DNA of 64,000 nucleotides, taken from the NCBI RefSeq assembly GCF_009208775.1, contig NZ_WFLM01000001.1, positions 124,001-188,000 of the forward strand, in the 5' to 3' direction. Within the stretch, counting starts at the first letter, position 1, and each line of letters opens with the position of its first letter. This stretch comes from Silvanigrella paludirubra. GTDB taxonomy: Bacteria > Bdellovibrionota_B > Oligoflexia > Silvanigrellales > Silvanigrellaceae. Shown piece after piece: positions 1-64,000 of this stretch. A program made the position numbers and the translations under genes. The notes beneath the pieces are model-generated. The model was not told the DNA's origin and made no database searches. It was given only the letters and a program-made list of their open reading frames with translations.

Positions 1-336
1 AATTCCTGGAGCTTGAATCCCTCCGGCTTGCTCGGAGTCAGATAAAGTAAGAAATCCATTATCTACAAACTGTTTATAAGCTTCTTTTGTACCTGGAGGT
101 GTTGTTACTTCCTTAGTTTCTTTATTATGAGTACATCCAATACGATCGCCAACTTTATTTAGAGGCCCTAAATATTGATTACATAAAGTAATAGCTGATG
201 TTAACATTTCACCAACAGATTCGATGGAATGATCGGAATAATAAGGTATATCAAAAAGTTTTTGAATTTTTAGATATTCAAAAAGCACAAATTCAATTTC
301 TCTTCTATCTACCATAAAGGAACTATTCGCAGCCAT
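1..336 (-). CDS. Acyl-CoA dehydrogenase, N-terminal part (cut by window start)
   Basis: This is an open frame of 112 codons running off the left edge with no stop. It starts at an ATG (336-334) with an AGGAGA ribosome-binding site a few bases upstream. The N-terminus has the look of the N-terminal segment of FadE/AcdP-type acyl-CoA dehydrogenases: a helix with FEYLKIQKLF, then LCNQYLGPLNKVGDRIG, then YKQFVDNGFLTLSDSEQAGG. These enzymes oxidise acyl-CoA to enoyl-CoA with FAD in beta-oxidation. The FAD-binding and catalytic regions lie outside the window, so substrate and activity cannot be judged. The family call rests on the N-terminal pattern only. Confidence 0.72.
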   Translation of the reverse strand, partial: MAANSSFMVDRREIEFVLFEYLKIQKLFDIPYYSDHSIESVGEMLTSAITLCNQYLGPLNKVGDRIGCTHNKETKEVTTPPGTKEAYKQFVDNGFLTLSDSEQAGGIQAPGI

Positions 337-390
337 GCTTTATTCTCCTGAGAAATATTTTTAGTCTAAGATGTTAACTCTTAAAAACCT

Positions 391-1926
391 CTATTTAGAG
401 CCAGTATCTGTTGCAACTAATTTATCATCTGCATCGTCAAGAATCAGGGATGCAAATTGAGATGAATATTCCGAGTCTGATTTTATGGAAGCAAAGTCGG
501 AATCAAAACGTGCAAGTTCAATTAGTTTTTTATCTTCAATAAGTGCAAGTTTCAAGTTTTGAAGTGCTTCACTTTTTTTTCCAAGAAGGGCGAGCATACA
601 TGCTTTGTTATAAATATAAATAGCTGTGTGTGGGCGTATCTTTAAGGCAGACTCAAAATCATTTAATGCATTAGTATAATCTAAATTTTTATAGAATGTA
701 ATTGCTCTATCTGCAAAAAGATCATCTTTTGTATTATCTAACGCTAATGCTTTATTGTACATTTCAATAGAGTCTTCATATTTTTTGAGATTTCTATATA
801 TTTCTCCATAAATGCTATAGGGTAACATATAATCAGGCTCTTCTTTTATCAAATATTTTAAAGAGCCCTCTAAAACATATAAAGCATTTAATTTTTTATA
901 TTCAGAAACTAAAGATGCATAAAATTGTTTATTATCATTTCCTGTTTCTGCAGAATATATTGCTGAAACAGATGCATCTTCTATATTTTTATCTTTAAAA
1001 TTTGCCATAGATAAATGAGCATAAACTAGCGATAAAGCAGATGGGGATATATATTTTCTTTTAGAAATTGTGGTAATTAATTTGTTAAGATTATAAATTG
1101 CTACCTTATTTTTATTTTGCAAACTATATTGCATTACAGAAAGCTGTAAACGAGATTCAACATCATTACCTAATAAAATCGCTTTTTCAAAACAAAGAGT
1201 AGCTTCGTTATAATTTTTTATATTTATAAAAGCCAATGCTGCTTTGTGCCAAATCCAACGATCAGGGTATTTTAGTGCGAACTCTTTTAGTGCAAATCCT
1301 AATTCATTTGGTTTTGATAGTCTAGAAATTGCAGTGGCTGCAGATTGAGAAATGTCATCGGTATTTGCCCCTTTTTTTAGAGCAAGTTCAATATTTAATA
1401 AAGATTCTTTTGGGTTTCTTTCAGAAAAAATACGACCTTTTTCAATGTAAGAATCAAGATGGTCAGGAAGTTTTGTTAGAGTTTCTACATAGAGATCTTC
1501 AGCAGCTTTTGGTTGACCAGAATAATAAAGTATATCTGCCTTAGCAAATAATGCTTTTGGTCTATTTGGGTCTAATTCATTTGCTTCTGTTATAAGCTCT
1601 ATACTTTTTTGCAATTCATAAGGATGTCTGTAACCTTGAGAAACTTGTTGTTGAATTAATCTGGAAAGTTCAATATAAGCATCAATATTTTTTGGATTTA
1701 ATCTAATACTTTCAACTAAAAGTTTTTCTGCTTTTAATTGTTCGCCTGGTAAGGCATTTATTAAAATTGATTTTGCTTCGCGGTATATTTTATAAGAATT
1801 TTCAATATTGGAATTTGCTACTTTTTTATTACTAGTTACTGAAGTTTGATTAACACTACTAAACGTCTCTAAGTGAGAAAGTAACAATATATTAAATATA
1901 GAAAAATATAATATTTTATTTTTCAA
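391..1926 (-). CDS. Secreted or periplasmic TPR-repeat protein
   Basis: The product is 511 residues. It opens with a hydrophobic N-terminal segment (residues about 4-24, ILYFSIFNILLLSHL) that looks like a signal peptide or an N-terminal anchor. The rest, from about residue 45 to 470, is helical tetratricopeptide-type repeats; typical pieces are AYIELSRLIQ, PKALFAKADILYYSG, YSIYGEIYRNLKKYEDSIEMY and FADRAITFYKNLDYTNALNDF. TPR arrays are protein-docking scaffolds, and no catalytic domain is visible. The start codon is TTG, supported by an AAGGA motif about 6 bases upstream; no ATG lies nearby in frame. It follows the acyl-CoA dehydrogenase fragment on the same strand with a 54-base gap in the direction of transcription. 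Specific function is unknown. Confidence 0.78.
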   Translation of the reverse strand: MKNKILYFSIFNILLLSHLETFSSVNQTSVTSNKKVANSNIENSYKIYREAKSILINALPGEQLKAEKLLVESIRLNPKNIDAYIELSRLIQQQVSQGYRHPYELQKSIELITEANELDPNRPKALFAKADILYYSGQPKAAEDLYVETLTKLPDHLDSYIEKGRIFSERNPKESLLNIELALKKGANTDDISQSAATAISRLSKPNELGFALKEFALKYPDRWIWHKAALAFINIKNYNEATLCFEKAILLGNDVESRLQLSVMQYSLQNKNKVAIYNLNKLITTISKRKYISPSALSLVYAHLSMANFKDKNIEDASVSAIYSAETGNDNKQFYASLVSEYKKLNALYVLEGSLKYLIKEEPDYMLPYSIYGEIYRNLKKYEDSIEMYNKALALDNTKDDLFADRAITFYKNLDYTNALNDFESALKIRPHTAIYIYNKACMLALLGKKSEALQNLKLALIEDKKLIELARFDSDFASIKSDSEYSSQFASLILDDADDKLVATDTGSK

Positions 1927-2156
1927 TCCAATTCCTTCCTCAGCATTTAATAATGCCGTGAAGCAAGTTATGCCTATTTTCCCTATCGACTTATTTATGA
2001 ATTTATTAAGTTTGACACTTTATATGGGATAACTATTTGTAATTATTGATTTATATAATTTATTTAAGAATCTTGAGTAGATCAGGTAAAAGAATTATAA
2101 GTTAATGCCTTGTAAACTGCTTTTTCCCATTTTGAAAAAGCAAGAAAGCGATTAAA

Positions 2157-2828
2157 ATGAGAAGGATTTTATTTTATTTAGGTTATTTTTATTATTTGTT
2201 ATTAGTAAAAACAGCGAGAATAAAGTTAACTGGATTTGAGCAAGTTCAAGAATTCTGGAAAAACGGTAAAAATGTAGTTTTCTGCTGCCCTCATAATGCA
2301 ATTTTAGCTTGTTTTGTTGGAGTGGATAGCCTTGTTCGTCCCAACGTTGTTTTAATATCAAGTTTAAGCGGTGATGGTGAACTTGTTGCAAAGTTACTGA
2401 TTAAAAGAAGATTTGAAATGATTCGAGGTTCTTCAAGTAGAGGTGGAAAAAAAGCTCTGCTCGAACTTCAAAAAGCAGGAAAGCTTGGTAAAAGTTTAGG
2501 AGTTGCTTTTGACGGCCCTAAAGGGCCTCCTTTTGTCCCTAAAAGAGGAATCATTGGATGTGCTCGTGCCGTAGATGGTCCTTTGTTTTTTATTCATGCG
2601 CATGCATTAAAAGGAAGAATATTTGGATTTCCAAAGGGAATCCGAGTGAACTCCTGGGATCGATTTTTAATACCACTACCTTTTTGTGAAATTTCTGTTT
2701 GTTTTGAAAAAATACCTGAAAAACAAGAGTTAAATATTCAAGATGATCTAAAGTATGAGGATTATGTTCTTGAAAATGTCCAAAAAAGAGCTACCGAATT
2801 ATATTCACATATATATCATAAAAAATAA
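2157..2828 (+). CDS. DUF374 / lysophospholipid-acyltransferase-like protein
   Basis: The product is 223 residues with a hydrophobic N-terminus (about 3-17), as expected for a membrane-associated acyltransferase. CPHNAIL (His46) occupies the place of the catalytic histidine motif, and DGPKGP at 119-124 is the signature of the DUF374 family. DUF374 proteins are related to LpxL/PlsC acyltransferases and are thought to act on lipid A or phospholipid in the inner membrane; the exact substrate is not known. The acidic residue of a classical HX4D motif is not evident. The gene stands alone and converges on the next gene through a shared terminator. The ribosome-binding site is weak. Confidence 0.8.
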   Translation: MRRILFYLGYFYYLLLVKTARIKLTGFEQVQEFWKNGKNVVFCCPHNAILACFVGVDSLVRPNVVLISSLSGDGELVAKLLIKRRFEMIRGSSSRGGKKALLELQKAGKLGKSLGVAFDGPKGPPFVPKRGIIGCARAVDGPLFFIHAHALKGRIFGFPKGIRVNSWDRFLIPLPFCEISVCFEKIPEKQELNIQDDLKYEDYVLENVQKRATELYSHIYHKK

Positions 2829-2831
2829 AAA

Positions 2832-2868
2832 ATCCGAGTGTTGTAATTAATTATAAAAACACTCGGAT
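2832..2868. terminator. Bidirectional intrinsic terminator
   Basis: Perfect 11-base arms (2832-2842 and 2858-2868, ATCCGAGTGTT and its complement) flank a 15-base AT loop. The stem has an A-rich run before it and a T-rich run after it, so it can end transcription from both converging genes, the DUF374 gene and the propeller lipoprotein. Confidence 0.85.
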
Positions 2869-2877
2869 CAGTTTTAT

Positions 2878-5013
2878 TTAATCTGCTAATTGTACATAAG
2901 TTACTTTAGCTTTTGGGTTATTTTGAATAATGTCATTGATAGATATTAGATAGTATCCTGGAAATTGATTGTTATTTGTTTTTCTGAATAATGCAATTTT
3001 ATCATTTAATTTAATAGTAAAGTTTATTGCATTTACTTCATTTGGAGGAAGCATATTAAAAAGTTCATTTAATTTACCGTTACCAATAATGTTATATTTA
3101 TCAGTGTCTAAAATATCATAATTACCATCTTTTTTTAAGAAGTAGAGGTTTTCTTTTTCATTTGTATTGATAACAAAAGCGGCGAAGATATTTGCAACAT
3201 AAAATGGATCTAATGTTTTTTCTATTCCATAGTTTGCATTATGGCCACTATAAGTTCCCATTGTTAATGAGTTAGCTTTTAAAATATTACCTTTTTCATC
3301 TACAAAACGAATATCCCATATTCCTTTCCAAATATTTCCAATTTGTGGAATGCTATTGGCAATCTCACCAAAGGCAACTATTTTTTTATGTGTATTATAA
3401 GCATCATTAGGATTGCTGCTGATCCAGTCACGAACTCCCCAATATTCATAAACAGATCCTGCTCCAATGTAGCTACCTGTTTTGGAATCTATTTGACGAA
3501 GGCTTCCTTGGGAATCGTTTAAAATGACAGTAGTTGCATTCATTTTGCTGTATGCATTTACAAAGCTTGAATTTGATTTGTTTGCGTCAACTAATAAATT
3601 ACATAAAGTAACTTTTGTATTGTTGATTACATCATTTGCAATTACTTTTAGATCGGAACAATTTTCGTTTAATACATGTGAAGCTTCTGAAATTGGTAAA
3701 TTAACAATAGTAATGCTAGAACCGAATAAATCACCTTCTTTTAATCCTAAGCTATCACTTGTATTTATTTTTGATTTTCCTGCAATGAGTTCAACGCATC
3801 CACTTCCATCAATGTTGCATTTAAAAACAGCGCCTGTTCTTTTATCTGCATCTGTTTTTCTTCCCATTGCTCCAATATAAATGGAATCACTTGTTGCGAT
3901 AACGCTGGATCCAAAATTGTCGTTCACAGACAAATCTAACTGTTTTCTACTTTCTTGGTTTTGGCCACCTAAAAAAGCGATACAATTTCCAACATTAAAA
4001 TCACATTTAAAAATACTACCCGTGTCATATAAGTTGGATTGGCTTGTTGATCCACTATCTCTCCCAATAGCTCCCACAAATAGATTAACTCCGTTACCAG
4101 ATAAGCTTGTTCCAAAATTATCATTTGTGATTAAATTTAAATTGTCTGTTTTATAAGCAACACAATTATCTCCAGATAAATCACATTTAAAAACAGCACC
4201 ATTTCCTCCATTTTTATCTTTAGCACCAATAAAAATATTAGAATTTGTAACGAATATACTTGTTCCTAAGTGATCTAGTCTATTTAATTGTGATTTAATT
4301 TTGCTTGTTTGATTTTTGCCCGCAATAAACTCGGATGCGTTGATGCCATTTAAGTCGTATTGAAATACTGCGCCAATATCATCTTTATAGTTTGCTGACA
4401 TTGTTGGTACAGTATCGCCACTGTCTCTTCCGGGAGCGCCAATATAAATTTTATCTTTTGTTGCGAATAAACTGCTACCAAAATTATCATTTGTAATTAA
4501 TTTCATGGTATCTGTATCAAATTGAATACAATTTTTTCCTGTTAAGTCGCATTTATAAACTGTTCCGTTAGGAGAAGTTGAATCGGGCTTGTAATATTGA
4601 TTTTGTCCACTTTTTCCTTCTGAGCCAATATAAATAAAATTTTGGTTACCTGAAATACTTGAGCCAAAATTATCGCCTTTAGTTAACTTAATGCTTTTTG
4701 CTGTTGGCTCAGATGAAATAAAAGGGATGTTGCCTCCAATAAACTCCGCGCATTGAGTACCATCCAAATTACATTTAAATACAGCACCTTTGCCGCCACG
4801 ACCTTTTGAACCTATTAATAAATAATTTTGAGTATTTGGTGGTGGGTTTTCATTAATTACATTTGCAGAGGTATTTTGCGAGTTTCCACCACCACTGCCA
4901 CTACTTCCACCACCTTGTGAGCATGAGGAAATAGTAAAAAGTGTTGTTAAAAAAACAGCACTTATAAAAAACTTATATTTTATGGTTTGTTGTGTTTTGA
5001 TTGGAAAATGCAT
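2878..5013 (-). CDS. Lipoprotein with FG-GAP-like beta-propeller repeats, copy 1
   Basis: The product is 711 residues. A hydrophobic signal ends in a lipobox with lipidated Cys31 (TISSCS), followed by a Gly/Ser linker, so it should be anchored to a membrane as a lipoprotein. Residues about 65-440 hold at least six repeats of roughly 60 residues. Each has an FG-GAP/integrin-alpha-like piece (DNFGSS, then IYIGA.GR), then a VFKCDL.G..C segment. The Cys-X6-Cys pair is present in five repeats and lost as a pair in one (FQYDLNGINA). The C-terminal 270 residues are a different, unrecognised domain. A paralogue lies at 49839-52058. The ribosome-binding site is strong (GGAGG just upstream of ATG). Function is unknown; surface or periplasmic binding is likely. 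Confidence 0.75.
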   Translation of the reverse strand: MHFPIKTQQTIKYKFFISAVFLTTLFTISSCSQGGGSSGSGGGNSQNTSANVINENPPPNTQNYLLIGSKGRGGKGAVFKCNLDGTQCAEFIGGNIPFISSEPTAKSIKLTKGDNFGSSISGNQNFIYIGSEGKSGQNQYYKPDSTSPNGTVYKCDLTGKNCIQFDTDTMKLITNDNFGSSLFATKDKIYIGAPGRDSGDTVPTMSANYKDDIGAVFQYDLNGINASEFIAGKNQTSKIKSQLNRLDHLGTSIFVTNSNIFIGAKDKNGGNGAVFKCDLSGDNCVAYKTDNLNLITNDNFGTSLSGNGVNLFVGAIGRDSGSTSQSNLYDTGSIFKCDFNVGNCIAFLGGQNQESRKQLDLSVNDNFGSSVIATSDSIYIGAMGRKTDADKRTGAVFKCNIDGSGCVELIAGKSKINTSDSLGLKEGDLFGSSITIVNLPISEASHVLNENCSDLKVIANDVINNTKVTLCNLLVDANKSNSSFVNAYSKMNATTVILNDSQGSLRQIDSKTGSYIGAGSVYEYWGVRDWISSNPNDAYNTHKKIVAFGEIANSIPQIGNIWKGIWDIRFVDEKGNILKANSLTMGTYSGHNANYGIEKTLDPFYVANIFAAFVINTNEKENLYFLKKDGNYDILDTDKYNIIGNGKLNELFNMLPPNEVNAINFTIKLNDKIALFRKTNNNQFPGYYLISINDIIQNNPKAKVTYVQLAD

Positions 5014-5484
5014 GTTACCTCCAGAAAATCTAATAAATCGAATTACTTTATGAATATCGGAATTATTTTGTTTTTATTAAGTCCTTATTTTTATATTATA
5101 AAAATATAAAAATTGTCTTAATATAAAATGAATAATTATATTAAATTATTGAAGATAATTTTCTGTAAATAGATTTATTATTTATATATTATAATAATCA
5201 ACGGAATAGTATATTAGTACGTATTTTATTCTATATGGTAATCTATATTTTTAATCCGTAAATTTTATTTAATCATTTTAAATAAGGATAATTAATATTT
5301 TTAATTTTGGTATTAATATAATGAATTTTATTTTTTACATATTAATTAAAATAAATAATTTAATTCTATGAATATGTTGTTTTAAAATTTAAATTAACAG
5401 ACTTGTATAAAAATTTATATTATGTTATCAGATGGATGGATTTTTGATGAGTTAGTAATTATTTTATTTTATATGAGGTTTCTT
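5014..5484. other. Very AT-rich intergenic region with divergent promoters
   Basis: This is a 471-base gap between a minus-strand lipoprotein gene and a plus-strand sulfatase gene, so it must hold promoters for both. It is almost entirely A and T, and many TATAAT-like hexamers make promoter choice by eye unreliable. I see no open frame, tRNA or strong hairpin. The only clear element is the GGAGG ribosome-binding site of the lipoprotein gene at its left edge. Confidence 0.6.
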
Positions 5485-7470
5485 ATGATAAATAATTTGA
5501 ATAAATCGCAAAAAGACGCTACTAAATTTACAATTGAAGCAAATAAAAAAATTCTGGATTATCTGCCTTTTGAAAATATAAATGATATTGAAGATGCAAA
5601 TGCAAATAAGGAAATAGATTTTCCCGCAGATATTATCTATGGAAAAGAAAATAATGTAGTTATGAATTTTAAACAGTTTAACTTTTTAAATAGTGAAAAA
5701 TCTCCTGAAACTGTAAATCCAAGTTTATGGCGTCAATCACAATTAGTTAATAAACAAGCATTATATAAAGTTACGGAAGGTATTTATCAAGTTAGAAATA
5801 TAGATTTATCTAATATAACTTTTATTCTTGGCAATACTGGTTGGATTGTAATTGATACAATGACTTCAACAGAAACAGCTAATGCTGCTTTAAATTTAGT
5901 TAATGAAACATTAAGTGAAAAATTACAATTAAAAGATAAGACAAGAGTTTCTGCTGTTATTATTACTCATAGCCACGTAGATCATTTTGGGGGAATTAAA
6001 GCCCTTGTAAATGAAAAAGATGTTATTGACAAAAAAGTTGAATATATTGCACCTGCTGGATTTAGCGAAGAAGCTCTAAGTGAAAATATTCTTGCTGGAA
6101 ATGTGATGAGCCGTAGAGCATCTTATATGTATGGAAATTTAATTGATATCAATGCAAAAGGGGGGGTTGGCTGTGGCCTTGGATTAGCAACATCTCAAGG
6201 TACCATTTCATTTATGGAGCCAAATAAACTTATAGATGAAAATTCAGCTAAAGTAACACAAACTGTAGACGGTGTAAAAGTTGTTTATTTAATGGCCGAA
6301 GAGACAGAAGCTCCTGCTGAAATGTTATTTTATTTTCCAGATCACAAAGCAATTTGTTTATCTGAAGATATAAATCATACATTGCATAACACCTTAACAA
6401 TGAGGGGCGCAAAAGTAAGAAACCCTGCAAAATGGTCTAAAGTGATCGATGAAGTGATTCAGCTATGGGGAAATGAAGCTCAATATTCTTTTGGAAGTCA
6501 TCATTGGCCTCAGTTTGGGAATGCTAGTGTGGTCAAACAACTAAACACACAAAGAAATTTATACAAATATATTAATGATCAAACTTTACGTTTGGCAAAT
6601 CAAGGTTTGACTATGCATGAAATTGCAGAAAATTTTGTTTTACCTGATAGCTTGGCGAAGGAATTTACGAATCGTGGATATTATGGAAATTTAAAACACA
6701 ATGTCCGTGCTACTTACCAATTGTATCAAGGATGGTGGGATGGAAATCCATCAAACTATGATCCTCATACACCTACTGAAGAAGCAAAAAAATATGTAGA
6801 AATGATCGGCGAAGAGAAAATATTAGAAAGTGCGCACAAGGCATTTGAAAATGGAGATTATCGTTGGGCAGCTACCTTGACAAATAAACTTGTATTTGCA
6901 AACCCAAAAAATCAAAATGCCCGTTACTTAGGTGCTGATGCTCTTGAGCAACTTGGATATCAGGCTGAATCTGGAGCTGTGCGTAATTATTATTTAACAG
7001 GTGCTAAAGAGCTCAGAGATGGAACTCCAAATAGTGCTAATGCCCCAACTACAACCTCTTCTGATATCATAAATGGTATGAGTACTGAAATGTTTTTAGA
7101 TTATATGGCAGTTCATTTAAACCCCGCAAAAACAGGTGAAGAAGAATTTAAATTTAACTTAAATATTTCAAATAATGCTCAAATAAAAAGAGAAAATAGC
7201 AATTATTTAATTGCTGTACAAAGCGGAGTTTTGCTATATTGGAAAGATAAAAAAGATCCAAATGCAAATGGAACTATTGAAATAACAAACTCTCAGTTTA
7301 AAGAATTATTTTTAAATAAAGATTCTGCAAAAAAAATACAAAAGAATGTGGATATAAAATACGAGGGTGATAAACAAAAATTAATTACCTTTTTAGGCGC
7401 ATTTGAAAAGTCTGAATTTTGGTTCCCTATTGTTGAGCCAAAAACAGAAAAAAAACCCAGAGGCAATTGA
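5485..7470 (+). CDS. Alkylsulfatase-type metallo-beta-lactamase-fold hydrolase (SdsA1/BDS1 family)
   Basis: The protein has 661 residues from the ATG at 5485, chosen because GAGG lies 6 bases upstream; a longer frame to 5422 has no ribosome-binding site. The zinc motif THSHVDHFGG (His162, His164, Asp166, His167) begins a metallo-beta-lactamase domain. It is followed by FPDHKAICLSEDINHTLHN, the GSHHWP segment and RNLYKYINDQTLRLANQG, all typical of linear alkylsulfatases such as SdsA1. The middle region (EEAKKYVEMIGEEKILESAHKAF and on) matches the dimerisation domain, and the last 130 residues fit the SCP2-like lipid-binding domain. The family hydrolyses alkyl sulfate esters to alcohol and sulfate. 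No signal peptide is visible, although some family members are exported. Confidence 0.88.
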   Translation: MINNLNKSQKDATKFTIEANKKILDYLPFENINDIEDANANKEIDFPADIIYGKENNVVMNFKQFNFLNSEKSPETVNPSLWRQSQLVNKQALYKVTEGIYQVRNIDLSNITFILGNTGWIVIDTMTSTETANAALNLVNETLSEKLQLKDKTRVSAVIITHSHVDHFGGIKALVNEKDVIDKKVEYIAPAGFSEEALSENILAGNVMSRRASYMYGNLIDINAKGGVGCGLGLATSQGTISFMEPNKLIDENSAKVTQTVDGVKVVYLMAEETEAPAEMLFYFPDHKAICLSEDINHTLHNTLTMRGAKVRNPAKWSKVIDEVIQLWGNEAQYSFGSHHWPQFGNASVVKQLNTQRNLYKYINDQTLRLANQGLTMHEIAENFVLPDSLAKEFTNRGYYGNLKHNVRATYQLYQGWWDGNPSNYDPHTPTEEAKKYVEMIGEEKILESAHKAFENGDYRWAATLTNKLVFANPKNQNARYLGADALEQLGYQAESGAVRNYYLTGAKELRDGTPNSANAPTTTSSDIINGMSTEMFLDYMAVHLNPAKTGEEEFKFNLNISNNAQIKRENSNYLIAVQSGVLLYWKDKKDPNANGTIEITNSQFKELFLNKDSAKKIQKNVDIKYEGDKQKLITFLGAFEKSEFWFPIVEPKTEKKPRGN

Positions 7471-7496
7471 GAATAGTTAAATAGAATAATTAAGTA

Positions 7497-7531
7497 AAAG
7501 TTACAATATTTTTTATATTGTAACTTTTTTT
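7497..7531 (+). terminator. Intrinsic terminator after the alkylsulfatase gene
   Basis: A perfect 13-base stem (7497-7509 with 7515-7527) has a 5-base T loop and is followed by a T run to 7531. The stem is AT-rich, but its length and the T tract make a good terminator about 26 bases after the stop codon. Confidence 0.82.
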
Positions 7532-7636
7532 AATAGACAATGCTATATAAAATAATTAAAATGATAAATGAAAAAATTAGTTTTGATTTTGCTAAATGAT
7601 TCATATAAATCCTTTCTTAATTGATAAAAATAAATA

Positions 7637-8626
7637 CTAAAATTTTACAAAAACTAATTCAGACTCATTGTTAGAAAATTGATTTAAATCTCCATCATAC
7701 TGAGAACAATAATTTAAATTCATTCCTGAATTATCTAAAACACATTGAATGACTTTATTAGCATTTGCTGTTAATAAATAAAAATTATTTTTATCTTGAG
7801 TCATGCTAACCGGACTTTGGATCATAGGGTGAGTAAATTTAAGAGTAACGGGTTTTAATGTCCCATTAGAAGATATTTGACTTCCATAAATTGCATTATC
7901 ACTTAGAGACGTTGCGTAAAAATATCCTGACAGAAATGCAAATCCCCATGGCTGACTAATTGAGATTGAAGAGTTACAAGTGTTCAATTGCCCGTTTATG
8001 GTTGATATAGAACATACATTTATGGCATTTGTATTATTTCTACCGATATAAATATAATTTTCATTTGTTCTAATTGAATACGCATTGTTACTATTAGAAC
8101 CTGTCATGTTGCAGTTTTTTAAATCACCTAATTCTGTTATTTCACAATAAGTAATACTATCTGAACCATAATTTCCAATATATAAATAACCATTATTTAT
8201 TGTCAGATGTTTTGAGTCTTGTATTAAATTAGATATTATATTTACTGAGCAATAAGTTAACATTCCATTATTTGAAATGTAACATTTATATATTTGATTT
8301 TCGCCTCTATTTAATACAAATGCGTATTTTTTATAGATACTAATCCCTATAGCTTTATCAATATTTAATCCGGTATTGTTACAGTCTAAAATATTCCCAT
8401 TGATTTGAGATATATTGCAATATATGGGAAAACCACCATTTGCTATATAAAGAAATTTAGATCCCGCTTTAGGAGGAATAATAGCTGTGAGATCTACAGA
8501 TGAAAGCGCGGTTATATCTTCATTATTATTTATATTACTTCCTGTAACGCTTGCTCTGTTACAACTTAAAATCACATTTAAGGTAAAATATAAAAGAATA
8601 ATTATTTTTAAATTTTTTAAGATCAT
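7637..8626 (-). CDS. Lipoprotein with YVTN-like beta-propeller and paired cysteines
   Basis: The product is 329 residues. A hydrophobic signal ends in VILSC, making Cys22 the lipidation site. The mature part repeats a unit of about 45 residues of the form: hydrophobic strand (YIYIG, YLYIGN, YFYATS), then N.I..C.IS..G.L..C. This resembles YVTN/lactonase-type beta-propellers. Each blade carries two cysteines 11-12 residues apart (for example YCEITELGDLKNC). One blade, near residues 245-265, lacks both. No enzyme motif is seen. The gene is monocistronic, preceded by a short palindrome at 8645-8661. Function is unknown. Confidence 0.7.
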   Translation of the reverse strand: MILKNLKIIILLYFTLNVILSCNRASVTGSNINNNEDITALSSVDLTAIIPPKAGSKFLYIANGGFPIYCNISQINGNILDCNNTGLNIDKAIGISIYKKYAFVLNRGENQIYKCYISNNGMLTYCSVNIISNLIQDSKHLTINNGYLYIGNYGSDSITYCEITELGDLKNCNMTGSNSNNAYSIRTNENYIYIGRNNTNAINVCSISTINGQLNTCNSSISISQPWGFAFLSGYFYATSLSDNAIYGSQISSNGTLKPVTLKFTHPMIQSPVSMTQDKNNFYLLTANANKVIQCVLDNSGMNLNYCSQYDGDLNQFSNNESELVFVKF

Positions 8627-8644
8627 TAAAAATCCTTTAATTTC

Positions 8645-8661
8645 TTAAAGTTAAACTTTAA
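8645..8661. promoter_or_regulatory. 17-base palindrome upstream of the propeller lipoprotein gene
   Basis: TTAAAGTT and its exact complement AACTTTAA are separated by a single A, and the element ends 18 bases before the lipoprotein start codon. It could be an operator or merely an AT-rich coincidence. Its position within the leader makes a regulatory role possible. Confidence 0.35.
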
Positions 8662-8702
8662 TTTAATTATCGGATTTAAAATAGGAATATGAAGGGAATT
8701 TT

Positions 8703-10181
8703 TTAGCTTTTTTTGTATTTTGCTAAATCTGCAAGCATATGGATTTGTCCTAATATCGATTTTTTAAAATCGCTTAATAGAAGACTTTCATTTTCCGAAT
8801 GCGCATTTGTATAAGGATCTTCAACTCCTACTAAAATAGCAGGTATGCCGCCGAATTCGTCTGATAAAGGCTGAACAAAAGGAATGCTAGCGCCACAGCC
8901 AATGAATTGGGTAGTATGAGCGTATCCTTTTTCAAGTGAGCGAGCCGCAATTTGATATACATCTGCTTTTGGGTCTGCGATTGACCACCAATTACTTGCT
9001 GATTCGGACGTTACTTTAAGTCTAAATCCAGGGGGGCATATCATTTCAATGTGTTTCGTTAACTTATTTAAAATGTCTTGAGGTTTCATATCGGGGACTA
9101 TTCTAATGGATACACGTGCCCAAGCAGCATCTTGAATTATGTTACTTACAAGTTTTTTTGAACCACTTTGAATTGCGTTTATACTTAGTGAAGGATAACG
9201 CCATAAACGTTCTGCAAATTCCGATTCAGGAGCAATAAAAGGCAATCCATTTAATAATCCTGTAGCACCTCTAGCAATATTTTCCATTTTAAGATTTGAA
9301 AATTGCGTTCTTTCTTCATTTGTTAAAGGTCTTATATCATCTAAAATGCCTTTTACTTTTATATTTCCTTTTTCATCGCTCAAAGAGGATAAAATATGGG
9401 ATAAAGCAATTACAGGATCGGGTAAAATTCCTCCCCACAATCCAGAATGCACGGGGTGATCTAAGGCTTCAACTTCAATATCAACGGCAACAAGTCCTCT
9501 TAATGCTGTTGTAATACTTGGAATGCCAGAGTCGACATTGGCGCAATCTGTTACGATAATTCCATCTGCTTTTAATTTATTTTTATGAGAGCGAACAAAC
9601 TGGGCTAAATTATTACTGCCGATTTCTTCTTCGCCTTCAATAATAACTTTGACGTTAACAGGAAGTTCTCCCATTGTCTTTAAATATGCAGAAATGGCTG
9701 CGGTATGAGCAATAATTCCAGCTTTGTCATCTGCAGTGCCTCTGCCATAAAGTCTTCCGTTTTTTTCAGTAGGAATAAATGGATTCGAATTCCATTTTTC
9801 TTCACGTCCAGGTGGTTGAACATCATGGTGTGCATAAAGTAACAACGTAGGAGCATCGGGTTTATGAAGCCATTCTGCATAAACATATGGATGAACTCCT
9901 TTAGAAAGTTCTAAGACTTCGACATTTTCCAATCCCGCATTACGTAACGTTTCCGCCGTTGCTTCTGCGCTTAATTTGACTTCATTTTCATCGAATCCAT
10001 TTAAACTTACACTAGGGATTTTAACAAGTTTTTTTAAATTTTCGTATTCATTTTTTAAATTACTTTCACAATAATTTAATGCTTTTTGAGTTGCTGCTGA
10101 AGGAGCGGTTGTAAAAAGGGGATCCCCTTTTTCATTTTTGCAGCCACAAGTTGAAGAATGCGTATGGTTTATGTTGTTCAT
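8703..10181 (-). CDS. M20-family metallopeptidase (dipeptidase)
   Basis: The protein has 492 residues from the ATG at 10181; the longer frame begins with a TTG four codons earlier, and GCGAGA sits well placed before the ATG. The motif YAHHDVQPPG holds the first zinc ligand with its Asp partner. YGRGTADDKAG supplies the bridging Asp, and EGEEEIGS contains the catalytic Glu and a metal Glu. These are the hallmarks of M20 peptidases of the ArgE/DapE/CPG2 type, closest in length and motif spelling to M20 dipeptidases. A lid/dimerisation domain lies in the middle and a final metal His in the NAHSENE segment near the C-terminus. It is probably cytoplasmic. The His/Cys-rich N-terminus (NHTHSSTCGC) is unusual and might bind metal. 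Confidence 0.88.
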   Translation of the reverse strand: MNNINHTHSSTCGCKNEKGDPLFTTAPSAATQKALNYCESNLKNEYENLKKLVKIPSVSLNGFDENEVKLSAEATAETLRNAGLENVEVLELSKGVHPYVYAEWLHKPDAPTLLLYAHHDVQPPGREEKWNSNPFIPTEKNGRLYGRGTADDKAGIIAHTAAISAYLKTMGELPVNVKVIIEGEEEIGSNNLAQFVRSHKNKLKADGIIVTDCANVDSGIPSITTALRGLVAVDIEVEALDHPVHSGLWGGILPDPVIALSHILSSLSDEKGNIKVKGILDDIRPLTNEERTQFSNLKMENIARGATGLLNGLPFIAPESEFAERLWRYPSLSINAIQSGSKKLVSNIIQDAAWARVSIRIVPDMKPQDILNKLTKHIEMICPPGFRLKVTSESASNWWSIADPKADVYQIAARSLEKGYAHTTQFIGCGASIPFVQPLSDEFGGIPAILVGVEDPYTNAHSENESLLLSDFKKSILGQIHMLADLAKYKKS

Positions 10182-10250
10182 AATTTCTCGCAATTATAGA
10201 TTGATTTGAATAAATATTATGCTAAATATTCTCATAATATTTATAAAAAA

Positions 10251-10637
10251 CTATATATTTTTTTTCAATATTTGCCAAGCTTCATTTAGGTATTTCATAG
10301 CTTCGTTTGAGTTTTTAGCGTTTTTGTCTGGATGCCAATTTTGTGCAAGTTTTAAGTATTTATCTCTAATTTCTTTTGAGTTATTAATTTCCGATAAATT
10401 TAGAAAAGCAAGAGCCCAATCTATTGTTCCCATTTTATATTTATTTGCAGCAAGTAAACAAGAATCAAAATCATTTTCCGTTTCTAGGTGTTTTATTTCT
10501 AAAATATTTTGAAGTTCTTGAAGAGCTATTTTTCTTTTTTCAAGACGTTCTTGTTTTTCTAATTTTTTTAACCTCTTTTTTTCAGCATCTCTTCGCAATG
10601 CTTCAAATAGGTCTTCATCAATAAAATCGTTATCCAT
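10251..10637 (-). CDS. Small J-domain (DnaJ-like) protein
   Basis: The protein has 128 residues from ATG 10637; GGTGGA upstream supports this start over an in-frame GTG five codons earlier. The J domain is C-terminal: YKMGTIDWALAFLNLSEINNS forms the start and YLKLAQNWHPDKNAK carries the invariant HPD loop that stimulates Hsp70 ATPase. The N-terminal 55 residues are a charged, probably coiled-coil helix rich in Lys, Glu and Arg (RRDAEKKRLKKLEKQERLEK). There is no Gly/Phe region or zinc finger, so it would be a type III co-chaperone. It is divergent from the heme operon. Confidence 0.82.
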   Translation of the reverse strand: MDNDFIDEDLFEALRRDAEKKRLKKLEKQERLEKRKIALQELQNILEIKHLETENDFDSCLLAANKYKMGTIDWALAFLNLSEINNSKEIRDKYLKLAQNWHPDKNAKNSNEAMKYLNEAWQILKKNI

Positions 10638-10758
10638 GTTGGAATCGTCCACCTGCTGTTATATGTCTATTGGATCGAAATGCTTTTTAGCTGTTTGAAT
10701 GAAATTTAGGGAACCCCACTTTGCATTCAAGCTCAATTAAAAGGAATTAAATACTGAC

Positions 10759-11610
10759 ATGCCAAATCTTTCTTTTCAAGAGAACTTAATTCGCAATATT
10801 TTTATGCTTGAAGCCGTCTCACGTATTGCTATGAGTGCCTTATTTGGTTTTGCTGTCTTGTGCTTTGGATATACTTTAAGTTTAAAAGCGAGAGATAAAA
10901 AGCATTCAGAAAAATTTCATTTTATTGCTCGGGTTTTCTTTATTTTAGCATCTGTTTTTACGGTTATTTATGCAACTCTAGAGTTTATTTTACCTATTAA
11001 TACTTTCACAACCCAAGTTTATACAGCCATTTGTTTGGTGCTTGCCATTGCTGTCATCATCATTGATCGAGGAAAAGAAGGACTTCCCTCCTTCTCTTTT
11101 TTAGTTGGTGCGCTTATATTTTTAATGGTAACAATTACACCTTTTCTCGATCCAAAACCTTTATATCGAGCGACCTCTGTTGATTGGCTGGTTTATTTTC
11201 ATGTTGGTACGGCTGCATTAGGAGAGGCCATTTTTGTTGCTGCTTTTTGTGCCTCACTTTTGTATTTAAGAGAATATCGAAAATTAAAACAAAGAAAATT
11301 AATGAAAAACCCATCACCAACAAGCCTTTCAGGTTTGGAAAAATTGGTAGAACGCTCTTCTCTAATTGGTCTTTCCTTCATCACTTTTAGTCTTCTCTCA
11401 GGACTTGCCTTGATTTTTGTCGGTAAAATAGCTGTCCAAGTTGGATTTGTTAAAATTTTATGGGCATTTTTGGTTTGGGGATGGTATGTGATGACGATCT
11501 TTGGCAGAAGTCTTTGGGGCTGGCGTGGGAGAAAAGGTGCCAAGTTGGCAATTTTTGGCATGATCCTCCTGCTTTTGGGATTATTTGGTACAATTTGGCA
11601 GTACTTTTAA
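10759..11610 (+). CDS. HemX/CcsA-like cytochrome c assembly membrane protein
   Basis: The product is 283 residues with about eight hydrophobic segments (for example SALFGFAVLCFGYTL, FLVGALIFLMVTITPF, IFGMILLLLGLFGTIW). The segment WLVYFHVGTAALGEAIFVAA carries a conserved His and fits the cytochrome c assembly (CcsA/CcmC) family. In Bacillus and others a protein of this type, HemX, is encoded beside hemA and affects glutamyl-tRNA reductase level. Here it heads the operon containing hemA, so HemX is the likelier role, although a role in heme handling for cytochrome c cannot be excluded. The next gene starts 24 bases after its stop. Confidence 0.75.
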   Translation: MPNLSFQENLIRNIFMLEAVSRIAMSALFGFAVLCFGYTLSLKARDKKHSEKFHFIARVFFILASVFTVIYATLEFILPINTFTTQVYTAICLVLAIAVIIIDRGKEGLPSFSFLVGALIFLMVTITPFLDPKPLYRATSVDWLVYFHVGTAALGEAIFVAAFCASLLYLREYRKLKQRKLMKNPSPTSLSGLEKLVERSSLIGLSFITFSLLSGLALIFVGKIAVQVGFVKILWAFLVWGWYVMTIFGRSLWGWRGRKGAKLAIFGMILLLLGLFGTIWQYF

Positions 11611-11634
11611 AATTCGGGAAGAGTTACTTAAATT

Positions 11635-12684
11635 ATGAAAAAAAGAGTTCTCATACTCCATACGGGTGGTACATTTGCAATGGTTTTAGGAGGCAATAAT
11701 CATACAGCCTCTAAGCAACAATCACCTCATTTATTAGAAAACTTATTACAACGGGTACCTGAAATCGCTTCGCTTGCAGATATCGATCTCAATGTCGTTT
11801 GCAACATCGATTCCTCCGATGCAAACATTGATTTGTGGATCCAGCTTTCCAATGCAATTTTAGAAAACTGGTCTCAATTTGATGGTTTTGTCATTATCCA
11901 TGGAACGGACACCATGGCTTGGACGGCAACGGCTCTTTCTTACTTTTTAGAAGGATTGACAAAACCTGTCGTATTTACAGGATCTCAAAGACCACTCACA
12001 GCATTAAGAAGTGATGCGCGTGTAAATATGATCGATGCTGTGGAACTTGCTGCTTATGGTATACCTGAGGTTTTAATTTGTTTTGATAGTAAAGTTCATA
12101 GAGCAACCAGAGCTACAAAGTATTCTAATGAGCATTTATATGCTTATAAGAGTTATAATTCTCCTATCATTGGAAGCTTTGGTGTAAATATTAAGTTAAA
12201 TCATAAAGTACTAAAATCAATTTTACCCGAAGCCAAAAGGCATCCTCCTATTATTAATACTTTGGCAAATGGGAATATCACTTCACTATTATGTGTACCT
12301 GGTGCTCTTCCTTCACAAAGCTTTATTGATGCCTTATTAGCTTCTACTAGTGGTATTATTGTTCAAGGATTTGGGGCAGGTAATTTACCTATTGGAAATA
12401 AAAATTGGTTAGAATTATTTGAAAAGGCGTTAGACCGAGAAATTCCTGTTGTGATTGCTTCTCAATGTGAATCTGGTTCAGTTGCTTTAGATTTATATGA
12501 GAATGGAAGAGTATTTTCTGCTTTAGGTGCTATTTCATCATTAGATATGACGTTTGAAGCGACTAGCGTAAAACTTATGGTTATGTTAGGTAGAAAAATT
12601 CCTTTTCATAAAAGACATGAATTTTTTGCAACACCATTGGCGTTTGAATGTACTCCTGTTTTATTAAATGAAAAAAAAGATTAG
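11635..12684 (+). CDS. ansA: Type I (cytoplasmic) L-asparaginase
   Basis: The product is 349 residues and has no signal peptide, so it is of the cytoplasmic AnsA type. The first catalytic Thr lies in HTGGTFAM (Thr13). The second motif HGTDTMAWTATALS gives Thr91 and Asp92, and TGSQRPL follows. QGFGAGNLP and SQCESGSV match the C-terminal domain. The enzyme hydrolyses L-asparagine to aspartate and ammonia. It lies between the HemX-like gene and hemA, 10 bases before hemA, so it is co-transcribed with the heme genes. No known link between asparagine and heme explains this placement. Confidence 0.9.
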   Translation: MKKRVLILHTGGTFAMVLGGNNHTASKQQSPHLLENLLQRVPEIASLADIDLNVVCNIDSSDANIDLWIQLSNAILENWSQFDGFVIIHGTDTMAWTATALSYFLEGLTKPVVFTGSQRPLTALRSDARVNMIDAVELAAYGIPEVLICFDSKVHRATRATKYSNEHLYAYKSYNSPIIGSFGVNIKLNHKVLKSILPEAKRHPPIINTLANGNITSLLCVPGALPSQSFIDALLASTSGIIVQGFGAGNLPIGNKNWLELFEKALDREIPVVIASQCESGSVALDLYENGRVFSALGAISSLDMTFEATSVKLMVMLGRKIPFHKRHEFFATPLAFECTPVLLNEKKD

Positions 12685-12694
12685 GTGCTAAACT

Positions 12695-14074
12695 ATGACA
12701 ACAGCAAACCATTTCTTTACGTATTGCGGAGTACATTATAAAACGTGTCCTGTTGAGTTACGTGAAGAATGGGCTTCAATAGGCACTCCTGAAAAAATAA
12801 ATGAAATTTTAAAAAATTTATTTCCCAGTATTTTTATTGAATTTGTTGTAATTAGTACATGCAATCGCTTCGATATTTGTTTTTTTGGAAACGTAAATGA
12901 AAATCATGTTATACAGGTATTTTCTGAGTTAAATAAAGAAACTAAATTTAACATTAATAAATCAACAACAAATCATATTAATAACTATTTAAATATTTTT
13001 TATGATGCAAACGCAATAAGGCATTTATTTAAAGTAACAGCAAGTTTAGATTCTTTGGTTTTAGGTGAACCACAAATATTAGGGCAAGTTAAAAATGCCT
13101 ATCTTAAATCAACTGAATTTGGATACGTACAGAGTTTAGCAGGACCTATTTTTAATCGCTGTTTCCGAACAGTTAAAAAAATTAGAACCGAAACAGATAT
13201 CGGAAAAAACGGGATATCTATTGGACATGCTTCAATAGATATCATTTCTCGTGTCTTTGATAATTTTGAAGATAAAAAAATTGTGCTCTTTGGTGCAGGT
13301 GAAATGTCTAGAATCACCGCACAACATTTATTATTTTCAAAGGCAAAAAGTTTATTTATTGCCAATAGAACATTTGCTAAAGCAGAAAAATTAGCATTGG
13401 AACTAGGACAAGCTTGGCCACTTGAATTAGAAGATGCTGTTCAGCGTATTCATGAATTTGATATTTGTATTGCTGCTGCATCTGGAAATCAATATTTAAT
13501 TCAAAAAAATCATATGAAAGAATATTCAAAGAAACGTTATGGAAAACTTTCTGTAATGGTTGATATCAGTGTGCCAAGAAAAATTGACCCTGATATTTCT
13601 TCTTTGGACAATTTATTTTTATTTAATGTTGATGATCTTGATTTAGTAATGGAAAAAAACAGAGAAAGTAGAAAAAGTGCTGCTTTATTAGCTGAAAAAA
13701 TAATTGAGTCCGAAGTTCAAGACTATCTTATAACAACTAAACAAAAAGAAAATCTTGCAAACGTAGGTCGCCTTCATAGTTGGGTAAAAAATGTAGTAGA
13801 CTATGAAGTAACAAGATATATTCGTGATATTAATAACGGAAAAAAAATAGACTCTAATGTAATATCCGATGCTGTAGCAAAAAAACTTGTTTCTTATGCT
13901 GCTTATTTAGCAAAAAATAATATTAAAATTGAGACTGAAGAAAGTACCGTTGGGGATCTTCTTGAGTTTTTATTTCATCTTTCAGAGCAACCATTATTGC
14001 CTGAAAATATTCAAAAAGAAGATAATGTCTTTAAATTCCCCATTAAAAATAAAATGAACACAAGGAACAATTAA
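12695..14074 (+). CDS. hemA: Glutamyl-tRNA reductase
   Basis: The product is 459 residues. The catalytic domain contains STCNRFDI with nucleophile Cys56. The family signature ASLDSLVLGEPQILGQVK follows at about 116-133. The NADPH-binding domain has FGAGEMSRITAQHL and IANRT, and the C-terminal helical dimerisation region ends near residue 440. It reduces glutamyl-tRNA to glutamate-1-semialdehyde, the first committed step of C5-pathway tetrapyrrole synthesis. AGGTG lies 7 bases before the ATG. Part of the heme operon, followed by hemC 28 bases later. Confidence 0.96.
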   Translation: MTTANHFFTYCGVHYKTCPVELREEWASIGTPEKINEILKNLFPSIFIEFVVISTCNRFDICFFGNVNENHVIQVFSELNKETKFNINKSTTNHINNYLNIFYDANAIRHLFKVTASLDSLVLGEPQILGQVKNAYLKSTEFGYVQSLAGPIFNRCFRTVKKIRTETDIGKNGISIGHASIDIISRVFDNFEDKKIVLFGAGEMSRITAQHLLFSKAKSLFIANRTFAKAEKLALELGQAWPLELEDAVQRIHEFDICIAAASGNQYLIQKNHMKEYSKKRYGKLSVMVDISVPRKIDPDISSLDNLFLFNVDDLDLVMEKNRESRKSAALLAEKIIESEVQDYLITTKQKENLANVGRLHSWVKNVVDYEVTRYIRDINNGKKIDSNVISDAVAKKLVSYAAYLAKNNIKIETEESTVGDLLEFLFHLSEQPLLPENIQKEDNVFKFPIKNKMNTRNN

Positions 14075-14102
14075 GCTTGTTCTTTTTTAGAAAGTTTTTT
14101 TA

Positions 14103-15200
14103 ATGTCTCAAATTATTCATATTGCAACAAGAAAAAGTATGCTCGCTTTATGGCAAGCAGAAACAATTCAAAAATTACTAATATCTCAGGGTGTTCAGAC
14201 TAAGTTATTACCTATTGTAACAACTGGTGATAAAATGCAAAAATCTCAATTAGCAGAAATTCAATTGCAAACTGAGAATCAAGATTCTCATCATTTAACA
14301 ACAGGTAAAGGGTTATTTATAAAAGAAATTCAAGAAGCTCTGTTATCTAAAAAAGCACATGTTGCTGTTCATAGTATGAAAGATTTACCAGTCACCCAAA
14401 CTAAAGGTTTAAATATTGTTTCTTTATTACCTAGGGCAGGTGCGAGAGATATTCTTATTCTTTCTCCTGATGTCTTACAAGAAACAAAATTAAATTTATT
14501 GACTGATAGTGAAAGAAAAAATATTGATTTTGAAAAATTAAAATCCATTCTTTTGTCTAGTAAATTGTTTATGGAAAAACAAATTGGGACAACAAGTACA
14601 CGAAGACAAATGTTGTTAAAAAAAATATTTTCAAATCAATTAAATTTACAAATTTTACGTGGAAATGTAGATTCACGATTAAAAAGAGTAAAAAATAATG
14701 AGTTTTCTGCAATCATTTTAGCTGAAGCAGGTCTTGAAAGATTAGGCTTTTTAAATCATGAAAATATGTTTTTTCTACCAACTGAAAAATTTGTACCAGC
14801 AACTGCTCAAGGTGTCATAGCCGTAGAAGCTATTGAAAATGATTTAGAATTAATTTCATATCTTAATAAGCTAAATTGTAAAAAAACTTGTATAGCAGCA
14901 GGTCTTGAACGAATGGTTCTTGCGCTTTTAGGTGGAGATTGTCATTCTTCTATTGGTGTCTATTATGAAAATAAAAATCTACATATTATTTGTGGTCGTA
15001 ATTTAGTTCATAAAGAAGCAATTATAAAAATGGAAAGTTCCTCACTTAATGAGATTGAATCATTATTTTTAGAAAGTAAGGGAAATTTTTCGATATTTTT
15101 TACAAATTTATGTCATTCAATACATGCTAAAAATATTAATGAAATTTTAATTGAAAAAGGCTTTTTGGAGGTCAGTGAGTTAAATTTTTTTAATCTTTAG
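14103..15200 (+). CDS. hemC: Porphobilinogen deaminase (hydroxymethylbilane synthase)
   Basis: The product is 365 residues, somewhat longer than the usual 310. N-terminal ATRKSMLALWQAE and TTGKGLFIKEIQEALL match domain 1; HSMKDLPV and GTTSTRRQ are substrate- and cofactor-binding segments; RGNVDSRLKRV is highly conserved. Cys280 in GGDCHSSIG aligns with the cysteine that carries the dipyrromethane cofactor. It joins four porphobilinogens into hydroxymethylbilane. The extra length comes mainly from an insertion at about residues 122-158 before GTTSTRR and from the segment around 50-65. Part of the heme operon. Confidence 0.95.
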   Translation: MSQIIHIATRKSMLALWQAETIQKLLISQGVQTKLLPIVTTGDKMQKSQLAEIQLQTENQDSHHLTTGKGLFIKEIQEALLSKKAHVAVHSMKDLPVTQTKGLNIVSLLPRAGARDILILSPDVLQETKLNLLTDSERKNIDFEKLKSILLSSKLFMEKQIGTTSTRRQMLLKKIFSNQLNLQILRGNVDSRLKRVKNNEFSAIILAEAGLERLGFLNHENMFFLPTEKFVPATAQGVIAVEAIENDLELISYLNKLNCKKTCIAAGLERMVLALLGGDCHSSIGVYYENKNLHIICGRNLVHKEAIIKMESSSLNEIESLFLESKGNFSIFFTNLCHSIHAKNINEILIEKGFLEVSELNFFNL

Positions 15201-15213
15201 GAATTTATTTTAA

Positions 15214-15960
15214 ATGAGAAAATTGAATAACCAGACAGTTTATGTCGAATGTGGAATTGAGGGAGATCTACCCTATCATTCTTCTCATTTATTTTTTCCA
15301 GTCTTTAAAGTTTTGCACGTTCCATTTGTGTGGAAACCTCCTATTTCCAATAAATTTTCAATTTGCTTTACAAGTAAACACGCTGTATCTGCGTTTAAAT
15401 TGAATGTATTAAATGAAGTTCCAAAAAATCAATGGCAAAACTGTTATTATGTAGGTGCTGTTGGTAAAAATACGGCAAAAGCAATACGCAATGAACTTCC
15501 TGACTTTTTACTTAAAAATTCAAGTGAGATCCTTTATCCAAAAACAGAAAATGGTCTTTTACCTTTGTTAAAACAATATAATGAAATATTAAATGTAAAT
15601 CACTCATTATTTATTTTTACTTCAATTATTGGAATATCTAAAAAAATTGTATTTGAATATAAAGATCATTTGAATTATTCACCAGATATTATCTCTATTT
15701 ATACATTAGAAAATTTAGATGATAATTTAAGCAAAAATTTTTTAAACTCCATATTTTCAAAAGTACAAACTCAAAATACGAATTTTGTATTTAAAGCGAG
15801 ATCTGGTCAAATATTAAATAGTATTATAAAGTTACTAATGGCTTTTTTTAATGTAACGAGCCCAGTTAACTTACCATCATTTATTTTCTTTTCAGCTTGG
15901 GAAAAATCCGCACAAAAAGTTCTTTTAGAGTTAAATTTAATTGACAGGGATATTTCTTAA
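15214..15960 (+). CDS. hemD: Uroporphyrinogen-III synthase-like protein
   Basis: The product is 248 residues, the usual HemD length. Sequence similarity in this family is always weak. Here the visible hints are FSICFTSKHAVSAFKL (the usual beta-strand plus 'TS..av..f' motif), YYVGAVGKNTAKAI (the 'vG..ta..l' motif) and FIFFSAWEKSAQKVL near the C-terminus, where 'tS...v..l' is expected. The two-domain alpha/beta pattern fits. It would cyclise hydroxymethylbilane to uroporphyrinogen III. The position 13 bases after hemC strongly supports the call. Confidence 0.78.
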   Translation: MRKLNNQTVYVECGIEGDLPYHSSHLFFPVFKVLHVPFVWKPPISNKFSICFTSKHAVSAFKLNVLNEVPKNQWQNCYYVGAVGKNTAKAIRNELPDFLLKNSSEILYPKTENGLLPLLKQYNEILNVNHSLFIFTSIIGISKKIVFEYKDHLNYSPDIISIYTLENLDDNLSKNFLNSIFSKVQTQNTNFVFKARSGQILNSIIKLLMAFFNVTSPVNLPSFIFFSAWEKSAQKVLLELNLIDRDIS

Positions 15961-16070
15961 TGACAGTTTTAAAAAGGGATCCGCTATTATTTTAAGGAGA
16001 GTGGTACCTAAATTAAGTGTAAGGTAATCCTGATTTCTAATGATACAGGCTTACTTGAGGTAATCTAAAA

Positions 16071-16580
16071 ATGAAGCAATCAGAAAAGCTCTGGATACAA
16101 AACCTTGCAAGGGTTAGTTTAGGAAAATCTTTAAGTCAATCTATTCATACTCAAATGATTAGTTTTTCGATTCAAGTTTTTTTAGAAGAACTTTGTAACC
16201 TAATGATGAATTATTCACAGCATTTTAATGAAATCATTGGAGATGCCAAACCTGACGAAGCCATTCGGGTTTTACAAATAAGCCAACCTCGACCCGGCCT
16301 GATTATCCTTAAAGGTGGGGATAAAATGATTATTTCTTTAGTTGGAAAAATCATTCGTGTTCGTACTGTTCAAGTTCATGTAGATACAGAACGAAATTTT
16401 CAATCCTTCGATTTTGAACCAAAACAAAATGAGCAACTTGGTATATTTTGGCGTTGCGTTAATGATGGACAACTTGTAAACCCAGAGCTTGTGGCTCAAA
16501 ATTATTTGAGTTCATTTTTAGTCTGTGGGTGTAGAGCATTGCCCCAAACATTGCGCTTAGTGGTAGCAACGCATCCTTAA
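16071..16580 (+). CDS. Protein of unknown function between hemD and bolA
   Basis: The product is 169 residues. I do not recognise the family. There is no signal peptide or membrane segment. The N-terminal 60 residues are predicted helical (LSQSIHTQMISFSIQVFLEEL), and the middle (RPGLIILKGGDKMIISLVGKIIRVRTVQVHV) looks like a beta-sheet. Cysteines occur in RCVNDG and VCGCRAL near the C-terminus. It follows hemD by 110 bases and precedes bolA and grxD by 28 and 320 bases on the same strand. By context a role near iron-sulfur or heme metabolism is possible, but nothing in the sequence proves it. GAGG about 16 bases upstream is a poor ribosome-binding site. Confidence 0.6.
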   Translation: MKQSEKLWIQNLARVSLGKSLSQSIHTQMISFSIQVFLEELCNLMMNYSQHFNEIIGDAKPDEAIRVLQISQPRPGLIILKGGDKMIISLVGKIIRVRTVQVHVDTERNFQSFDFEPKQNEQLGIFWRCVNDGQLVNPELVAQNYLSSFLVCGCRALPQTLRLVVATHP

Positions 16581-16608
16581 TTTATCATGCTATATGTAGA
16601 GGTTATTC

Positions 16609-16863
16609 ATGTTAAATCATGATGTTAAAAATCGAATTGAAGAGGGCATTCCAGATTCTGAGTGTCTTGTAAATGAATTTTCGGGAGGAACAGATCATTA
16701 TTCTGTTGTCGTTATATCCGATTCATTTGATGGGCTTGCTTCCTTAAAAAGGCATAGAATGATAATGGATCTCTTTAAGGAAGAAATGGATACGGGTGAA
16801 GTTCATGCCCTTACCATTAAAGCCTTAACCCGGAAACAATGGAATGATCAAAAATTAAAATAA
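16609..16863 (+). CDS. BolA/IbaG-family protein
   Basis: The product is 84 residues, the normal BolA-like length. Features are VKNRIEEGIPDSECLVNEFS at the start, then DHYSVVVISDSFDGL, LKRHRMIMDLFKEEM and GEVHALTIKALTRKQW. The H-R-M-I helix and the VHAL.IKA strand are BolA hallmarks, and the conserved His of VHALT is a potential ligand for a shared [2Fe-2S] cluster. BolA proteins bind CGFS monothiol glutaredoxins, and exactly such a glutaredoxin is the next gene, so the pair probably works as a complex in iron-sulfur handling or iron sensing. Confidence 0.9.
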   Translation: MLNHDVKNRIEEGIPDSECLVNEFSGGTDHYSVVVISDSFDGLASLKRHRMIMDLFKEEMDTGEVHALTIKALTRKQWNDQKLK

Positions 16864-16900
16864 AATAAAAAATTTTATATTTATAAAGTAGGAGTTTGAA

Positions 16901-17218
16901 GTGAATTCACAATGGAAATCAAAAATTGAAGAAGATGTAAAAAATAATGAAATCATGGTTTATATGAGAGGCTCGCCACAAGCACCTCGTTGCGGTTTTT
17001 CTGCAAAGGTAATTCGTACTCTTAATGAACTTGGTAGACCCTTTAAATCCGATGATATGGATAGCGATCCTGAGTTATGGTCTACTTTAAAAGAAATGAA
17101 TAATTGGCCAACATCTCCTCAAATTTTTATTAAAGGAGAATTTATCGGTGGTTGTGATATTTTTGTAGAAATGTTTCAATCCGGTGAATTGCATGAAAAG
17201 CTTGGTTTGCAAAAATAA
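16901..17218 (+). CDS. grxD: Monothiol CGFS glutaredoxin (Grx4/GrxD type)
   Basis: The product is 105 residues with the active site RCGFSAKVI, diagnostic of monothiol CGFS glutaredoxins, plus SPQAPRC before it, WPTSPQIFIKGEFIGGCDI (cis-Pro and GG.D glutathione-binding elements) and a helical C-terminus. These proteins bind a bridging [2Fe-2S] cluster with glutathione and transfer it to apo-proteins, often with a BolA partner; that partner is encoded just upstream. The start is GTG with AGGAG 7 bases upstream. The gene ends 37 bases before the hairpin at 17256. Confidence 0.95.
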   Translation: MNSQWKSKIEEDVKNNEIMVYMRGSPQAPRCGFSAKVIRTLNELGRPFKSDDMDSDPELWSTLKEMNNWPTSPQIFIKGEFIGGCDIFVEMFQSGELHEKLGLQK

Positions 17219-17255
17219 TTATCTTTGTTTGTTATTTGTTTTGAATTTGTTTGTT

Positions 17256-17298
17256 TCCTGATAAACTCAAGAATCTGGTTTTATCAGGAGTTTTTTTT
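17256..17298 (+). terminator. Intrinsic terminator whose 3' arm contains the next gene's ribosome-binding site
   Basis: TCCTGATAAA (17256-17265) pairs with TTTATCAGGA (17280-17289), and eight T follow (17291-17298), directly before the ATG at 17299. This is a normal-looking terminator for the bolA-grxD unit. The AGGAG of 17286-17290, which is the Shine-Dalgarno site of the SDR gene, lies in the 3' arm. When the hairpin forms in a read-through transcript the site is masked; a transcript starting inside the hairpin would leave it free. Confidence 0.8.
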
Positions 17299-18693
17299 AT
17301 GCGTCTTCATTCTTTTACAAGAAGTTCTTCTCTTTCTGTTTCATGCGAAGAGGCCTTTCAATGGCACAGACGATCGGGTGCTTTTGAGCGAATGTTACCT
17401 CCTTGGATGACTTCCCAAATTATTTCTAAAGAGGGAACTATTTATGATGGCGACTCCGTTACCATTAAAACAAATTTAGGTGTTATTCCTTTTGTTTTTA
17501 AAGCTCAACATCAAAACTATATTGAAAATAAACAATTTGAAGATATACAAATTCAAGGCCCTTTTGCTTTCTTCAAGCATCTGCACAAATTTGAAAAAAT
17601 AGATGATAAAAAATCTAAAATCACAGATCATATTGAATACAGTTTGCCAATAGGAATGTTGTCTCGTTTTTTAGGTAATAAATTTATTGATGAGAAATTA
17701 AATAAAATGTTTACTTATAGGCATAGAACTTTAAAATATGATTTGTTTTTACATTCAAAATATTCAAAGAAAAAACTAAAAATTTTAGTAACAGGTGCTT
17801 CGGGATTGGTAGGAAGTAATTTGGTTCCTTTCTTGACTTCGGGAGGCCATGAAGTCATTAAGCTTGTCAGAACAAATTATAAGTTAGAAGAAGATGCAAA
17901 TCACTTTGCCATTTGGGACAGTGAAAAAAAAGAATTTGTAAATCCCGAAATTTTAGAAGATCTCGATGCGGTTGTTCATTTAGCTGGAGAAAATATTGCA
18001 GCACAAAAATGGAGTGAAGAAAGAAAAAAAGAATTGATCGACAGTCGTGTACATTTTACTTCTGCAATTTGTAATGCTCTTATAAAACAATTAAAAACGC
18101 TTCCAAAATCTTTTATTTCTGCATCAGGAATTGGGATTTTTGGTAGCCGGGATTATGACGATATTTTACATGAAGAATCTAAACTTGGGAGCGGGTTTCT
18201 TGCTAATTTAGCAAAAGATTGGGAAATGGCATCCCGTGAAGCTGAAAAAGCAGGTATTAGAGTTGTTAACTTAAGATTTGGTACCATTATTTCTTTATCT
18301 GGTGGTGTTTTAAAAAAAATGTATACACCTTATCGCTTGTGTTTAGGCGGACCGTTTGGATCGGGAAGACAAATGATTTCTTGGATTTCTATCACAGATG
18401 TTCTCGGCCTTATTTTATTTTCCATCTCAAATAATAAAGTAGAAGGTGCTGTAAATGCGGTTGCTCCTCATGCAGTTACGAATGAACAATTTTCAGAATT
18501 ATTAGCACAGACTTTAGACAGGCCAAGCTCGTTAAGAATTCCTGAGCTTTTTGTAGAATCTCTTTTTGGTGAAATGGGAAGAGAGCTTTTGTTATCGGGG
18601 CAACATGCAAAACCTGTTAAAGCATTAAAAAATGGTTATGAGTTTTTGCACTCTCAATTGCATGATGCGTTTACTTATTGTTTAGGTGTTTAA
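17299..18693 (+). CDS. TIGR01777/YfcH-family SDR epimerase with N-terminal SRPBCC domain
   Basis: The protein has 464 residues from ATG 17299; the longer frame begins at a TTG inside the terminator. Residues about 1-145 form an SRPBCC/START-like ligand-binding domain (SFTRSSSLSVSCEEAFQWHR, then GPFAFFKHLHKFEKIDD). Residues from about 150 are an NAD(P)-binding Rossmann fold (LVTGASGLVGSNLVPFL), followed by VVHLAGENIA, the ASGIGIFGS serine segment, RFGTIISLSGG and WISITDVLGLI. The order SRPBCC plus epimerase is a known arrangement in the 'TIGR01777 family oxidoreductase' group. Substrate is unknown. Ribosome-binding site AGGAG is occluded by the hairpin described at 17256-17298. Confidence 0.88.
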   Translation: MRLHSFTRSSSLSVSCEEAFQWHRRSGAFERMLPPWMTSQIISKEGTIYDGDSVTIKTNLGVIPFVFKAQHQNYIENKQFEDIQIQGPFAFFKHLHKFEKIDDKKSKITDHIEYSLPIGMLSRFLGNKFIDEKLNKMFTYRHRTLKYDLFLHSKYSKKKLKILVTGASGLVGSNLVPFLTSGGHEVIKLVRTNYKLEEDANHFAIWDSEKKEFVNPEILEDLDAVVHLAGENIAAQKWSEERKKELIDSRVHFTSAICNALIKQLKTLPKSFISASGIGIFGSRDYDDILHEESKLGSGFLANLAKDWEMASREAEKAGIRVVNLRFGTIISLSGGVLKKMYTPYRLCLGGPFGSGRQMISWISITDVLGLILFSISNNKVEGAVNAVAPHAVTNEQFSELLAQTLDRPSSLRIPELFVESLFGEMGRELLLSGQHAKPVKALKNGYEFLHSQLHDAFTYCLGV

Positions 18694-18740
18694 AACGTTT
18701 TTTTAATCATAACTTATAAGTTAATATATAAATAAAAAAA

Positions 18741-18769
18741 GAAGCCTCTTTTTAAAAGAGGCTTCTTTT
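18741..18769. terminator. Bidirectional intrinsic terminator
   Basis: GAAGCCTCTTTT (18741-18752) pairs with AAAAGAGGCTTC (18754-18765), with an A run before and a T run after. It lies between the converging SDR and porin-like genes and can serve both. Confidence 0.88.
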
Positions 18770-18804
18770 CATACTTTAAGCAGTAATTTGTTTTAATTTA
18801 AGAA

Positions 18805-20259
18805 TTAAAATGCATATGCTGCTGTTATGTATGTTTTTGTAGCGTTATTTTTCTTGCTAACGTTACCATTTGAATCTGTGTAGTTACTGATATTTGATGT
18901 TTCATAATCAAAGTTAAACGCAGTTTCAAATGTATTTACAGCATAACCAACAGAAGCCGTGATTTGATTATTTGCATAGTTTTGAGAAGTGGATGTGCTT
19001 CCAAAATTTACATTTGCCATTGCATAAGCAGCAGCATAAGTTAATCTATCCCCCTTTTGGATCATATTTGTTAAATAATTGGAAGAGTCAGCAGCTAAAG
19101 CAAAGCCAAGTAAGTAAGCTGTCTGAGAGTCGTCCGTTGTTGGGTTTGTATAATTAAAATCGCCACTGGAATTTTTTGTAGCTGTTTTCGTTTTTCCGAT
19201 ATTTTCGTTTTCATAGTAAACGCTGAAACCGTTTCCAGAAATATTTCCTTTGCTACCAAAAATACCAGCATGGTTATAAACAAGGGATGCTTCTACGTGT
19301 GTAACGTCTCTTGCTTGAGTTAAAGTACCATTGGAGTCTTGGTTTGTAGGAGAATTTCCTTGAGTACCAAAAAAGCCTTTTAGAGCTAAGGATTGGTTAT
19401 CATCAATATTTACATTTGCAGCCAAGTGACCAGCAAAACCAATAGATTGGCTGAATGAAGTGCTTTCCCAATTTGCTTGTTTTGTAGATGCGCTTCCTGA
19501 CCAAGAATATCCGCCGGTTGTATTGCCTGTAGAAGGATAAATAGGGTTTGCATAAGCCACTATGTTATTAAAGGCACCAAAGCCCACTTCAACACTCGCT
19601 TTTTTTCCAAAAGCCATTGCTTCTTTTAAATAAGCACCATCTTGACGACCAAAACCAGTAGTTGTCCAAGCAGCATCTGGAGTTGTTGCGTCTGCGTTTC
19701 CTATACGAATTCCACCTAGCGATAAGGTAGTTGTGAAGGTATTTTCGCCTGCTTTCACAGTTAATACGTCAAGGTTTAATTGAGCGCGGCGAAGTGTAAT
19801 TGCTCCGTTCCCATTATCACCACTAGTTGTTTGTGTAGTTACACCATTTGATGTTGTTGCTGAACTGGATGCAACTGTTTGAGTTGCTTGTTGGTTACCA
19901 CGAAGTTGAACTTCAACTTGTCCAGATGCAATTCCACCAGACACATTAACACCCAAGCGAACTTTATTAGCTTGTAAGTCAGGTGTACTTACTCTTTGAG
20001 AGTCACTTGTATTTGCATTTAATTGAATGATTCCTGCAAATGTTACTTTATTTTCAGTAACGTCTTTTTTTTCCATTTCTTTTTTTAAAGCATCAATTTG
20101 ATCTTGAGAAAATAAAGTACCACCCGTTGTACCAGCGGCATCGAGAGCTACTTTTTGTTCTTTGTTTTCTACTGTTGATTTATTTTCTTGTGCAAATGCT
20201 GTACTTCCAGCAAGAGATAAAGCAGATATCGTTAAACTACGTAAAACGGACTTTTTCAC
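18805..20259 (-). CDS. Porin-like outer-membrane protein
   Basis: The product is 484 residues with a clean signal peptide (KKSVLRSLTISALSLAGSTAFA, cleavage after AFA). A short helical/coiled segment (QDQIDALKKEMEKKD, about 54-70) comes first. Alternating amphipathic strands typical of an outer-membrane beta-barrel follow: KVTFAGIIQLNAN, NKVRLGVNVSGG, SGQVEVQLRG and so on. The protein ends in AAYAF with a terminal Phe, the usual barrel-assembly signal. Putative substrate unknown; a general or selective porin is likely. It has its own good promoter (20338-20366) and an AAGGAG-like site before the ATG. Confidence 0.82.
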   Translation of the reverse strand: MKKSVLRSLTISALSLAGSTAFAQENKSTVENKEQKVALDAAGTTGGTLFSQDQIDALKKEMEKKDVTENKVTFAGIIQLNANTSDSQRVSTPDLQANKVRLGVNVSGGIASGQVEVQLRGNQQATQTVASSSATTSNGVTTQTTSGDNGNGAITLRRAQLNLDVLTVKAGENTFTTTLSLGGIRIGNADATTPDAAWTTTGFGRQDGAYLKEAMAFGKKASVEVGFGAFNNIVAYANPIYPSTGNTTGGYSWSGSASTKQANWESTSFSQSIGFAGHLAANVNIDDNQSLALKGFFGTQGNSPTNQDSNGTLTQARDVTHVEASLVYNHAGIFGSKGNISGNGFSVYYENENIGKTKTATKNSSGDFNYTNPTTDDSQTAYLLGFALAADSSNYLTNMIQKGDRLTYAAAYAMANVNFGSTSTSQNYANNQITASVGYAVNTFETAFNFDYETSNISNYTDSNGNVSKKNNATKTYITAAYAF

Positions 20260-20337
20260 AAATTACTCCTTTAGCAGTAACAAGCTGTATATGAGTGTAT
20301 AAAAAAACAAATATATACCCTAAACTAAGACTTCCAG

Positions 20338-20366
20338 AAGATAAGATAGGGTGTTTTTTTTGTCAA
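20338..20366 (-). promoter_or_regulatory. Sigma70-type promoter of the porin-like gene
   Basis: On the minus strand a perfect TTGACA (-35, 20366-20361) is followed after 17 bases by TATCTT (-10, 20343-20338). Transcription would start near 20331, giving a leader of about 70 bases. Confidence 0.75.
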
Positions 20367-20595
20367 CCAGGCTGCTAATTTTTTTAATAAATCTGTTTTT
20401 CAATGTGGTTTTTAAGAAAAGAAAAAAAAATAATAATTTTAATAATTTAATTTTATACTTGAAACTTTTATAATGAATTATCTAAAAAAAATGTAATAGA
20501 ATTTTAATGGAATTAAATATGAAAGAAGCTAAAAAATAAGCTTTTATTACTAAAAATTTTAGAGAATATTTTTGATTATAATAGATTTAAAAATT

Positions 20596-20630
20596 GAAAA
20601 AACTTAATTCAAAACCTAATTCGAGTTTTT
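20596..20630 (-). terminator. Possible terminator after tatC
   Basis: AAAAACT/AGTTTTT arms with a bulged inner AATT/AATT extension form a stem about 10 bases after the tatC stop codon, followed by T-rich sequence on the minus strand. It is AT-rich and imperfect, so this is a tentative call. Confidence 0.4.
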
Positions 20631-20639
20631 CATTCTAAA

Positions 20640-21497
20640 TTATATGGATGTTGTTAGTTGTGTTTTTCTTTTTTCTTCTATTTTTTTTATAAGATAAATA
20701 GATATTTCAACCATTAAATACATTGGTATAGATACTAAACATAAGCTAATTACATCAGGAGGGGATAAAATAGCCCCAATGATAAAGCATCCTAAAAAAG
20801 CAATTTTTCTATTTTTAATTAAGGTTTCAGAAGGGAGTATTCCTGCTAATCCTAATAAAGAAAGAATGACAGGCACTTCAAATACAGCACCAAAAATAAG
20901 CATCATTGTAATTAAAGAATTAAAATAATTTTCATAAGTTATCATGACTAATGCATATTGACTTGCCCAACTTAAAGCATTTGAAAAAAAATAAGGAATG
21001 ATTAAAAAAAATCCAAAAGAAATTCCTAAATAAAATAAGAAGACACTTGCAAAAACAGAAATGAGAGCAATTTTTTTTTCTTTTTCATATAAAGCAGGAG
21101 CCACAAAGTTCCAAACTTCACGTGCCATAAAAGGAAGGCTTAAAGCAAATCCGATAAGGAAACAAATTTTAAAATTAACTGTAATCACTTCAAATATACT
21201 TATGGAAGAAAGATTCTGGGTAATTCCTTGTTGTTTTAAATTTAGCAAAACAGAGTCATAAGGTTTTTTTAAAAAATGAATTAAGGGTTCCATAAACAAA
21301 AAAGAAATTCCAGAAAATGCACTGAGCCATAAAACGGCGCGCAACGCATGTTTCCTTAATTCACGGATATGATCAAATAAAGACATTTGTGAATCTTCAT
21401 TGCCATTTAAAACGGCTTCTCTTTTCGCTTTTCTTTGAAGTCCAGCGTTAAAAGCGGTTGAAACATATTGAAAAGGTCTAAATCCCATGCGGCTCAT
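20640..21497 (-). CDS. tatC: Sec-independent protein translocase subunit TatC
   Basis: The product is 285 residues. The cytoplasmic N-terminus carries MSLFDHIRELRKHALRAVLW, the conserved 'HL.ELR.R' motif that binds twin-arginine signal peptides. Six hydrophobic segments follow, with FALSLPFMAREVWNFVAPALYEKEKK containing the conserved 'P....W.F..P.L...E' region, then FGAVFEVPVILSLL with the conserved Phe-Glu. The first 35 residues are an extension. The start codon directly follows the polA stop (TAA-ATG), with GGAGG inside the end of polA, so translation is coupled. No tatA or tatB is nearby. Confidence 0.95.
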   Translation of the reverse strand: MSRMGFRPFQYVSTAFNAGLQRKAKREAVLNGNEDSQMSLFDHIRELRKHALRAVLWLSAFSGISFLFMEPLIHFLKKPYDSVLLNLKQQGITQNLSSISIFEVITVNFKICFLIGFALSLPFMAREVWNFVAPALYEKEKKIALISVFASVFLFYLGISFGFFLIIPYFFSNALSWASQYALVMITYENYFNSLITMMLIFGAVFEVPVILSLLGLAGILPSETLIKNRKIAFLGCFIIGAILSPPDVISLCLVSIPMYLMVEISIYLIKKIEEKRKTQLTTSI

Positions 21498-24398
21498 TTA
21501 TTTTGCCTCCAGCCAATTTATACCATGACCGACTTCCACAAGCATAGGAACTTTAAATGAGACACAGTCCTCCATTGCTTTTTTTACAATTTTTTGAATT
21601 TCTTCGTATTCATTTTCTGGGCCATCTAAAACAAGTTCATCGTGCACTTGTAAAATAATTTTTGTTTTTAACTTTTTTTGCACAATGGCTTTATGAACAG
21701 CGAGCATGCCTAGTTTCATAATATCTGCGGCTGTTCCCTGAATAGGTGAATTGATAGCCATATTTTCGGCAAGTTTAGCTTCTAAAGGATTTTTTGAAAA
21801 CATAGCAGGAATAGGGCGCACTCGTCCAAAATAGGTTTTCACAAGGCCTTTTTCGTGAGCCTGAGCTCTTTGGTCATCCAAATATTTTTTCACACCTGAA
21901 AAATTTGTAAAGTAACGTTCAATGAATTTTTTAGAGTCATTTAAAGAAATTTTTTGTTGTTTTGCTAAACGCTGTGCTCCCATTCCATATATTATTCCAA
22001 AGTTTATAGCTTTTGCTTTGCTTCTTTCTTCATTTGTTACTTCATCTAAATTTTTACCTAGAATTTGTGCAGCAGTTTGTCTATGAATATCAGCTCCTGA
22101 GTTAAATGCTTTAATCATATTTTCATCTTTGGAAATATGGGCAAGAACTCGTAATTCAATTTGTGAATAGTCTGCAGAAATAATATTAAAATTCGATTTT
22201 GATGCACTAAAAGCGGCTCTTACTTTTTTACCCCAATCTGTCTTAACTGGGATATTTTGCATATTGGGATCGGAGCTTGAAAGACGACCTGTAGCAGTAC
22301 CAATTTGATTAAAATGGGTATGAACACGACCTGTAGATTTTTTTACAAGTTTAGGTAACACAAGAACATATGTTGAAAGTAATTTAGAAAGCTCACGGTG
22401 ATGTTGGATTTTTTCAACAATAGGGTGTTCTTCAAATTGTTCTAAAACACCGGCATCGGTTTTGTAACCTTGAGTGGTCCTTGCTAGTTTTCCTTTGTAT
22501 CCTATTTTTTCATGAACTTTTAAATGATCAAACAAAATATCACCCAATTGTTTTGGGCTCGTGATTTTAAATGGGAATCCGACTTCGCTAAATATTTCAT
22601 TTTCAATTTTCATTAAAGTGGATTGTATTTCAGCAGTTAATCCACCTAAATATTCAGAATTGATATGAACTCCATTTCTTTCCATTTCAGCAAGAAGTAA
22701 TAAAATGGGCATTTCCATATCATAAAATAATTTTTGGAGATCTGCATTTTGCTTTAACTTATTTTGATAAAATGTCCAAAGACGAAATGTAGCATCAACA
22801 TCTTCACAAGCATATTCGGTTAATTCAGATAAAGGAACATCTAGCATTGATGAACGTCCTGTTTCTTTACCTATAAGAGCACTTGTTGGAATTTTTTGAA
22901 AATCAAAATGTTTTAAAGTTAAAAAATCTAAGCTAAAACCGCCTTCTGCTGGGTTGCTTAACCAGGCTGCCACCATAGTGCAACATGCAGGGCTTTCTCC
23001 AATTTCCACGCCCATGTTTTTTAGCATATGAAGATCATATTTTAAATTGTGAGCTGCAAATGGTGCTTTTCTTTGAGCAAGGGCTTCTTTAAGTCCTTGC
23101 CAAACATCTTTTGGAGAATACTCAGGTAAGTTTTTTTCTTCGGTTAATAAAGTACCGCCCAATAAATGAGTATCATGAGCTGGAATATAATAAGCAATTC
23201 CTTCTTCGAAACAGAGCGATATTCCAATTGGGGTATCTTCAATTATATCTAAACCTGTAGTTTCTGTATCTAGAGCAAAATAAAGAGTTTTAGGGTCTGT
23301 TATGCGATTTAAAATTTGTTTTAATTGTGCTTTTGTTTTAACAAGTGAATAATTTTTTTTATTCCAATTAGAATTGTCACTTGATAAAGATTGTGTTGGT
23401 TGTGTCTCTACTGGAGTAAATTTTTCGTGATGTTCTTTTTCTTCAAATAAATTTGTTTGTGGTTTATTTGTTTCTTCATCCTTATTTTTTTCAAGATTAA
23501 TTTTTTGAGAAGAAGGGGTATCACTATAAATATTTTTTACTAAAGTATGCATTCGCAAGGATTCAAGTTGTGCTTTTGCTGTCTTACTTGTTTTTAAATT
23601 TTGATAAGTATAACGTAACGACAACTCGGAAACATTCATGGGCACAGAAGTGTTTATTGTAACAAGATATCTAGATAAAAGAGCATCTTCTTTATGATTT
23701 TCAAGTGCTGTTTTTGCTCTTTTATTAGTAATTTTATCTAAATTTTCATATACATTTTCTATAGAATGATATTCGGAAATTAGTTTTGCTGCTGTTTTGT
23801 CGCCTATTCCTTTAACTCCAGGAATATTATCTACAGCATCGCCTGTAAGAGCTAAAACTTCAATAACTTGGTTTGGTGGTACTCCAAAATAATCAATTAC
23901 TTTTTCATCATTGACAATATCATATTCGTCTCCTTTTTTAAGAGAAAACATTTTAATATTATCATTTACAATTTGCATGTAATCTTTATCAGAAGTAACA
24001 AGAAATACTTCACCATAATGCTCAAAGTATTTAGCAAGGGTGGCAGCAACATCGTCTGCTTCAAATCCAGGTATAGCAAAGGATGGAATTCCCATTTCTT
24101 TTACTAAATTTTGAATTAAAAAAATTTGTGGAATGATTTCAGGAGGAGTTTCGCCACGGTTCGCTTTATACAAAGGGTAAACTTCATGGCGAAATGTTTT
24201 TTCTTTTAGATCCCAACATATAGCGAAGTGTGTTGGGTTTTGTTCTCTAAATATTTTAATTGCAACCTTTAAAAAACCATAAACAGCGCCAATTGGGGTA
24301 CCGTCGGGAGCTGTTAAGCGCGATCCCATTGCATAAAAGGAACGAAATAGGAGCGACATCCCATCAATAATAAAAAGACGTTGTTTTGTATTTTCCAT
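21498..24398 (-). CDS. polA: DNA polymerase I
   Basis: The product is 966 residues with all three domains. The 5'-3' exonuclease (1-290) has FIIDGMSLLFRSFYA, IPGFEADDVAATLA and the ALTGDAVDNIPGVKGIGDKTA helix-hairpin-helix. The 3'-5' proofreading domain begins FALDTETTGLD (first metal ligands intact) and includes AHNLKYDLHML, so proofreading is likely active. The polymerase domain has DPNMQNIP, motif A SADYSQIELRVLAH, motif B RSKAINFGIIYGMGA and motif C LQVHDELV. A variable linker sits between the first two domains (about 300-345, rich in Asn, Glu and Lys). AGGAAA lies 5-10 bases before the ATG. It is upstream of and coupled to tatC. Confidence 0.98.
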   Translation of the reverse strand: MENTKQRLFIIDGMSLLFRSFYAMGSRLTAPDGTPIGAVYGFLKVAIKIFREQNPTHFAICWDLKEKTFRHEVYPLYKANRGETPPEIIPQIFLIQNLVKEMGIPSFAIPGFEADDVAATLAKYFEHYGEVFLVTSDKDYMQIVNDNIKMFSLKKGDEYDIVNDEKVIDYFGVPPNQVIEVLALTGDAVDNIPGVKGIGDKTAAKLISEYHSIENVYENLDKITNKRAKTALENHKEDALLSRYLVTINTSVPMNVSELSLRYTYQNLKTSKTAKAQLESLRMHTLVKNIYSDTPSSQKINLEKNKDEETNKPQTNLFEEKEHHEKFTPVETQPTQSLSSDNSNWNKKNYSLVKTKAQLKQILNRITDPKTLYFALDTETTGLDIIEDTPIGISLCFEEGIAYYIPAHDTHLLGGTLLTEEKNLPEYSPKDVWQGLKEALAQRKAPFAAHNLKYDLHMLKNMGVEIGESPACCTMVAAWLSNPAEGGFSLDFLTLKHFDFQKIPTSALIGKETGRSSMLDVPLSELTEYACEDVDATFRLWTFYQNKLKQNADLQKLFYDMEMPILLLLAEMERNGVHINSEYLGGLTAEIQSTLMKIENEIFSEVGFPFKITSPKQLGDILFDHLKVHEKIGYKGKLARTTQGYKTDAGVLEQFEEHPIVEKIQHHRELSKLLSTYVLVLPKLVKKSTGRVHTHFNQIGTATGRLSSSDPNMQNIPVKTDWGKKVRAAFSASKSNFNIISADYSQIELRVLAHISKDENMIKAFNSGADIHRQTAAQILGKNLDEVTNEERSKAKAINFGIIYGMGAQRLAKQQKISLNDSKKFIERYFTNFSGVKKYLDDQRAQAHEKGLVKTYFGRVRPIPAMFSKNPLEAKLAENMAINSPIQGTAADIMKLGMLAVHKAIVQKKLKTKIILQVHDELVLDGPENEYEEIQKIVKKAMEDCVSFKVPMLVEVGHGINWLEAK

Positions 24399-24411
24399 AA
24401 TATTTTCCTAA

Positions 24412-24452
24412 AACATTTTTTTATAAATGATTTAATTTTATAAAAAAATGTT
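24412..24452 (-). terminator. 16-base-pair AT hairpin between lysS and polA
   Basis: AACATTTTTTTATAAA (24412-24427) and its perfect complement (24437-24452) flank a 9-base loop. The 3' arm overlaps the lysS stop codon, and the hairpin ends 14 bases before polA. It has a single G-C pair, so it is a weak terminator at best; it may instead protect the lysS 3' end or attenuate read-through into polA. Confidence 0.5.
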
Positions 24453-25944
24453 ACTTTGTTTCTTTTGAATTTTCTGAGTCAGGAATCCCTTGACTTGTTG
24501 GTCTTAATAAAGGGAATAAAATAGTGTCTTTGATATTATCGCAGCCACATAAAATCATAGTAAGGCGGTCAATGCCAATCCCAACACCTGCAATTGGTGG
24601 AAAACCGTGTTCCATGGATGCAAGATAATCTTCATCAAGTGGCATTGCTTCGTCGTCACCGTGTTCTCTTGCTTGCATTTGTTCTTCAAAGCGTTCGCGT
24701 TGATCGATAGGATCGACAAGCTCCGAATAAGCTTTTACAAGTTCAACTCCATTCACAAGAAATTGAAAAAAGTCGACATATTCAGGTTCTTTTGCATTTC
24801 TTCTGGCAAGAGGTGCCATTTCAACTGGATATTTTACTAAAAAACAAGGTTGAATTAATTTAGGACGAGAAACTTTTTTATAAAGGGAATCAACCATATT
24901 AGCCCAGCCTAATGTATTGATATCGTCGTCAAGGCGAATATTTTTTGCTTTTATTTCTTTTGCAAGGGACTCTTTGGTATTCCATTTTTTAATATCTATA
25001 CCGCAGTCTTTTAAAATTAAATCAGAATATTCAATGACAGGCCAATCGCCAGAAAAATCAATTTCATTTCCACCAAGTGTTACCTTAACGGTACCAAATA
25101 TTTTCTCAATAAGGTTACGCATCATGCCTTCAACAAATTTTCTCATTAAATCGGAATTCGAATAAGAAGCATAAAATTCAAGCATGGTGAAGTCTTGAAG
25201 GTGAGTAGCCGATATTCCTTCGTTCCGAAAACATCTTGCAAACTCAAAAACTTTATCAATTCCAGCACCAATAAGTCTCTTTAAATAAGTTTCTGGAGCA
25301 ATTCTTAAAACACACTCAATATCGAGTGCATTATGATGAGTGAAAAAAGGGCGCGCTAAAGCTCCTGAAGGAGTTGTTTGTAAAATGGGCGTTTCTACTT
25401 CATTATATCCATGATCTTCAAGGTAACGGCGTAGCGCTTTTACAACTTGAAAACGTTTCGCAAAAACTTCTCTGGATTCATTATTCATTATAATGTCAAG
25501 ATACCTTTGGCGGTAACGAGTTTCAATGTCTTCAATCCCATGGTATTTTTCTGGTAATGTACGTAAACATTTGTTTAATAATTTCCAGTTTGCAACACGT
25601 AAAGTAAGCTCACCTGTTTTTGTAACAAACATTTCCCCTTGAACACCAACAAAATCTCCAATAGAAACGTGGTTAGCAAACTCTTCAAAAACTTCAGGAG
25701 CTTCCTCTGTTTTACGAACACATATTTGAACTTTTCCACTGAAATCATAAATATGAGCAAATAGAATTTTTCCCATGGTACGCATTGCGACAACACGTCC
25801 TGCTGTACTTACGTCTTTTGTACCTTCTGTTAATGCGGCAACTTCAGAAATGGTGTGCGTTTTATTATAATGGTCGCCAAGATTTCCTCTTTCTCTTTGC
25901 TCTAGAAATTTTGTTTTTTTAAGTTCAAAAATATTGTCTGACAT
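24451..25944 (-). CDS. lysS: Lysyl-tRNA synthetase, class II
   Basis: The protein has 497 residues from ATG 25944, with AAGGGA upstream; the longer frame would overlap the preceding gene. The N-terminal OB-fold anticodon-binding domain (about 45-140) includes GRVVAMRTMGKILFAHI. Class II motif 1 is in RYRQRYLDIIMN; motif 2 is FRNEGISATHLQDFTMLEFY; motif 3 is GVGIGIDRLTMIL. PSGALARPFFTHHNALD and the APETYLKRL segment are lysine-site elements. It charges tRNA-Lys. It follows the zinc permease gene by 10 bases and may be partly co-transcribed with the zinc operon. Confidence 0.97.
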   Translation of the reverse strand: MSDNIFELKKTKFLEQRERGNLGDHYNKTHTISEVAALTEGTKDVSTAGRVVAMRTMGKILFAHIYDFSGKVQICVRKTEEAPEVFEEFANHVSIGDFVGVQGEMFVTKTGELTLRVANWKLLNKCLRTLPEKYHGIEDIETRYRQRYLDIIMNNESREVFAKRFQVVKALRRYLEDHGYNEVETPILQTTPSGALARPFFTHHNALDIECVLRIAPETYLKRLIGAGIDKVFEFARCFRNEGISATHLQDFTMLEFYASYSNSDLMRKFVEGMMRNLIEKIFGTVKVTLGGNEIDFSGDWPVIEYSDLILKDCGIDIKKWNTKESLAKEIKAKNIRLDDDINTLGWANMVDSLYKKVSRPKLIQPCFLVKYPVEMAPLARRNAKEPEYVDFFQFLVNGVELVKAYSELVDPIDQRERFEEQMQAREHGDDEAMPLDEDYLASMEHGFPPIAGVGIGIDRLTMILCGCDNIKDTILFPLLRPTSQGIPDSENSKETK

Positions 25945-25954
25945 ACGAAATCCC

Positions 25955-26794
25955 TTATTTCTCTTGCAACCGTACCGCAAGGGTTTTTATTAATATAGAA
26001 AAAAATCCAACTAGAACAATGCTCGGTCCTACGGGCCAATTAAAGCTGAAAGCAAGTAGGATGCCAAGGAGTCCACCGATAAAGCTTAATAAAACAACTA
26101 TAGGAGAAAAAACACTCCTTGGCTGATAAATAATTGTAGGCAAAGTGAGTAGGGCGGAGATCATCAACCCCCCTACAGCAAAAAGTCCTGATAGAATAGC
26201 AAACGTCATTAATATTGGAAAAAGTTTTTCTAATAATTTTACTTTAAATCCGGCTATTTCTGCAAACTCGGGGTCTGAAAGCCAAGCGTCCCAGTGCTTT
26301 TTTAATGATAAAATAGAAATAGAAACTAGAATAAGAGCGATCGCAAGTACGGAGACATCTCGCCAAGAAAGGGTTAAAACATCTCCAAATAAAATACTTT
26401 CAGGATCGATTCTTGTGTCCTTATTGCTGGATATTGCTATAATTCCAATAGCAAAAAAAGAGGTCAGACAGATAACGGCAGACGCATCGGGTGGAATTTT
26501 TAATGTTTTTAAAATCCATTCAGATATAAATGTTCCTAAAAGTGCTGTAAAAATGGCTCCAACTAAAATACAACCCCAAAAAGGAAAATCGGTAAATTTT
26601 GCTAAAAGAATGCCAATGATAACTCCTGGAAATACAAGATGTGATAAAGTATCACCCAAATAAGCTCGTTGTTTTAAAACAACAACAGGACTTAAAATTC
26701 CACACATAATAGTAATTAATATTGTTGCTACTAGTGCTATTTGTGCAAAACTGTATTGAAATATTTGTATTAAGTTAGAGAATTCTTGAAACAT
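25955..26794 (-). CDS. znuB: Zinc ABC transporter permease (ZnuB-like)
   Basis: The product is 279 residues with about eight hydrophobic segments of the ABC-3 (manganese/zinc) permease family. Family features include LSPVVVLKQRAYLGDTLSHLVFPG (conserved first loop), ISEWILKTLKIPPDASAVICL and FAVGGLMISALLTLPTIIY. It forms the membrane channel for metal delivered by ZnuA. It is the last gene of the zinc operon on the minus strand, 69 bases after znuC. Zinc rather than manganese is inferred from the His-rich ZnuA and the adjoining Zur-like gene. Confidence 0.9.
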   Translation of the reverse strand: MFQEFSNLIQIFQYSFAQIALVATILITIMCGILSPVVVLKQRAYLGDTLSHLVFPGVIIGILLAKFTDFPFWGCILVGAIFTALLGTFISEWILKTLKIPPDASAVICLTSFFAIGIIAISSNKDTRIDPESILFGDVLTLSWRDVSVLAIALILVSISILSLKKHWDAWLSDPEFAEIAGFKVKLLEKLFPILMTFAILSGLFAVGGLMISALLTLPTIIYQPRSVFSPIVVLLSFIGGLLGILLAFSFNWPVGPSIVLVGFFSILIKTLAVRLQEK

Positions 26795-26863
26795 AAAAAT
26801 AAAGGCCTTTAAATTTGATTTTTAAATCATAAAAATAATACAGAAAAATATTTATAAATTGTT

Positions 26864-27535
26864 TTACAAGACAACTGTAGATATTTCCTGATCATGTTTT
26901 CGAGTAAAGCTAATTTTTTTTGTAATATAACTTTTAAAATTTTCGAGATGATGATCTACGATAAAAATACAAACTTTATGTTCCTGGGCAAGTTCTTCTA
27001 GTGTATCCATTAATTGTTGTTGGCAACAAACATCTAAACTAGCAAGCGGTTCGTCTAAAAAAAGCATTTTAGGTTTAGAAATAATCGCTCTCACAATCAT
27101 GGCACGAGTCTTTTGGCCGCCGCTCAATTCATGAAAACTTCGGTTTTCATAACCTGAAAGTTGCCATTCCGAAAGTAAATTTATAATTTCTTGGTGATCA
27201 TTTTGAGTGAAATGATAATGAGGCCCTTTTCCTTGTTTTATAAAATCGCAAACGGAAATATGGAAGTAACGATTTACAGCATGAAATTGAGGAACATAAG
27301 CAATGCCTTGTGATATGTTATGTGCAGTTGGAATAGGGGCATCATGAAACAACACAGAGCCTTTTAATGGTTTGATTAATCCAAGCCATGTTTTAAGTAA
27401 TGTGGATTTTCCGCAACCATTCTGTCCTACTATGGCATAAATTCCAGGAAAAGTAATTTCACCAGAAAATGGATTTGTAAGAGATTTTTTATTTGGATAA
27501 CCGACAACCAAATTACTCCAGCTTAAGTAGCTCAT
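26864..27535 (-). CDS. znuC: Zinc ABC transporter ATP-binding protein (ZnuC-like)
   Basis: The product is 223 residues. Walker A is GQNGCGKST, the ABC signature LSGGQKTR, Walker B MLFLDEPLASLD, and the switch His is in IVDHHLEN. The Q-loop lies in AYVPQFHAVN, where 'VPQ' followed by an aromatic is typical of metal transporters. It powers uptake through ZnuB. Spacing is 22 bases to the preceding znuA. Confidence 0.93.
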   Translation of the reverse strand: MSYLSWSNLVVGYPNKKSLTNPFSGEITFPGIYAIVGQNGCGKSTLLKTWLGLIKPLKGSVLFHDAPIPTAHNISQGIAYVPQFHAVNRYFHISVCDFIKQGKGPHYHFTQNDHQEIINLLSEWQLSGYENRSFHELSGGQKTRAMIVRAIISKPKMLFLDEPLASLDVCCQQQLMDTLEELAQEHKVCIFIVDHHLENFKSYITKKISFTRKHDQEISTVVL

Positions 27536-27557
27536 ATATTTCCTAAAAAATGAAAGA

Positions 27558-28514
27558 CTATTTTTTTAGGGCATTTAAAATAGTGCTGACATTTGTTTTC
27601 CACATTTCAGGTGCTGTCTCTGCGCCTGAGCCCTTCGTACCAAGTGAGTCGCTATAAAGTGTACCACCAATTTTAACGCCTGTTTCCTTAGAAACGGTTT
27701 TTATATTACGCATATTTCCTGTTGATTCAAGAAATAGTGCCGTAATGTTTTCTTTTTTAATTTGCATAATTATGTCTTTTAGCTGTGCGGGTGTCGGAGA
27801 AGCTTCATCTGACAATCCAACGATGCTTTTTATTTTGAAACCAAATTCGTTTGCAAAATAACCAAGAGCATCATGATTTGTGGCAATTACTCTTTTTTCT
27901 ACTGGAATAGCTTCAATTTGTTTTTTTAATTCTTTTATTTCCATTTCCATTTTATGAATATAATTTTGTGTGCATGTTGTTATATATCTTTCTTCATCAG
28001 GCTTTAATTTTATTAATAAATTAGAAATTTTTAGGAGAGCTTCTTTTGTTAATTTGGGAGATTGCCAAATATGGGGATCATATTCTAAATGATTATGTTC
28101 TTTAGTTTCATGGTCATGATTATGATCGTGGTCATGTGAATGTGTATGACCGCCATCCAGTTTGGTAAGCGACATATTTTCTGTTACCGTAAACCAAGTT
28201 TGATTTTTATTTTTTTGGATTTTAGATATCCAAGGTTCTAAGCCAGAACCAATAGAAATAATGACATCTGCTTTTGCAATTGCGATACGATTTGAAGGCG
28301 TCATATGAAAGGTATGAGGATCGCTTCCAACAGAAATAATATTTTCTATTTGAAATGATTTAGAATAACAAGATGCTTGTTTTACAAGATCGGTTAAATA
28401 AGGAATTGTGGTCTCAATTTTAATTTGACTCATTTTTTCATTTGCTAAAGAAACATTATGAAACATAAAAGAAAAAGAAATAAAAAATACACTAGATAAT
28501 AAAAATTTATTCAT
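27558..28514 (-). CDS. znuA: Zinc-binding periplasmic protein (ZnuA-like)
   Basis: The product is 318 residues with a signal peptide (residues 1-24, SSVFFISFSFMFHNVSLA). Metal-site histidines are in GSDPHTFHMTPS (first His) and EYDPHIWQSP (second); ATNHDALGYFA gives the third. Between the first two is a His/Asp-rich loop (GGHTHSHDHDHNHDHE, about 123-145), the mark of zinc-specific cluster A-I binding proteins. It captures periplasmic zinc for ZnuBC. Its ATG overlaps the stop of the preceding permease gene by 4 bases (ATGA). Confidence 0.95.
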   Translation of the reverse strand: MNKFLLSSVFFISFSFMFHNVSLANEKMSQIKIETTIPYLTDLVKQASCYSKSFQIENIISVGSDPHTFHMTPSNRIAIAKADVIISIGSGLEPWISKIQKNKNQTWFTVTENMSLTKLDGGHTHSHDHDHNHDHETKEHNHLEYDPHIWQSPKLTKEALLKISNLLIKLKPDEERYITTCTQNYIHKMEMEIKELKKQIEAIPVEKRVIATNHDALGYFANEFGFKIKSIVGLSDEASPTPAQLKDIIMQIKKENITALFLESTGNMRNIKTVSKETGVKIGGTLYSDSLGTKGSGAETAPEMWKTNVSTILNALKK

Positions 28515-29779
28515 ATTTTGATACTCAATCCGTCGCTTAAAGAGTTTTTATAAGCTTTTATTGCAGGAATAATCCCAATGATACAAGAAATAGCAATAAC
28601 GATGATAAGATATAAATATTCTGTAGACTGTAAATTTAAAAAAGGAATCAGAATTCCAAATTTATTTAAAATAATAGGCTGTGATATTTTAATAAATCCA
28701 CAACATAAAATATATCCTAAAAAACAACCAAATAAACTTATAATAAAAGATTCTGAAATTAATAAAAAAACAATGGATTTATAACTGGCACCAATTGCTC
28801 TAAGAATGGACATTTCTCTTCTTCTATTTTCAAGAGAAGTATAGATAGAAACCATCATTCCAATAATGCCAATCATAATCACAAAAATAGAAATAATTTG
28901 AAAAGCTATTTCTGCATAAGAAATAGTTTCCCAAAGTTGGCTCAAAGCGGCACCAGGAATAACGGCCATTAAAGGTTCTTTTTTAAAATTATTTATTTCT
29001 CTAAGTAAACCTAATGCGCTAATGCGAGATTCGGCACCAACTAAAAAAGAAGTAATTTGGCCAATTTGAATATTTTCTTTTTTAATTTGATTTTGTGGTG
29101 TTTCTTTACCTGGCAGTGCAGGAGATCCATTTACCCAATCAATATGAATGGCTTCCATTCCTTCCAACGTAATATAAACTGCTCGGTCAAGAGGTGTTGT
29201 TGTTTCTTTAAGAATAGCGACAATAGTAAAAGGTTTATCTTTGTGAGTGAGAATACCAGGTCCATCGCTAATGCCATGCGTTAACGAAATTTTATCGCCT
29301 ATTTTTAAATTTTCTTTTTTTGCAACTTCAAATCCAATCGCCGTTTCAAATACATCATTTGGAACATTTCCTTCGGATATCTCTATTTTTTTATCCCCGA
29401 AAAAACGATAATGCTCATATAAATTTTGATCGGTTCCAATCACTCGAAAGCCATTATAGCTATCTCCCAAGGAATAAGGAATTGTCCAACTCACTTCAGG
29501 ATTATTTTTTATGCTTTCGTAAGAAGACCAAGAGATATTATTTGTTGCATTTCCCATATGAAAGATGGTGTATAATAAAAGTTGAATGCCACTTCCACGG
29601 GAACCTACAATTAAATCTGTTTTGCTAATTGTATTTGAAAAGCTTTCTTTAGCTCCTAGCTTTATTCTTTCAATTCCAAGAAAGAGCATGATGCTTAAAG
29701 CAATTGAAAACACGGTTAAAATAAAAGTCATTTTTCTATTTAAAAGCGATTGAAATGCTATTTTTAGAAGGATGATCAT
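28511..29779 (-). CDS. FtsX/MacB-type ABC permease of a Zrg-like zinc system
   Basis: The product is 422 residues. The N-terminal membrane helix (TFILTVFSIALSIMLFLGI) is followed by a large periplasmic domain (about 45-270) and three more helices near the end (IAFQIISIFVIMIGIIGMM, VFLLISESFIISLFGCFLGY, YLIIVIAISCIIGIIPAI). ENRRREMSILRAIGAS is the FtsX/LolC/MacB hallmark before the second helix cluster. It pairs with the ATPase gene just upstream (4-base overlap). Together with the DUF2796 gene this resembles the ZrgABCDE zinc-acquisition genes known from Vibrio. The transported species is inferred from context. Confidence 0.82.
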   Translation of the reverse strand: MIILLKIAFQSLLNRKMTFILTVFSIALSIMLFLGIERIKLGAKESFSNTISKTDLIVGSRGSGIQLLLYTIFHMGNATNNISWSSYESIKNNPEVSWTIPYSLGDSYNGFRVIGTDQNLYEHYRFFGDKKIEISEGNVPNDVFETAIGFEVAKKENLKIGDKISLTHGISDGPGILTHKDKPFTIVAILKETTTPLDRAVYITLEGMEAIHIDWVNGSPALPGKETPQNQIKKENIQIGQITSFLVGAESRISALGLLREINNFKKEPLMAVIPGAALSQLWETISYAEIAFQIISIFVIMIGIIGMMVSIYTSLENRRREMSILRAIGASYKSIVFLLISESFIISLFGCFLGYILCCGFIKISQPIILNKFGILIPFLNLQSTEYLYLIIVIAISCIIGIIPAIKAYKNSLSDGLSIKI

Positions 29780-30459
29780 GATTTAACTCTATTAATTTCG
29801 GGTAAATAAATATGATTTGAAAAAAACTTTTTGAGATCTTTATCATGACTTACAAATATTAAAGTTGTGTTTTGTGATTCACATTGATCAAAAAGATTTT
29901 TTAAAAACTGTTCTCGATTATCTGCATCAAGAGAACTTGTTGGTTCATCAGCAATAATTAATTTAGGAAAACCAATTAAAGCACGGGCAGCAGCAACTCG
30001 TTGCTGTTGACCAATAGAAATTTCTGTTACTTTTTTATTTAAAATTTTTCCAATTTTTAAATTATTTGCTAATTCAACACATTTTTCTTTTAATTCTTGT
30101 AAACTTAAATTTTTTCTTCTTAAAGGACTTATTTTACAAGGCAATAAAATGTTATCTAAAACATTTAAATAGGGTATTAAATTAAATAATTGAAATATAT
30201 AACCCATTTCACTACCGCGCAACTGGTCTCTGAGAGAGGGCTTTAATCCAATAAATTCGGTATTAAAAATTTTGAGAGATCCGTCATATGCAGGAAGAAT
30301 TCCTGATAAAATGCTTAAGAAAGTCGTTTTACCACAACCGCTTGGGCCGTATAAAAATAATTTTTCTCCTTCTTTTACATTTAAATTTTCAATGTCTAAT
30401 ACGGGAGAGTTCTTTTTATAAGAATATTTTAAATTTTTTAAATTTATGATATCGTTCAT
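29776..30459 (-). CDS. ABC transporter ATP-binding protein (LolD/MacB type)
   Basis: The product is 227 residues. Walker A is GPSGCGKTT, Q-loop GYIFQLFNLIPYLNVLDNI, Walker B KLIIADEPTSSLD and H-loop FVSHDKDL. The signature reads ISIGQQQRVAAARAL instead of the usual LSGGQ; the S-x-G-Q core is kept. The sequence is of the LolD/MacB/FtsE type that partners FtsX-like permeases. It overlaps the genes on both sides by 4 bases (ATGA), showing tight translational coupling in the zinc operon. Confidence 0.88.
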   Translation of the reverse strand: MNDIINLKNLKYSYKKNSPVLDIENLNVKEGEKLFLYGPSGCGKTTFLSILSGILPAYDGSLKIFNTEFIGLKPSLRDQLRGSEMGYIFQLFNLIPYLNVLDNILLPCKISPLRRKNLSLQELKEKCVELANNLKIGKILNKKVTEISIGQQQRVAAARALIGFPKLIIADEPTSSLDADNREQFLKNLFDQCESQNTTLIFVSHDKDLKKFFSNHIYLPEINRVKS

Positions 30460-31016
30460 AACTGCAGAAAACCTTTATCGTTCGTTATTTTTGATGCGGA
30501 TTGAGTGGAATTACTTAATACTTGGGCATCAATTTGTTTTATGTTTGGAAAAAATGGTTTAAACTGAAAAGTTACTTTACTTCCAGTAATGTCTTTTTGG
30601 CATTTAATATTAAATTCGGCTCTAAAATCTCCGTGTTCGCCTTCTATCTTTTTATTTTTTGTTTTTGAATCTTTCATATTGTCTTCATCTCCATCCTCGT
30701 CTTTTACAAAGGGTTCTATTTTATTAGGAGAAAATGTACAACCTAGTGCGGAATCTAATTTAACTATTTGTGAGATATTCTTTTTTAATTTTTCAACTGC
30801 TTCAGAAACCGCTTTTTTATCATTTTGTGTTTTTGCTTCATGTTCAAACCCATACATACTCACGGCCGGCATTTCCATTTGAATAGTTGCTGTTGTTTGT
30901 TGAACTCCCAAATTGATTTTGGCAGAACCATGATTGTGAGCTCCATGAGCATAAGTATTTTGTAATAAAAATATGGATGCTGAAATTAAGCATAATCTTA
31001 AAGAATTCTTAAGCAT
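30456..31016 (-). CDS. DUF2796 (ZrgA-like) periplasmic zinc-binding protein
   Basis: The protein has 186 residues from ATG 31016, chosen because TGAGG lies 7 bases upstream; an in-frame ATG four codons earlier has no such site. A signal peptide ends in NTYAHGAHNHGSA, exposing His residues at the mature N-terminus. The QTTATIQMEMPAVSMYGFEHEA segment and a charged Asp/Glu/Lys middle (KDEDGDEDNMKDSKTKNKK) followed by EGEHGDFRAEFNIKC match DUF2796. This family includes ZrgA, a zinc-regulated protein needed for zinc uptake in Vibrio. It is the first gene of the six-gene zinc operon. Confidence 0.85.
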   Translation of the reverse strand: MLKNSLRLCLISASIFLLQNTYAHGAHNHGSAKINLGVQQTTATIQMEMPAVSMYGFEHEAKTQNDKKAVSEAVEKLKKNISQIVKLDSALGCTFSPNKIEPFVKDEDGDEDNMKDSKTKNKKIEGEHGDFRAEFNIKCQKDITGSKVTFQFKPFFPNIKQIDAQVLSNSTQSASKITNDKGFLQL

Positions 31017-31043
31017 GTTGTGCCTCATTACTGTTAAGTTATT

Positions 31044-31064
31044 GATAATATATGAAATATTATC
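31044..31064. promoter_or_regulatory. 21-base palindrome between zinc operon and zur: probable Zur operator
   Basis: GATAATAT and its exact complement ATATTATC are separated by five bases. This is the size and AT-rich style of Fur/Zur-family boxes. It is midway in the 125 bases between the zrgA-like ATG (31016) and the likely zur start (31142). A second imperfect set of inverted repeats (TTGCAT..ATGCAA, 31079-31092, and TGCAAA...TTTGCA, 31088-31102) lies to its right. Binding by the product of the neighbouring gene is inferred. Confidence 0.65.
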
Positions 31065-31141
31065 TTAAAAAAAGAGTCTTGCATAAATGCAAAAAATTTG
31101 CAATAGATGCTTGTCATTTCTATTTTGAAAGGATTCACTCC

Positions 31142-31648
31142 GTGGAACCAGATGATCATTATAAAGTTGAATTTCAAATACCCCATCATCATCATGGTGA
31201 TGGATGTAGCGGTAAATCATTTCAGCAACTCGCTTTTGATGCCTTAAAAGAAAATAATTTTAGAATAACGAAATCTCGTCTTGCTTTAATCGAATGTTTA
31301 GCAAATACGACAGTTCCCTTATCTCCAAAAAGTATTTTTGACTCATTAATAAATGATTATAAAATAAAAATTGATCAAGTATCTGTATACCGTATATTAG
31401 AGACTTTTAGTCAATTAAATTTAGTTCATCAAGTTTTTCCTTCTGGTGATTATTTATCTTGTACCACTCGTTGTGAACATAATTCAAATCATATTATTTT
31501 AAATTGTATTAAATGCAGTAAAGTAAACGAAATCCATATGGACTGGAATCCAATTTATAAAATATTTGAAAATGTAAAAGAAAAGTTTCAATTTGAACCA
31601 ATAAAACAAATGTTTCAAATAGACGGGATATGTAAACAATGTCGCTAA
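31142..31648 (+). CDS. zur: Fur-family metalloregulator, probably Zur
   Basis: The protein has 168 residues from GTG 31142, which has AAGGA 8 bases upstream. The longer frame begins at an ATG (31052) that lies inside the operator palindrome and lacks a ribosome-binding site. An N-terminal His/Cys-rich stretch (PHHHHGDGC) precedes the winged helix: FRITKSRLALIECL, then IDQVSVYRILETFSQLNLVH as recognition helix. The metal/dimer domain has CTTRCEHNSNHIILNC..C and ends ICKQC, the two CxxC pairs of the structural zinc site. Zur represses zinc uptake when zinc is plentiful. Zinc, not iron, is inferred from the divergent zinc operon. Confidence 0.85.
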   Translation: MEPDDHYKVEFQIPHHHHGDGCSGKSFQQLAFDALKENNFRITKSRLALIECLANTTVPLSPKSIFDSLINDYKIKIDQVSVYRILETFSQLNLVHQVFPSGDYLSCTTRCEHNSNHIILNCIKCSKVNEIHMDWNPIYKIFENVKEKFQFEPIKQMFQIDGICKQCR

Positions 31649-32490
31649 AACAGCAAGGAAATAAATATATTTTAGCAAATACTTGTTCGGGTATTCCAAC
31701 ATTTAAGCATATAGAAACCAATGAAATTCTTCATGGACAAGTGGGTCCCTATCAAGAAGCTATTCATTTATATGTAAATCAATCAAATATTTTAAATGCT
31801 GTAAGTGAAGAATTTGTCGTATATGATTTAGGAATGGGTTGTGGTGCTCAACTAATTGCAATGTATCAATCTTTTTTGAAAAACCAAAATATTAAAAAAT
31901 TAACCGTTGTGAGTTTTGATTTAGAAAAAGAAGGTTTGATTGCTCTTCAAGAAAATATTCATTTATTTTCTTATGTAAATGAATTTATGGAGCTGTTACC
32001 TCTTTGTCTTTCTCAAAATAATTTTGTTCATAAATTGCAAGATGGTCGTATTTTTGAGTGGAACTTTATTGAAGGAGATTTTTGTAAAACAATTTTAGAA
32101 CCCAAAGGAACTTATCCTTTAGCTGATGTTGTTTGTTACGATTTTTTTTCTCCAGCAAGTCATCCACATTTGTGGACTTATCAAATATTTTCAAATTTAA
32201 ATTTACATTTATCACACAATGCCAAAATGATTACTTATTCTTCAGCAACATGTATAAGAGCTATAATGTTTGCTTCTGGATTATATGTTGGATTTGGTCC
32301 ATTAAGTGGTAAAAAATCAAAATCAACTATGGCAACTAAGCTTTTTCACGATTTAGAAGAGCCCTTGTCTTTGGAATGGAAAAAAACATTTCTTCGTTCT
32401 GAAGCAAAATTTTCATTAGCAGAAAAAGAAGAGAATAAAGAAAAAATTGTGAATTTGATTGATAATCATTCGCAATGGTCCTATTTCTAA
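31639..32490 (+). CDS. MnmC2/MnmD-like tRNA wobble-uridine methyltransferase
   Basis: The product is 283 residues. GQVGPYQEAIHLYVNQ near the start matches the N-terminal 'f.....g..E..yvf' region of DUF752/MnmC methyltransferases. VYDLGMGCGAQLIAMY is the S-adenosylmethionine motif I, and VVCYDFFSPASHPHLWT corresponds to the 'v.lD.F.P..nP.lWt' active segment. AKMITYSSATCIRAIMFASGLYVGFGP is the usual 'l.TYs.a..vR..l...Gf.v' end. The family methylates 5-aminomethyl-2-thiouridine at tRNA position 34. It overlaps the zur stop by 10 bases and is co-translated; mnmG at the far end of the window acts in the same modification. Confidence 0.82.
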   Translation: MSLKQQGNKYILANTCSGIPTFKHIETNEILHGQVGPYQEAIHLYVNQSNILNAVSEEFVVYDLGMGCGAQLIAMYQSFLKNQNIKKLTVVSFDLEKEGLIALQENIHLFSYVNEFMELLPLCLSQNNFVHKLQDGRIFEWNFIEGDFCKTILEPKGTYPLADVVCYDFFSPASHPHLWTYQIFSNLNLHLSHNAKMITYSSATCIRAIMFASGLYVGFGPLSGKKSKSTMATKLFHDLEEPLSLEWKKTFLRSEAKFSLAEKEENKEKIVNLIDNHSQWSYF

Positions 32491-32598
32491 ATTACGTACT
32501 TTTTGACATTGAAATTTTCTTTTTCTGTTTTTCCCTTAATAATTTAAATAAATGTTTCTATTTCAATTTAAATTTTATTTTAAAGGGATTAATGTTTT

Positions 32599-33087
32599 GT
32601 GAAAAATATTTCATTTTTAGTAAGTATTATTGTTTTTGTATTTTATATTTCAAATGCAAATGCTGTTATTGGTTCTGCTGGTTGCGGCTTGGGTTCGGTC
32701 GTTTTTAGAGGATCGCAGTGGTGGAAGCAAATCTTTGCACTAACAACAAATCAAGCTACAGGATCTCAAGCTTTTGGTATTACATCAGGAACATCGGGGT
32801 GTCCGCCAGCTATATTTGGTGTAGTTGAAAATCAAGAAGAATATATTGAATTTAATCTATCTTCTATTCAAAAAGAAGCAGCTCAAGGAACGGGTGAATT
32901 ATTATTTGGGCTTGCTTATAGGCTGGGTTGTGATCAAATGTATTTTCTAGATTTTGGTACTTATACTCAAAAAAATTATATTGAAATTTTTACTTCACAA
33001 AATGCAAAAAATGTTTTGTTTAATATAAAAAATTTAATTCAAAAAAATGAAATTTTAGTGCATAACTGTAAATATATTAATATCTAG
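32599..33087 (+). CDS. DUF3015 protein, tandem copy 1
   Basis: The product is 162 residues starting with GTG. A signal peptide (SFLVSIIVFVFYISNANA) is followed by the DUF3015 core: IGSAGCGLGSVVF, then FGITSGTSGCPP, then QKEAAQGTGELLFGLA. DUF3015 proteins are small exported proteins of unknown function with conserved cysteines (here in AGCGLG, SGCPP, LGCDQ and the final HNCKY). It is the first of three tandem homologues followed by a DUF4105 gene. An upstream TTGACA (32503) sits in a block resembling the promoter of copy 2. Confidence 0.85.
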   Translation: MKNISFLVSIIVFVFYISNANAVIGSAGCGLGSVVFRGSQWWKQIFALTTNQATGSQAFGITSGTSGCPPAIFGVVENQEEYIEFNLSSIQKEAAQGTGELLFGLAYRLGCDQMYFLDFGTYTQKNYIEIFTSQNAKNVLFNIKNLIQKNEILVHNCKYINI

Positions 33088-33095
33088 TTGTTTTT

Positions 33096-33122
33096 TTGAC
33101 ATAATTATTTTCTTTTTATACT
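33096..33122 (+). promoter_or_regulatory. Promoter of DUF3015 copy 2
   Basis: TTGACA (33096-33101) and TATACT (33117-33122) are separated by 15 bases, slightly short of ideal. The surrounding block (TTTTTGACAT...TTTTCTTTTT) is partly repeated upstream of copy 1 at about 32500-32525, suggesting that promoter and gene were duplicated together. Confidence 0.5.
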
Positions 33123-33185
33123 CTTTAATTACAATCTATATTGAGTTCTCCTATTTTAAATTTAATAAATTTTGGGAAGGTTAAA

Positions 33186-33683
33186 ATGAAAAATTTTATG
33201 AAAAATATTCTTTTTGTCCTTATTGTAGGTGCTTTTTGTTTACTTGCTTCGCGTGCTCATGCTGTAGGCTCTGCTGGTTGCGGGCTTGGTTCTGTTGTTT
33301 TTAAAGGAAATGAGTGGTGGAAGCAGATTTTAGCTATGACGACAAATCATTTAACAAGTTCACAATTTATTGGGATTACAACAGGGACTTCAAATTGTGC
33401 TCCTGGATTATTTGGGATTGTTCAAAAACAAGAAGACTATGTTGTCGCAAATTTTTCAACTCTGCAAAGAGAAGCTGCACAAGGTAGTGGCGAAAGTTTA
33501 AATGGTCTTGCTTCTACTCTTGGTTGTGAAAATTCAAGTTTCCCAAGTTTTGGGGCTTATACTCAAGAAAAATACTATGAGATATTTTCTGCTCAAGATG
33601 CAAAAGAAGTTTTACAAAATATAAAGGTAGAAGTTGAGAAAAATCAGAATCTTTCTAGAGAATGTAAATTCATTCAAATTTGA
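33186..33683 (+). CDS. DUF3015 protein, tandem copy 2
   Basis: The protein has 165 residues from ATG 33186, supported by GGGAAGG a few bases upstream; a longer frame starts at a TTG. A signal peptide ends at SRAHAVG. The core is GSAGCGLGSVVFKGNEWWKQI, IGITTGTSNCAPG and LQREAAQGSGESLNGLASTLGC. It keeps the GLA..LGC and FGAYTQE segments of the family. It is closest to copy 1, sharing the WWKQI segment that copy 3 lacks. Function is unknown. Confidence 0.85.
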   Translation: MKNFMKNILFVLIVGAFCLLASRAHAVGSAGCGLGSVVFKGNEWWKQILAMTTNHLTSSQFIGITTGTSNCAPGLFGIVQKQEDYVVANFSTLQREAAQGSGESLNGLASTLGCENSSFPSFGAYTQEKYYEIFSAQDAKEVLQNIKVEVEKNQNLSRECKFIQI

Positions 33684-33871
33684 ATTTTGTTAATTTAGCA
33701 ATACCTCCTAAAAAATATTTATTTCACACATAATTTAATATTTTATTGATAAAAATCTTAAAAAATAAAAAAATATCCTATTCGCTATTGAATGCTTCAA
33801 TTTTATCTGTATTATTTTTTGCAGTCAAAGACGGAAGTCGTTCTTTACTATTGCTTAAATGGAGTTTTTCA

Positions 33872-34381
33872 ATGAAATTTTTAGTTTCAAAAAAATATTT
33901 AGGATTAGTTTTAGCATCTTTATTAAGTACTGCTACTTTTAGTGCTTCAGCTGATGTTGGAATTGCTGGCTGTGGACTGGGTTCAGTTGTTTTTAAAGAT
34001 AATGGCAGAGGCAGCCAAATTTTAGCTTCTACAACGAATGCAACATTATGGAGCCAAACATTTGGAATAACTTCTGGTACTTCTAATTGTGGATCTGGAG
34101 TTGCAAAACAAGCCAATAATACTATGAAACTAGATTATGTTAATGCTAACCTTTCCACACTTCAAAGAGAAATTGCTCAAGGTAACGGTTCAACTGTGAA
34201 TGGTCTAGCAGCTGTTGTGGGTTGTCCATCAAGTTCTTATGCTGAGTTTGGTGCTTATACACAAGACCATTATAGCTCTATTTTTACATCTAATAATGCA
34301 GAAGAAATTGTAAATAATATAAATCAAGAAATGTTAAAAAATTCTGAACTCTCTAAATCTTGTAATCTTGGTAATAGTTAG
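33872..34381 (+). CDS. DUF3015 protein, tandem copy 3
   Basis: The protein has 169 residues from ATG 33872, supported by GGAG 9 bases upstream; the longer frame adds 42 residues ahead of a second, real signal peptide. The signal peptide ends at FSASA. The core is IAGCGLGSVVF, FGITSGTSNCGSG, LQREIAQGNGSTVNGLAAVVGC and FGAYTQDHY. Here the WW segment is replaced by NGRGSQIL. It ends two bases before the DUF4105 start, so the two genes are likely translationally coupled. Confidence 0.85.
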   Translation: MKFLVSKKYLGLVLASLLSTATFSASADVGIAGCGLGSVVFKDNGRGSQILASTTNATLWSQTFGITSGTSNCGSGVAKQANNTMKLDYVNANLSTLQREIAQGNGSTVNGLAAVVGCPSSSYAEFGAYTQDHYSSIFTSNNAEEIVNNINQEMLKNSELSKSCNLGNS

Positions 34382-34383
34382 CT

Positions 34384-36300
34384 TTGGCAAACGGAATAAA
34401 GAAAATTTTAATTGCTATATTATTTTTTTACCCTTTATTCCTATCTGCTCTGGAAGATTCTCGTTTACAAAGTGCAGAAAACTATTTTATAGAAAAATCG
34501 CGTAAGCTATCTCTTTCTCAAAAATCAGAATGGCGAAAAATACTTTTTTATCAAAATAAATATTTTAGTGCTCCAACAGGAATTGTAGATGGGAAAGATT
34601 TTTATCTTTCAGAGGAAGGTAAAGTAAATTTACAGTCTGAAATGGAAGCAACAATTAAAGCTTTTTTTTCAGGGGTTGAAAATAATGATTCAGCGCATTG
34701 TAAATTTCCAAGAAGATTAAAATGGCTTAAATCATATTTAGACGATGATAAATATACTATACCTATTACGAAATGCAGCAATTTAGAGAAGTGGCTTGAA
34801 TTCGTGAATCCGAATGGGGCTGTGCTTATTTTTTCGTCTTTTTATATTAATAATCCTTCAAGTATGTTTGGTCATACATTTTTAAGAATAGTGAATTCAA
34901 ATGATCCATTAACGGATTCGGGTATCAATTTTGCAGCGAATCCTGATACAGAAAATATGATTTTTTATACTTTTAAAGGCTTAACTGGGCTATTTGAGGG
35001 CAAATTTAGTTTGTTACCTTATTCAATAAAGGTACAAGAATATAACAACTCGGAAAGTCGGGATCTTTGGGAATATGAATTAAATCTAAGCAAAGAACAG
35101 ATTATGAATATGGTATTGAGTCTTTGGGAAGTTGGCGACAATCGAATAGATTACTTTTATATAGACGAAAATTGTTCCTATATTTTATTAGCTTTATTAG
35201 ACACGGCAAATGATGATTTTAATTTTGCTAAAAATTTTTGGATATGGGTTAACCCGTCTGATACTTTAAGAGTTGTTTATTCTTATCCGAACTTGATTAA
35301 AAATGTTACATTTAGGCCATCTTCCGAAAAAAGGTTTCGCTACCGTTACGCTTTGTTAGATAATGATGAAAAAAAATTATTTGCTTCTATTTTGGATCAA
35401 AAAAAAGATTTTTCAGATTTAAAGGAAAATTATTCTAAAATAAGTGCTTCAAAAGTTTTAGATGCCGTTTCTGAGTACATTGACTATAAAGAAAATTTAG
35501 CAGGAACAGAGGAGTCTAAAAAATATCCCTTATTTAGAAAACAACTATTATTAGCAAGAGCCTCTATAGGAATTGTATCTAGTCCCTTAAAAATAGAGCC
35601 TCCCGATTCAGATCGTCCTGAAAAAGGTTTACCTGGGGGACGGATAGGAACATCTTATTCACACTCCTATTTTTCAGGAAATTCATTTGATTTAGAAATA
35701 AGTCCCGTCTTGCATAATATACAAAGTCCTTCTACGGGTTATTCGAGAGAAGCACAAATTGAATTGCTGAATACAACGTTACGTTATGAAGCGAATTCAA
35801 AACAATTTTTTATACAAAAATTAGATCTTGTAAATATTATTTCTATACCGTCATTAAACCCTCCTTTATATCCGGTCTCATGGAATTTAAAATTGGGAAT
35901 GGAACAGGATTATGACTGCGATAAGTTAGGCTACAATTCATCATGTGTAAGATATTCTTTATCAGGGGGAGCAGGAGCGTCTGCATTATGGGAGCCCATT
36001 CAGCTCTATTTTCTTCCTCAAGTAGACTTTGCTTACCAAAATGAAAATGCGTTTGAAGTATCTGCAGGTACTTTTTCTGGATTTACTTTTAAGACAAATG
36101 AATCTTCGATGTTTTCATCTCGTATTGAGTGGATGAAACGTTACTCTGTATTATATCACTCATGGCGTGATCATTTATTGTCAGAGTCTTCTTTCTCTTT
36201 TCAGCCTTTTTTTAACTTTGAATGTAAAATATTTTATAAATATAATTTTATAAATTATGATTGGCAGACGGGATTGGGTTTTTACTGGCATTTTTTTTAA
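34384..36300 (+). CDS. DUF4105 (Lnb-type) exported protein with C-terminal barrel-like domain
   Basis: The product is 638 residues from a TTG, 2 bases after the DUF3015 copy 3 stop. The signal peptide is IKKILIAILFFYPLFLSA. The middle holds the DUF4105 hallmarks: LIFSSFYINNPSSMFGHTFLRI, then NFAANPDTEN, then DYFYIDENCSYILLALLD, with the His, Asn and Cys residues of a papain-like or Lnb-type peptidase/lipobiosidase fold. The last 250 residues (GRIGTSYSHSYFSG onward) are amphipathic strands ending in FYWHFF, typical of an outer-membrane beta-barrel. DUF4105 proteins often neighbour DUF3015 genes. Function unproven; envelope processing is plausible. Confidence 0.8.
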   Translation: MANGIKKILIAILFFYPLFLSALEDSRLQSAENYFIEKSRKLSLSQKSEWRKILFYQNKYFSAPTGIVDGKDFYLSEEGKVNLQSEMEATIKAFFSGVENNDSAHCKFPRRLKWLKSYLDDDKYTIPITKCSNLEKWLEFVNPNGAVLIFSSFYINNPSSMFGHTFLRIVNSNDPLTDSGINFAANPDTENMIFYTFKGLTGLFEGKFSLLPYSIKVQEYNNSESRDLWEYELNLSKEQIMNMVLSLWEVGDNRIDYFYIDENCSYILLALLDTANDDFNFAKNFWIWVNPSDTLRVVYSYPNLIKNVTFRPSSEKRFRYRYALLDNDEKKLFASILDQKKDFSDLKENYSKISASKVLDAVSEYIDYKENLAGTEESKKYPLFRKQLLLARASIGIVSSPLKIEPPDSDRPEKGLPGGRIGTSYSHSYFSGNSFDLEISPVLHNIQSPSTGYSREAQIELLNTTLRYEANSKQFFIQKLDLVNIISIPSLNPPLYPVSWNLKLGMEQDYDCDKLGYNSSCVRYSLSGGAGASALWEPIQLYFLPQVDFAYQNENAFEVSAGTFSGFTFKTNESSMFSSRIEWMKRYSVLYHSWRDHLLSESSFSFQPFFNFECKIFYKYNFINYDWQTGLGFYWHFF

Positions 36301-36368
36301 ATTTTTGGGTGCCAAAACTTTGAAAATTTTTCATTTCTATGAGAATGATTATTTCATATACTGTAAGC

Positions 36369-36386
36369 GGGATCTTTATTGATCCC
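36369..36386 (+). promoter_or_regulatory. Short hairpin in the leader of the IHF/HU gene
   Basis: GGGATC and GATCCC are separated by six bases, 35 bases before the ATG. It could be part of a regulatory leader. A TATACT hexamer just upstream (36357-36362) may be the -10, although no good -35 is visible. Confidence 0.35.
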
Positions 36387-36420
36387 ATTCCCATTGCACG
36401 TTTTGACTGGAGTCCCTTTT

Positions 36421-36702
36421 ATGGTAAAAAGTGAACTAATCGAAATCCTTTCTTCAAAGGCAGATGTTACTTCCCCTCAAGCTGAAGAACTTATCAATAT
36501 GTTTTTTGATACGATTTCTGAAGCTCTTACAGAGGATGGCCGTGTAGAAATTCGCGGTTTTGGCGCTTTTACTGTGCGCAAATATAAATCTTATGATGGC
36601 CGCAACCCAAAAACAGGAGAAAGAATTGAGGTTCCAGAAAAGAAACTTCCATTTTGGAAAACAGGACTTGAACTTCGTCAGCGTGTGGATGGTTTAGGTT
36701 GA
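36421..36702 (+). CDS. IHF/HU-family DNA-bending protein
   Basis: The protein has 93 residues from ATG 36421 (GGAG 8 bases upstream); the longer frame would add residues with no family match. The order is the usual one: N-terminal helices (KSELIEILSSKADVTSPQAEELINMFFDTISEAL), then GRVEIRGFGAFTVRKYKSYDGRNPKTGERI. The proline-containing arm RNPKTGE inserts in the DNA minor groove. The ending FWKTGLELRQRV is nearer to IHF-beta than to HU. It binds and bends DNA. It overlaps the next gene by 4 bases. Confidence 0.92.
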   Translation: MVKSELIEILSSKADVTSPQAEELINMFFDTISEALTEDGRVEIRGFGAFTVRKYKSYDGRNPKTGERIEVPEKKLPFWKTGLELRQRVDGLG

Positions 36703-37787
36703 AAATTGTTGATGTCAAAATCGGCAAAATTAAAATTCCTCTAAAAAGGCCTTTTAAAACGGCTTTAAGAACGGTTTATTTTGCTGAAGACATCATTGTA
36801 AAATTAATTACCCAATCTGGGTTAATTGGTTTTGGTAGTGCTGCTCCTACTTTTGCGATTACGGGTGACTCCCTCGACTCCATTTCTTCTTGTATACTTA
36901 ATGAACTCAAACCCAGAATAATAGGTCTTGAACTTACAAATATCGAATGTGTTATGAGTAAGCTTCATGCTTCTGTGGTTAATAATACTTCTGCTTTATC
37001 AGCTATAGACATGGCTATCTATGATCTTTATGCTCAATCCTTAAATTTACCACTATATAAATTTTTTGGTGGCTATCGTAACCTTGTTTTTACATCTGTT
37101 ACAATTAGCGCCAATCCTCCCGATGTTATGGTTGCAGACGCGCTTGTTGCTTTAGAAGATGGTTTTTCCGATTTAAAATTAAAACTTGGGGTAGATCCAA
37201 ATTATGATTTAGATCGTGTTAAAGCAGTTCGTGCTGCAGTAGGAAATCTAATTAAAATAAGTGTCGATGCCAATCAGGCTTGGGGAGCAAAAGAGTCTGT
37301 CCGCATGATTCATAAATTAGAACAATTGGGTTTAAATATAGAATTTGTAGAACAACCTGTAAAAGCAAAACACATCGAAGATCTTTTATATGTTACCCAA
37401 AACGTAACAACGGATATTTTAGCAGACGAATCCGTTTTTTCTCCCTATGATGCCTTTCAAATATGTAAACAAAAAGCAGCCGATCTCATCAATATCAAAT
37501 TGGCAAAAGCGGGTGGCTTTTACCAAGCAACAAAAATATTAAATTTAGCGGAATCGGCGGGTATCGAGTGTTTAATGGGTTGTATGTTAGAAAGCCAAGT
37601 TGCTGTTACAGCAGCTGCTCATTTTGCGGCAGCAAAAAAATCGATTGTTCGTTGTGATTTAGATCCTCCTGCCTTGCTTGCAGAAAATCCTGTCATTGGT
37701 GGTGTTTCTTTAGATGGAAATGTTCTGACTCTAAATGAAACAGCAGGTCTTGGAATTAAAGATATTATAGGTGTTCAATATTTATAA
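36699..37787 (+). CDS. Enolase-superfamily epimerase (L-Ala-D/L-Glu or other dipeptide epimerase)
   Basis: The product is 362 residues, starting at a TTG that overlaps the IHF/HU stop (TTGA). The barrel active site shows Lys160-x-Lys162 (KLKLGVDP), Asp190 (SVDANQAW), Glu218 (FVEQP), Asp243 (LADESVF) and a Lys in NIKLAKAGG near 270. This acid/base set is that of the muconate-lactonising-enzyme subgroup. The Asp-x-Asp at 320-322 (CDLDPP) is the mark of dipeptide epimerases that bind the substrate amino group. These enzymes epimerise L-Ala-D-Glu from peptidoglycan. Exact substrate not proven. Confidence 0.85.
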   Translation: MKIVDVKIGKIKIPLKRPFKTALRTVYFAEDIIVKLITQSGLIGFGSAAPTFAITGDSLDSISSCILNELKPRIIGLELTNIECVMSKLHASVVNNTSALSAIDMAIYDLYAQSLNLPLYKFFGGYRNLVFTSVTISANPPDVMVADALVALEDGFSDLKLKLGVDPNYDLDRVKAVRAAVGNLIKISVDANQAWGAKESVRMIHKLEQLGLNIEFVEQPVKAKHIEDLLYVTQNVTTDILADESVFSPYDAFQICKQKAADLINIKLAKAGGFYQATKILNLAESAGIECLMGCMLESQVAVTAAAHFAAAKKSIVRCDLDPPALLAENPVIGGVSLDGNVLTLNETAGLGIKDIIGVQYL

Positions 37788-37867
37788 ATTGAGATATAAA
37801 ATAACTTAGTTATTAAAAAATGAGAATTTTAAACTCAAAAGAATTAAAAAAAATTACGTTCTATTTA

Positions 37868-39364
37868 TTAAAAATAAAACGTAAAAGTTCCTTTTGCATT
37901 CATAGGGGAAACCATGCGGTTGTAACCTGCAAATGGATATTCAAATTCGGCAGTGAATTCAGCGGGAATTCTATAAGGTAACCCACTTACTTTTGTCCCA
38001 ATAGAAGCAGAATAATATTGTTCATAACCATGATCGGGGTGCATTGAGGATTCTCCTAAATAAAACTGATCACCCACAGTATATATTGGTTGTCCATTTA
38101 AATAGGCTTTTGCAGCAATATTATATTTAGCTTGTGTATATAAACCAGACCATTTTAAACTTTCAGAAATATTTCCAAGCCCCCATGCTGCTTGTAAAAA
38201 TCCGATATGATGAAGACCTTTTCTCGAAAAGGTAAGAGTGTTACCTTGTCCATCACCACCTGATGCATTTGGATTTTCTGTATTTGAAGAAGTATTATCG
38301 AGCATACTCGTTCTAGTTAAATCGGCTTTAGTTATAGAATACTCAGCTACGTGTTGCCAACTTAAAATAAGGCCTGGGACAGCAACATAGTCTAAATTCC
38401 AACGAAGAATGGCATCATAAGTACCACCACCTGTAATTAAAGTACCATCACCACCAGTGGCTCTCATTGCTGTTACGATATTAAATTTTCCTGTTGGTAT
38501 ACGAAGTCCACCACCTAAAGAAAAATATAAAGGAACATGTCTTAATGGAGATTCCTCTGAAATAATACTCCATAAAACTCCAACTTGAATATCACCTAAT
38601 CCTGTTGCTCCATTTGTTGGTTGTGAAGCTGTTAATAAAATATTTCTAATTTGATCTTTGATTGAGCTTGCAGAAGTAATATTAATTGTTTCACCCGTAG
38701 GTAAAGTGATTGGCAGTGAGAATGTATTTGGAATGGAGCCGCCGCTATTTATATAATTGGCACAACTTGCTTGTGTTGTGTTATTTCCACATAATGCGCC
38801 ACCACTAACTTGAGAGAGTTTTGATGAAAGATCATTTAATACGTGATTATAATATTTTTGATATAATTCAGAGTTTGCTGCTACTGTATTTCCGTTCATA
38901 CCAAGTTGATAAGAAGTAACAAATGGTATTCCTATTCCTAAAGAAACAGAATTAGATAGCCCGTATTGAATTTGAGCTCCTGTTATCCAACGTTTATAGG
39001 TTAAACCATTATCCACTTGACTCCCATTACTATCGAATCCCTGATTTCCAAAACTATAAACAAGCGCCGTATCAATTTTAAAAATTCCTTTAGGTAAGGT
39101 CTTTCCAGTAGGTAGTACAGCGTATTTTGGGGCACTATACCCTTTTTCACCAAGACCACCCGCAACATCTTGGGTAGGATCTATTTTTTCTTGATGATTT
39201 TTTTGTTCTTCATTTTGTGCTAACAAAATTTCTTTATTTAATGTTTTATCTTGGGCGTTTGCATTTAGATATAAAGCAGAGCTTAATATTGCAAAAAGAG
39301 GAAAAGTTTTATTCATTTTATTTAAAATGGGTGAAGCAAAGAAATTATTTTTAAAATTGAGCAT
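37868..39364 (-). CDS. Outer-membrane protein of unknown function (barrel-like)
   Basis: The product is 498 residues. GAGGG precedes the first ATG, so the full N-terminus (MLNFKNNFFASPILNKMNK) precedes the hydrophobic signal FPLFAILSSALYLNANA. A linker holds EKGYSAPKYAVLPTGKTLPKG. The rest alternates strands and Gly/Ser loops: FKIDTALVYSFG, GAQIQYGLSNSVSLGIGIPF, YFSLGGGLRIPTGK and so on. It ends in KGTFTFYF with a terminal Phe, an outer-membrane insertion signal. It resembles transporter/'phenol degradation' (MetA-pathway) type barrels in style, but I cannot name a family. It stands alone between converging and diverging genes. Confidence 0.7.
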   Translation of the reverse strand: MLNFKNNFFASPILNKMNKTFPLFAILSSALYLNANAQDKTLNKEILLAQNEEQKNHQEKIDPTQDVAGGLGEKGYSAPKYAVLPTGKTLPKGIFKIDTALVYSFGNQGFDSNGSQVDNGLTYKRWITGAQIQYGLSNSVSLGIGIPFVTSYQLGMNGNTVAANSELYQKYYNHVLNDLSSKLSQVSGGALCGNNTTQASCANYINSGGSIPNTFSLPITLPTGETINITSASSIKDQIRNILLTASQPTNGATGLGDIQVGVLWSIISEESPLRHVPLYFSLGGGLRIPTGKFNIVTAMRATGGDGTLITGGGTYDAILRWNLDYVAVPGLILSWQHVAEYSITKADLTRTSMLDNTSSNTENPNASGGDGQGNTLTFSRKGLHHIGFLQAAWGLGNISESLKWSGLYTQAKYNIAAKAYLNGQPIYTVGDQFYLGESSMHPDHGYEQYYSASIGTKVSGLPYRIPAEFTAEFEYPFAGYNRMVSPMNAKGTFTFYF

Positions 39365-39702
39365 ATATGTCCCTCTAAATGCTTTTAATTAAGTATCATA
39401 TAATCTAGGTGGCAAGCCTACCATTTTAAATTAGAGAGAGAGGATAGGTAAATACATTAAAATTCTTAGCATCATAAAACTTTTTATGCAACTCGAACAA
39501 TTTTTTTTTGAGACTTGCCAAAATTAATATTAAAGTATACTTATAACAATAAGCCAACTATTAAAGAATCTTAGAGAGAGATGAAGGGTTGGAGCGGAGT
39601 ATATTAGAGGAACTCCTCGCAATACAATTTTAAAAATTATAATCAAAGAGTAATTTAGTACTCTATTGATTTTCTATGTCTAATTTAAGAGGTATCTTTA
39701 AT
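39365..39702. other. Divergent intergenic region with small inverted repeats
   Basis: This region of about 340 bases separates the minus-strand barrel gene from the plus-strand hydrolase lipoprotein. It contains GAGGA-AC-TCCTC (39607-39618) and AGAGTA/TACTCT arms (39647-39664), both close to the hydrolase start, plus the purine-rich AGAGAGAG tracts near 39433 and 39572. No open frame or RNA gene is evident. An in-frame ATG at 39676 lacks a ribosome-binding site. Confidence 0.5.
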
Positions 39703-42700
39703 ATGATAAAACGCCGTATTGTTTATTCAGCATCAAGTCTTTTATCGGTCTTGTCCATTGTCGGATGTAACTTTAAAGGCAATACGGATATGCAGACAGA
39801 TAGTAAAATAAATTGTGCTAAATGGGATGCATTTGCAAATCAAGTTGGTATTCAAACTTGTGATCAAGCGGTTCTTGCTACAAATAAAAGTGGAATTGTC
39901 GAATATTTAAAACAGGCACCAACTCATTTTAATCCTAGTGGTGACAAGTATAATGACGTTACAAATTTAGTGGAAAAATATGTAAAAGAAATGGCACCAA
40001 AAACGCAAGCAAGTGAAATTGTCAGCGTGAAAAAACTTGCCGATGTTTTAAAAGAATCTGGATTTAAAGAACATACTTCGGATAAAAATATAGTCAATTC
40101 TATTCCTTATTTTGAACGCGATGTAACTGATGAAACTGGTAAAGTAACAACCCCAGGTTCTTATAAAGACTTGAGTGGATATAAAACTTTAAGTGGTTTA
40201 AATGATAATTCAGAATTTGAAATTTATTCTACTAAAGAAGGTTTTGTTGATAAGACGGAATCTGCCAAAGGAACAGCATATGTTCTTACTTATAAATTAA
40301 ATGGTTCCGATCAAAAATATTCTGCCATTGTTACTGTACCAAATAACGTACCAGTTGGTGAAAAGTTACCTCTAATTATGTATGCACACGGTGGTGATGC
40401 TGGTCTTTCATTTAGAAATATGGCAACCATTCTGCAAAATAATTTATCCAAAGGAATTGTTGCGGCTCCTAGTTTTCCGGGAGAACCTATTTGTTCTATT
40501 ACGACAATTGGTGGTTCAGCAAAAAATAACTTTGTAAGAAGTTGTGGCGATGCTTCTTATCAAGTTATTAATCCAGCGGTAAATCCAGAAGGTGAAAAAT
40601 CGCCTTTAGATAATGATGTAAATGCTTTTTTAGGGTTGCATAATGCGATTTTTAGAATTTATTTAAAAGATAATAAAAGTATTGATAAAATAAAAACAGG
40701 TCAAATAGATCCTGACTTTACTCGTGATCTAAAGAAATTAGATTTTTATTTACCCTATTCAGATACGTTAGATATGAATTCAATCGTTAATAATTTAGCA
40801 GGACCTAAAACAATTGGTGTATCAGATAGTCGTGGTGGTTCTACATTATTAGCCGCTGTTGGTCGTTCTGGTGTCTTATTAAAAAGTGTTTTTTCATCTG
40901 GCTTAGATAAATTAGATATGGATAATCTTATTTTTCCTCCTTTATTTAGTTCTGCCGCTTTATTTTATTCTCCTTCATCTTTATTAGTGGGCAGTTTTAG
41001 AATTATCACTCAAAATTTAATTAGTGGTAATATTTATGATACAAGTAGTTTAAATGCTTTGCCTATGATCCCCGATCTTAAAAAGAATAAATATTTTACA
41101 AATTATATTAATACTCCTGTGGGACAAGATAAAGATCAATTAAATAATTTAGTTGGATGGGTTGCTTCTTCGGATATTACTTATCTCGCACCATACACTT
41201 CCGTTGCAATGCAAAATTGGAGTGTTTCTTTACCTTTTATTGGAAAATTATTTTCAATAAAAATGGGAATGATAGATGATGAAATAAAAACAATTTTTAA
41301 TAAAGAATTCGGAAAATTTTATCAAAAAGCAAGTATTGATAAACTACCAGATGGTAAGGATAATTCAATTAAGTATTTATTCAACTATTTAGATAAAATT
41401 AGTACTAATGATATCTCAAATAATAGTTCAAATAAGTCATTGATAAATTATATTTTTGAAGCATCAAATAAATCTGTTGATCCAAATTCTGCTAAATGCA
41501 ATATCATGGCAAATTTAAAAGTTGGTGCAAAAACAGATTGTTCAATTGCAAATATTTTAGATAAAGGGGAAGAGGGGTTCAATTTAGCCAAGCTCGACTC
41601 TTTTAATAGTATATTAGAAAATATGACAGATGATCAAAAAGGTTTAAAAGTTCTGTTTAGTTCTGCTGAAGATAAATCGGCAGCTATTTTAAACTTAATG
41701 ACAACATTAAAAGAAACCGATTCTAAATTATTAATAAATTATTTAATTGTTCTATCTTTATCCGCTTTAAATAAGCAAGATTCATCTATTCAACTTACAC
41801 CATCTGCTTTATTGGCAGAAATTGGTTCTGCTATTAAATTAATTACAGATAATCAAGCTTTAATTGCTGAACAAAAACCAATTTTAGAAAAATCTCTTAA
41901 GGCAATTCAAGAAAATATTTTATCTTATAGAAAAACAGCTCCTGGCTCCATTATCTTTATGCATTCAACGCAAGATTCCGTGGTACCTTACACTCAATCG
42001 GTTATAGCTAAAACAGCGATGGATTCCGTATTTGATGCTGTATATGGTGAACAAAAACTTGCAAAAAATCCTTTAACAAGTTCACAAGTGCCTGCACTTG
42101 GTTCTCAATTATTTGCATTTCAGCCAGACAATAGTTTTTATGCAGTTAATTTAGGAGATAAAACCTTAGATGGCAGTATATGTGAAGAAAAGAGTTATGA
42201 TGGCTCTTTTGCGGCAAATTATAATACAACCGTAAAAAAATGTTTTGGCAATCATCCTTTATCTTCATTTGGAGATGGGCTTCTTTCTCATGGAGATTCA
42301 GCTGTTCGGACAAGTCGTTTGATTAGTGTATCATTGCTAGGCTCAAATTTTGCAAATGCCAAGGTAACGATTTCAAATGCGTTACTTTATGGGAATCAAA
42401 CCTTTAACCCTGAAAATAAAAAACCTGTTCCAGCTTCACAAAGCAATATTAAGGCACAATTTACTTCGTTTAATTATTTCTATAAATTGGTGAACAAAGT
42501 AGATAATTTTTATTCTACTGAATTACCTTGTAAACCTGAAAATAAAGTTACTGGAATATGTTATTTAATGAATGCCGATTCAAATACAAATATTCCTTTG
42601 TTTAATAGAACTCTATTACAAGATGCAGCCTTTCAAAAAGACGCAATTGTAAATGGAAAATATGATGAAACTGCTCAGAGAAATACTTTAACTCCAACCG

Positions 42701-42759
42701 ATATCTTTACTCTTTGGATGGATAGCTCTGCAAAAGAATCATCAAAAGCTAGTAATTAA
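39703..42759 (+). CDS. Large lipoprotein with a split alpha/beta-hydrolase fold
   Basis: The protein has 1018 residues from ATG 39703 (AAGAGG upstream); an earlier ATG at 39676 lacks a site. The signal RRIVYSASSLLSVLSIVGC places the lipidated Cys at 22. A strand plus oxyanion-like HGG occurs in PLIMYAHGGDAG (about 225-232). The putative nucleophile segment GVSDSRGGST puts Ser near 376. The acid segment IFMHSTQDSVVPYTQS puts Asp near 758, and a His follows in LLSHGDSAVR near 863. This order fits an alpha/beta hydrolase interrupted by an insertion of over 300 mostly helical residues. Substrate unknown; it would act at the envelope or outside. Confidence 0.7.
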   Translation: MIKRRIVYSASSLLSVLSIVGCNFKGNTDMQTDSKINCAKWDAFANQVGIQTCDQAVLATNKSGIVEYLKQAPTHFNPSGDKYNDVTNLVEKYVKEMAPKTQASEIVSVKKLADVLKESGFKEHTSDKNIVNSIPYFERDVTDETGKVTTPGSYKDLSGYKTLSGLNDNSEFEIYSTKEGFVDKTESAKGTAYVLTYKLNGSDQKYSAIVTVPNNVPVGEKLPLIMYAHGGDAGLSFRNMATILQNNLSKGIVAAPSFPGEPICSITTIGGSAKNNFVRSCGDASYQVINPAVNPEGEKSPLDNDVNAFLGLHNAIFRIYLKDNKSIDKIKTGQIDPDFTRDLKKLDFYLPYSDTLDMNSIVNNLAGPKTIGVSDSRGGSTLLAAVGRSGVLLKSVFSSGLDKLDMDNLIFPPLFSSAALFYSPSSLLVGSFRIITQNLISGNIYDTSSLNALPMIPDLKKNKYFTNYINTPVGQDKDQLNNLVGWVASSDITYLAPYTSVAMQNWSVSLPFIGKLFSIKMGMIDDEIKTIFNKEFGKFYQKASIDKLPDGKDNSIKYLFNYLDKISTNDISNNSSNKSLINYIFEASNKSVDPNSAKCNIMANLKVGAKTDCSIANILDKGEEGFNLAKLDSFNSILENMTDDQKGLKVLFSSAEDKSAAILNLMTTLKETDSKLLINYLIVLSLSALNKQDSSIQLTPSALLAEIGSAIKLITDNQALIAEQKPILEKSLKAIQENILSYRKTAPGSIIFMHSTQDSVVPYTQSVIAKTAMDSVFDAVYGEQKLAKNPLTSSQVPALGSQLFAFQPDNSFYAVNLGDKTLDGSICEEKSYDGSFAANYNTTVKKCFGNHPLSSFGDGLLSHGDSAVRTSRLISVSLLGSNFANAKVTISNALLYGNQTFNPENKKPVPASQSNIKAQFTSFNYFYKLVNKVDNFYSTELPCKPENKVTGICYLMNADSNTNIPLFNRTLLQDAAFQKDAIVNGKYDETAQRNTLTPTDIFTLWMDSSAKESSKASN

Positions 42760-42771
42760 CCTTTCTTAACA

Positions 42772-42806
42772 AAACACCTCTTAATCTAAAAGAGGTGTTT
42801 TTTTTT
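42772..42806 (+). terminator. Intrinsic terminator after the large lipoprotein gene
   Basis: AAACACCTCTT (42772-42782) pairs with AAGAGGTGTTT (42790-42800), followed by a run of T to 42806. The hairpin starts 12 bases after the stop codon. Confidence 0.92.
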
Positions 42807-42861
42807 ATTCAAATTCTGTTAACTTAATATTATTTTTTATTCCTTCACAATGAGGTTATGA

Positions 42862-43305
42862 ATGAAAATTTTTTTTGATGAATATAAAGTAAATATTGAG
42901 CAAAATGTTGTTTGGGGCGAAATGGATGCTTTTCAACATGTAAATAATACGGTTTATTTTCGTTACTTTGAGAATGTTCGTCTCGAATATTTTCATAGAA
43001 TAAATTTGTTTGATGTTATGAAAATTTATGGAATAGGCCCTGTTTTAGCATCGACGCAATGCCGATTTAAAATTCCTTTAACCTTCCCTGACAAAATTCA
43101 TATTGGCACTAAGGTGTTTGAATTAGGGGAAGATTATTATCTTATGAAATATTCTATTTATAGCCATCAATATGAAAAAATAGCCGCTGAGGGCGAAGGT
43201 AAAATTGTTTCATTTTCATTTGCTGAAAAGAAAAAAAGTAAACATCCAAAACAACTGTATGAAAATATTTTAGCATTAGAGGGGGAGCAAATACTTATAA
43301 AGTGA
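42862..43305 (+). CDS. Hotdog-fold acyl-CoA thioesterase (YbgC/FadM-like)
   Basis: The product is 147 residues. WGEMDAFQHVNNTVYFRYFENVR carries the conserved 'D...H.N...y..y.E..R' signature of 4-hydroxybenzoyl-CoA thioesterase-type hotdog proteins, with the catalytic Asp in EMDAFQH. The remaining strands (FKIPLTFPDKIHIGTKV, YYLMKYSIYS, AAEGEGKIVSFSF) complete the fold. It probably hydrolyses acyl-CoA in the cytoplasm; specific chain length is unknown. It has its own transcript start after the terminator at 42772-42806 and converges on the globin-sensor gene. Confidence 0.88.
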   Translation: MKIFFDEYKVNIEQNVVWGEMDAFQHVNNTVYFRYFENVRLEYFHRINLFDVMKIYGIGPVLASTQCRFKIPLTFPDKIHIGTKVFELGEDYYLMKYSIYSHQYEKIAAEGEGKIVSFSFAEKKKSKHPKQLYENILALEGEQILIK

Positions 43306-43322
43306 ATTATTTTCTCATTGCT

Positions 43323-44585
43323 TCAACTCGGAATCCCCAAAATTTCATAATTTTCTTCTAAAAATTTCTTTAATAGGTCTGAAATCATGCAGCAAGAAAT
43401 AGAAAAAAATTCTTTGGCATTAAACTTCTCATTTTTTTCTTTTTCTAAAAGTTCTAATTCTAAATTGTGTGTTAATGTAGCAATATTGGATAAAGCAAAT
43501 TTAGAAAAATAATTTTTGTATTCAAATAGTATATTTTTTCCAATAGTAATATCATCGCAATCTAATAAAGTAACATTTTTAACTGCAATTTCTTTTAATA
43601 TTTGATCAAACTCAGTACGTTTTTTGATAATTTCAATAATTGTTAAATTTTTTGTATGATACTCCTCTAAAAATTTTTGTTTTTTAATATGCTCCGTAAT
43701 ATCACTGCAGCAAATTATAATTTTGTGAGGTTTTTTATCAGAATCTAAAATAGGAGTATAACTCATTTTTATAGTCTTATTTTTTACTTCAATTGTTCCG
43801 GGAAGCATATTAAAAATAGATTCCAAGTTAAAAATATTTTCAAAATATTGTTTAATGGATAAAATAAAAATATCTTTTTTACTTACTTCAAGCTCATCAA
43901 AAACTTCTATGATATTTCTACCCGAGATATCATTATTAAAAATATGCAAACAAGATTTAGAAACAACATCACTTGTCATTAAGTCTTTATTAATAATAAA
44001 GTAACAATCTTGCATGTTGTCAAGAATTTCTTTCATTTTTGTTTTTTCATCAGACAATTTTTTCTCTATAAAAGTATAATAAGTATTTACCGTAAAGTAA
44101 ATTTCAATAAATAATAAATCACTTGTAATCGACTGAGCTTCAAATAATTCGATGACATCCGTAAATTTGTTTTGCCATAATTTATTTAAAATTGAATTTA
44201 AATTACCAAGAGAAGCTAAATAAGCATCATTCGGAATTGATCTTATATAATGCATATAACCTATTTTAATTTTTTCTTTGTAATACTCAATATCAAAGGG
44301 GCCTGAAAAAATATATTCAAAGTATTTTTGATTTACTTTCATAAGACGCTCTATTTCAGCGTGCCCTTTAAAATATTTTTTGATTTTGTCATTATTTAAA
44401 TTATATTCATAAAATTCTTTTATGATATAATCAATATTTTCTTTAATTATAGGAGCTAATTTTTTAGCTTTATTTTTTTTAATATCGTCAAACTTTAAAG
44501 CGAATTCAAGATCTTCAATTTTATTGTTTAAAAAGTAGTCTTTTATAAATAGATTAAAACCTTCTATATCTAGCATAGTAATCAT
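43323..44585 (-). CDS. Globin-coupled PAS sensor with a pseudo-phosphotransfer C-terminus
   Basis: The product is 420 residues. Residues about 15-175 fit a protoglobin/globin-coupled-sensor heme domain: AKKLAPIIKENIDYIIKEFY, FEYIFSG, then KIKIGYMHYIRSIPNDAYL, with His112 as candidate heme-proximal ligand. A coiled linker leads to a PAS domain (about 183-297, EILDNMQDCYFIINKDL to ICCSDITEHIK). The last 110 residues resemble a CheA P1/Hpt helix pair: ILFEYK.....ALSNIATLTHNLELELLEKE lines up without gaps with the CheA encoded at 46657, but Phe354 stands where CheA has its phospho-His. It is divergent from the chemosensory operon. An oxygen, CO or NO sensor feeding that pathway is inferred. Confidence 0.72.
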   Translation of the reverse strand: MITMLDIEGFNLFIKDYFLNNKIEDLEFALKFDDIKKNKAKKLAPIIKENIDYIIKEFYEYNLNNDKIKKYFKGHAEIERLMKVNQKYFEYIFSGPFDIEYYKEKIKIGYMHYIRSIPNDAYLASLGNLNSILNKLWQNKFTDVIELFEAQSITSDLLFIEIYFTVNTYYTFIEKKLSDEKTKMKEILDNMQDCYFIINKDLMTSDVVSKSCLHIFNNDISGRNIIEVFDELEVSKKDIFILSIKQYFENIFNLESIFNMLPGTIEVKNKTIKMSYTPILDSDKKPHKIIICCSDITEHIKKQKFLEEYHTKNLTIIEIIKKRTEFDQILKEIAVKNVTLLDCDDITIGKNILFEYKNYFSKFALSNIATLTHNLELELLEKEKNEKFNAKEFFSISCCMISDLLKKFLEENYEILGIPS

Positions 44586-44597
44586 TCTTTCTTAAGA

Positions 44598-44633
44598 GAT
44601 ATCATGTTTAAAGATAATTCTAATGATATCATT
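44598..44633. promoter_or_regulatory. Inverted repeat in the divergent chemosensory promoter region
   Basis: GATATCAT (44598-44605) is complementary to ATGATATC (44623-44630); the right arm sits in a perfect 12-base palindrome AATGATATCATT (44622-44633). It is just upstream of the globin-sensor start. It may be an operator or a leader hairpin. Confidence 0.45.
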
Positions 44634-44763
44634 TTTTAATATTGCTATTGAATAGAAATTTATTTGACATGTCTTCATAATAATTTTAAAAATAAAGCAT
44701 TATTAGAGTGTTGCATTCGAGGGGAATTACTTTTACTCTGCTTAAATTTTACCTAGTTGTTCT

Positions 44764-44791
44764 TTGACATACCAAAAGCACGTCATTTAAT
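44764..44791 (+). promoter_or_regulatory. Promoter of the chemosensory operon
   Basis: TTGACA (44764-44769) and TTTAAT (44786-44791) are spaced by 16 bases, with transcription expected near 44798, about 50 bases before the first gene. A second TTGACA exactly 100 bases upstream (44664) has no convincing -10. Confidence 0.6.
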
Positions 44792-44847
44792 AAAAAAACT
44801 ATTTTTACGACATACTAAGAGATAAATTTTTTGAAATAAAGGTTTCA

Positions 44848-45492
44848 ATGGCAAACTTTGAAAGCAACTTAAAATCATTATTTAATATTTTGGCAGACTT
44901 ACGGCAGGAGTTTAATTATTTAAATGTCGAAGCTGAAAATTTAAATGAAATCGCAATGAATGCGGCTGTGACAGCGGGACAAACAGGAAAGTCGATTCGT
45001 GTCTATACTGAAATTTCAAATCATATCGCTATTTCTTCAAAAAAAATGAAAAGTTTTATTCTTAAAAATAGAAATGAAGTCAATTCTATTTTAAATTTAA
45101 CTTTAAAAATATTGTCAAATGATATGATGAATAATAAATATCATTTAGTGAATAGTAGTAAGTCATTAAAAAACAATGTTCTATTTATTGATGAAAAGAT
45201 AAAAATATTAAGAAAATTAGAATATAAGACAATTAAAGAATTGATAACTCATGTTTATCAAACAAAATCATTCTTAAAATCAATTTTACAACTTCAATAT
45301 AAATTATTTGGTGTTTATAACTGTTTACTTATTGAAGCAATACAACTAGAAGGTACTTCTTATTCAGCTATAAAAACCTTGAGTGAGAGTTTATATCATT
45401 CATTTGAAATAACAATTTCATCTATAGATAAATTGTTTTTAATTTTAAAAAAAATATCACGTTTAGTTAAAGTAATTAGTTTAAATTATTAA
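44848..45492 (+). CDS. Helical protein with degenerate chemoreceptor-tip motif
   Basis: The product is 214 residues, all predicted helical, with no membrane segment. Residues 33-60 (LNEIAMNAAVTAGQTGKSIRVYTEIS) echo the chemoreceptor hairpin tip L-N-A-x-I-E-A-x-R-A-G-x-x-G-x-G-F-A-V-V-A-x-E-V. Compared with the intact tip encoded at 46252, three residues (E-A-V) are missing and the Arg is Thr, precisely where receptors touch CheA and CheW. The rest, to residue 214, is Lys/Leu/Ile-rich helix without recognisable domain. It is the first gene of the chemosensory operon, 10 bases before the ODP-like gene. It may be a structural partner or a degenerate receptor; function unknown. Confidence 0.6.
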   Translation: MANFESNLKSLFNILADLRQEFNYLNVEAENLNEIAMNAAVTAGQTGKSIRVYTEISNHIAISSKKMKSFILKNRNEVNSILNLTLKILSNDMMNNKYHLVNSSKSLKNNVLFIDEKIKILRKLEYKTIKELITHVYQTKSFLKSILQLQYKLFGVYNCLLIEAIQLEGTSYSAIKTLSESLYHSFEITISSIDKLFLILKKISRLVKVISLNY

Positions 45493-45502
45493 ATGAGGAA
45501 TT

Positions 45503-46237
45503 ATGCTTACAAAAATTCTTTATGAAGATAATCACTGCAAATGGGTTATGTTTGGACGTGACCCACAAAAGAAAAACAGTGTTATTGATACCAATGAGTA
45601 CGCTATTATTGTCAATAATGAAGCTATATTATTAGATCCAGGTGGGATTGAAATTTTTCCAGCAGTATTAACGGCAATCTCAGAAATTTTAGATGTTAAA
45701 AATATCAAAGCCTATTTATGTAGTCACCAAGATCCTGATATTATGTCTTCACTTCAATTATGGCTAGGCTTAACACCCGATGCAAAAGTTTATTTATCCT
45801 GGCTTTGGGCTGGATTTATTGCACATTTTGGTGGTGAATATGTAAAGAACTTTGTTTCGTTACCAGATGAAGGGGGGCCATTAGAATTTAATCAAAAAAG
45901 ATTTGAATTTGTGCCTGCCCACTATTGCCATTCTTCTGGTAATTTTCATTTTTTTGATCCGGAATCAAAAATATTTTTTTCTGGTGATATGGGAGCAGCT
46001 TTAGTTCCTGTGGATTATCCAACCATAGTAGAAGATTTTAAAGAACACATAAAGTATATGGAAAAATTTCATCAAAGATGGATGCCTTCAAATGAAGCCA
46101 AAAATAGATGGGTCAGTCGTGTTCGAAAATTAAATCCAAAAATGCTTTGTCCACAACATGGCGCTGTCTTTACGGGAGAAAATGTTCATAATTTTTTAAA
46201 TTGGATTGAAGAACTAGAAGTAGGAAAAGCAAAATAA
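45503..46237 (+). CDS. ODP-like oxygen-binding diiron metallo-beta-lactamase-fold protein
   Basis: The product is 244 residues and lacks the flavodoxin domain of flavodiiron proteins. Diiron ligands are visible in order: His75, Asp77, Asp79 ([10 protein letters not shown]), His143 ([14 protein letters not shown]), Asp162 (FSGDMGAA) and His219 (CPQHGAVF). This set and the domain size fit ODP, the oxygen-binding diiron protein that works with chemotaxis genes in Treponema denticola, where it senses iron and oxygen. Asp77 takes the place of the Glu usual in flavodiiron enzymes. It lies between two chemoreceptor-tip-like genes, 14 bases before the second and upstream of cheA. Signalling rather than catalysis is inferred from context. 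Confidence 0.82.
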
Positions 46238-46251
46238 ATGAGGAAATATTT

Positions 46252-46626
46252 ATGAGTGGCGCAGCTTTATTAGATGAAAATAAATTAGATACCATTTTAA
46301 CTAATTTTATGGCATCTGAAAAAAATGTAGAAGAGCTTTCTGTAGCTTTAAATAAAATTGAAAAAATGGTTTTTACGGTTCGTGATATTTCAACAAAAAC
46401 CGATCTTTTATCACTAAATGCTTCAATAGAAGCCGTACGTGCGGGGCAGTCTGGAAAAGGTTTTGCTGTTGTGGCAGATGAGGTCGCTCGGCTTGCAGAA
46501 AAGACCCAAGATTCTATTTCTGAGATAGAGACTGCTGTTGATTCCTTTAAAGATGGTTTTGAAAATTTAAGAGAGTTTTTAATTAAAACAAAAGAAATGA
46601 TTAAAATGTCAATGGAAAAAAAGTAA
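46252..46626 (+). CDS. Stand-alone chemoreceptor signalling tip (mini-MCP)
   Basis: The product is only 124 residues, with no sensor domain, membrane helix or HAMP. Residues 43-85 are an intact chemoreceptor hairpin tip: [21 protein letters not shown] followed by [18 protein letters not shown], with Glu60 and Arg63 at the contact site for CheA and CheW. The tip lies at the exact middle (about residue 62), leaving arms of some 60 residues each. That covers the interaction region but hardly any adaptation helices. It should bind CheA/CheW in the cytoplasm and needs a separate sensor, for which the preceding ODP-like protein is the obvious candidate. Confidence 0.85.
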
Positions 46627-46656
46627 TAAAAACGCTTTCCTATTTATGGAAATAAT

Positions 46657-48402
46657 ATGGAATTTAATGATGAACTTATACAAATATTTAACGAAGAAGT
46701 AACCGACCTAATTGAACGGAGTCGCAACTCATTAGATAATTTTTTATTATCAGAAAATAAAATTGAAAAATTTAAAGATGTTTTAAGAGTCATACATACT
46801 ATTAAGGGAAATGCAGGAACAATAGGCTATAATGATATTCGAAAATATTCTCATGACTTAGAAACCTCGCTTTTAGAATTTAAAAATAATGAAAATAAAG
46901 TAGACAAAAGCGCTGTTGATAAAATTATTAAGTTTTTTGATTATGTTGAAAGTATAATTTCAGGTGAAGTTGTTAGCCCTTACCAAGAACCCGATCCCTC
47001 TCAAGAAAAAAAAGATTTTGAAATATTTGAAAAAGTAGAAGCTAGTGTTGAAAAAAAAGAAATGGAAATTTTTTCTAAAGAGGAAGAAAAACCAAAATCT
47101 TTAGCCCTAAATAAAAATAAAGAAACAAATAATTTAGAAAAAATGGAAATTAAAGAAAATAAAAATTCAAAAAATATGAATGATTATATTCGAGTTCCAA
47201 CAGATAGGCTTCAAAAAAACTTTGATGTTATTTCGGAAATATTTTTAATTCGAAATCAAATGCGTTATTTGGTTGAAAAATACGCTGCAGAAGGTGTTTA
47301 TTCAGACCTTTTTTTCCAAGATTGGGAAATTCTCGATAATTCGCTCCGAAAAAGTATTGGCGAGTTAGAAGGAATTTCTATGTCGATGCGTATGACTCCT
47401 ATTAAAAGTTTATTACGCAGAATGGAAAAGACAATACGCAGTTATTTAGAAACTTCTTCTGATAAAGATATTCGTGTTGAAATTGAAGGAGAAGATGTCG
47501 AAATTGATAAAAAAATAATTGATTCTCTTGCGGAACCTCTTATTCATTTAACTCGCAATGCCATGGATCATGGAATTGAAACAAAACAAGAAAGAATAAA
47601 CTTAGGCAAAGATCCTCAGGCTGTTATTAAGTTTGAAATTCAAATAGTAGCAAATGAAGCTATTTTATGTGTCAGTGATGATGGTAGAGGAATAGATGAA
47701 AATAATGTATTAAAATCTGCAATAAAAAAAGGTTTAAATGTAAGTAATGTGCAGACAAAAGAAGAAATAATCAATCTTATTTTCTTACCTGGTTTTAGTA
47801 CTGTTGAAAAAGTGAGTGATGTTTCTGGTCGTGGAATTGGGATGGATGCAGTAAAAACTTATGTGGAAAGTATTGGTGGAAATTTAGGGATAAAAACAGA
47901 AATAGGCAAGGGAACCGAATTTAATCTCAAACTTCCTTTAGGTATGTCTGTTGTTCCTGTTATCATTGCAAAAGCAAATAATATTAAATTTGCTATATTA
48001 AATAGTGAAGTTTTAGAATTAAAAAAAATAAATCCAAAAGAAGTTATTCAAAATGGGAATGAGAGATATTATAAACGTGGTAATGAATTTATAAAATGCA
48101 TTAATATTGAAGATGGTTTGTTTTCGCATCTAAAAAAAGAATCTGATTTTTATGATCAAAAAGAGAAATTATCTATTTGTATTATTGGCCAAACAGGAAA
48201 ATTAATTGCTGTTCAAATTGGAGAATTTTTAGAAAATGCAGAAATTGTTGTAAAAGAATATCCATCTAGTGCTCCCAAATTTAATTATGTTTCAGGAATT
48301 TCTATTTTAGCAACAGGAGAACCAACATTTTTAATTTCACTAAACAAATACTGTGAAAAAAATACGAATATGATTGTAAATAAAAAAAGTGGTGAATTAT
48401 GA
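46657..48402 (+). CDS. cheA: Chemotaxis histidine kinase CheA (no P2 domain)
   Basis: The product is 581 residues. P1/Hpt domain (1-105) has LRVIHTIKGNAGTIGY with phospho-His47. Residues 106-175 are a Glu/Lys-rich linker (EKKEMEIFSKEEEKPK) where a P2 response-regulator-docking domain would normally lie; none is visible. P3 dimerisation starts at YIRVPTDRLQKNFDVISEIF (about 178-260). P4 ATPase has the N box HLTRNAMDHGIE, G1 VSDDGRGID and G2 GRGIGMDAVKTYV. P5, the CheW-like regulatory domain, runs from about 430 to the end. Its stop overlaps the cheW start by 4 bases. It would phosphorylate CheV and/or a CheY encoded elsewhere. Confidence 0.93.
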   Translation: MEFNDELIQIFNEEVTDLIERSRNSLDNFLLSENKIEKFKDVLRVIHTIKGNAGTIGYNDIRKYSHDLETSLLEFKNNENKVDKSAVDKIIKFFDYVESIISGEVVSPYQEPDPSQEKKDFEIFEKVEASVEKKEMEIFSKEEEKPKSLALNKNKETNNLEKMEIKENKNSKNMNDYIRVPTDRLQKNFDVISEIFLIRNQMRYLVEKYAAEGVYSDLFFQDWEILDNSLRKSIGELEGISMSMRMTPIKSLLRRMEKTIRSYLETSSDKDIRVEIEGEDVEIDKKIIDSLAEPLIHLTRNAMDHGIETKQERINLGKDPQAVIKFEIQIVANEAILCVSDDGRGIDENNVLKSAIKKGLNVSNVQTKEEIINLIFLPGFSTVEKVSDVSGRGIGMDAVKTYVESIGGNLGIKTEIGKGTEFNLKLPLGMSVVPVIIAKANNIKFAILNSEVLELKKINPKEVIQNGNERYYKRGNEFIKCINIEDGLFSHLKKESDFYDQKEKLSICIIGQTGKLIAVQIGEFLENAEIVVKEYPSSAPKFNYVSGISILATGEPTFLISLNKYCEKNTNMIVNKKSGEL

Positions 48403-48851
48403 TAGACATCAATCAAATTAAAAAAAATCAATTAATAATAGATAAAAAAAACTTAGAAGATATCGATCAATTTACACTTATTCGTTTTCATGTTGGTGAT
48501 AAAAATTATGCAGTTGATATTAAAAATGTCCACGAAATATTAGAGTCTATTGATTATACTCCTTATCCAGAAAAATTAAATAATCATATTGGAATTTTAA
48601 ATGTGAGAGGGGAAATTATTCCTTTAATTCAATTTGATAAAAATTTTTCATTTAACAAAAAAGATAAATTTAAAATTATTATTTTGGAATTTGAAACAGG
48701 TAAATTAAATGCAATTAAAACAGATAAAGTTCATAAATGTACTCAAAAATCTAAATTTTTAATTGCAGGTCAAACAATTAATTTAAACGGTATTCCATCA
48801 TTTTATATTGACGAAAGCAATTTTGAAAACTTATTTAAGGAAACTGCATGA
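48399..48851 (+). CDS. cheW: Chemotaxis coupling protein CheW
   Basis: The product is 150 residues forming a single CheW domain: FTLIRFHVGDKNYAVDIKNVHEIL at the start, then YTPYPEKLNNHIGILNVRGEIIPLIQFDKNF, the conserved 'p....gi.nlRG.iipvidl' motif. Then comes IIILEFETGKLNAIKTDKVHKC and a weaker last strand pair. The leading 25 residues are a Lys/Asn-rich extension. It links receptor tips to CheA. ATGA overlaps on both sides with cheA and cheV make the three genes a coupled unit. Confidence 0.93.
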   Translation: MIDINQIKKNQLIIDKKNLEDIDQFTLIRFHVGDKNYAVDIKNVHEILESIDYTPYPEKLNNHIGILNVRGEIIPLIQFDKNFSFNKKDKFKIIILEFETGKLNAIKTDKVHKCTQKSKFLIAGQTINLNGIPSFYIDESNFENLFKETA

Positions 48852-49777
48852 TAGAGAATCAGCAAATCATTAACAATGCAAATGAGAGAAGTATTATTAT
48901 TCTCCCTTTTTCTTTAGTGAATAAAGAAATAGAGCTTCATATGTGTTTAAATGTTCAAAAAATTGCTGCTGTTATTGAAGTCGGTGAATATTCTGTTCTT
49001 CCAGGGGTTATGCCTCCCTTTGTTTATATGATAGACATGCAGGGCATTCCTGTCCCCGTTCTTGAATTAAGTAAACTGGTAGAAAATAATGATTTAACTC
49101 AATCTCAAGTAAAATCCGTAGATAAAAAAAAGCAGACAAAAAAAAGAATCATAGTTTGTCATGTTCTTTCCATTTATATAGGTATTATAGTAGATTTCAC
49201 TAAGAAAATAAAAACAGTACAAAATGCAAGTTTACAGCCTATTCCCGAAATCTGGGAACAAAGTAACAGTTTTTTTGTAAGTGGTTTATTGAATGAAAAA
49301 GACTATTATCGTTATGTATTTGATATAGAGAGATACATTTCAAATATTGGATTAAATATTGGAAGTGTTTCTAGTGAATTTAAAGAAAATAATCACATTT
49401 TAAAGGGAAAAAAAGGCCTTGTTGTTGAAGATTCTCGTGTCTATCAGCTCTTAGCCAAAAAGTTTTTTGAAAAATATGAAATGGCATTAGATTTGGCTGC
49501 AGATGGAAAAATAGGATTAGATTTATTACTTAAAAATGCAAATAAATATGACTTTGTGATAACGGACATTGAAATGCCTAATATGAATGGAATAGAAATG
49601 ATAAAACAGTTTAAATCTATTCATAAAAATTCAAGTTTGCCTATATTATTTCACTCCTCTATTTCTAACCCAGAATTTAGCAAAGATTTAATGGGTGAAG
49701 GCTATGGAGATATGATAACAAAGTTTAATGAAGAAACTTTATATCAATCTATTATAAATTTATTTCATAAAAATTAA
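48848..49777 (+). CDS. cheV: CheV (CheW domain fused to response-regulator receiver)
   Basis: The product is 309 residues. Residues about 15-170 are a CheW domain (ELHMCLNVQKIAAVIEVGEYSVLPGVMPPFVYMIDMQGIPVPVLEL in pattern), and 187-309 are a receiver domain: GLVVEDSRVYQLLAKKFFE with the acidic pocket, phospho-acceptor Asp240 in VITDIEMPNMNGIEM, hydroxyl residue in LFHSS and Lys292 in MITKF. CheV proteins couple receptors to CheA and adjust the complex through phosphorylation. As no free CheY or CheB/CheR is in this operon, this is the only receiver encoded here and may provide adaptation. Confidence 0.92.
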   Translation: MIENQQIINNANERSIIILPFSLVNKEIELHMCLNVQKIAAVIEVGEYSVLPGVMPPFVYMIDMQGIPVPVLELSKLVENNDLTQSQVKSVDKKKQTKKRIIVCHVLSIYIGIIVDFTKKIKTVQNASLQPIPEIWEQSNSFFVSGLLNEKDYYRYVFDIERYISNIGLNIGSVSSEFKENNHILKGKKGLVVEDSRVYQLLAKKFFEKYEMALDLAADGKIGLDLLLKNANKYDFVITDIEMPNMNGIEMIKQFKSIHKNSSLPILFHSSISNPEFSKDLMGEGYGDMITKFNEETLYQSIINLFHKN

Positions 49778-49782
49778 TATAT

Positions 49783-49814
49783 AAAAAACCTCAGAGCTTG
49801 TTAAAACTCTGAGG
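49783..49814 (-). terminator. Intrinsic terminator between cheV and the second propeller lipoprotein
   Basis: CCTCAGAG (49789-49796) pairs with CTCTGAGG (49807-49814) across a 10-base loop. The A run at 49783-49788 becomes a T run on the minus strand, so it best serves the lipoprotein gene. It may also stop the chemosensory transcript, though less efficiently. Confidence 0.82.
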
Positions 49815-49838
49815 CCAATTTCTGATTATTAAAAAGGT

Positions 49839-52058
49839 TTATGGTTTTTTTGGAATTGTAATATCTAACATGATTACAATATTTTGAAATATATTTGGAT
49901 CATGCCAGTCGATTGCTTGTAAGTGAAAACCACCCACATATTTTCCAGGGGCTAAAGAAGCATTTAAAGCAGGATCAAATTTAACTGTAAATCCTTTAGA
50001 GAAATTACCACTTGCTTCAGGACCACAAGCAATTCCAACAGCAGTTGTTAATGGCCAATTTGTGTATGTAGGACAATTTCCAGGAATACTGTTACCTACT
50101 AAAGTAATTTGATTTGTGCTTGAGTCAGTTAAGTTATGAATATTTATATTAAATGTTGGAGGGTTTTTTCCTGTATCGCCACCCCAAGTAATGGTATGAG
50201 CTTTGTCTTCTTTTGAGTTAGGTAATACATAACCAATTGAATGGCTTGCTGGTACTTTATCTTTATAGTAATTTGTTTTGTCTAATACAGATGGTGCATT
50301 TGTTTTTCCATCGTAAATTAAATCAAAGCTTACAAAATTAAAGTTTGAAGCAGTAAATCTTTTTTCTAAGTCTGTTACTCCAATAACAAATGTTCCTGGA
50401 TTATTAGAAGTAATATTTAAATAATATTTTGCCCCAGAAGTTGAAGTATATAATACCGCTTTATCTAATGCAGATGTTTTTTTATCATTATCCACAGAAA
50501 ATTGAAGCGCTGTGCTTGGGTCTGTAGGCTTTAATTCTTCCTTATCTAATTTTAAGCTTGTAATGGATATTTTACAGTTTTTGTCTTTTGCTAATTTTAA
50601 AATTTTTGAATCTGGATTCAATTCTTGGTTAGTTACTTCAGAGGAATCGCAAGCAGTAGCTATTTGAGCACTGAACACAGGTGTAACATTGCTATTAAAT
50701 AGGCTATAAGAAGATTTTGCTATTGTTTTATAAATATCTCTTAAAATAAACCCAGTTTCTGTTTTTGGTAAAGTAACAATAGTAATGCTAGAACCAAATA
50801 AATCACCTTCTTTTAAGCTCAGAGTATTTGATGAATTCAAGTTTATAGATTTGCCACCAATGAGCTCATTGCAATTTGTTCCATCAATTTTACATTTAAA
50901 AACAGAACCAGTTCTTTTGCCAGAAACATCTTTTCTATTCATCGCGCCAATGTAAATGCTATCACCAATTACGGCAATACTAGATCCAAAATTGTCATTG
51001 ACAGCAAGTCCAAGTGCTTTTCGACTTGTTTGGTTTTGGCCACCAAGAAGTTCTAGACAGTTTTTACCATTTAAATCGCATTGAAATACAGATCCTGTAT
51101 CGTATAAATCAGGAACATTTGTTTGACCACTATCTCTACCAATGCCACCGATAAAAATATTGTTTTCATTCCCTGACAAACTCACACCAAAATTATCATT
51201 TGTAATTAATTTTAAAGGCGCTGTATCAAACTGAATACAATTTTGGCCTGATAAATCACATTTGAAAACAGAGCCATTAAAATTATTTTTATCTTTTGCA
51301 CCAATATAAATATTAGAGTTTGATATATATATTGCTGTACCTAAATGATCATTTACTTTTAAATCTTTTTTAATCGTACTATTTGCATTTTTACCTGCAA
51401 TAAATTCAGTACAATTTGCACCTTCACTGTCGCATTTAAAAACAGCACCAAAATCATATAAATTTGTTTGTGATGGAGTACCGCCGTCTCTACCAATGGC
51501 ACCAGTATAAATCGCGTCTTTTGTTGCAAATAAACTTGTACCAAAGTTATCATTTGTAATTAATTTTAAGGAATCAGTTGCAATAATTGTGCAGTTTTTA
51601 CCATTTAAATCGCATTTATAAATAGCGCCATTCGGATTTTTTGCTGCTGGTTTGTTGTACTGATCAAATCCATTTTTATAATTAGATCCAATAAAAATAT
51701 ATTTATCATTTGCTGAAATACTTGAACCAAAGGAATCGTCATTTTGTAACTTTAATTCAGGAGAGCTAGGTAGACCTATTTTTCCACCTAAAAACTCAAC
51801 ACAATCTGTACCATCTAGACTGCATTTAAAGACAGATCCCGTCTCTGATCTTCCTTTAGCACCAATAAGCAAATAATTTTGCATATTTGATGCTGGATTT
51901 TCATTTACAACATTGGCTGAGGCATTTTGAGAATCGCTACCACCACCACTACCTCCTCCTTTAGAGCAAGAAGAGAGTAGAAAAAGAGTCAATAAAAACG
52001 ATAATGTTTTTATTGATAAAGACCTTTTACTTTGAGATTGAAAAGGATAGTTCTTCAT
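49839..52058 (-). CDS. Lipoprotein with FG-GAP-like beta-propeller repeats, copy 2
   Basis: The product is 739 residues, a paralogue of the protein at 2878-5013. The signal ends in LLSSCSKGGG, with Cys31 lipidated, and the linker NASANVVNENPASNMQNYLLIGAKGR is nearly shared. Six propeller repeats to about residue 440 each have DNFG(S/T)S, IYIGA.GR and a Cys-X6-Cys segment (FKCSLDGTDC, YKCDLNGKNC, FKCDSEGANC and so on), all pairs intact. After a common LKEGDLFGSSITIV join, the last 300 residues differ from copy 1 and look like Ig-type beta domains ending KYVGGFHLQAIDWHDP. Function unknown; exported, possibly adhesive. Confidence 0.75.
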   Translation of the reverse strand: MKNYPFQSQSKRSLSIKTLSFLLTLFLLSSCSKGGGSGGGSDSQNASANVVNENPASNMQNYLLIGAKGRSETGSVFKCSLDGTDCVEFLGGKIGLPSSPELKLQNDDSFGSSISANDKYIFIGSNYKNGFDQYNKPAAKNPNGAIYKCDLNGKNCTIIATDSLKLITNDNFGTSLFATKDAIYTGAIGRDGGTPSQTNLYDFGAVFKCDSEGANCTEFIAGKNANSTIKKDLKVNDHLGTAIYISNSNIYIGAKDKNNFNGSVFKCDLSGQNCIQFDTAPLKLITNDNFGVSLSGNENNIFIGGIGRDSGQTNVPDLYDTGSVFQCDLNGKNCLELLGGQNQTSRKALGLAVNDNFGSSIAVIGDSIYIGAMNRKDVSGKRTGSVFKCKIDGTNCNELIGGKSINLNSSNTLSLKEGDLFGSSITIVTLPKTETGFILRDIYKTIAKSSYSLFNSNVTPVFSAQIATACDSSEVTNQELNPDSKILKLAKDKNCKISITSLKLDKEELKPTDPSTALQFSVDNDKKTSALDKAVLYTSTSGAKYYLNITSNNPGTFVIGVTDLEKRFTASNFNFVSFDLIYDGKTNAPSVLDKTNYYKDKVPASHSIGYVLPNSKEDKAHTITWGGDTGKNPPTFNINIHNLTDSSTNQITLVGNSIPGNCPTYTNWPLTTAVGIACGPEASGNFSKGFTVKFDPALNASLAPGKYVGGFHLQAIDWHDPNIFQNIVIMLDITIPKKP

Positions 52059-52200
52059 AATTTTCTCCTAAGTTGTTATGATTATGAACTGTTATCCTTA
52101 TCGGTTTTGTCAATAAAGAATTTAGAATTAAATGTTTAATATTATTTATTAATGTTATTAATGTTTTAGAAATATCAATTTAAATATTATATTTTTAGAA

Positions 52201-53292
52201 TTAGTCTAAATTTAAGATACTTTGCTTTTGGGTCTTGCTTAAGAAATAGGAATGAAATTTATTTTTTCTAAGGATATCACAAGCTGTTTTGCTTTTTATC
52301 CCAAATTTACAGATTAAAATTAATTTTTTATTATAAAAATAGTGTTTATTAGCTAGTTTTTCAATTTTATTATTATCAAAAAAATGATAAATAGATTTTT
52401 GAATAAAGGGTATACTTTGTTGTTTTAAAGTTAAGTATTGTTTTGTTTTTTTAAAATCTTCATCTAAATAAATAATGAAATAGTTGTCATTTCTGTTTAA
52501 TATATGTTCAAAATTAATTTCATATTGATCCTTTTTTAATTTCGATTTTATTTCTAATGAATATTTATAATTACAACATAATTCACACTCTAAATTTTTA
52601 GTCCAATAATATTCTTTAAATGTATTTTCCATAAAATTAAAATTAAAATAGTGATTAATTTTGGAATTAGGATTTAAAATAATAAACTTAATAATTTCAT
52701 TTGCTGCAAAAGAACCCATTATGCCGCAAATAGGACTGAGTACACCCATTAAAGAACAATTTTCATTTGATTCAATAATATCTGGAAATAAACAATGGTA
52801 ACAGCCATATCCTGGCTTAAATAAACAGTAGTGAGCTTTAGTTTGAAAGATTCCAATATCAACCCATGGTATATTATATTTTAAACTTATGGTATTTATT
52901 ATTTTTCTAGTTTCAAAATTGTCACTAGCATTTAAAATAATATCAAAATTTGTTTTCATTTCATTAAAAATATTTTCGGTAAATTTTGTATTATAAAAAC
53001 TAATATTGAGGTCTTTATTATAATTTTTTAAATTTTTAGATAGTATTTCAGCTTTATACTTTCCAATATCTTCTTGTCTAAAAAAAATTTGACGTGATAA
53101 GTTCGATTCTTCTATAATATCAAAATCAATAATCGAAATATGTCCAATTCCACTTGTTGTTAAATAAATAGAAGAACTATGTGATAATGCACCTGCTCCA
53201 ATAATTAAAATTTTAGTTTGAAATAAACTTACTTGGCCTTCTATGCCAATAAAAGGAAGAGCTATTTGTCTAGAGTATTTATTTAAATTCAT
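52201..53292 (-). CDS. thiF: ThiF/MoeB-like adenylyltransferase with rhodanese-like C-terminus
   Basis: The product is 363 residues. SRQIALPFIGIEGQ and ILIIGAGALS form the E1-like nucleotide fold; NLSRQIFF and NASDNFETRKIIN are the adenylation-site segments. The glycine loop reads GAGALSHSS where GAGGLGSP is usual. Two Cys pairs (CYHC at 164-167, CELC at 236-239) fit the structural zinc. From about 260 a short rhodanese-like domain follows, with Cys328 in LICKFGIKSKTACDIL at the sulfur-carrying position. It should adenylate the ThiS C-terminus and may pass sulfur itself. Last gene of the thiamine operon; overlaps thiE by 14 bases. Confidence 0.88.
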   Translation of the reverse strand: MNLNKYSRQIALPFIGIEGQVSLFQTKILIIGAGALSHSSSIYLTTSGIGHISIIDFDIIEESNLSRQIFFRQEDIGKYKAEILSKNLKNYNKDLNISFYNTKFTENIFNEMKTNFDIILNASDNFETRKIINTISLKYNIPWVDIGIFQTKAHYCLFKPGYGCYHCLFPDIIESNENCSLMGVLSPICGIMGSFAANEIIKFIILNPNSKINHYFNFNFMENTFKEYYWTKNLECELCCNYKYSLEIKSKLKKDQYEINFEHILNRNDNYFIIYLDEDFKKTKQYLTLKQQSIPFIQKSIYHFFDNNKIEKLANKHYFYNKKLILICKFGIKSKTACDILRKNKFHSYFLSKTQKQSILNLD

Positions 53293-53926
53293 TATTATTC
53301 GCCATATTTAGCCAATCTTTTATTCTTTCTTCAGGACATGATGAGCTCATAAAATCATGAATAATAGAAATACTATCCGCACCATATATGTAAATTTCAT
53401 GTGCATTTTCTAATTTAATCCCACCAATAGCAACTAAAGGAATACTTTTTGGAATTTTATTTCTCCATATACTTATTTTTTCTATTCCTTGAGGTGAAAA
53501 TTTCATTTCTTTTGTTTTTGTAGGAAAAATTGGCCCCAATGCAATATAAGAAGGGTTTAATTCTAAGGCATAATTTAATTCATTTGTATCATGCGTACTT
53601 AAACCGAATCTAATTTTATTTTTATGAAGAGAAGATATATCTGCATGAAATGAATCTTCATACCCTAAATGAACTCCAAAAGCTTTATACTTTAAAGCAA
53701 TTTCCCAGTAGTCATTGATAAAAAGCTGGCAATTATGACTTTGACAATATTGTATTGAATTTTTAATTTCATTTTCGATTTTTTGAAGACTATTATTTTC
53801 TGTCAGAGGATCTAATTTAATTCTTAATTGAACTGTTTTTACACCCCACGAAATTAATTTTACTATCCAGCTATAGCTATCCGCAATGGGATATAGTTTC
53901 ATATTTTGTTTTTCTTCAAAAAGCAT
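53279..53926 (-). CDS. thiE: Thiamine-phosphate synthase
   Basis: The protein has 215 residues from ATG 53926, with AAGGAA upstream; an internal ATG at 53902 would also give the canonical MKLYPIADS start. VKTVQLRIK binds the pyrophosphate, LFINDYWEIALKYKAFGVHLG is the substrate strand, and GLSTHDTNELNYAL, YIALGPIFPTKTKEM and PLVAIGGIKLENA are core ThiE motifs. It joins hydroxymethylpyrimidine pyrophosphate and thiazole phosphate to thiamine phosphate. The Phe/Glu/Lys-rich first residues are an odd extension. Confidence 0.93.
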   Translation of the reverse strand: MLFEEKQNMKLYPIADSYSWIVKLISWGVKTVQLRIKLDPLTENNSLQKIENEIKNSIQYCQSHNCQLFINDYWEIALKYKAFGVHLGYEDSFHADISSLHKNKIRFGLSTHDTNELNYALELNPSYIALGPIFPTKTKEMKFSPQGIEKISIWRNKIPKSIPLVAIGGIKLENAHEIYIYGADSISIIHDFMSSSCPEERIKDWLNMANNNEFK

Positions 53927-53940
53927 GAACAACAATTTCC

Positions 53941-54711
53941 TTATTGAAATGGAATTCCTATGATGGGTGAACTTGAAATAGCAAAATCATTTTGAGGAAT
54001 TAAACCGCTGCAGTAAGCTTTTCTACCTGCTTGAATGGATAAGGAAAATGCTTTTGCCATTTCAATGGGGTCATGAGCGTCTGAAATTGCTGTATTTAAA
54101 AGTACGGCGTCCATTCCAAGTTCTAATGCATAAGCAGCATGACTTGGTGCTCCTAGTCCTGCATCAATAATAATTTTAATTTCAGGAAATCTTTCTCTTA
54201 AAATCTTTAAATGAAAAGGATTCATAATTCCTTTTCCAGATCCAATGGGAGAGGCCCAAGGCATTAAAACTTTACAACCTAAGTTAACAAGTTCTTTTGC
54301 AATCACTAAGTCTTCTGTCATATAAGGAAAAATACAAAAATCTTGTTTTATAAGTTGTTCTGTTGCTTTTAGTAATTCATAGGGATTAGGTTGTAAGGTA
54401 AGACTATCTCCAAATATTTCTAATTTAATCCAATTTGTCTCAAATATTTCTCTAGACATAAGAGCTGTTGTTACAGCATCTTTAGCTTGGTAACAGCCAG
54501 AAGTATTAGGTAGTATTTTTAAATTTAATGATTTTATGGTTTCCCAAAATGTATTTTTTTCAGATACATTTGGTGAAAGTCTTCTTAAAGAAACTGTAAT
54601 AATTTCTGAGTTTGAAGCCATAACAGATTCTTTTAAAACTTTAAGTGAGGTATACTTGGCGCTTCCAATAAGAAAACGTGAAGTAAAATTTTCACCATAT
54701 AAATTTAACAT
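53941..54711 (-). CDS. thiG: Thiazole synthase
   Basis: The product is 256 residues. FTSRFLIGSAKYTSLKVLKESV, SEIITVSLRR and LPNTSGCYQAKDAV are the start; the catalytic Schiff-base Lys is in WIKLEIFGD. VLMPWASPIGSGKGIMNP, IIDAGLGAPSHAAYALELGMDAVLLNTAI complete the barrel. It builds the thiazole ring from deoxyxylulose phosphate, dehydroglycine and ThiS-thiocarboxylate. Its start codon directly follows the ThiS stop; the GGAGG used for initiation lies in the last two Gly codons of thiS. Confidence 0.97.
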   Translation of the reverse strand: MLNLYGENFTSRFLIGSAKYTSLKVLKESVMASNSEIITVSLRRLSPNVSEKNTFWETIKSLNLKILPNTSGCYQAKDAVTTALMSREIFETNWIKLEIFGDSLTLQPNPYELLKATEQLIKQDFCIFPYMTEDLVIAKELVNLGCKVLMPWASPIGSGKGIMNPFHLKILRERFPEIKIIIDAGLGAPSHAAYALELGMDAVLLNTAISDAHDPIEMAKAFSLSIQAGRKAYCSGLIPQNDFAISSSPIIGIPFQ

Positions 54712-54924
54712 TTAGCCTCCTTCATAAGGTGTAACAATTTCAATATCATCATTGTTTTTTAGAACGATATTTGATATTTTATTCTTTGGAACAAAGACTC
54801 GATTTAAAGAAATAGCAACACCTTGGATATTAATATTTTCCTTATCTAGTAAATTTTTTATAGAATAAATTTCATTATCATAAAATTTTTCTACACCATT
54901 TATTTTTAATTTTAATTTATCCAT
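54712..54924 (-). CDS. thiS: Sulfur-carrier protein ThiS
   Basis: The product is 70 residues with a ubiquitin-like fold: KLKINGVEKFY, a helix with IKNLLDKENIN, then GVAISLNRVFVPKNK and NDDIEIVTPYEGG. The terminal Gly-Gly is adenylated by ThiF and converted to thiocarboxylate. Its start overlaps the end of thiO by 13 bases, and it is followed at once by thiG. Confidence 0.95.
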   Translation of the reverse strand: MDKLKLKINGVEKFYDNEIYSIKNLLDKENINIQGVAISLNRVFVPKNKISNIVLKNNDDIEIVTPYEGG

Positions 54925-56009
54925 AATTTCTCCAATAAATATTTATCAATATTATTATTTGTATTTTTAAATTTAAAATCATCTAAATATTTACAAAAAA
55001 TATTTGCTATTGCTGGTGAAATTGTAATTCCGTTTCGATATAACCCATTAATGTAATAAACATCGTTTATTTTGTGAATTTGTGGTGATCCATTTTCAAA
55101 AGTAGGTCTTAAATTTACTCTTTGTTCTAATATATGAGCCTCTAAAAATCCTTTATCAAAATGAGTCGCTACACTTAATAATTCCAATAAAGATTCCACT
55201 GTCATGGGTTTTATACATTCTGATTCATGACTGGTTGCACCAATAATATATTTATGATTTCCTCGTGGGACAATATAAACAGGATATCGTAAATGCATTA
55301 AACGAATAATAGAATGAATATTAACAAGGGGGGCTTCCACAAGTAATAAAGAGCCACGCACACCTCTTAAAAGATTGAGATTTGCCTTAAATTCTTTTTT
55401 ACATCCCATTCCCGTTGTATTAATAACAATATCAAATTCATAATTGCCTTCGTTTGTAGATATTTTATTTTTACTAAAATGGTTTACTTTTGTATTTGCA
55501 AAAAAATTTAAATTATTTTTTTTAAAAAATAAATTACTACGCTCTAAAAATGCTCTTGGATCTATGCTTGCTTCATTTGGTAAATAATATCCAGCTGAGT
55601 AATTTTCGGAATAATTACCAATCAACTGCTCCTTGTTTAAATCATTTATTTCTTTATAATTAATATTTATATTTCTCATTTTAAGACGACTTAGGGCATT
55701 GTCTAATTTGTATTTTTCTCTATAAAGAGCTAAATGAGCTGTTCCATTTCTCATAAAGAGATCACTCGAATTTATAGAGTTTAATATTTCAGGCCAAAGA
55801 TCTAATGAGTACAATCCTAATTCAAAAACCAAATCGGTAGATTCCGTTGCTTCTGACCATGGTGCAAGCATTCCTGCTGCTGTAGCTGCGCAAGAATGGC
55901 TTGATAAAATGTCATCTTTTTCAAAAAGTGAAATAGGATAATTCTTTTTTAGAAGTTCAATTGCTATAAGGCGCCCCATAATACCAGCACCTATAATTCC
56001 AATTTTCAC
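54912..56009 (-). CDS. thiO: Glycine oxidase ThiO
   Basis: The product is 365 residues. An N-terminal FAD-binding fold has IGIIGAGIMGRLIAIELLKK and SLFEKDD; AATAAGMLAPW is the typical following segment, and SIDPRAFLERS and VINTTGMGCK come later. VNLRPTFENGSPQIHK and YINGLYRNGITISPA form the C-terminal active-site and FAD-binding region. It oxidises glycine to the imine needed by ThiG. The use of ThiO, not ThiH, implies an oxygen-dependent route. It lies 19 bases after thiC. Confidence 0.95.
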   Translation of the reverse strand: MKIGIIGAGIMGRLIAIELLKKNYPISLFEKDDILSSHSCAATAAGMLAPWSEATESTDLVFELGLYSLDLWPEILNSINSSDLFMRNGTAHLALYREKYKLDNALSRLKMRNININYKEINDLNKEQLIGNYSENYSAGYYLPNEASIDPRAFLERSNLFFKKNNLNFFANTKVNHFSKNKISTNEGNYEFDIVINTTGMGCKKEFKANLNLLRGVRGSLLLVEAPLVNIHSIIRLMHLRYPVYIVPRGNHKYIIGATSHESECIKPMTVESLLELLSVATHFDKGFLEAHILEQRVNLRPTFENGSPQIHKINDVYYINGLYRNGITISPAIANIFCKYLDDFKFKNTNNNIDKYLLEKLWIN

Positions 56010-56028
56010 TTATGTTACCTCTTTCTTT

Positions 56029-57696
<1,668 letters not shown>

Positions 57697-57772
57697 TTAT
57701 TTAAAAAATTTTTTGGAAATCCAGCTAAAATTATGGAAAAGAAAACAAAGATGTGTTTAATTGATTTTAGGT

Positions 57773-57812
57773 AAAAATTTTGCTTTTGCGCTGCATGAAA
57801 ACCAAAATTTTT
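57773..57812 (-). promoter_or_regulatory. Possible expression platform of the TPP riboswitch
   Basis: On the minus strand AAAAATTTTG pairs perfectly with CAAAATTTTT around a 20-base loop, between the aptamer and the thiC start. It could be the terminator part of the switch, although it is AT-rich and the T run is short. No anti-terminator pairing was worked out. Confidence 0.4.
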
Positions 57813-57844
57813 AAAATGTTTATGTAAGGCTTTATTAAACAAAA

Positions 57845-57942
57845 CTTATCACTCTTCCTACGCTGGCATAATCCAGATCAGGTTCCAAGAGTTTAGCTGA
57901 AATAGCAATCTCAGCCCTGTAAGGGCTCCTCTGGTGATCAAG
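57845..57942 (-). ncRNA. TPP riboswitch (thi-box aptamer)
   Basis: Read on the minus strand, the P1 arms CTTGATCAC and GTGATAAG close the element. Inside are the diagnostic CTGAGA (at 57914-57909) and CCTGATCTGG (57882-57873), then ATGCCAGCGTAGGAA, all thi-box consensus parts. It lies 160 bases upstream of thiC in the direction of transcription and would turn off the thiamine operon when thiamine pyrophosphate is plentiful. Confidence 0.95.
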
Positions 57943-57945
57943 AAT

Positions 57946-57974
57946 TTTATAACTTTAATTTTTTAGGATGTCTA
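57946..57974 (-). promoter_or_regulatory. Promoter of the thiamine operon
   Basis: On the minus strand TAGACA (57974-57969) and TATAAA (57951-57946) are spaced by 17 bases. Transcription would begin near 57939, at the edge of the riboswitch P1 stem. The -35 lies between the ribosome-binding site and start codon of thiD, and the -10 overlaps a plus-strand TATAAC (57948-57953) that could be the thiD -10. Confidence 0.7.
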
Positions 57975-57977
57975 GTC

Positions 57978-58805
57978 ATGAAAATCGAAGACGACTATAA
58001 GTATTATGATAAAGCCTTAACAATTGCAGGATCGGATTCGGGAGGAGGAGCAGGGATTCAAGCCGATTTAAAAACATTTCATGAATTTAAGTGCTATGGA
58101 GCTTCTGTCGTAACAGCTGTTACTTCTCAAAATACTTTAGGGGTTTATGATATACATGAAATTCCAAAAAAGATTATCATCTCTCAATTAGATTGTGTAT
58201 TAGGCGATATTGGATTTGATGCAATTAAAATAGGTATGCTTTTTTCGAAAGATATTATTGATATTGTTACAGATAAATTATTATCTTATTCTTGTAAAAA
58301 TATTGTCTTAGACCCTGTTATCTTTTCTAAAAATAATTTTAAATTAATTGAAGATGGTGCTTTAGATAAATTAAAAATAAATTTATTTCCAATTTCAGAT
58401 ATTTTAACTCCTAATTTACCTGAAGCTGAAATTATTTTAGGAAAAAAAATCAATTCATTAAATGAAATGAAATATGCTGCCATTGAATTGTTATCCATGG
58501 GTCCTAAATCTGTAATTATTAAAGGAGGGCATTTTCATGATTCATCGGTTTCTCCTGATTGTTTGGCAATGCGCGAAAACTCAAAAGTGAAAATTCTCTG
58601 GCTAGAATCCAATAAAATAGAAACTAAAAATTCACATGGAACAGGATGTACGTTTTCGTCCGCCATTACTGCTCATTTAGCAAAAGGTTTTTCAGTAGAA
58701 GAATCCTTTCGATTTGCTAAAAAATATATATCGAACTCACTTTTAAAAGGATCTTTATATAAGATTGGAAATGGAATGGGGCCTGTTTGTCATTTTCAAG
58801 ACTAG
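57978..58805 (+). CDS. thiD: Hydroxymethylpyrimidine / phosphomethylpyrimidine kinase
   Basis: The product is 275 residues. AGSDSGGGAGIQADLKTF is the substrate-binding start of ThiD; GASVVTAVTSQNTLGV, AIKIGML, VLDPVIFSKNNFKL, TPNLPEAEIILG, KGGHFHD and the anion-hole SHGTGCTFSSAIT with catalytic Cys follow. It phosphorylates HMP twice, to the pyrophosphate used by ThiE. AGGA lies 9 bases before the ATG. It is divergent from thiC with only 35 bases between start codon and riboswitch, and it has no riboswitch of its own. Confidence 0.96.
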   Translation: MKIEDDYKYYDKALTIAGSDSGGGAGIQADLKTFHEFKCYGASVVTAVTSQNTLGVYDIHEIPKKIIISQLDCVLGDIGFDAIKIGMLFSKDIIDIVTDKLLSYSCKNIVLDPVIFSKNNFKLIEDGALDKLKINLFPISDILTPNLPEAEIILGKKINSLNEMKYAAIELLSMGPKSVIIKGGHFHDSSVSPDCLAMRENSKVKILWLESNKIETKNSHGTGCTFSSAITAHLAKGFSVEESFRFAKKYISNSLLKGSLYKIGNGMGPVCHFQD

Positions 58806-58907
58806 TTTAAAAATTATTATGATAAAATAAAAAATATAAATTCTTTTTGCCAGTTAGATAATTCCATTATATATTGCTGTTACAGTTTAAAATGGCGAGG
58901 AGTTTAT

Positions 58908-59600
58908 ATGGGCATAATATTTAGGCAATTAAAAGATCCAACAACTTCAACCTATACTTATATTTTAGGCGATTCCTTAACTAAAGAAGTCGCAATAATA
59001 GATTCTGTAAGAGAAAATGTGAATGAATATAAAGAATTGTTATTTAAAAATGATTGGAATTTAAAATATTTAATAGAGACACACACGCATGCAGATCATA
59101 TAACTGCTATTATGCAACTTAAAAAACATTTTCCATTTTCGGAAGTGATTGTAGGAAAACTTTCGGATGCGACCTATGAAGTAACTCGAGTAAATGATAA
59201 AGATTCTAGAAAAATTGGTGGCTATACAATTCAATTTTTTGAAACTCCGGGGCATACAAAAGATTCTGTTTCTATTTTATTTGATAATAATCGTCTAATG
59301 ACGGGTGATTGTTTATTTATAGGTTCTTGTGGAAGAACTGATTTTCAGCAAGGAAGTATAAAAGAAATGTATTCTTCTTTACAAAAAATTATAAGTTTAC
59401 ATGAAGATACATTAATTTATCCAGGGCATGACTATAACAACCGATTTGTTTCAAATATTAAAGAAGAAAAGTTATTAAATAAAATGATTAAGCTAACAAA
59501 TTATGATGATTTTGAAAAAGAATTGAATTCATGGAACTTGCCACCACCAAAAAAAATAAGTGAGTCCGTGCCTGCAAATATTTTAGGTGGTTTAGAATGA
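58908..59600 (+). CDS. ETHE1-like persulfide (sulfur) dioxygenase
   Basis: The product is 230 residues with a metallo-beta-lactamase fold. The metal motif is THTHADHITAIMQL (His-x-His-x-Asp-His), followed by the third His in FFETPGHTKDSVS and the bridging Asp in MTGDCLFIGSCGRTDFQQGS. The GRTDFQ.G segment and IYPGHDYNNRF are hallmarks of ETHE1/glyoxalase-II-like sulfur dioxygenases, which use mononuclear iron to oxidise glutathione persulfide. It carries no rhodanese domain. GAGGAG precedes the ATG. It converges on the cold-shock gene with only 4 bases between. Confidence 0.9.
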   Translation: MGIIFRQLKDPTTSTYTYILGDSLTKEVAIIDSVRENVNEYKELLFKNDWNLKYLIETHTHADHITAIMQLKKHFPFSEVIVGKLSDATYEVTRVNDKDSRKIGGYTIQFFETPGHTKDSVSILFDNNRLMTGDCLFIGSCGRTDFQQGSIKEMYSSLQKIISLHEDTLIYPGHDYNNRFVSNIKEEKLLNKMIKLTNYDDFEKELNSWNLPPPKKISESVPANILGGLE

Positions 59601-59604
59601 TTTT

Positions 59605-59823
59605 TTACATGGGAACTACATTCACAGCAGAAGGGCCTTTTTGTCCTTGTTGAATTTGAAACTCGACCTTTTGGCCTTCAGCAAGAGATTTAAAGCCGTT
59701 ACTATTGATTGCTGAAAAGTGAACAAAAACATCTTTAGAGCCATCATCAGGTGTAATAAAACCAAATCCTTTAGTTTCGTTAAACCACTTTACTGTTCCT
59801 TTTATTTTAGCACTACTATCCAT
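59605..59823 (-). CDS. Cold-shock-domain protein (CspA family)
   Basis: The product is 72 residues. It holds [21 protein letters not shown] with RNP1-like KGFGFI and DVFVHFSAI with RNP2-like VFVHF, then [21 protein letters not shown]. The fold binds single-stranded nucleic acid and acts as an RNA chaperone. GGAGG lies 8-12 bases upstream of the ATG. The likely promoter at 59855-59883 gives a leader of only about 25 bases, so the long cold-sensitive leader of E. coli cspA is absent. Confidence 0.96.
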
Positions 59824-59854
59824 ATTTTTCGAACCTCCAAATGATACTGTAATC

Positions 59855-59883
59855 AGTATATATAAAATGATTTGTTTTGTAAA
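59855..59883 (-). promoter_or_regulatory. Promoter of the cold-shock gene
   Basis: On the minus strand TTTACA (59883-59878) and TATACT (59860-59855) are separated by exactly 17 bases. Transcription is expected near 59848, just before ACTGATTACAGT, which can form a small hairpin ahead of the GGAGG site. Confidence 0.78.
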
Positions 59884-59930
59884 CGATTTTCATTTTTTAA
59901 AAATTTATTTTAATAGAAAAATGGAATAAA

Positions 59931-60656
59931 CTATTTTGCATTTTTGATAGATTCTATTCTCAATTTTTTATTTAAAGTTTCCAATTCTCCACTTTTATTC
60001 ATTTTTTCAACTACAACCTGAACTTTATCTGCTATATCTTTGTAGTTTTTATTTATATAATGATATAAATCTATTCTTCCTGTTAAGGGTTTAGATAAAG
60101 GTTTAATTTTATCACTTTGTTTTAATCTTTTTAAAATAATTAATGCATTATATTCATCGGTAATAAATAAATCAATATGATCTTTTAAATTCATTTCTAT
60201 CAATTGTTCTAATGTATTCACAGAAAATACATTTGGCATATTTTTTGTTGCTTTTTCAACATAGACAGAACCTTTTATTATGCCAATTCTGTAGTTTGAA
60301 ATAGAATTCCAGCCATCAACTTTTATGCTTTTATTTTTTGAAAATGCTTTTAGTTGCATATAATTTATTGCGGGTGTGATTCGAATTAGCATAGGATGCT
60401 CTTCTCCAAAGGAAAAAGGTCTATGGACTTCACCTACTACTCTTCCTTGTGTTACTTCTTCAATCGCTCTAAAACCTGGTAAGTCTATAAAATAAACATT
60501 TATATTTAGTTTTGAGTATATTTCTTTCAGAATTTTTGATCCTAATATTTGATTTTCCGTATACATGATTTTAGCAATATCAATATTGCCTTGATTTTGT
60601 GAATACGAATTTTGAGTAAATAATAATAATAATAGTCTAATAATTAATTTTTTCAT
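59931..60656 (-). CDS. Periplasmic solute-binding protein, family 3 type
   Basis: The product is 241 residues with a signal peptide (LIIRLLLLLFTQNSYS). KIMYTENQILGSKILKEIYSKLNINVYF is the first lobe of an SBP_bac_3-like protein, with GRVVGEVHRPFSF near it. NYRIGIIKGSVYVEKATK is the usual hinge segment, and DHIDLFITDEYNALIIL fits the second lobe; the end is a helix. It lacks the typical amino-acid binding Arg motif, so the ligand is unclear. There is no ABC permease or ATPase nearby, as with other orphan binding proteins of this kind. Confidence 0.7.
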   Translation of the reverse strand: MKKLIIRLLLLLFTQNSYSQNQGNIDIAKIMYTENQILGSKILKEIYSKLNINVYFIDLPGFRAIEEVTQGRVVGEVHRPFSFGEEHPMLIRITPAINYMQLKAFSKNKSIKVDGWNSISNYRIGIIKGSVYVEKATKNMPNVFSVNTLEQLIEMNLKDHIDLFITDEYNALIILKRLKQSDKIKPLSKPLTGRIDLYHYINKNYKDIADKVQVVVEKMNKSGELETLNKKLRIESIKNAK

Positions 60657-60770
60657 GAATCACCAATAGATTTGATAAAGTTAATATATTTGATTTATAA
60701 TATAGACTTTAATTTATCATATTTTAATTTTTAATGAGATAATTTTTTGGCAATATGAAAATAAACAATT

Positions 60771-60803
60771 AAAAAAAGGAAAAAAGAATCTCTTTTTTCC
60801 TTA
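60771..60803 (-). terminator. Intrinsic terminator of mnmG
   Basis: AAGGAAAAAAG (60776-60786) pairs perfectly with CTTTTTTCCTT (60792-60802), which overlaps the mnmG stop codon, around a 5-base loop. On the minus strand a T run follows (60775-60771). Confidence 0.85.
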
Positions 60804-62702
60804 TAAGGAGTGTTCTATAGTTGTTTCTTTTGTCTTTTTAATCACTCTTTCTCTGTCAATCATGGTATGTAATAATGTAACAGCTGCTGGAGTGATTCCA
60901 CTAATTCTAGATGCTTGGCCAAGTGTACTTGGATTATGACGTTTTAGCTTTTCTACAACTTCACGAGAAAGGCCACTCACTTTAGCATAATTAAATTCTT
61001 TTGGGATCCAAACATGATCAAATGTTTTTAATTTATCACTTAAAGTTTCTTCTCTTTTAATATACCCATCATATTTTACTTCAATTTCAAGACATCTTAA
61101 AATACGAAGATCATAATTTGAAATTAGACCTGATTCTCTTAAATTACGTATATTTGTTTCAGGTCTTTTTAAATAAGCTTCTAACGTTACATTATTTGAG
61201 ACTTCAGGTAATTGGAATGAAGTTAACTTTGCATTTAATTCAGGGGTTGGATTTAACCAAATTCCTTTGATGCGTGCTCTTTCAGACTCCATTTTTTGAA
61301 TGCGATCTTTAAACTCAACATAGATTTCTTCATTTATTAGCCCAAGTTTTTTTCCATATTCAGAAAGACGGGCGTCAGCGTTGTCTTCTCTTAATTTTAA
61401 CCTATTTTCTGCACGGCTTGTAAACATACGATAAGGTTCATTTGTTCCAAGAGTTGTAAGATCATCAATTAAAACGCCAATATAGCTTTCTGATCTGCTT
61501 AAGATAAAAGGAGCTTTTCCATCTGCTTTTAAAGCAGCATTTATTCCTGCAATTAAACCTTGAGCGGCAGCCTCTTCATAACCCGTTGTGCCGTTTAATT
61601 GTCCCGCAAAATATAAATTCGCAATTTTTTTTGTTTCTAGGGTAGGGTGTAACTCTGTAGGTTGAACATAGTCATATTCAATAGCATACCCTGGCTTCAT
61701 GATAATCACATTTTCAAAACCAGCTATTGTCTTTAAAAAGGCTTCTTGGACATGAATTGGTAAACTCGTGCTAATTCCATTTGGATAAATTTCGTGTGTT
61801 TGATAGCCTTCTGGCTCAATAAAAATTTGGTGGCTAATTCTTTCTGGGAATTTTACAACTTTATCTTCAATGCTGGGGCAATAGCGAGGGCCAATCCCCG
61901 TTATAATTCCACTATATAATGGAGATAAATGCATGTGGCTGCGGATAACTTCATGTGTTTTTTCATTTGTATGTGTAATGTAACAAGGAACAAGCTTTTG
62001 GTTCATTTCTTTTGTTCGCATGCTAAAAGGAACAAAGTCAGGATCGCTATCTTGACGTTCTAGTTTTGAAAAATCAATGGATCGAGCATCGAGACGAGGG
62101 GTTGTCCCCGTTTTCATTCTTCCTACTTGAAAGCCATAATCTTTAAGAGCTTGAGCGAGTTCTATACTAGCAGGTTCGCCAGCACGTCCTGCCGTTATGC
62201 GTCGTTCACCTATGTGTATCAAACCATTTAAAAAAGTTCCTGTCGTTAAGATAACACAGGAGGAATGAACAGATTGATCAAGTGAAGTATTTACGCCAAC
62301 AACGGCATTGTTATCAATGATTAAGGAAGCGACAGTATCTTGTAAAATATCTAGATTTGGGGTGTCTTCAAGTGTTTTACGCATATAACTGCGGTAAAGA
62401 TCCATATCCGCCTGAGCGCGGCTCGACCAAATAGCAGGACCTTTGCTTTTATTTAATACTCGAAATTGAATGCCTGTTTTATCAATAGCAGCACCCATTT
62501 CGCCACCTAAAGCGTCGATTTCTTTTACTAAATGTCCTTTAGCTGTACCACCAATGGCAGGATTACAGGACATTTGTCCTATGCGATCTATACTCATTGT
62601 GATGAGCAGTGTTTTTTTATTCATGCGTGCGGAAGCAAGGGCTGCCTCGCAACCCGCATGACCACCGCCAACAACAACAACATCATAGTTTAGTGAACGC
62701 AT
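60801..62702 (-). CDS. mnmG: tRNA uridine 5-carboxymethylaminomethyl modification enzyme, FAD subunit
   Basis: The product is 633 residues. VVVVGGGHAGCEAALASARM is the FAD-binding start. QMSCNPAIGGTAKGHLVKEIDALGG, GTFLNGLIHIG, GRAGEPASIEL and LFFAGQ-type LYFAGQLNGTTGYEEAAAQG are MnmG family motifs, and SRAENRLKLREDNAD belongs to the C-terminal tRNA-binding part. With MnmE it adds carboxymethylaminomethyl to U34 of several tRNAs. mnmE is not in the window, and the MnmC-like gene at 31639 acts downstream in the same pathway. Confidence 0.98.
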   Translation of the reverse strand: MRSLNYDVVVVGGGHAGCEAALASARMNKKTLLITMSIDRIGQMSCNPAIGGTAKGHLVKEIDALGGEMGAAIDKTGIQFRVLNKSKGPAIWSSRAQADMDLYRSYMRKTLEDTPNLDILQDTVASLIIDNNAVVGVNTSLDQSVHSSCVILTTGTFLNGLIHIGERRITAGRAGEPASIELAQALKDYGFQVGRMKTGTTPRLDARSIDFSKLERQDSDPDFVPFSMRTKEMNQKLVPCYITHTNEKTHEVIRSHMHLSPLYSGIITGIGPRYCPSIEDKVVKFPERISHQIFIEPEGYQTHEIYPNGISTSLPIHVQEAFLKTIAGFENVIIMKPGYAIEYDYVQPTELHPTLETKKIANLYFAGQLNGTTGYEEAAAQGLIAGINAALKADGKAPFILSRSESYIGVLIDDLTTLGTNEPYRMFTSRAENRLKLREDNADARLSEYGKKLGLINEEIYVEFKDRIQKMESERARIKGIWLNPTPELNAKLTSFQLPEVSNNVTLEAYLKRPETNIRNLRESGLISNYDLRILRCLEIEVKYDGYIKREETLSDKLKTFDHVWIPKEFNYAKVSGLSREVVEKLKRHNPSTLGQASRISGITPAAVTLLHTMIDRERVIKKTKETTIEHSL

Positions 62703-62843
62703 AAAAACCCCTGTAATTACTAAGATAAATCGGAGCCCCTGAGATAGCAGACTCTAGATTCAGTTGTATTACCTGTAATCGTGTTACGGTACAAGGGTTA
62801 TTAAAAAGACGAGAGGAATCATATTAGGAAGGACTGAATTTCT

Positions 62844-63584
62844 TTATTTATATTTATCAAAAAGTTTTCCTACTGTACCATCTTTTTTCATTTTATCTAA
62901 AGTATCATTTAATTTTTTAATTAAAGCATCATCTGTGTCTTTATTGAAAGCGGCATACATTTCTGCTTTTTTAAATGTAAAAAGTGGAACTATTTTTCCT
63001 GTTTTTTCCGCTTTAGAAACCCATGGTCCTAATTGGGATCCAGTTGCCCAAAGATCAATTCTACCTGCTTCTAATTTTAAAGCATTTTGTTTTTCATTTG
63101 TAGCAAGTTGAATATTTTTACCTTTTACAAAATTTTGCTTTAGCAAATAATCAGAGATGGCATCTTCATTGTAACCACCCACTGAGTATTTACGGGCATC
63201 ATCCAAGCTATTAATTTTTATAGTACTGCCTTTTTTAGCAAAAAAGACCCAGTCATTGGAAACAAGAGGGCCAACCCATTTAAACAGAGCTTCTCTTTCT
63301 GGAGTTCTTGTTGTTGAGTAAACAACCGTATTTTTTTCTTCTAATCCCATTTTATAAGATCTTGCCCATGGAAAAAGTTCAAGTGAATACTCTATTTTTT
63401 CTCTTTTTAGAAGTTCTCTCATAACATCTGTCGACATTCCTACAATTTTTCCACCTTCTTCCATATTAAATGGTGGATAGTTTTCCGTAACTAAAACAAG
63501 TTTATTGGCAGCAAAAGAAAGTGGAGTTAACAAAATTGAAAAACAAAGAAACAAAAATTTTGTGAAATTTTTTGTAAAATACAT
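62844..63584 (-). CDS. Periplasmic solute-binding protein, family 3
   Basis: The product is 246 residues with a signal peptide (FLFLCFSILLTPLSFAANK). LVLVTENYPPFNMEEGGKIVGMSTDVMREL is the classic SBP_bac_3 N-terminus. ELFPWARSYKMGLEEKNTVVYSTTRTPERE is the second hallmark ('PW.Ra...v..g..d..f...rt.eRe'), with the ligand-contact Arg. YSVGGYNEDAISDYL and NKDTDDALIKKLNDTLDKMKKDGTVGKLFDKY complete the fold. It probably binds a polar amino acid or a related cue. It is unaccompanied by transporter genes and could serve a chemoreceptor or kinase instead. Confidence 0.88.
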   Translation of the reverse strand: MYFTKNFTKFLFLCFSILLTPLSFAANKLVLVTENYPPFNMEEGGKIVGMSTDVMRELLKREKIEYSLELFPWARSYKMGLEEKNTVVYSTTRTPEREALFKWVGPLVSNDWVFFAKKGSTIKINSLDDARKYSVGGYNEDAISDYLLKQNFVKGKNIQLATNEKQNALKLEAGRIDLWATGSQLGPWVSKAEKTGKIVPLFTFKKAEMYAAFNKDTDDALIKKLNDTLDKMKKDGTVGKLFDKYK

Positions 63585-63720
63585 AAACTTCCTTTCATAA
63601 AGTTACGTGCACTAAATTTTTATCAATTCTAGCATAAATACAATAAAATTTTATGTTATGAAAAAAAAATGACACAAAAATTAATAAAAGTTTTTAGAAT
63701 TTATAGAGTTCTAAATATTT

Positions 63721-64000
63721 TTATTTTGTGTTTTTATTTTCAGAGCTTACGTTATATTTTTTTAACAAAGATTTATATTCTACTGTGGTTTTGTATTTTT
63801 CCATTGTTTTAGCCAAAGTGGATACAAAATTATCATCGCTAGTTAAAGAAGCTGCTATATATTGCTGATTTATAGAAACAATAAGGGCACATTTTAAAAT
63901 GGATGGGTCAAAATTATTCATTTTCCAATTATAGCTTGTTACCGAATATCCTGATACAACGGCATCGACTTTATGCAAATTTAATTTTACGGCAAGTTCA
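63721..64000 (-). CDS. Family 3 solute-binding protein, C-terminal part (cut by window end)
   Basis: This is an open frame of 92 codons and a stop that continues off the right edge. The codons between 63979 and 64000 read in frame (ELAVKLN) without a stop, so the TTG at 63978 is not the true start. The piece LHKVDAVVSGYSVTSYNW, YIAASLTSDDNFVSTLAKTMEKYKTTVEYKSLLKKYNV matches the second lobe and terminal helix of SBP_bac_3 proteins ('i..g..Da.....s......'). It lies 136 bases upstream of its homologue at 62844, suggesting a local duplication. Confidence 0.75.
   Translation of the reverse strand, partial: ELAVKLNLHKVDAVVSGYSVTSYNWKMNNFDPSILKCALIVSINQQYIAASLTSDDNFVSTLAKTMEKYKTTVEYKSLLKKYNVSSENKNTK

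Follow-up and report, generated by a model that had tools for sequence, protein, structure and literature searches.

A conserved six-gene operon of Silvanigrella unites an ODP gene, two small receptor-like genes and a private cheA, cheW and cheV

In Treponema denticola, the diiron protein ODP (TDE2498) acts as an oxygen sensor in chemotaxis. It is coupled to the receptor TDE2496, which lacks both a membrane part and a sensing part and can modulate CheA (PMC7666581). Some ODP genes share an operon with MCP genes, for which two arrangements are known, and others are accompanied by signalling genes of other kinds (PMC7319448); these operon classes are given here as later papers present them, and not as in the original ODP paper (10.1073/pnas.1904234116). 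Soluble receptors that carry two hairpins in one chain are also known. Natural single-chain MCP signalling-domain proteins are mentioned, with their role described as unknown, in a passage of PMC4692393 that cites Berleman and Bauer (2005) and Wuichet and Zhulin (2010), and engineered Tsr~Tsr single-chain fusions work (PMC4692393). Receptor dimers are chemically symmetric, yet within a signalling complex their subunits differ in job, and single-chain receptors were engineered in order to separate these jobs (PMC4692393).

We analysed a 64,000-nucleotide stretch (the window) of the 3.9-Mb genome of Silvanigrella paludirubra, which belongs to a group that also contains Spirobacillus cienkowskii. 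As in T. denticola, a diiron-type ODP is genetically coupled here to a membrane-less and sensor-less receptor. Unlike T. denticola, which has one CheA, this locus has two receptor-like ODP neighbours, denoted tipA and tipB, and a private CheA, CheW and CheV. The original prediction, made from the DNA letters, had viewed the locus as a receptor divided into separate sensor and tip proteins around ODP. The dedicated soluble module stands, but the separation of sensor and receptor is the arrangement already described in T. denticola (PMC7666581) and is not new here. The locus joins a sensor of a known type to two receptor pieces of unusually small size, and the anatomy of these pieces looks like the new element.

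The ODP operon and its inheritance

The six genes of the operon lie head to tail at 44848-49777 on the plus strand, with intergenic gaps of 10-30 bp or 4-bp overlaps, and a globin gene diverges from them. The features, in positions of the window, are:

42771-42801: terminator-like hairpin
43323-44585, minus strand: globin sensor, 420 aa (Pfam Protoglobin, E=3e-19), divergent from the operon
44848-45492, plus strand: tipA, 214 aa, a predicted pair of short MCP-tip hairpins in tandem (hairpin 1 at about 44851-45156, hairpin 2 at about 45160-45483)
45503-46237, plus strand: ODP, 244 aa (Pfam ODP PF19583, E=6e-74, 248 bits against a cut-off of 27)
46252-46626, plus strand: tipB, 124 aa (MCPsignal PF00015, E=3e-24, 86 bits against a cut-off of 34.6)
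46657-48402, plus strand: CheA, with Hpt and HATPase (Pfam and NCBIfam matches)
48399-48851, plus strand: CheW, 150 aa (PF01584, E=1e-13)
48848-49777, plus strand: CheV, a CheW domain and a receiver (PF01584 and PF00072)
49787-49816, minus strand: terminator-like hairpin 3' of cheV, a 13-pair stem followed by a T-run, convergent with the next gene

All open reading frame positions given in the original prediction were borne out. It had also reported no membrane receptor, CheR, CheB or CheY, and indeed no membrane receptor, CheR, CheB or stand-alone CheY is encoded within the operon, whose sole receiver domain is that of CheV. A search of the region for Rfam families found none.

The ODP aligns end to end with the solved ODPs 6qrq and 6qnm, at 42-43% identity. 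Its putative metal-site residues H75, D77, D79, H143, D162 and H219 are invariant with both structures, H143 having been picked as a ligand by alignment with flavodiiron proteins; the predicted ODP-type diiron protein with all ligand residues thus keeps every putative ligand position. Judged by its sequence, this protein is a true member of the ODP family, and we infer that the window's copy may sense iron and oxygen.

A search for the same gene order in related genomes, which had been suggested as a check, found all six genes in identical order in 5 of the 5 genus genomes with a full ODP, and again in a genome from another family of the class (G025) and in an Oligoflexia MAG (L034). The S. 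cienkowskii record (L024) has the same operon. Such recurrence of a six-gene order is far beyond chance. Across the order, ODP and tipB occur together or not at all: of 15 genomes, five have both and ten have neither, where the count of ODP presence ignores weak sub-cut-off or distant ODP-like matches.

One of the operon-less relatives, the complete genome G013, has the flanks in the same order (a CMD gene, the globin gene and thiF) with the operon missing. The loss was nearly clean: thiF and the globin gene are now separated by a 3' stub of cheV, its last ~65 bp, together with the upstream/promoter flank (L118:7923-8288, compared with L021:5781-10992). Because the empty site retains this stub, the operon was deleted as a block, and a recent insertion, which we had considered, is ruled out.

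The operon ODPs are monophyletic (support 0.91). Compared with the operon CheAs of G025 and L034, the window's CheA shows 38-39% identity along the entire protein; with paralogues of the same genome, not all of which were seen whole, identity reaches 35% at most, over partial lengths. The CheVs follow the same pattern, matching each other better than their own-genome paralogues. In L034 a further ODP gene follows cheV, and a hemerythrin gene lies directly 5' of tipA. These comparisons support the view that the six genes form one genetic unit, a dedicated soluble module of ODP, mini-receptor, CheA, CheW and CheV, whose gene content, conservation, shared inheritance and loss can be read directly from the genomes.

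For a wider view we took the nearest 79 of 395 ODP loci, a sample whose distribution figures are biased towards close ODPs. These loci belong to Gammaproteobacteria, Alphaproteobacteria, Betaproteobacteria, Kapabacteria/Ignavibacteria, Nitrospira and SAR324. A hemerythrin gene adjoins ODP in L034 (2502-2903), and 5 of 73 scanned ODP neighbours are hemerythrin genes as well; one such gene lies at L047:8810-9256. ODP thus repeatedly has an oxygen carrier beside it, independently of the globin seen in the window.

Two small receptor-like proteins

Within its 124 aa, tipB covers positions 23-120 of the 172 positions of the MCP signalling profile (Pfam), and it matches MCP structures in the PDB with E down to 3e-16. 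In other lineages its length is 101-142 aa. The tip, a segment of 42 residues, is nearly invariant across three lineages, with N56, E60 and R63 fully so. Methylation helices, a HAMP domain, a membrane anchor and a sensor domain were all absent when the 124-aa protein was searched; the lack of room for methylation helices agrees with the absence of CheR and CheB. On these matches tipB amounts to a receptor hairpin and nothing more, its canonical tip complete and its arms very short.

The window's tipA gave no MCP model in Pfam and no significant PDB match in a single-sequence search, and a small five-sequence profile of it reached only P 6e-4. Its kinship emerges from its family. A protein of ~200-320 aa lies directly 5' of ODP in nearly all of the nearest 79 of 395 loci, and a profile of such ODP-upstream proteins, made with no member of the genus, shows full-length similarity to the tipA of the window (E 5e-9) and also matches tipB (E 7e-14), both values being measured in a set of nine proteins only. 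Searched against the PDB, a 69-member profile of the tipA family matches MCP structures; for one structure, the N- and C-terminal halves of the profile both align to the same tip. Half 1 of tipA also aligns with half 2 over 75 columns (P 7e-7), and the halves match tipB with P 8e-10 (half 1) and E 5e-11 (half 2). An MCP-tip profile built only from ordinary receptors and tipB, and then run on the halves of the family, scored a match in the first half of 65 members and in the second half of 31, out of 69, whereas it matched none of 690 shuffles and 5 of the 69 sequences when reversed; the second half of the window's tipA, taken alone, had no significant match to it.

The AF2 model of tipA (mean pLDDT 93, pTM 0.86) has four helices, at residues 2-45, 47-103, 105-165 and 170-212. 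In an antiparallel bundle these would place both tips at the same end. Family-level matches and modelled topology agree in presenting tipA as two MCP hairpins in one chain, although at ~100 residues per hairpin the family does not hold two complete MCP signalling domains. In the model the protein looks like a receptor pseudo-dimer folded from a single chain. Foldseek, which we also tried for the identity of tipA, returned designed or generic helical bundles as best matches and no receptor; it is uninformative here because it compares single chains, and receptors are dimers of hairpins.

The tips of the two hairpins appear to have decayed in complementary ways. Hairpin 1 has Asn38 in 69 of 69 sequences and Arg or Lys at position 45 in 61 of 69, and Glu is not among the eight commonest residues at position 42 in these sequences. 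Hairpin 2 has Glu163 in 68 of 69, Arg at position 166 in only 6 of 69, and has mostly lost the Asn. The lineage of the window has lost the hairpin-1 Arg too, carrying Gln45 instead. We take these Asn, Arg and Glu positions to be equivalent to N381, R388 and E385 of E. coli Tsr.

The original prediction had called tipA a tip-like helical protein. Kinship with MCP tips does hold through the family, but not through any MCP match of the protein on its own, and the description understates a two-hairpin single chain that adjoins ODP in many phyla, which the prediction had missed. Like the natural single-chain MCPs and Tsr~Tsr, tipA is soluble with two receptor hairpins per chain; it differs from the single-chain MCPs in having only ~210 aa, in its complementarily degenerate tips and in being tied to ODP. 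Thermotoga Tm14 (PDB 3g67) is likewise cytoplasmic, has an MCP tip and is of similar length (213 aa), but it aligns with a single tip in its middle, while tipA carries a pair of tips, near residues 45 and 166. The tipA family thus appears to be a short, asymmetric kind of single-chain receptor with a definite neighbour, and we found no description of it in the literature consulted, of which the original ODP paper is not a part.

A possible route from ODP to CheA

In an alignment of six operon CheAs, the kinase shows P1 (His47), P3, P4 and a divergent P5; a P2 domain was not recognised by Pfam, by NCBIfam or in this alignment. CheW is kept in all seven operons, and the acceptor Asp of the CheV receiver is conserved across three lineages (ITDIEMP).

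We propose, with a probability of about 0.6, that ODP together with tipA modulates a soluble core of tipB, CheW and CheA, and that CheV is the phospho-acceptor. The diiron site of ODP would bind iron and oxygen, and ODP would report its state through tipA, which, having two short tip hairpins in one chain, would imitate one receptor dimer. TipB would be the minimal receptor, its intact tip docking CheW and CheA. Since the arms of tipA are short like those of tipB, tipA could stand in for one dimer beside tipB dimers, and in doing so would shift the activity of CheA with oxygen or iron. CheA would then phosphorylate the receiver of CheV, and probably also CheYs encoded elsewhere, so as to set flagellar bias, with methylation adaptation absent from the module. 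For all of this we infer physical contacts, mixed assemblies and a flagellar output, and CheA and CheW could equally serve the 31 other receptors of the genome.

A more far-reaching version, which we regard as tentative and somewhat doubtful, is that asymmetric single-chain pseudo-dimers are partners of ODP across several phyla. They would slot into receptor trimers as a pre-formed dimer, with the trimer-facing and outward-facing hairpins fixed by sequence; combined here with an adaptation-free mini-receptor, they would make a very small soluble core that controls CheA. TipA is a natural protein whose hairpins have already diverged, and its small size should suit purification and crystallisation. 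Its neighbour is a known sensor and its operon here supplies a private kinase, which makes the job of each subunit directly testable. The proposal would also give a partner and a function to soluble single-chain receptor proteins whose stated role is unknown, and it suggests an oxygen input to CheA that needs neither membrane nor methylation.

It was originally proposed that tipB binds ODP directly. TipB would then be the sole receptor and tipA a decaying or regulatory relic, which would fit the complete set of canonical tip residues in tipB, its position directly 3' of ODP and the missing hairpin-1 Arg of tipA in the window's lineage; one published type of ODP operon also has the adjoining MCP gene in the other order (PMC7319448). 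We consider this unlikely, as tipA is retained in all seven operons and has long invariant stretches within the genus, and most other lineages have tipA beside ODP and no tipB there (in the nearest 79 of 395 loci).

The flagellum is probably the target of the module. S. cienkowskii is reported to possess full sets of flagellar and of chemotaxis genes, along with two oxidases that differ in oxygen affinity (PMC12321486). In genome G014 the operon is preceded by flgM, flgN, flgK and flgL, with a gene for an NADPH-dependent FMN reductase (L020:8725-9348) between flgL and the tipA-ODP operon, and in the gammaproteobacterial locus L060 a tipA-ODP pair ends a cheA-MCP-MCP-cheW-cheB run. This nearness to late flagellar genes and to a cheW-cheB cluster, and the nature of CheV as a chemotaxis coupling protein, speak against an alternative-function system that controls something other than flagellar direction, such as gene expression or surface behaviour, with CheV as phosphate sink or output. 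We hold such a system to be rather improbable, even though the operon has no CheY, CheR or CheB and about six further CheW-domain gene clusters in the genome may own flagellar control. FliG, present in 15 of 15 genomes of the order, also fits a flagellar output, which is no more than probable since relatives that have no operon keep flagellar genes too.

The neighbouring globin gene and other genes of the window

The globin protein consists of a globin domain, a degenerate PAS-like middle and a C-terminal helical bundle that matches no known family. The best Foldseek match of the globin domain is the HemAT sensor domain (TM 0.83), and the proximal His112 and distal Tyr59 are invariant in 5 orthologues, which makes binding of heme and oxygen plausible. 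It shares its Protoglobin domain, proximal His and distal Tyr with HemAT and other globin-coupled sensors, but unlike HemAT it has no C-terminal MCP domain; Pfam searches matched no MCP, kinase or receiver domain in it. The designation as a globin-coupled PAS protein is sound for the protoglobin domain and doubtful for the PAS, whose best Pfam E is 0.013, below cut-off, and whose region is modelled with pLDDT of ~35-55. The C-terminal bundle is predicted confidently by AF2. We considered it as an Hpt, in view of an HxxKG register that fits by eye, but rejected this at a profile P of 0.27; an HxxKN-like motif is present in most orthologues, and the window's copy has Phe in place of the His.

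The globin gene is linked to the operon in only 3 of the 5 operon-bearing genus genomes, and in Spirobacillus it lies away from the operon. An orthologue is unlinked in G009, is kept at the same place in the operon-less G013, and was not found in the G008 assembly, which has the operon. The idea of an obligate component was rejected on the strength of these genomes, and the gene often adjoins the module but does not belong to it. The predicted second oxygen input, with the globin feeding the same CheA, is therefore very improbable: its adjacency in three genus genomes, its place 3' of cheV on the same strand in G014, its conserved heme-pocket residues and the hemerythrins beside ODP elsewhere, L034 included, are outweighed by its persistence without the operon, its unlinked or missing copies, its lack of signalling domains and the poor Hpt likeness.

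Elsewhere in the window, 49839-52058 and 2878-5013 encode a pair of paralogous, lipoprotein-like proteins (739 and 711 aa). The former has FG-GAP repeats (Pfam), and the latter has the same opening and repeat motif. Three small secreted paralogues with the common motif AGCGLGSVVF lie in a row at 32599-34381.
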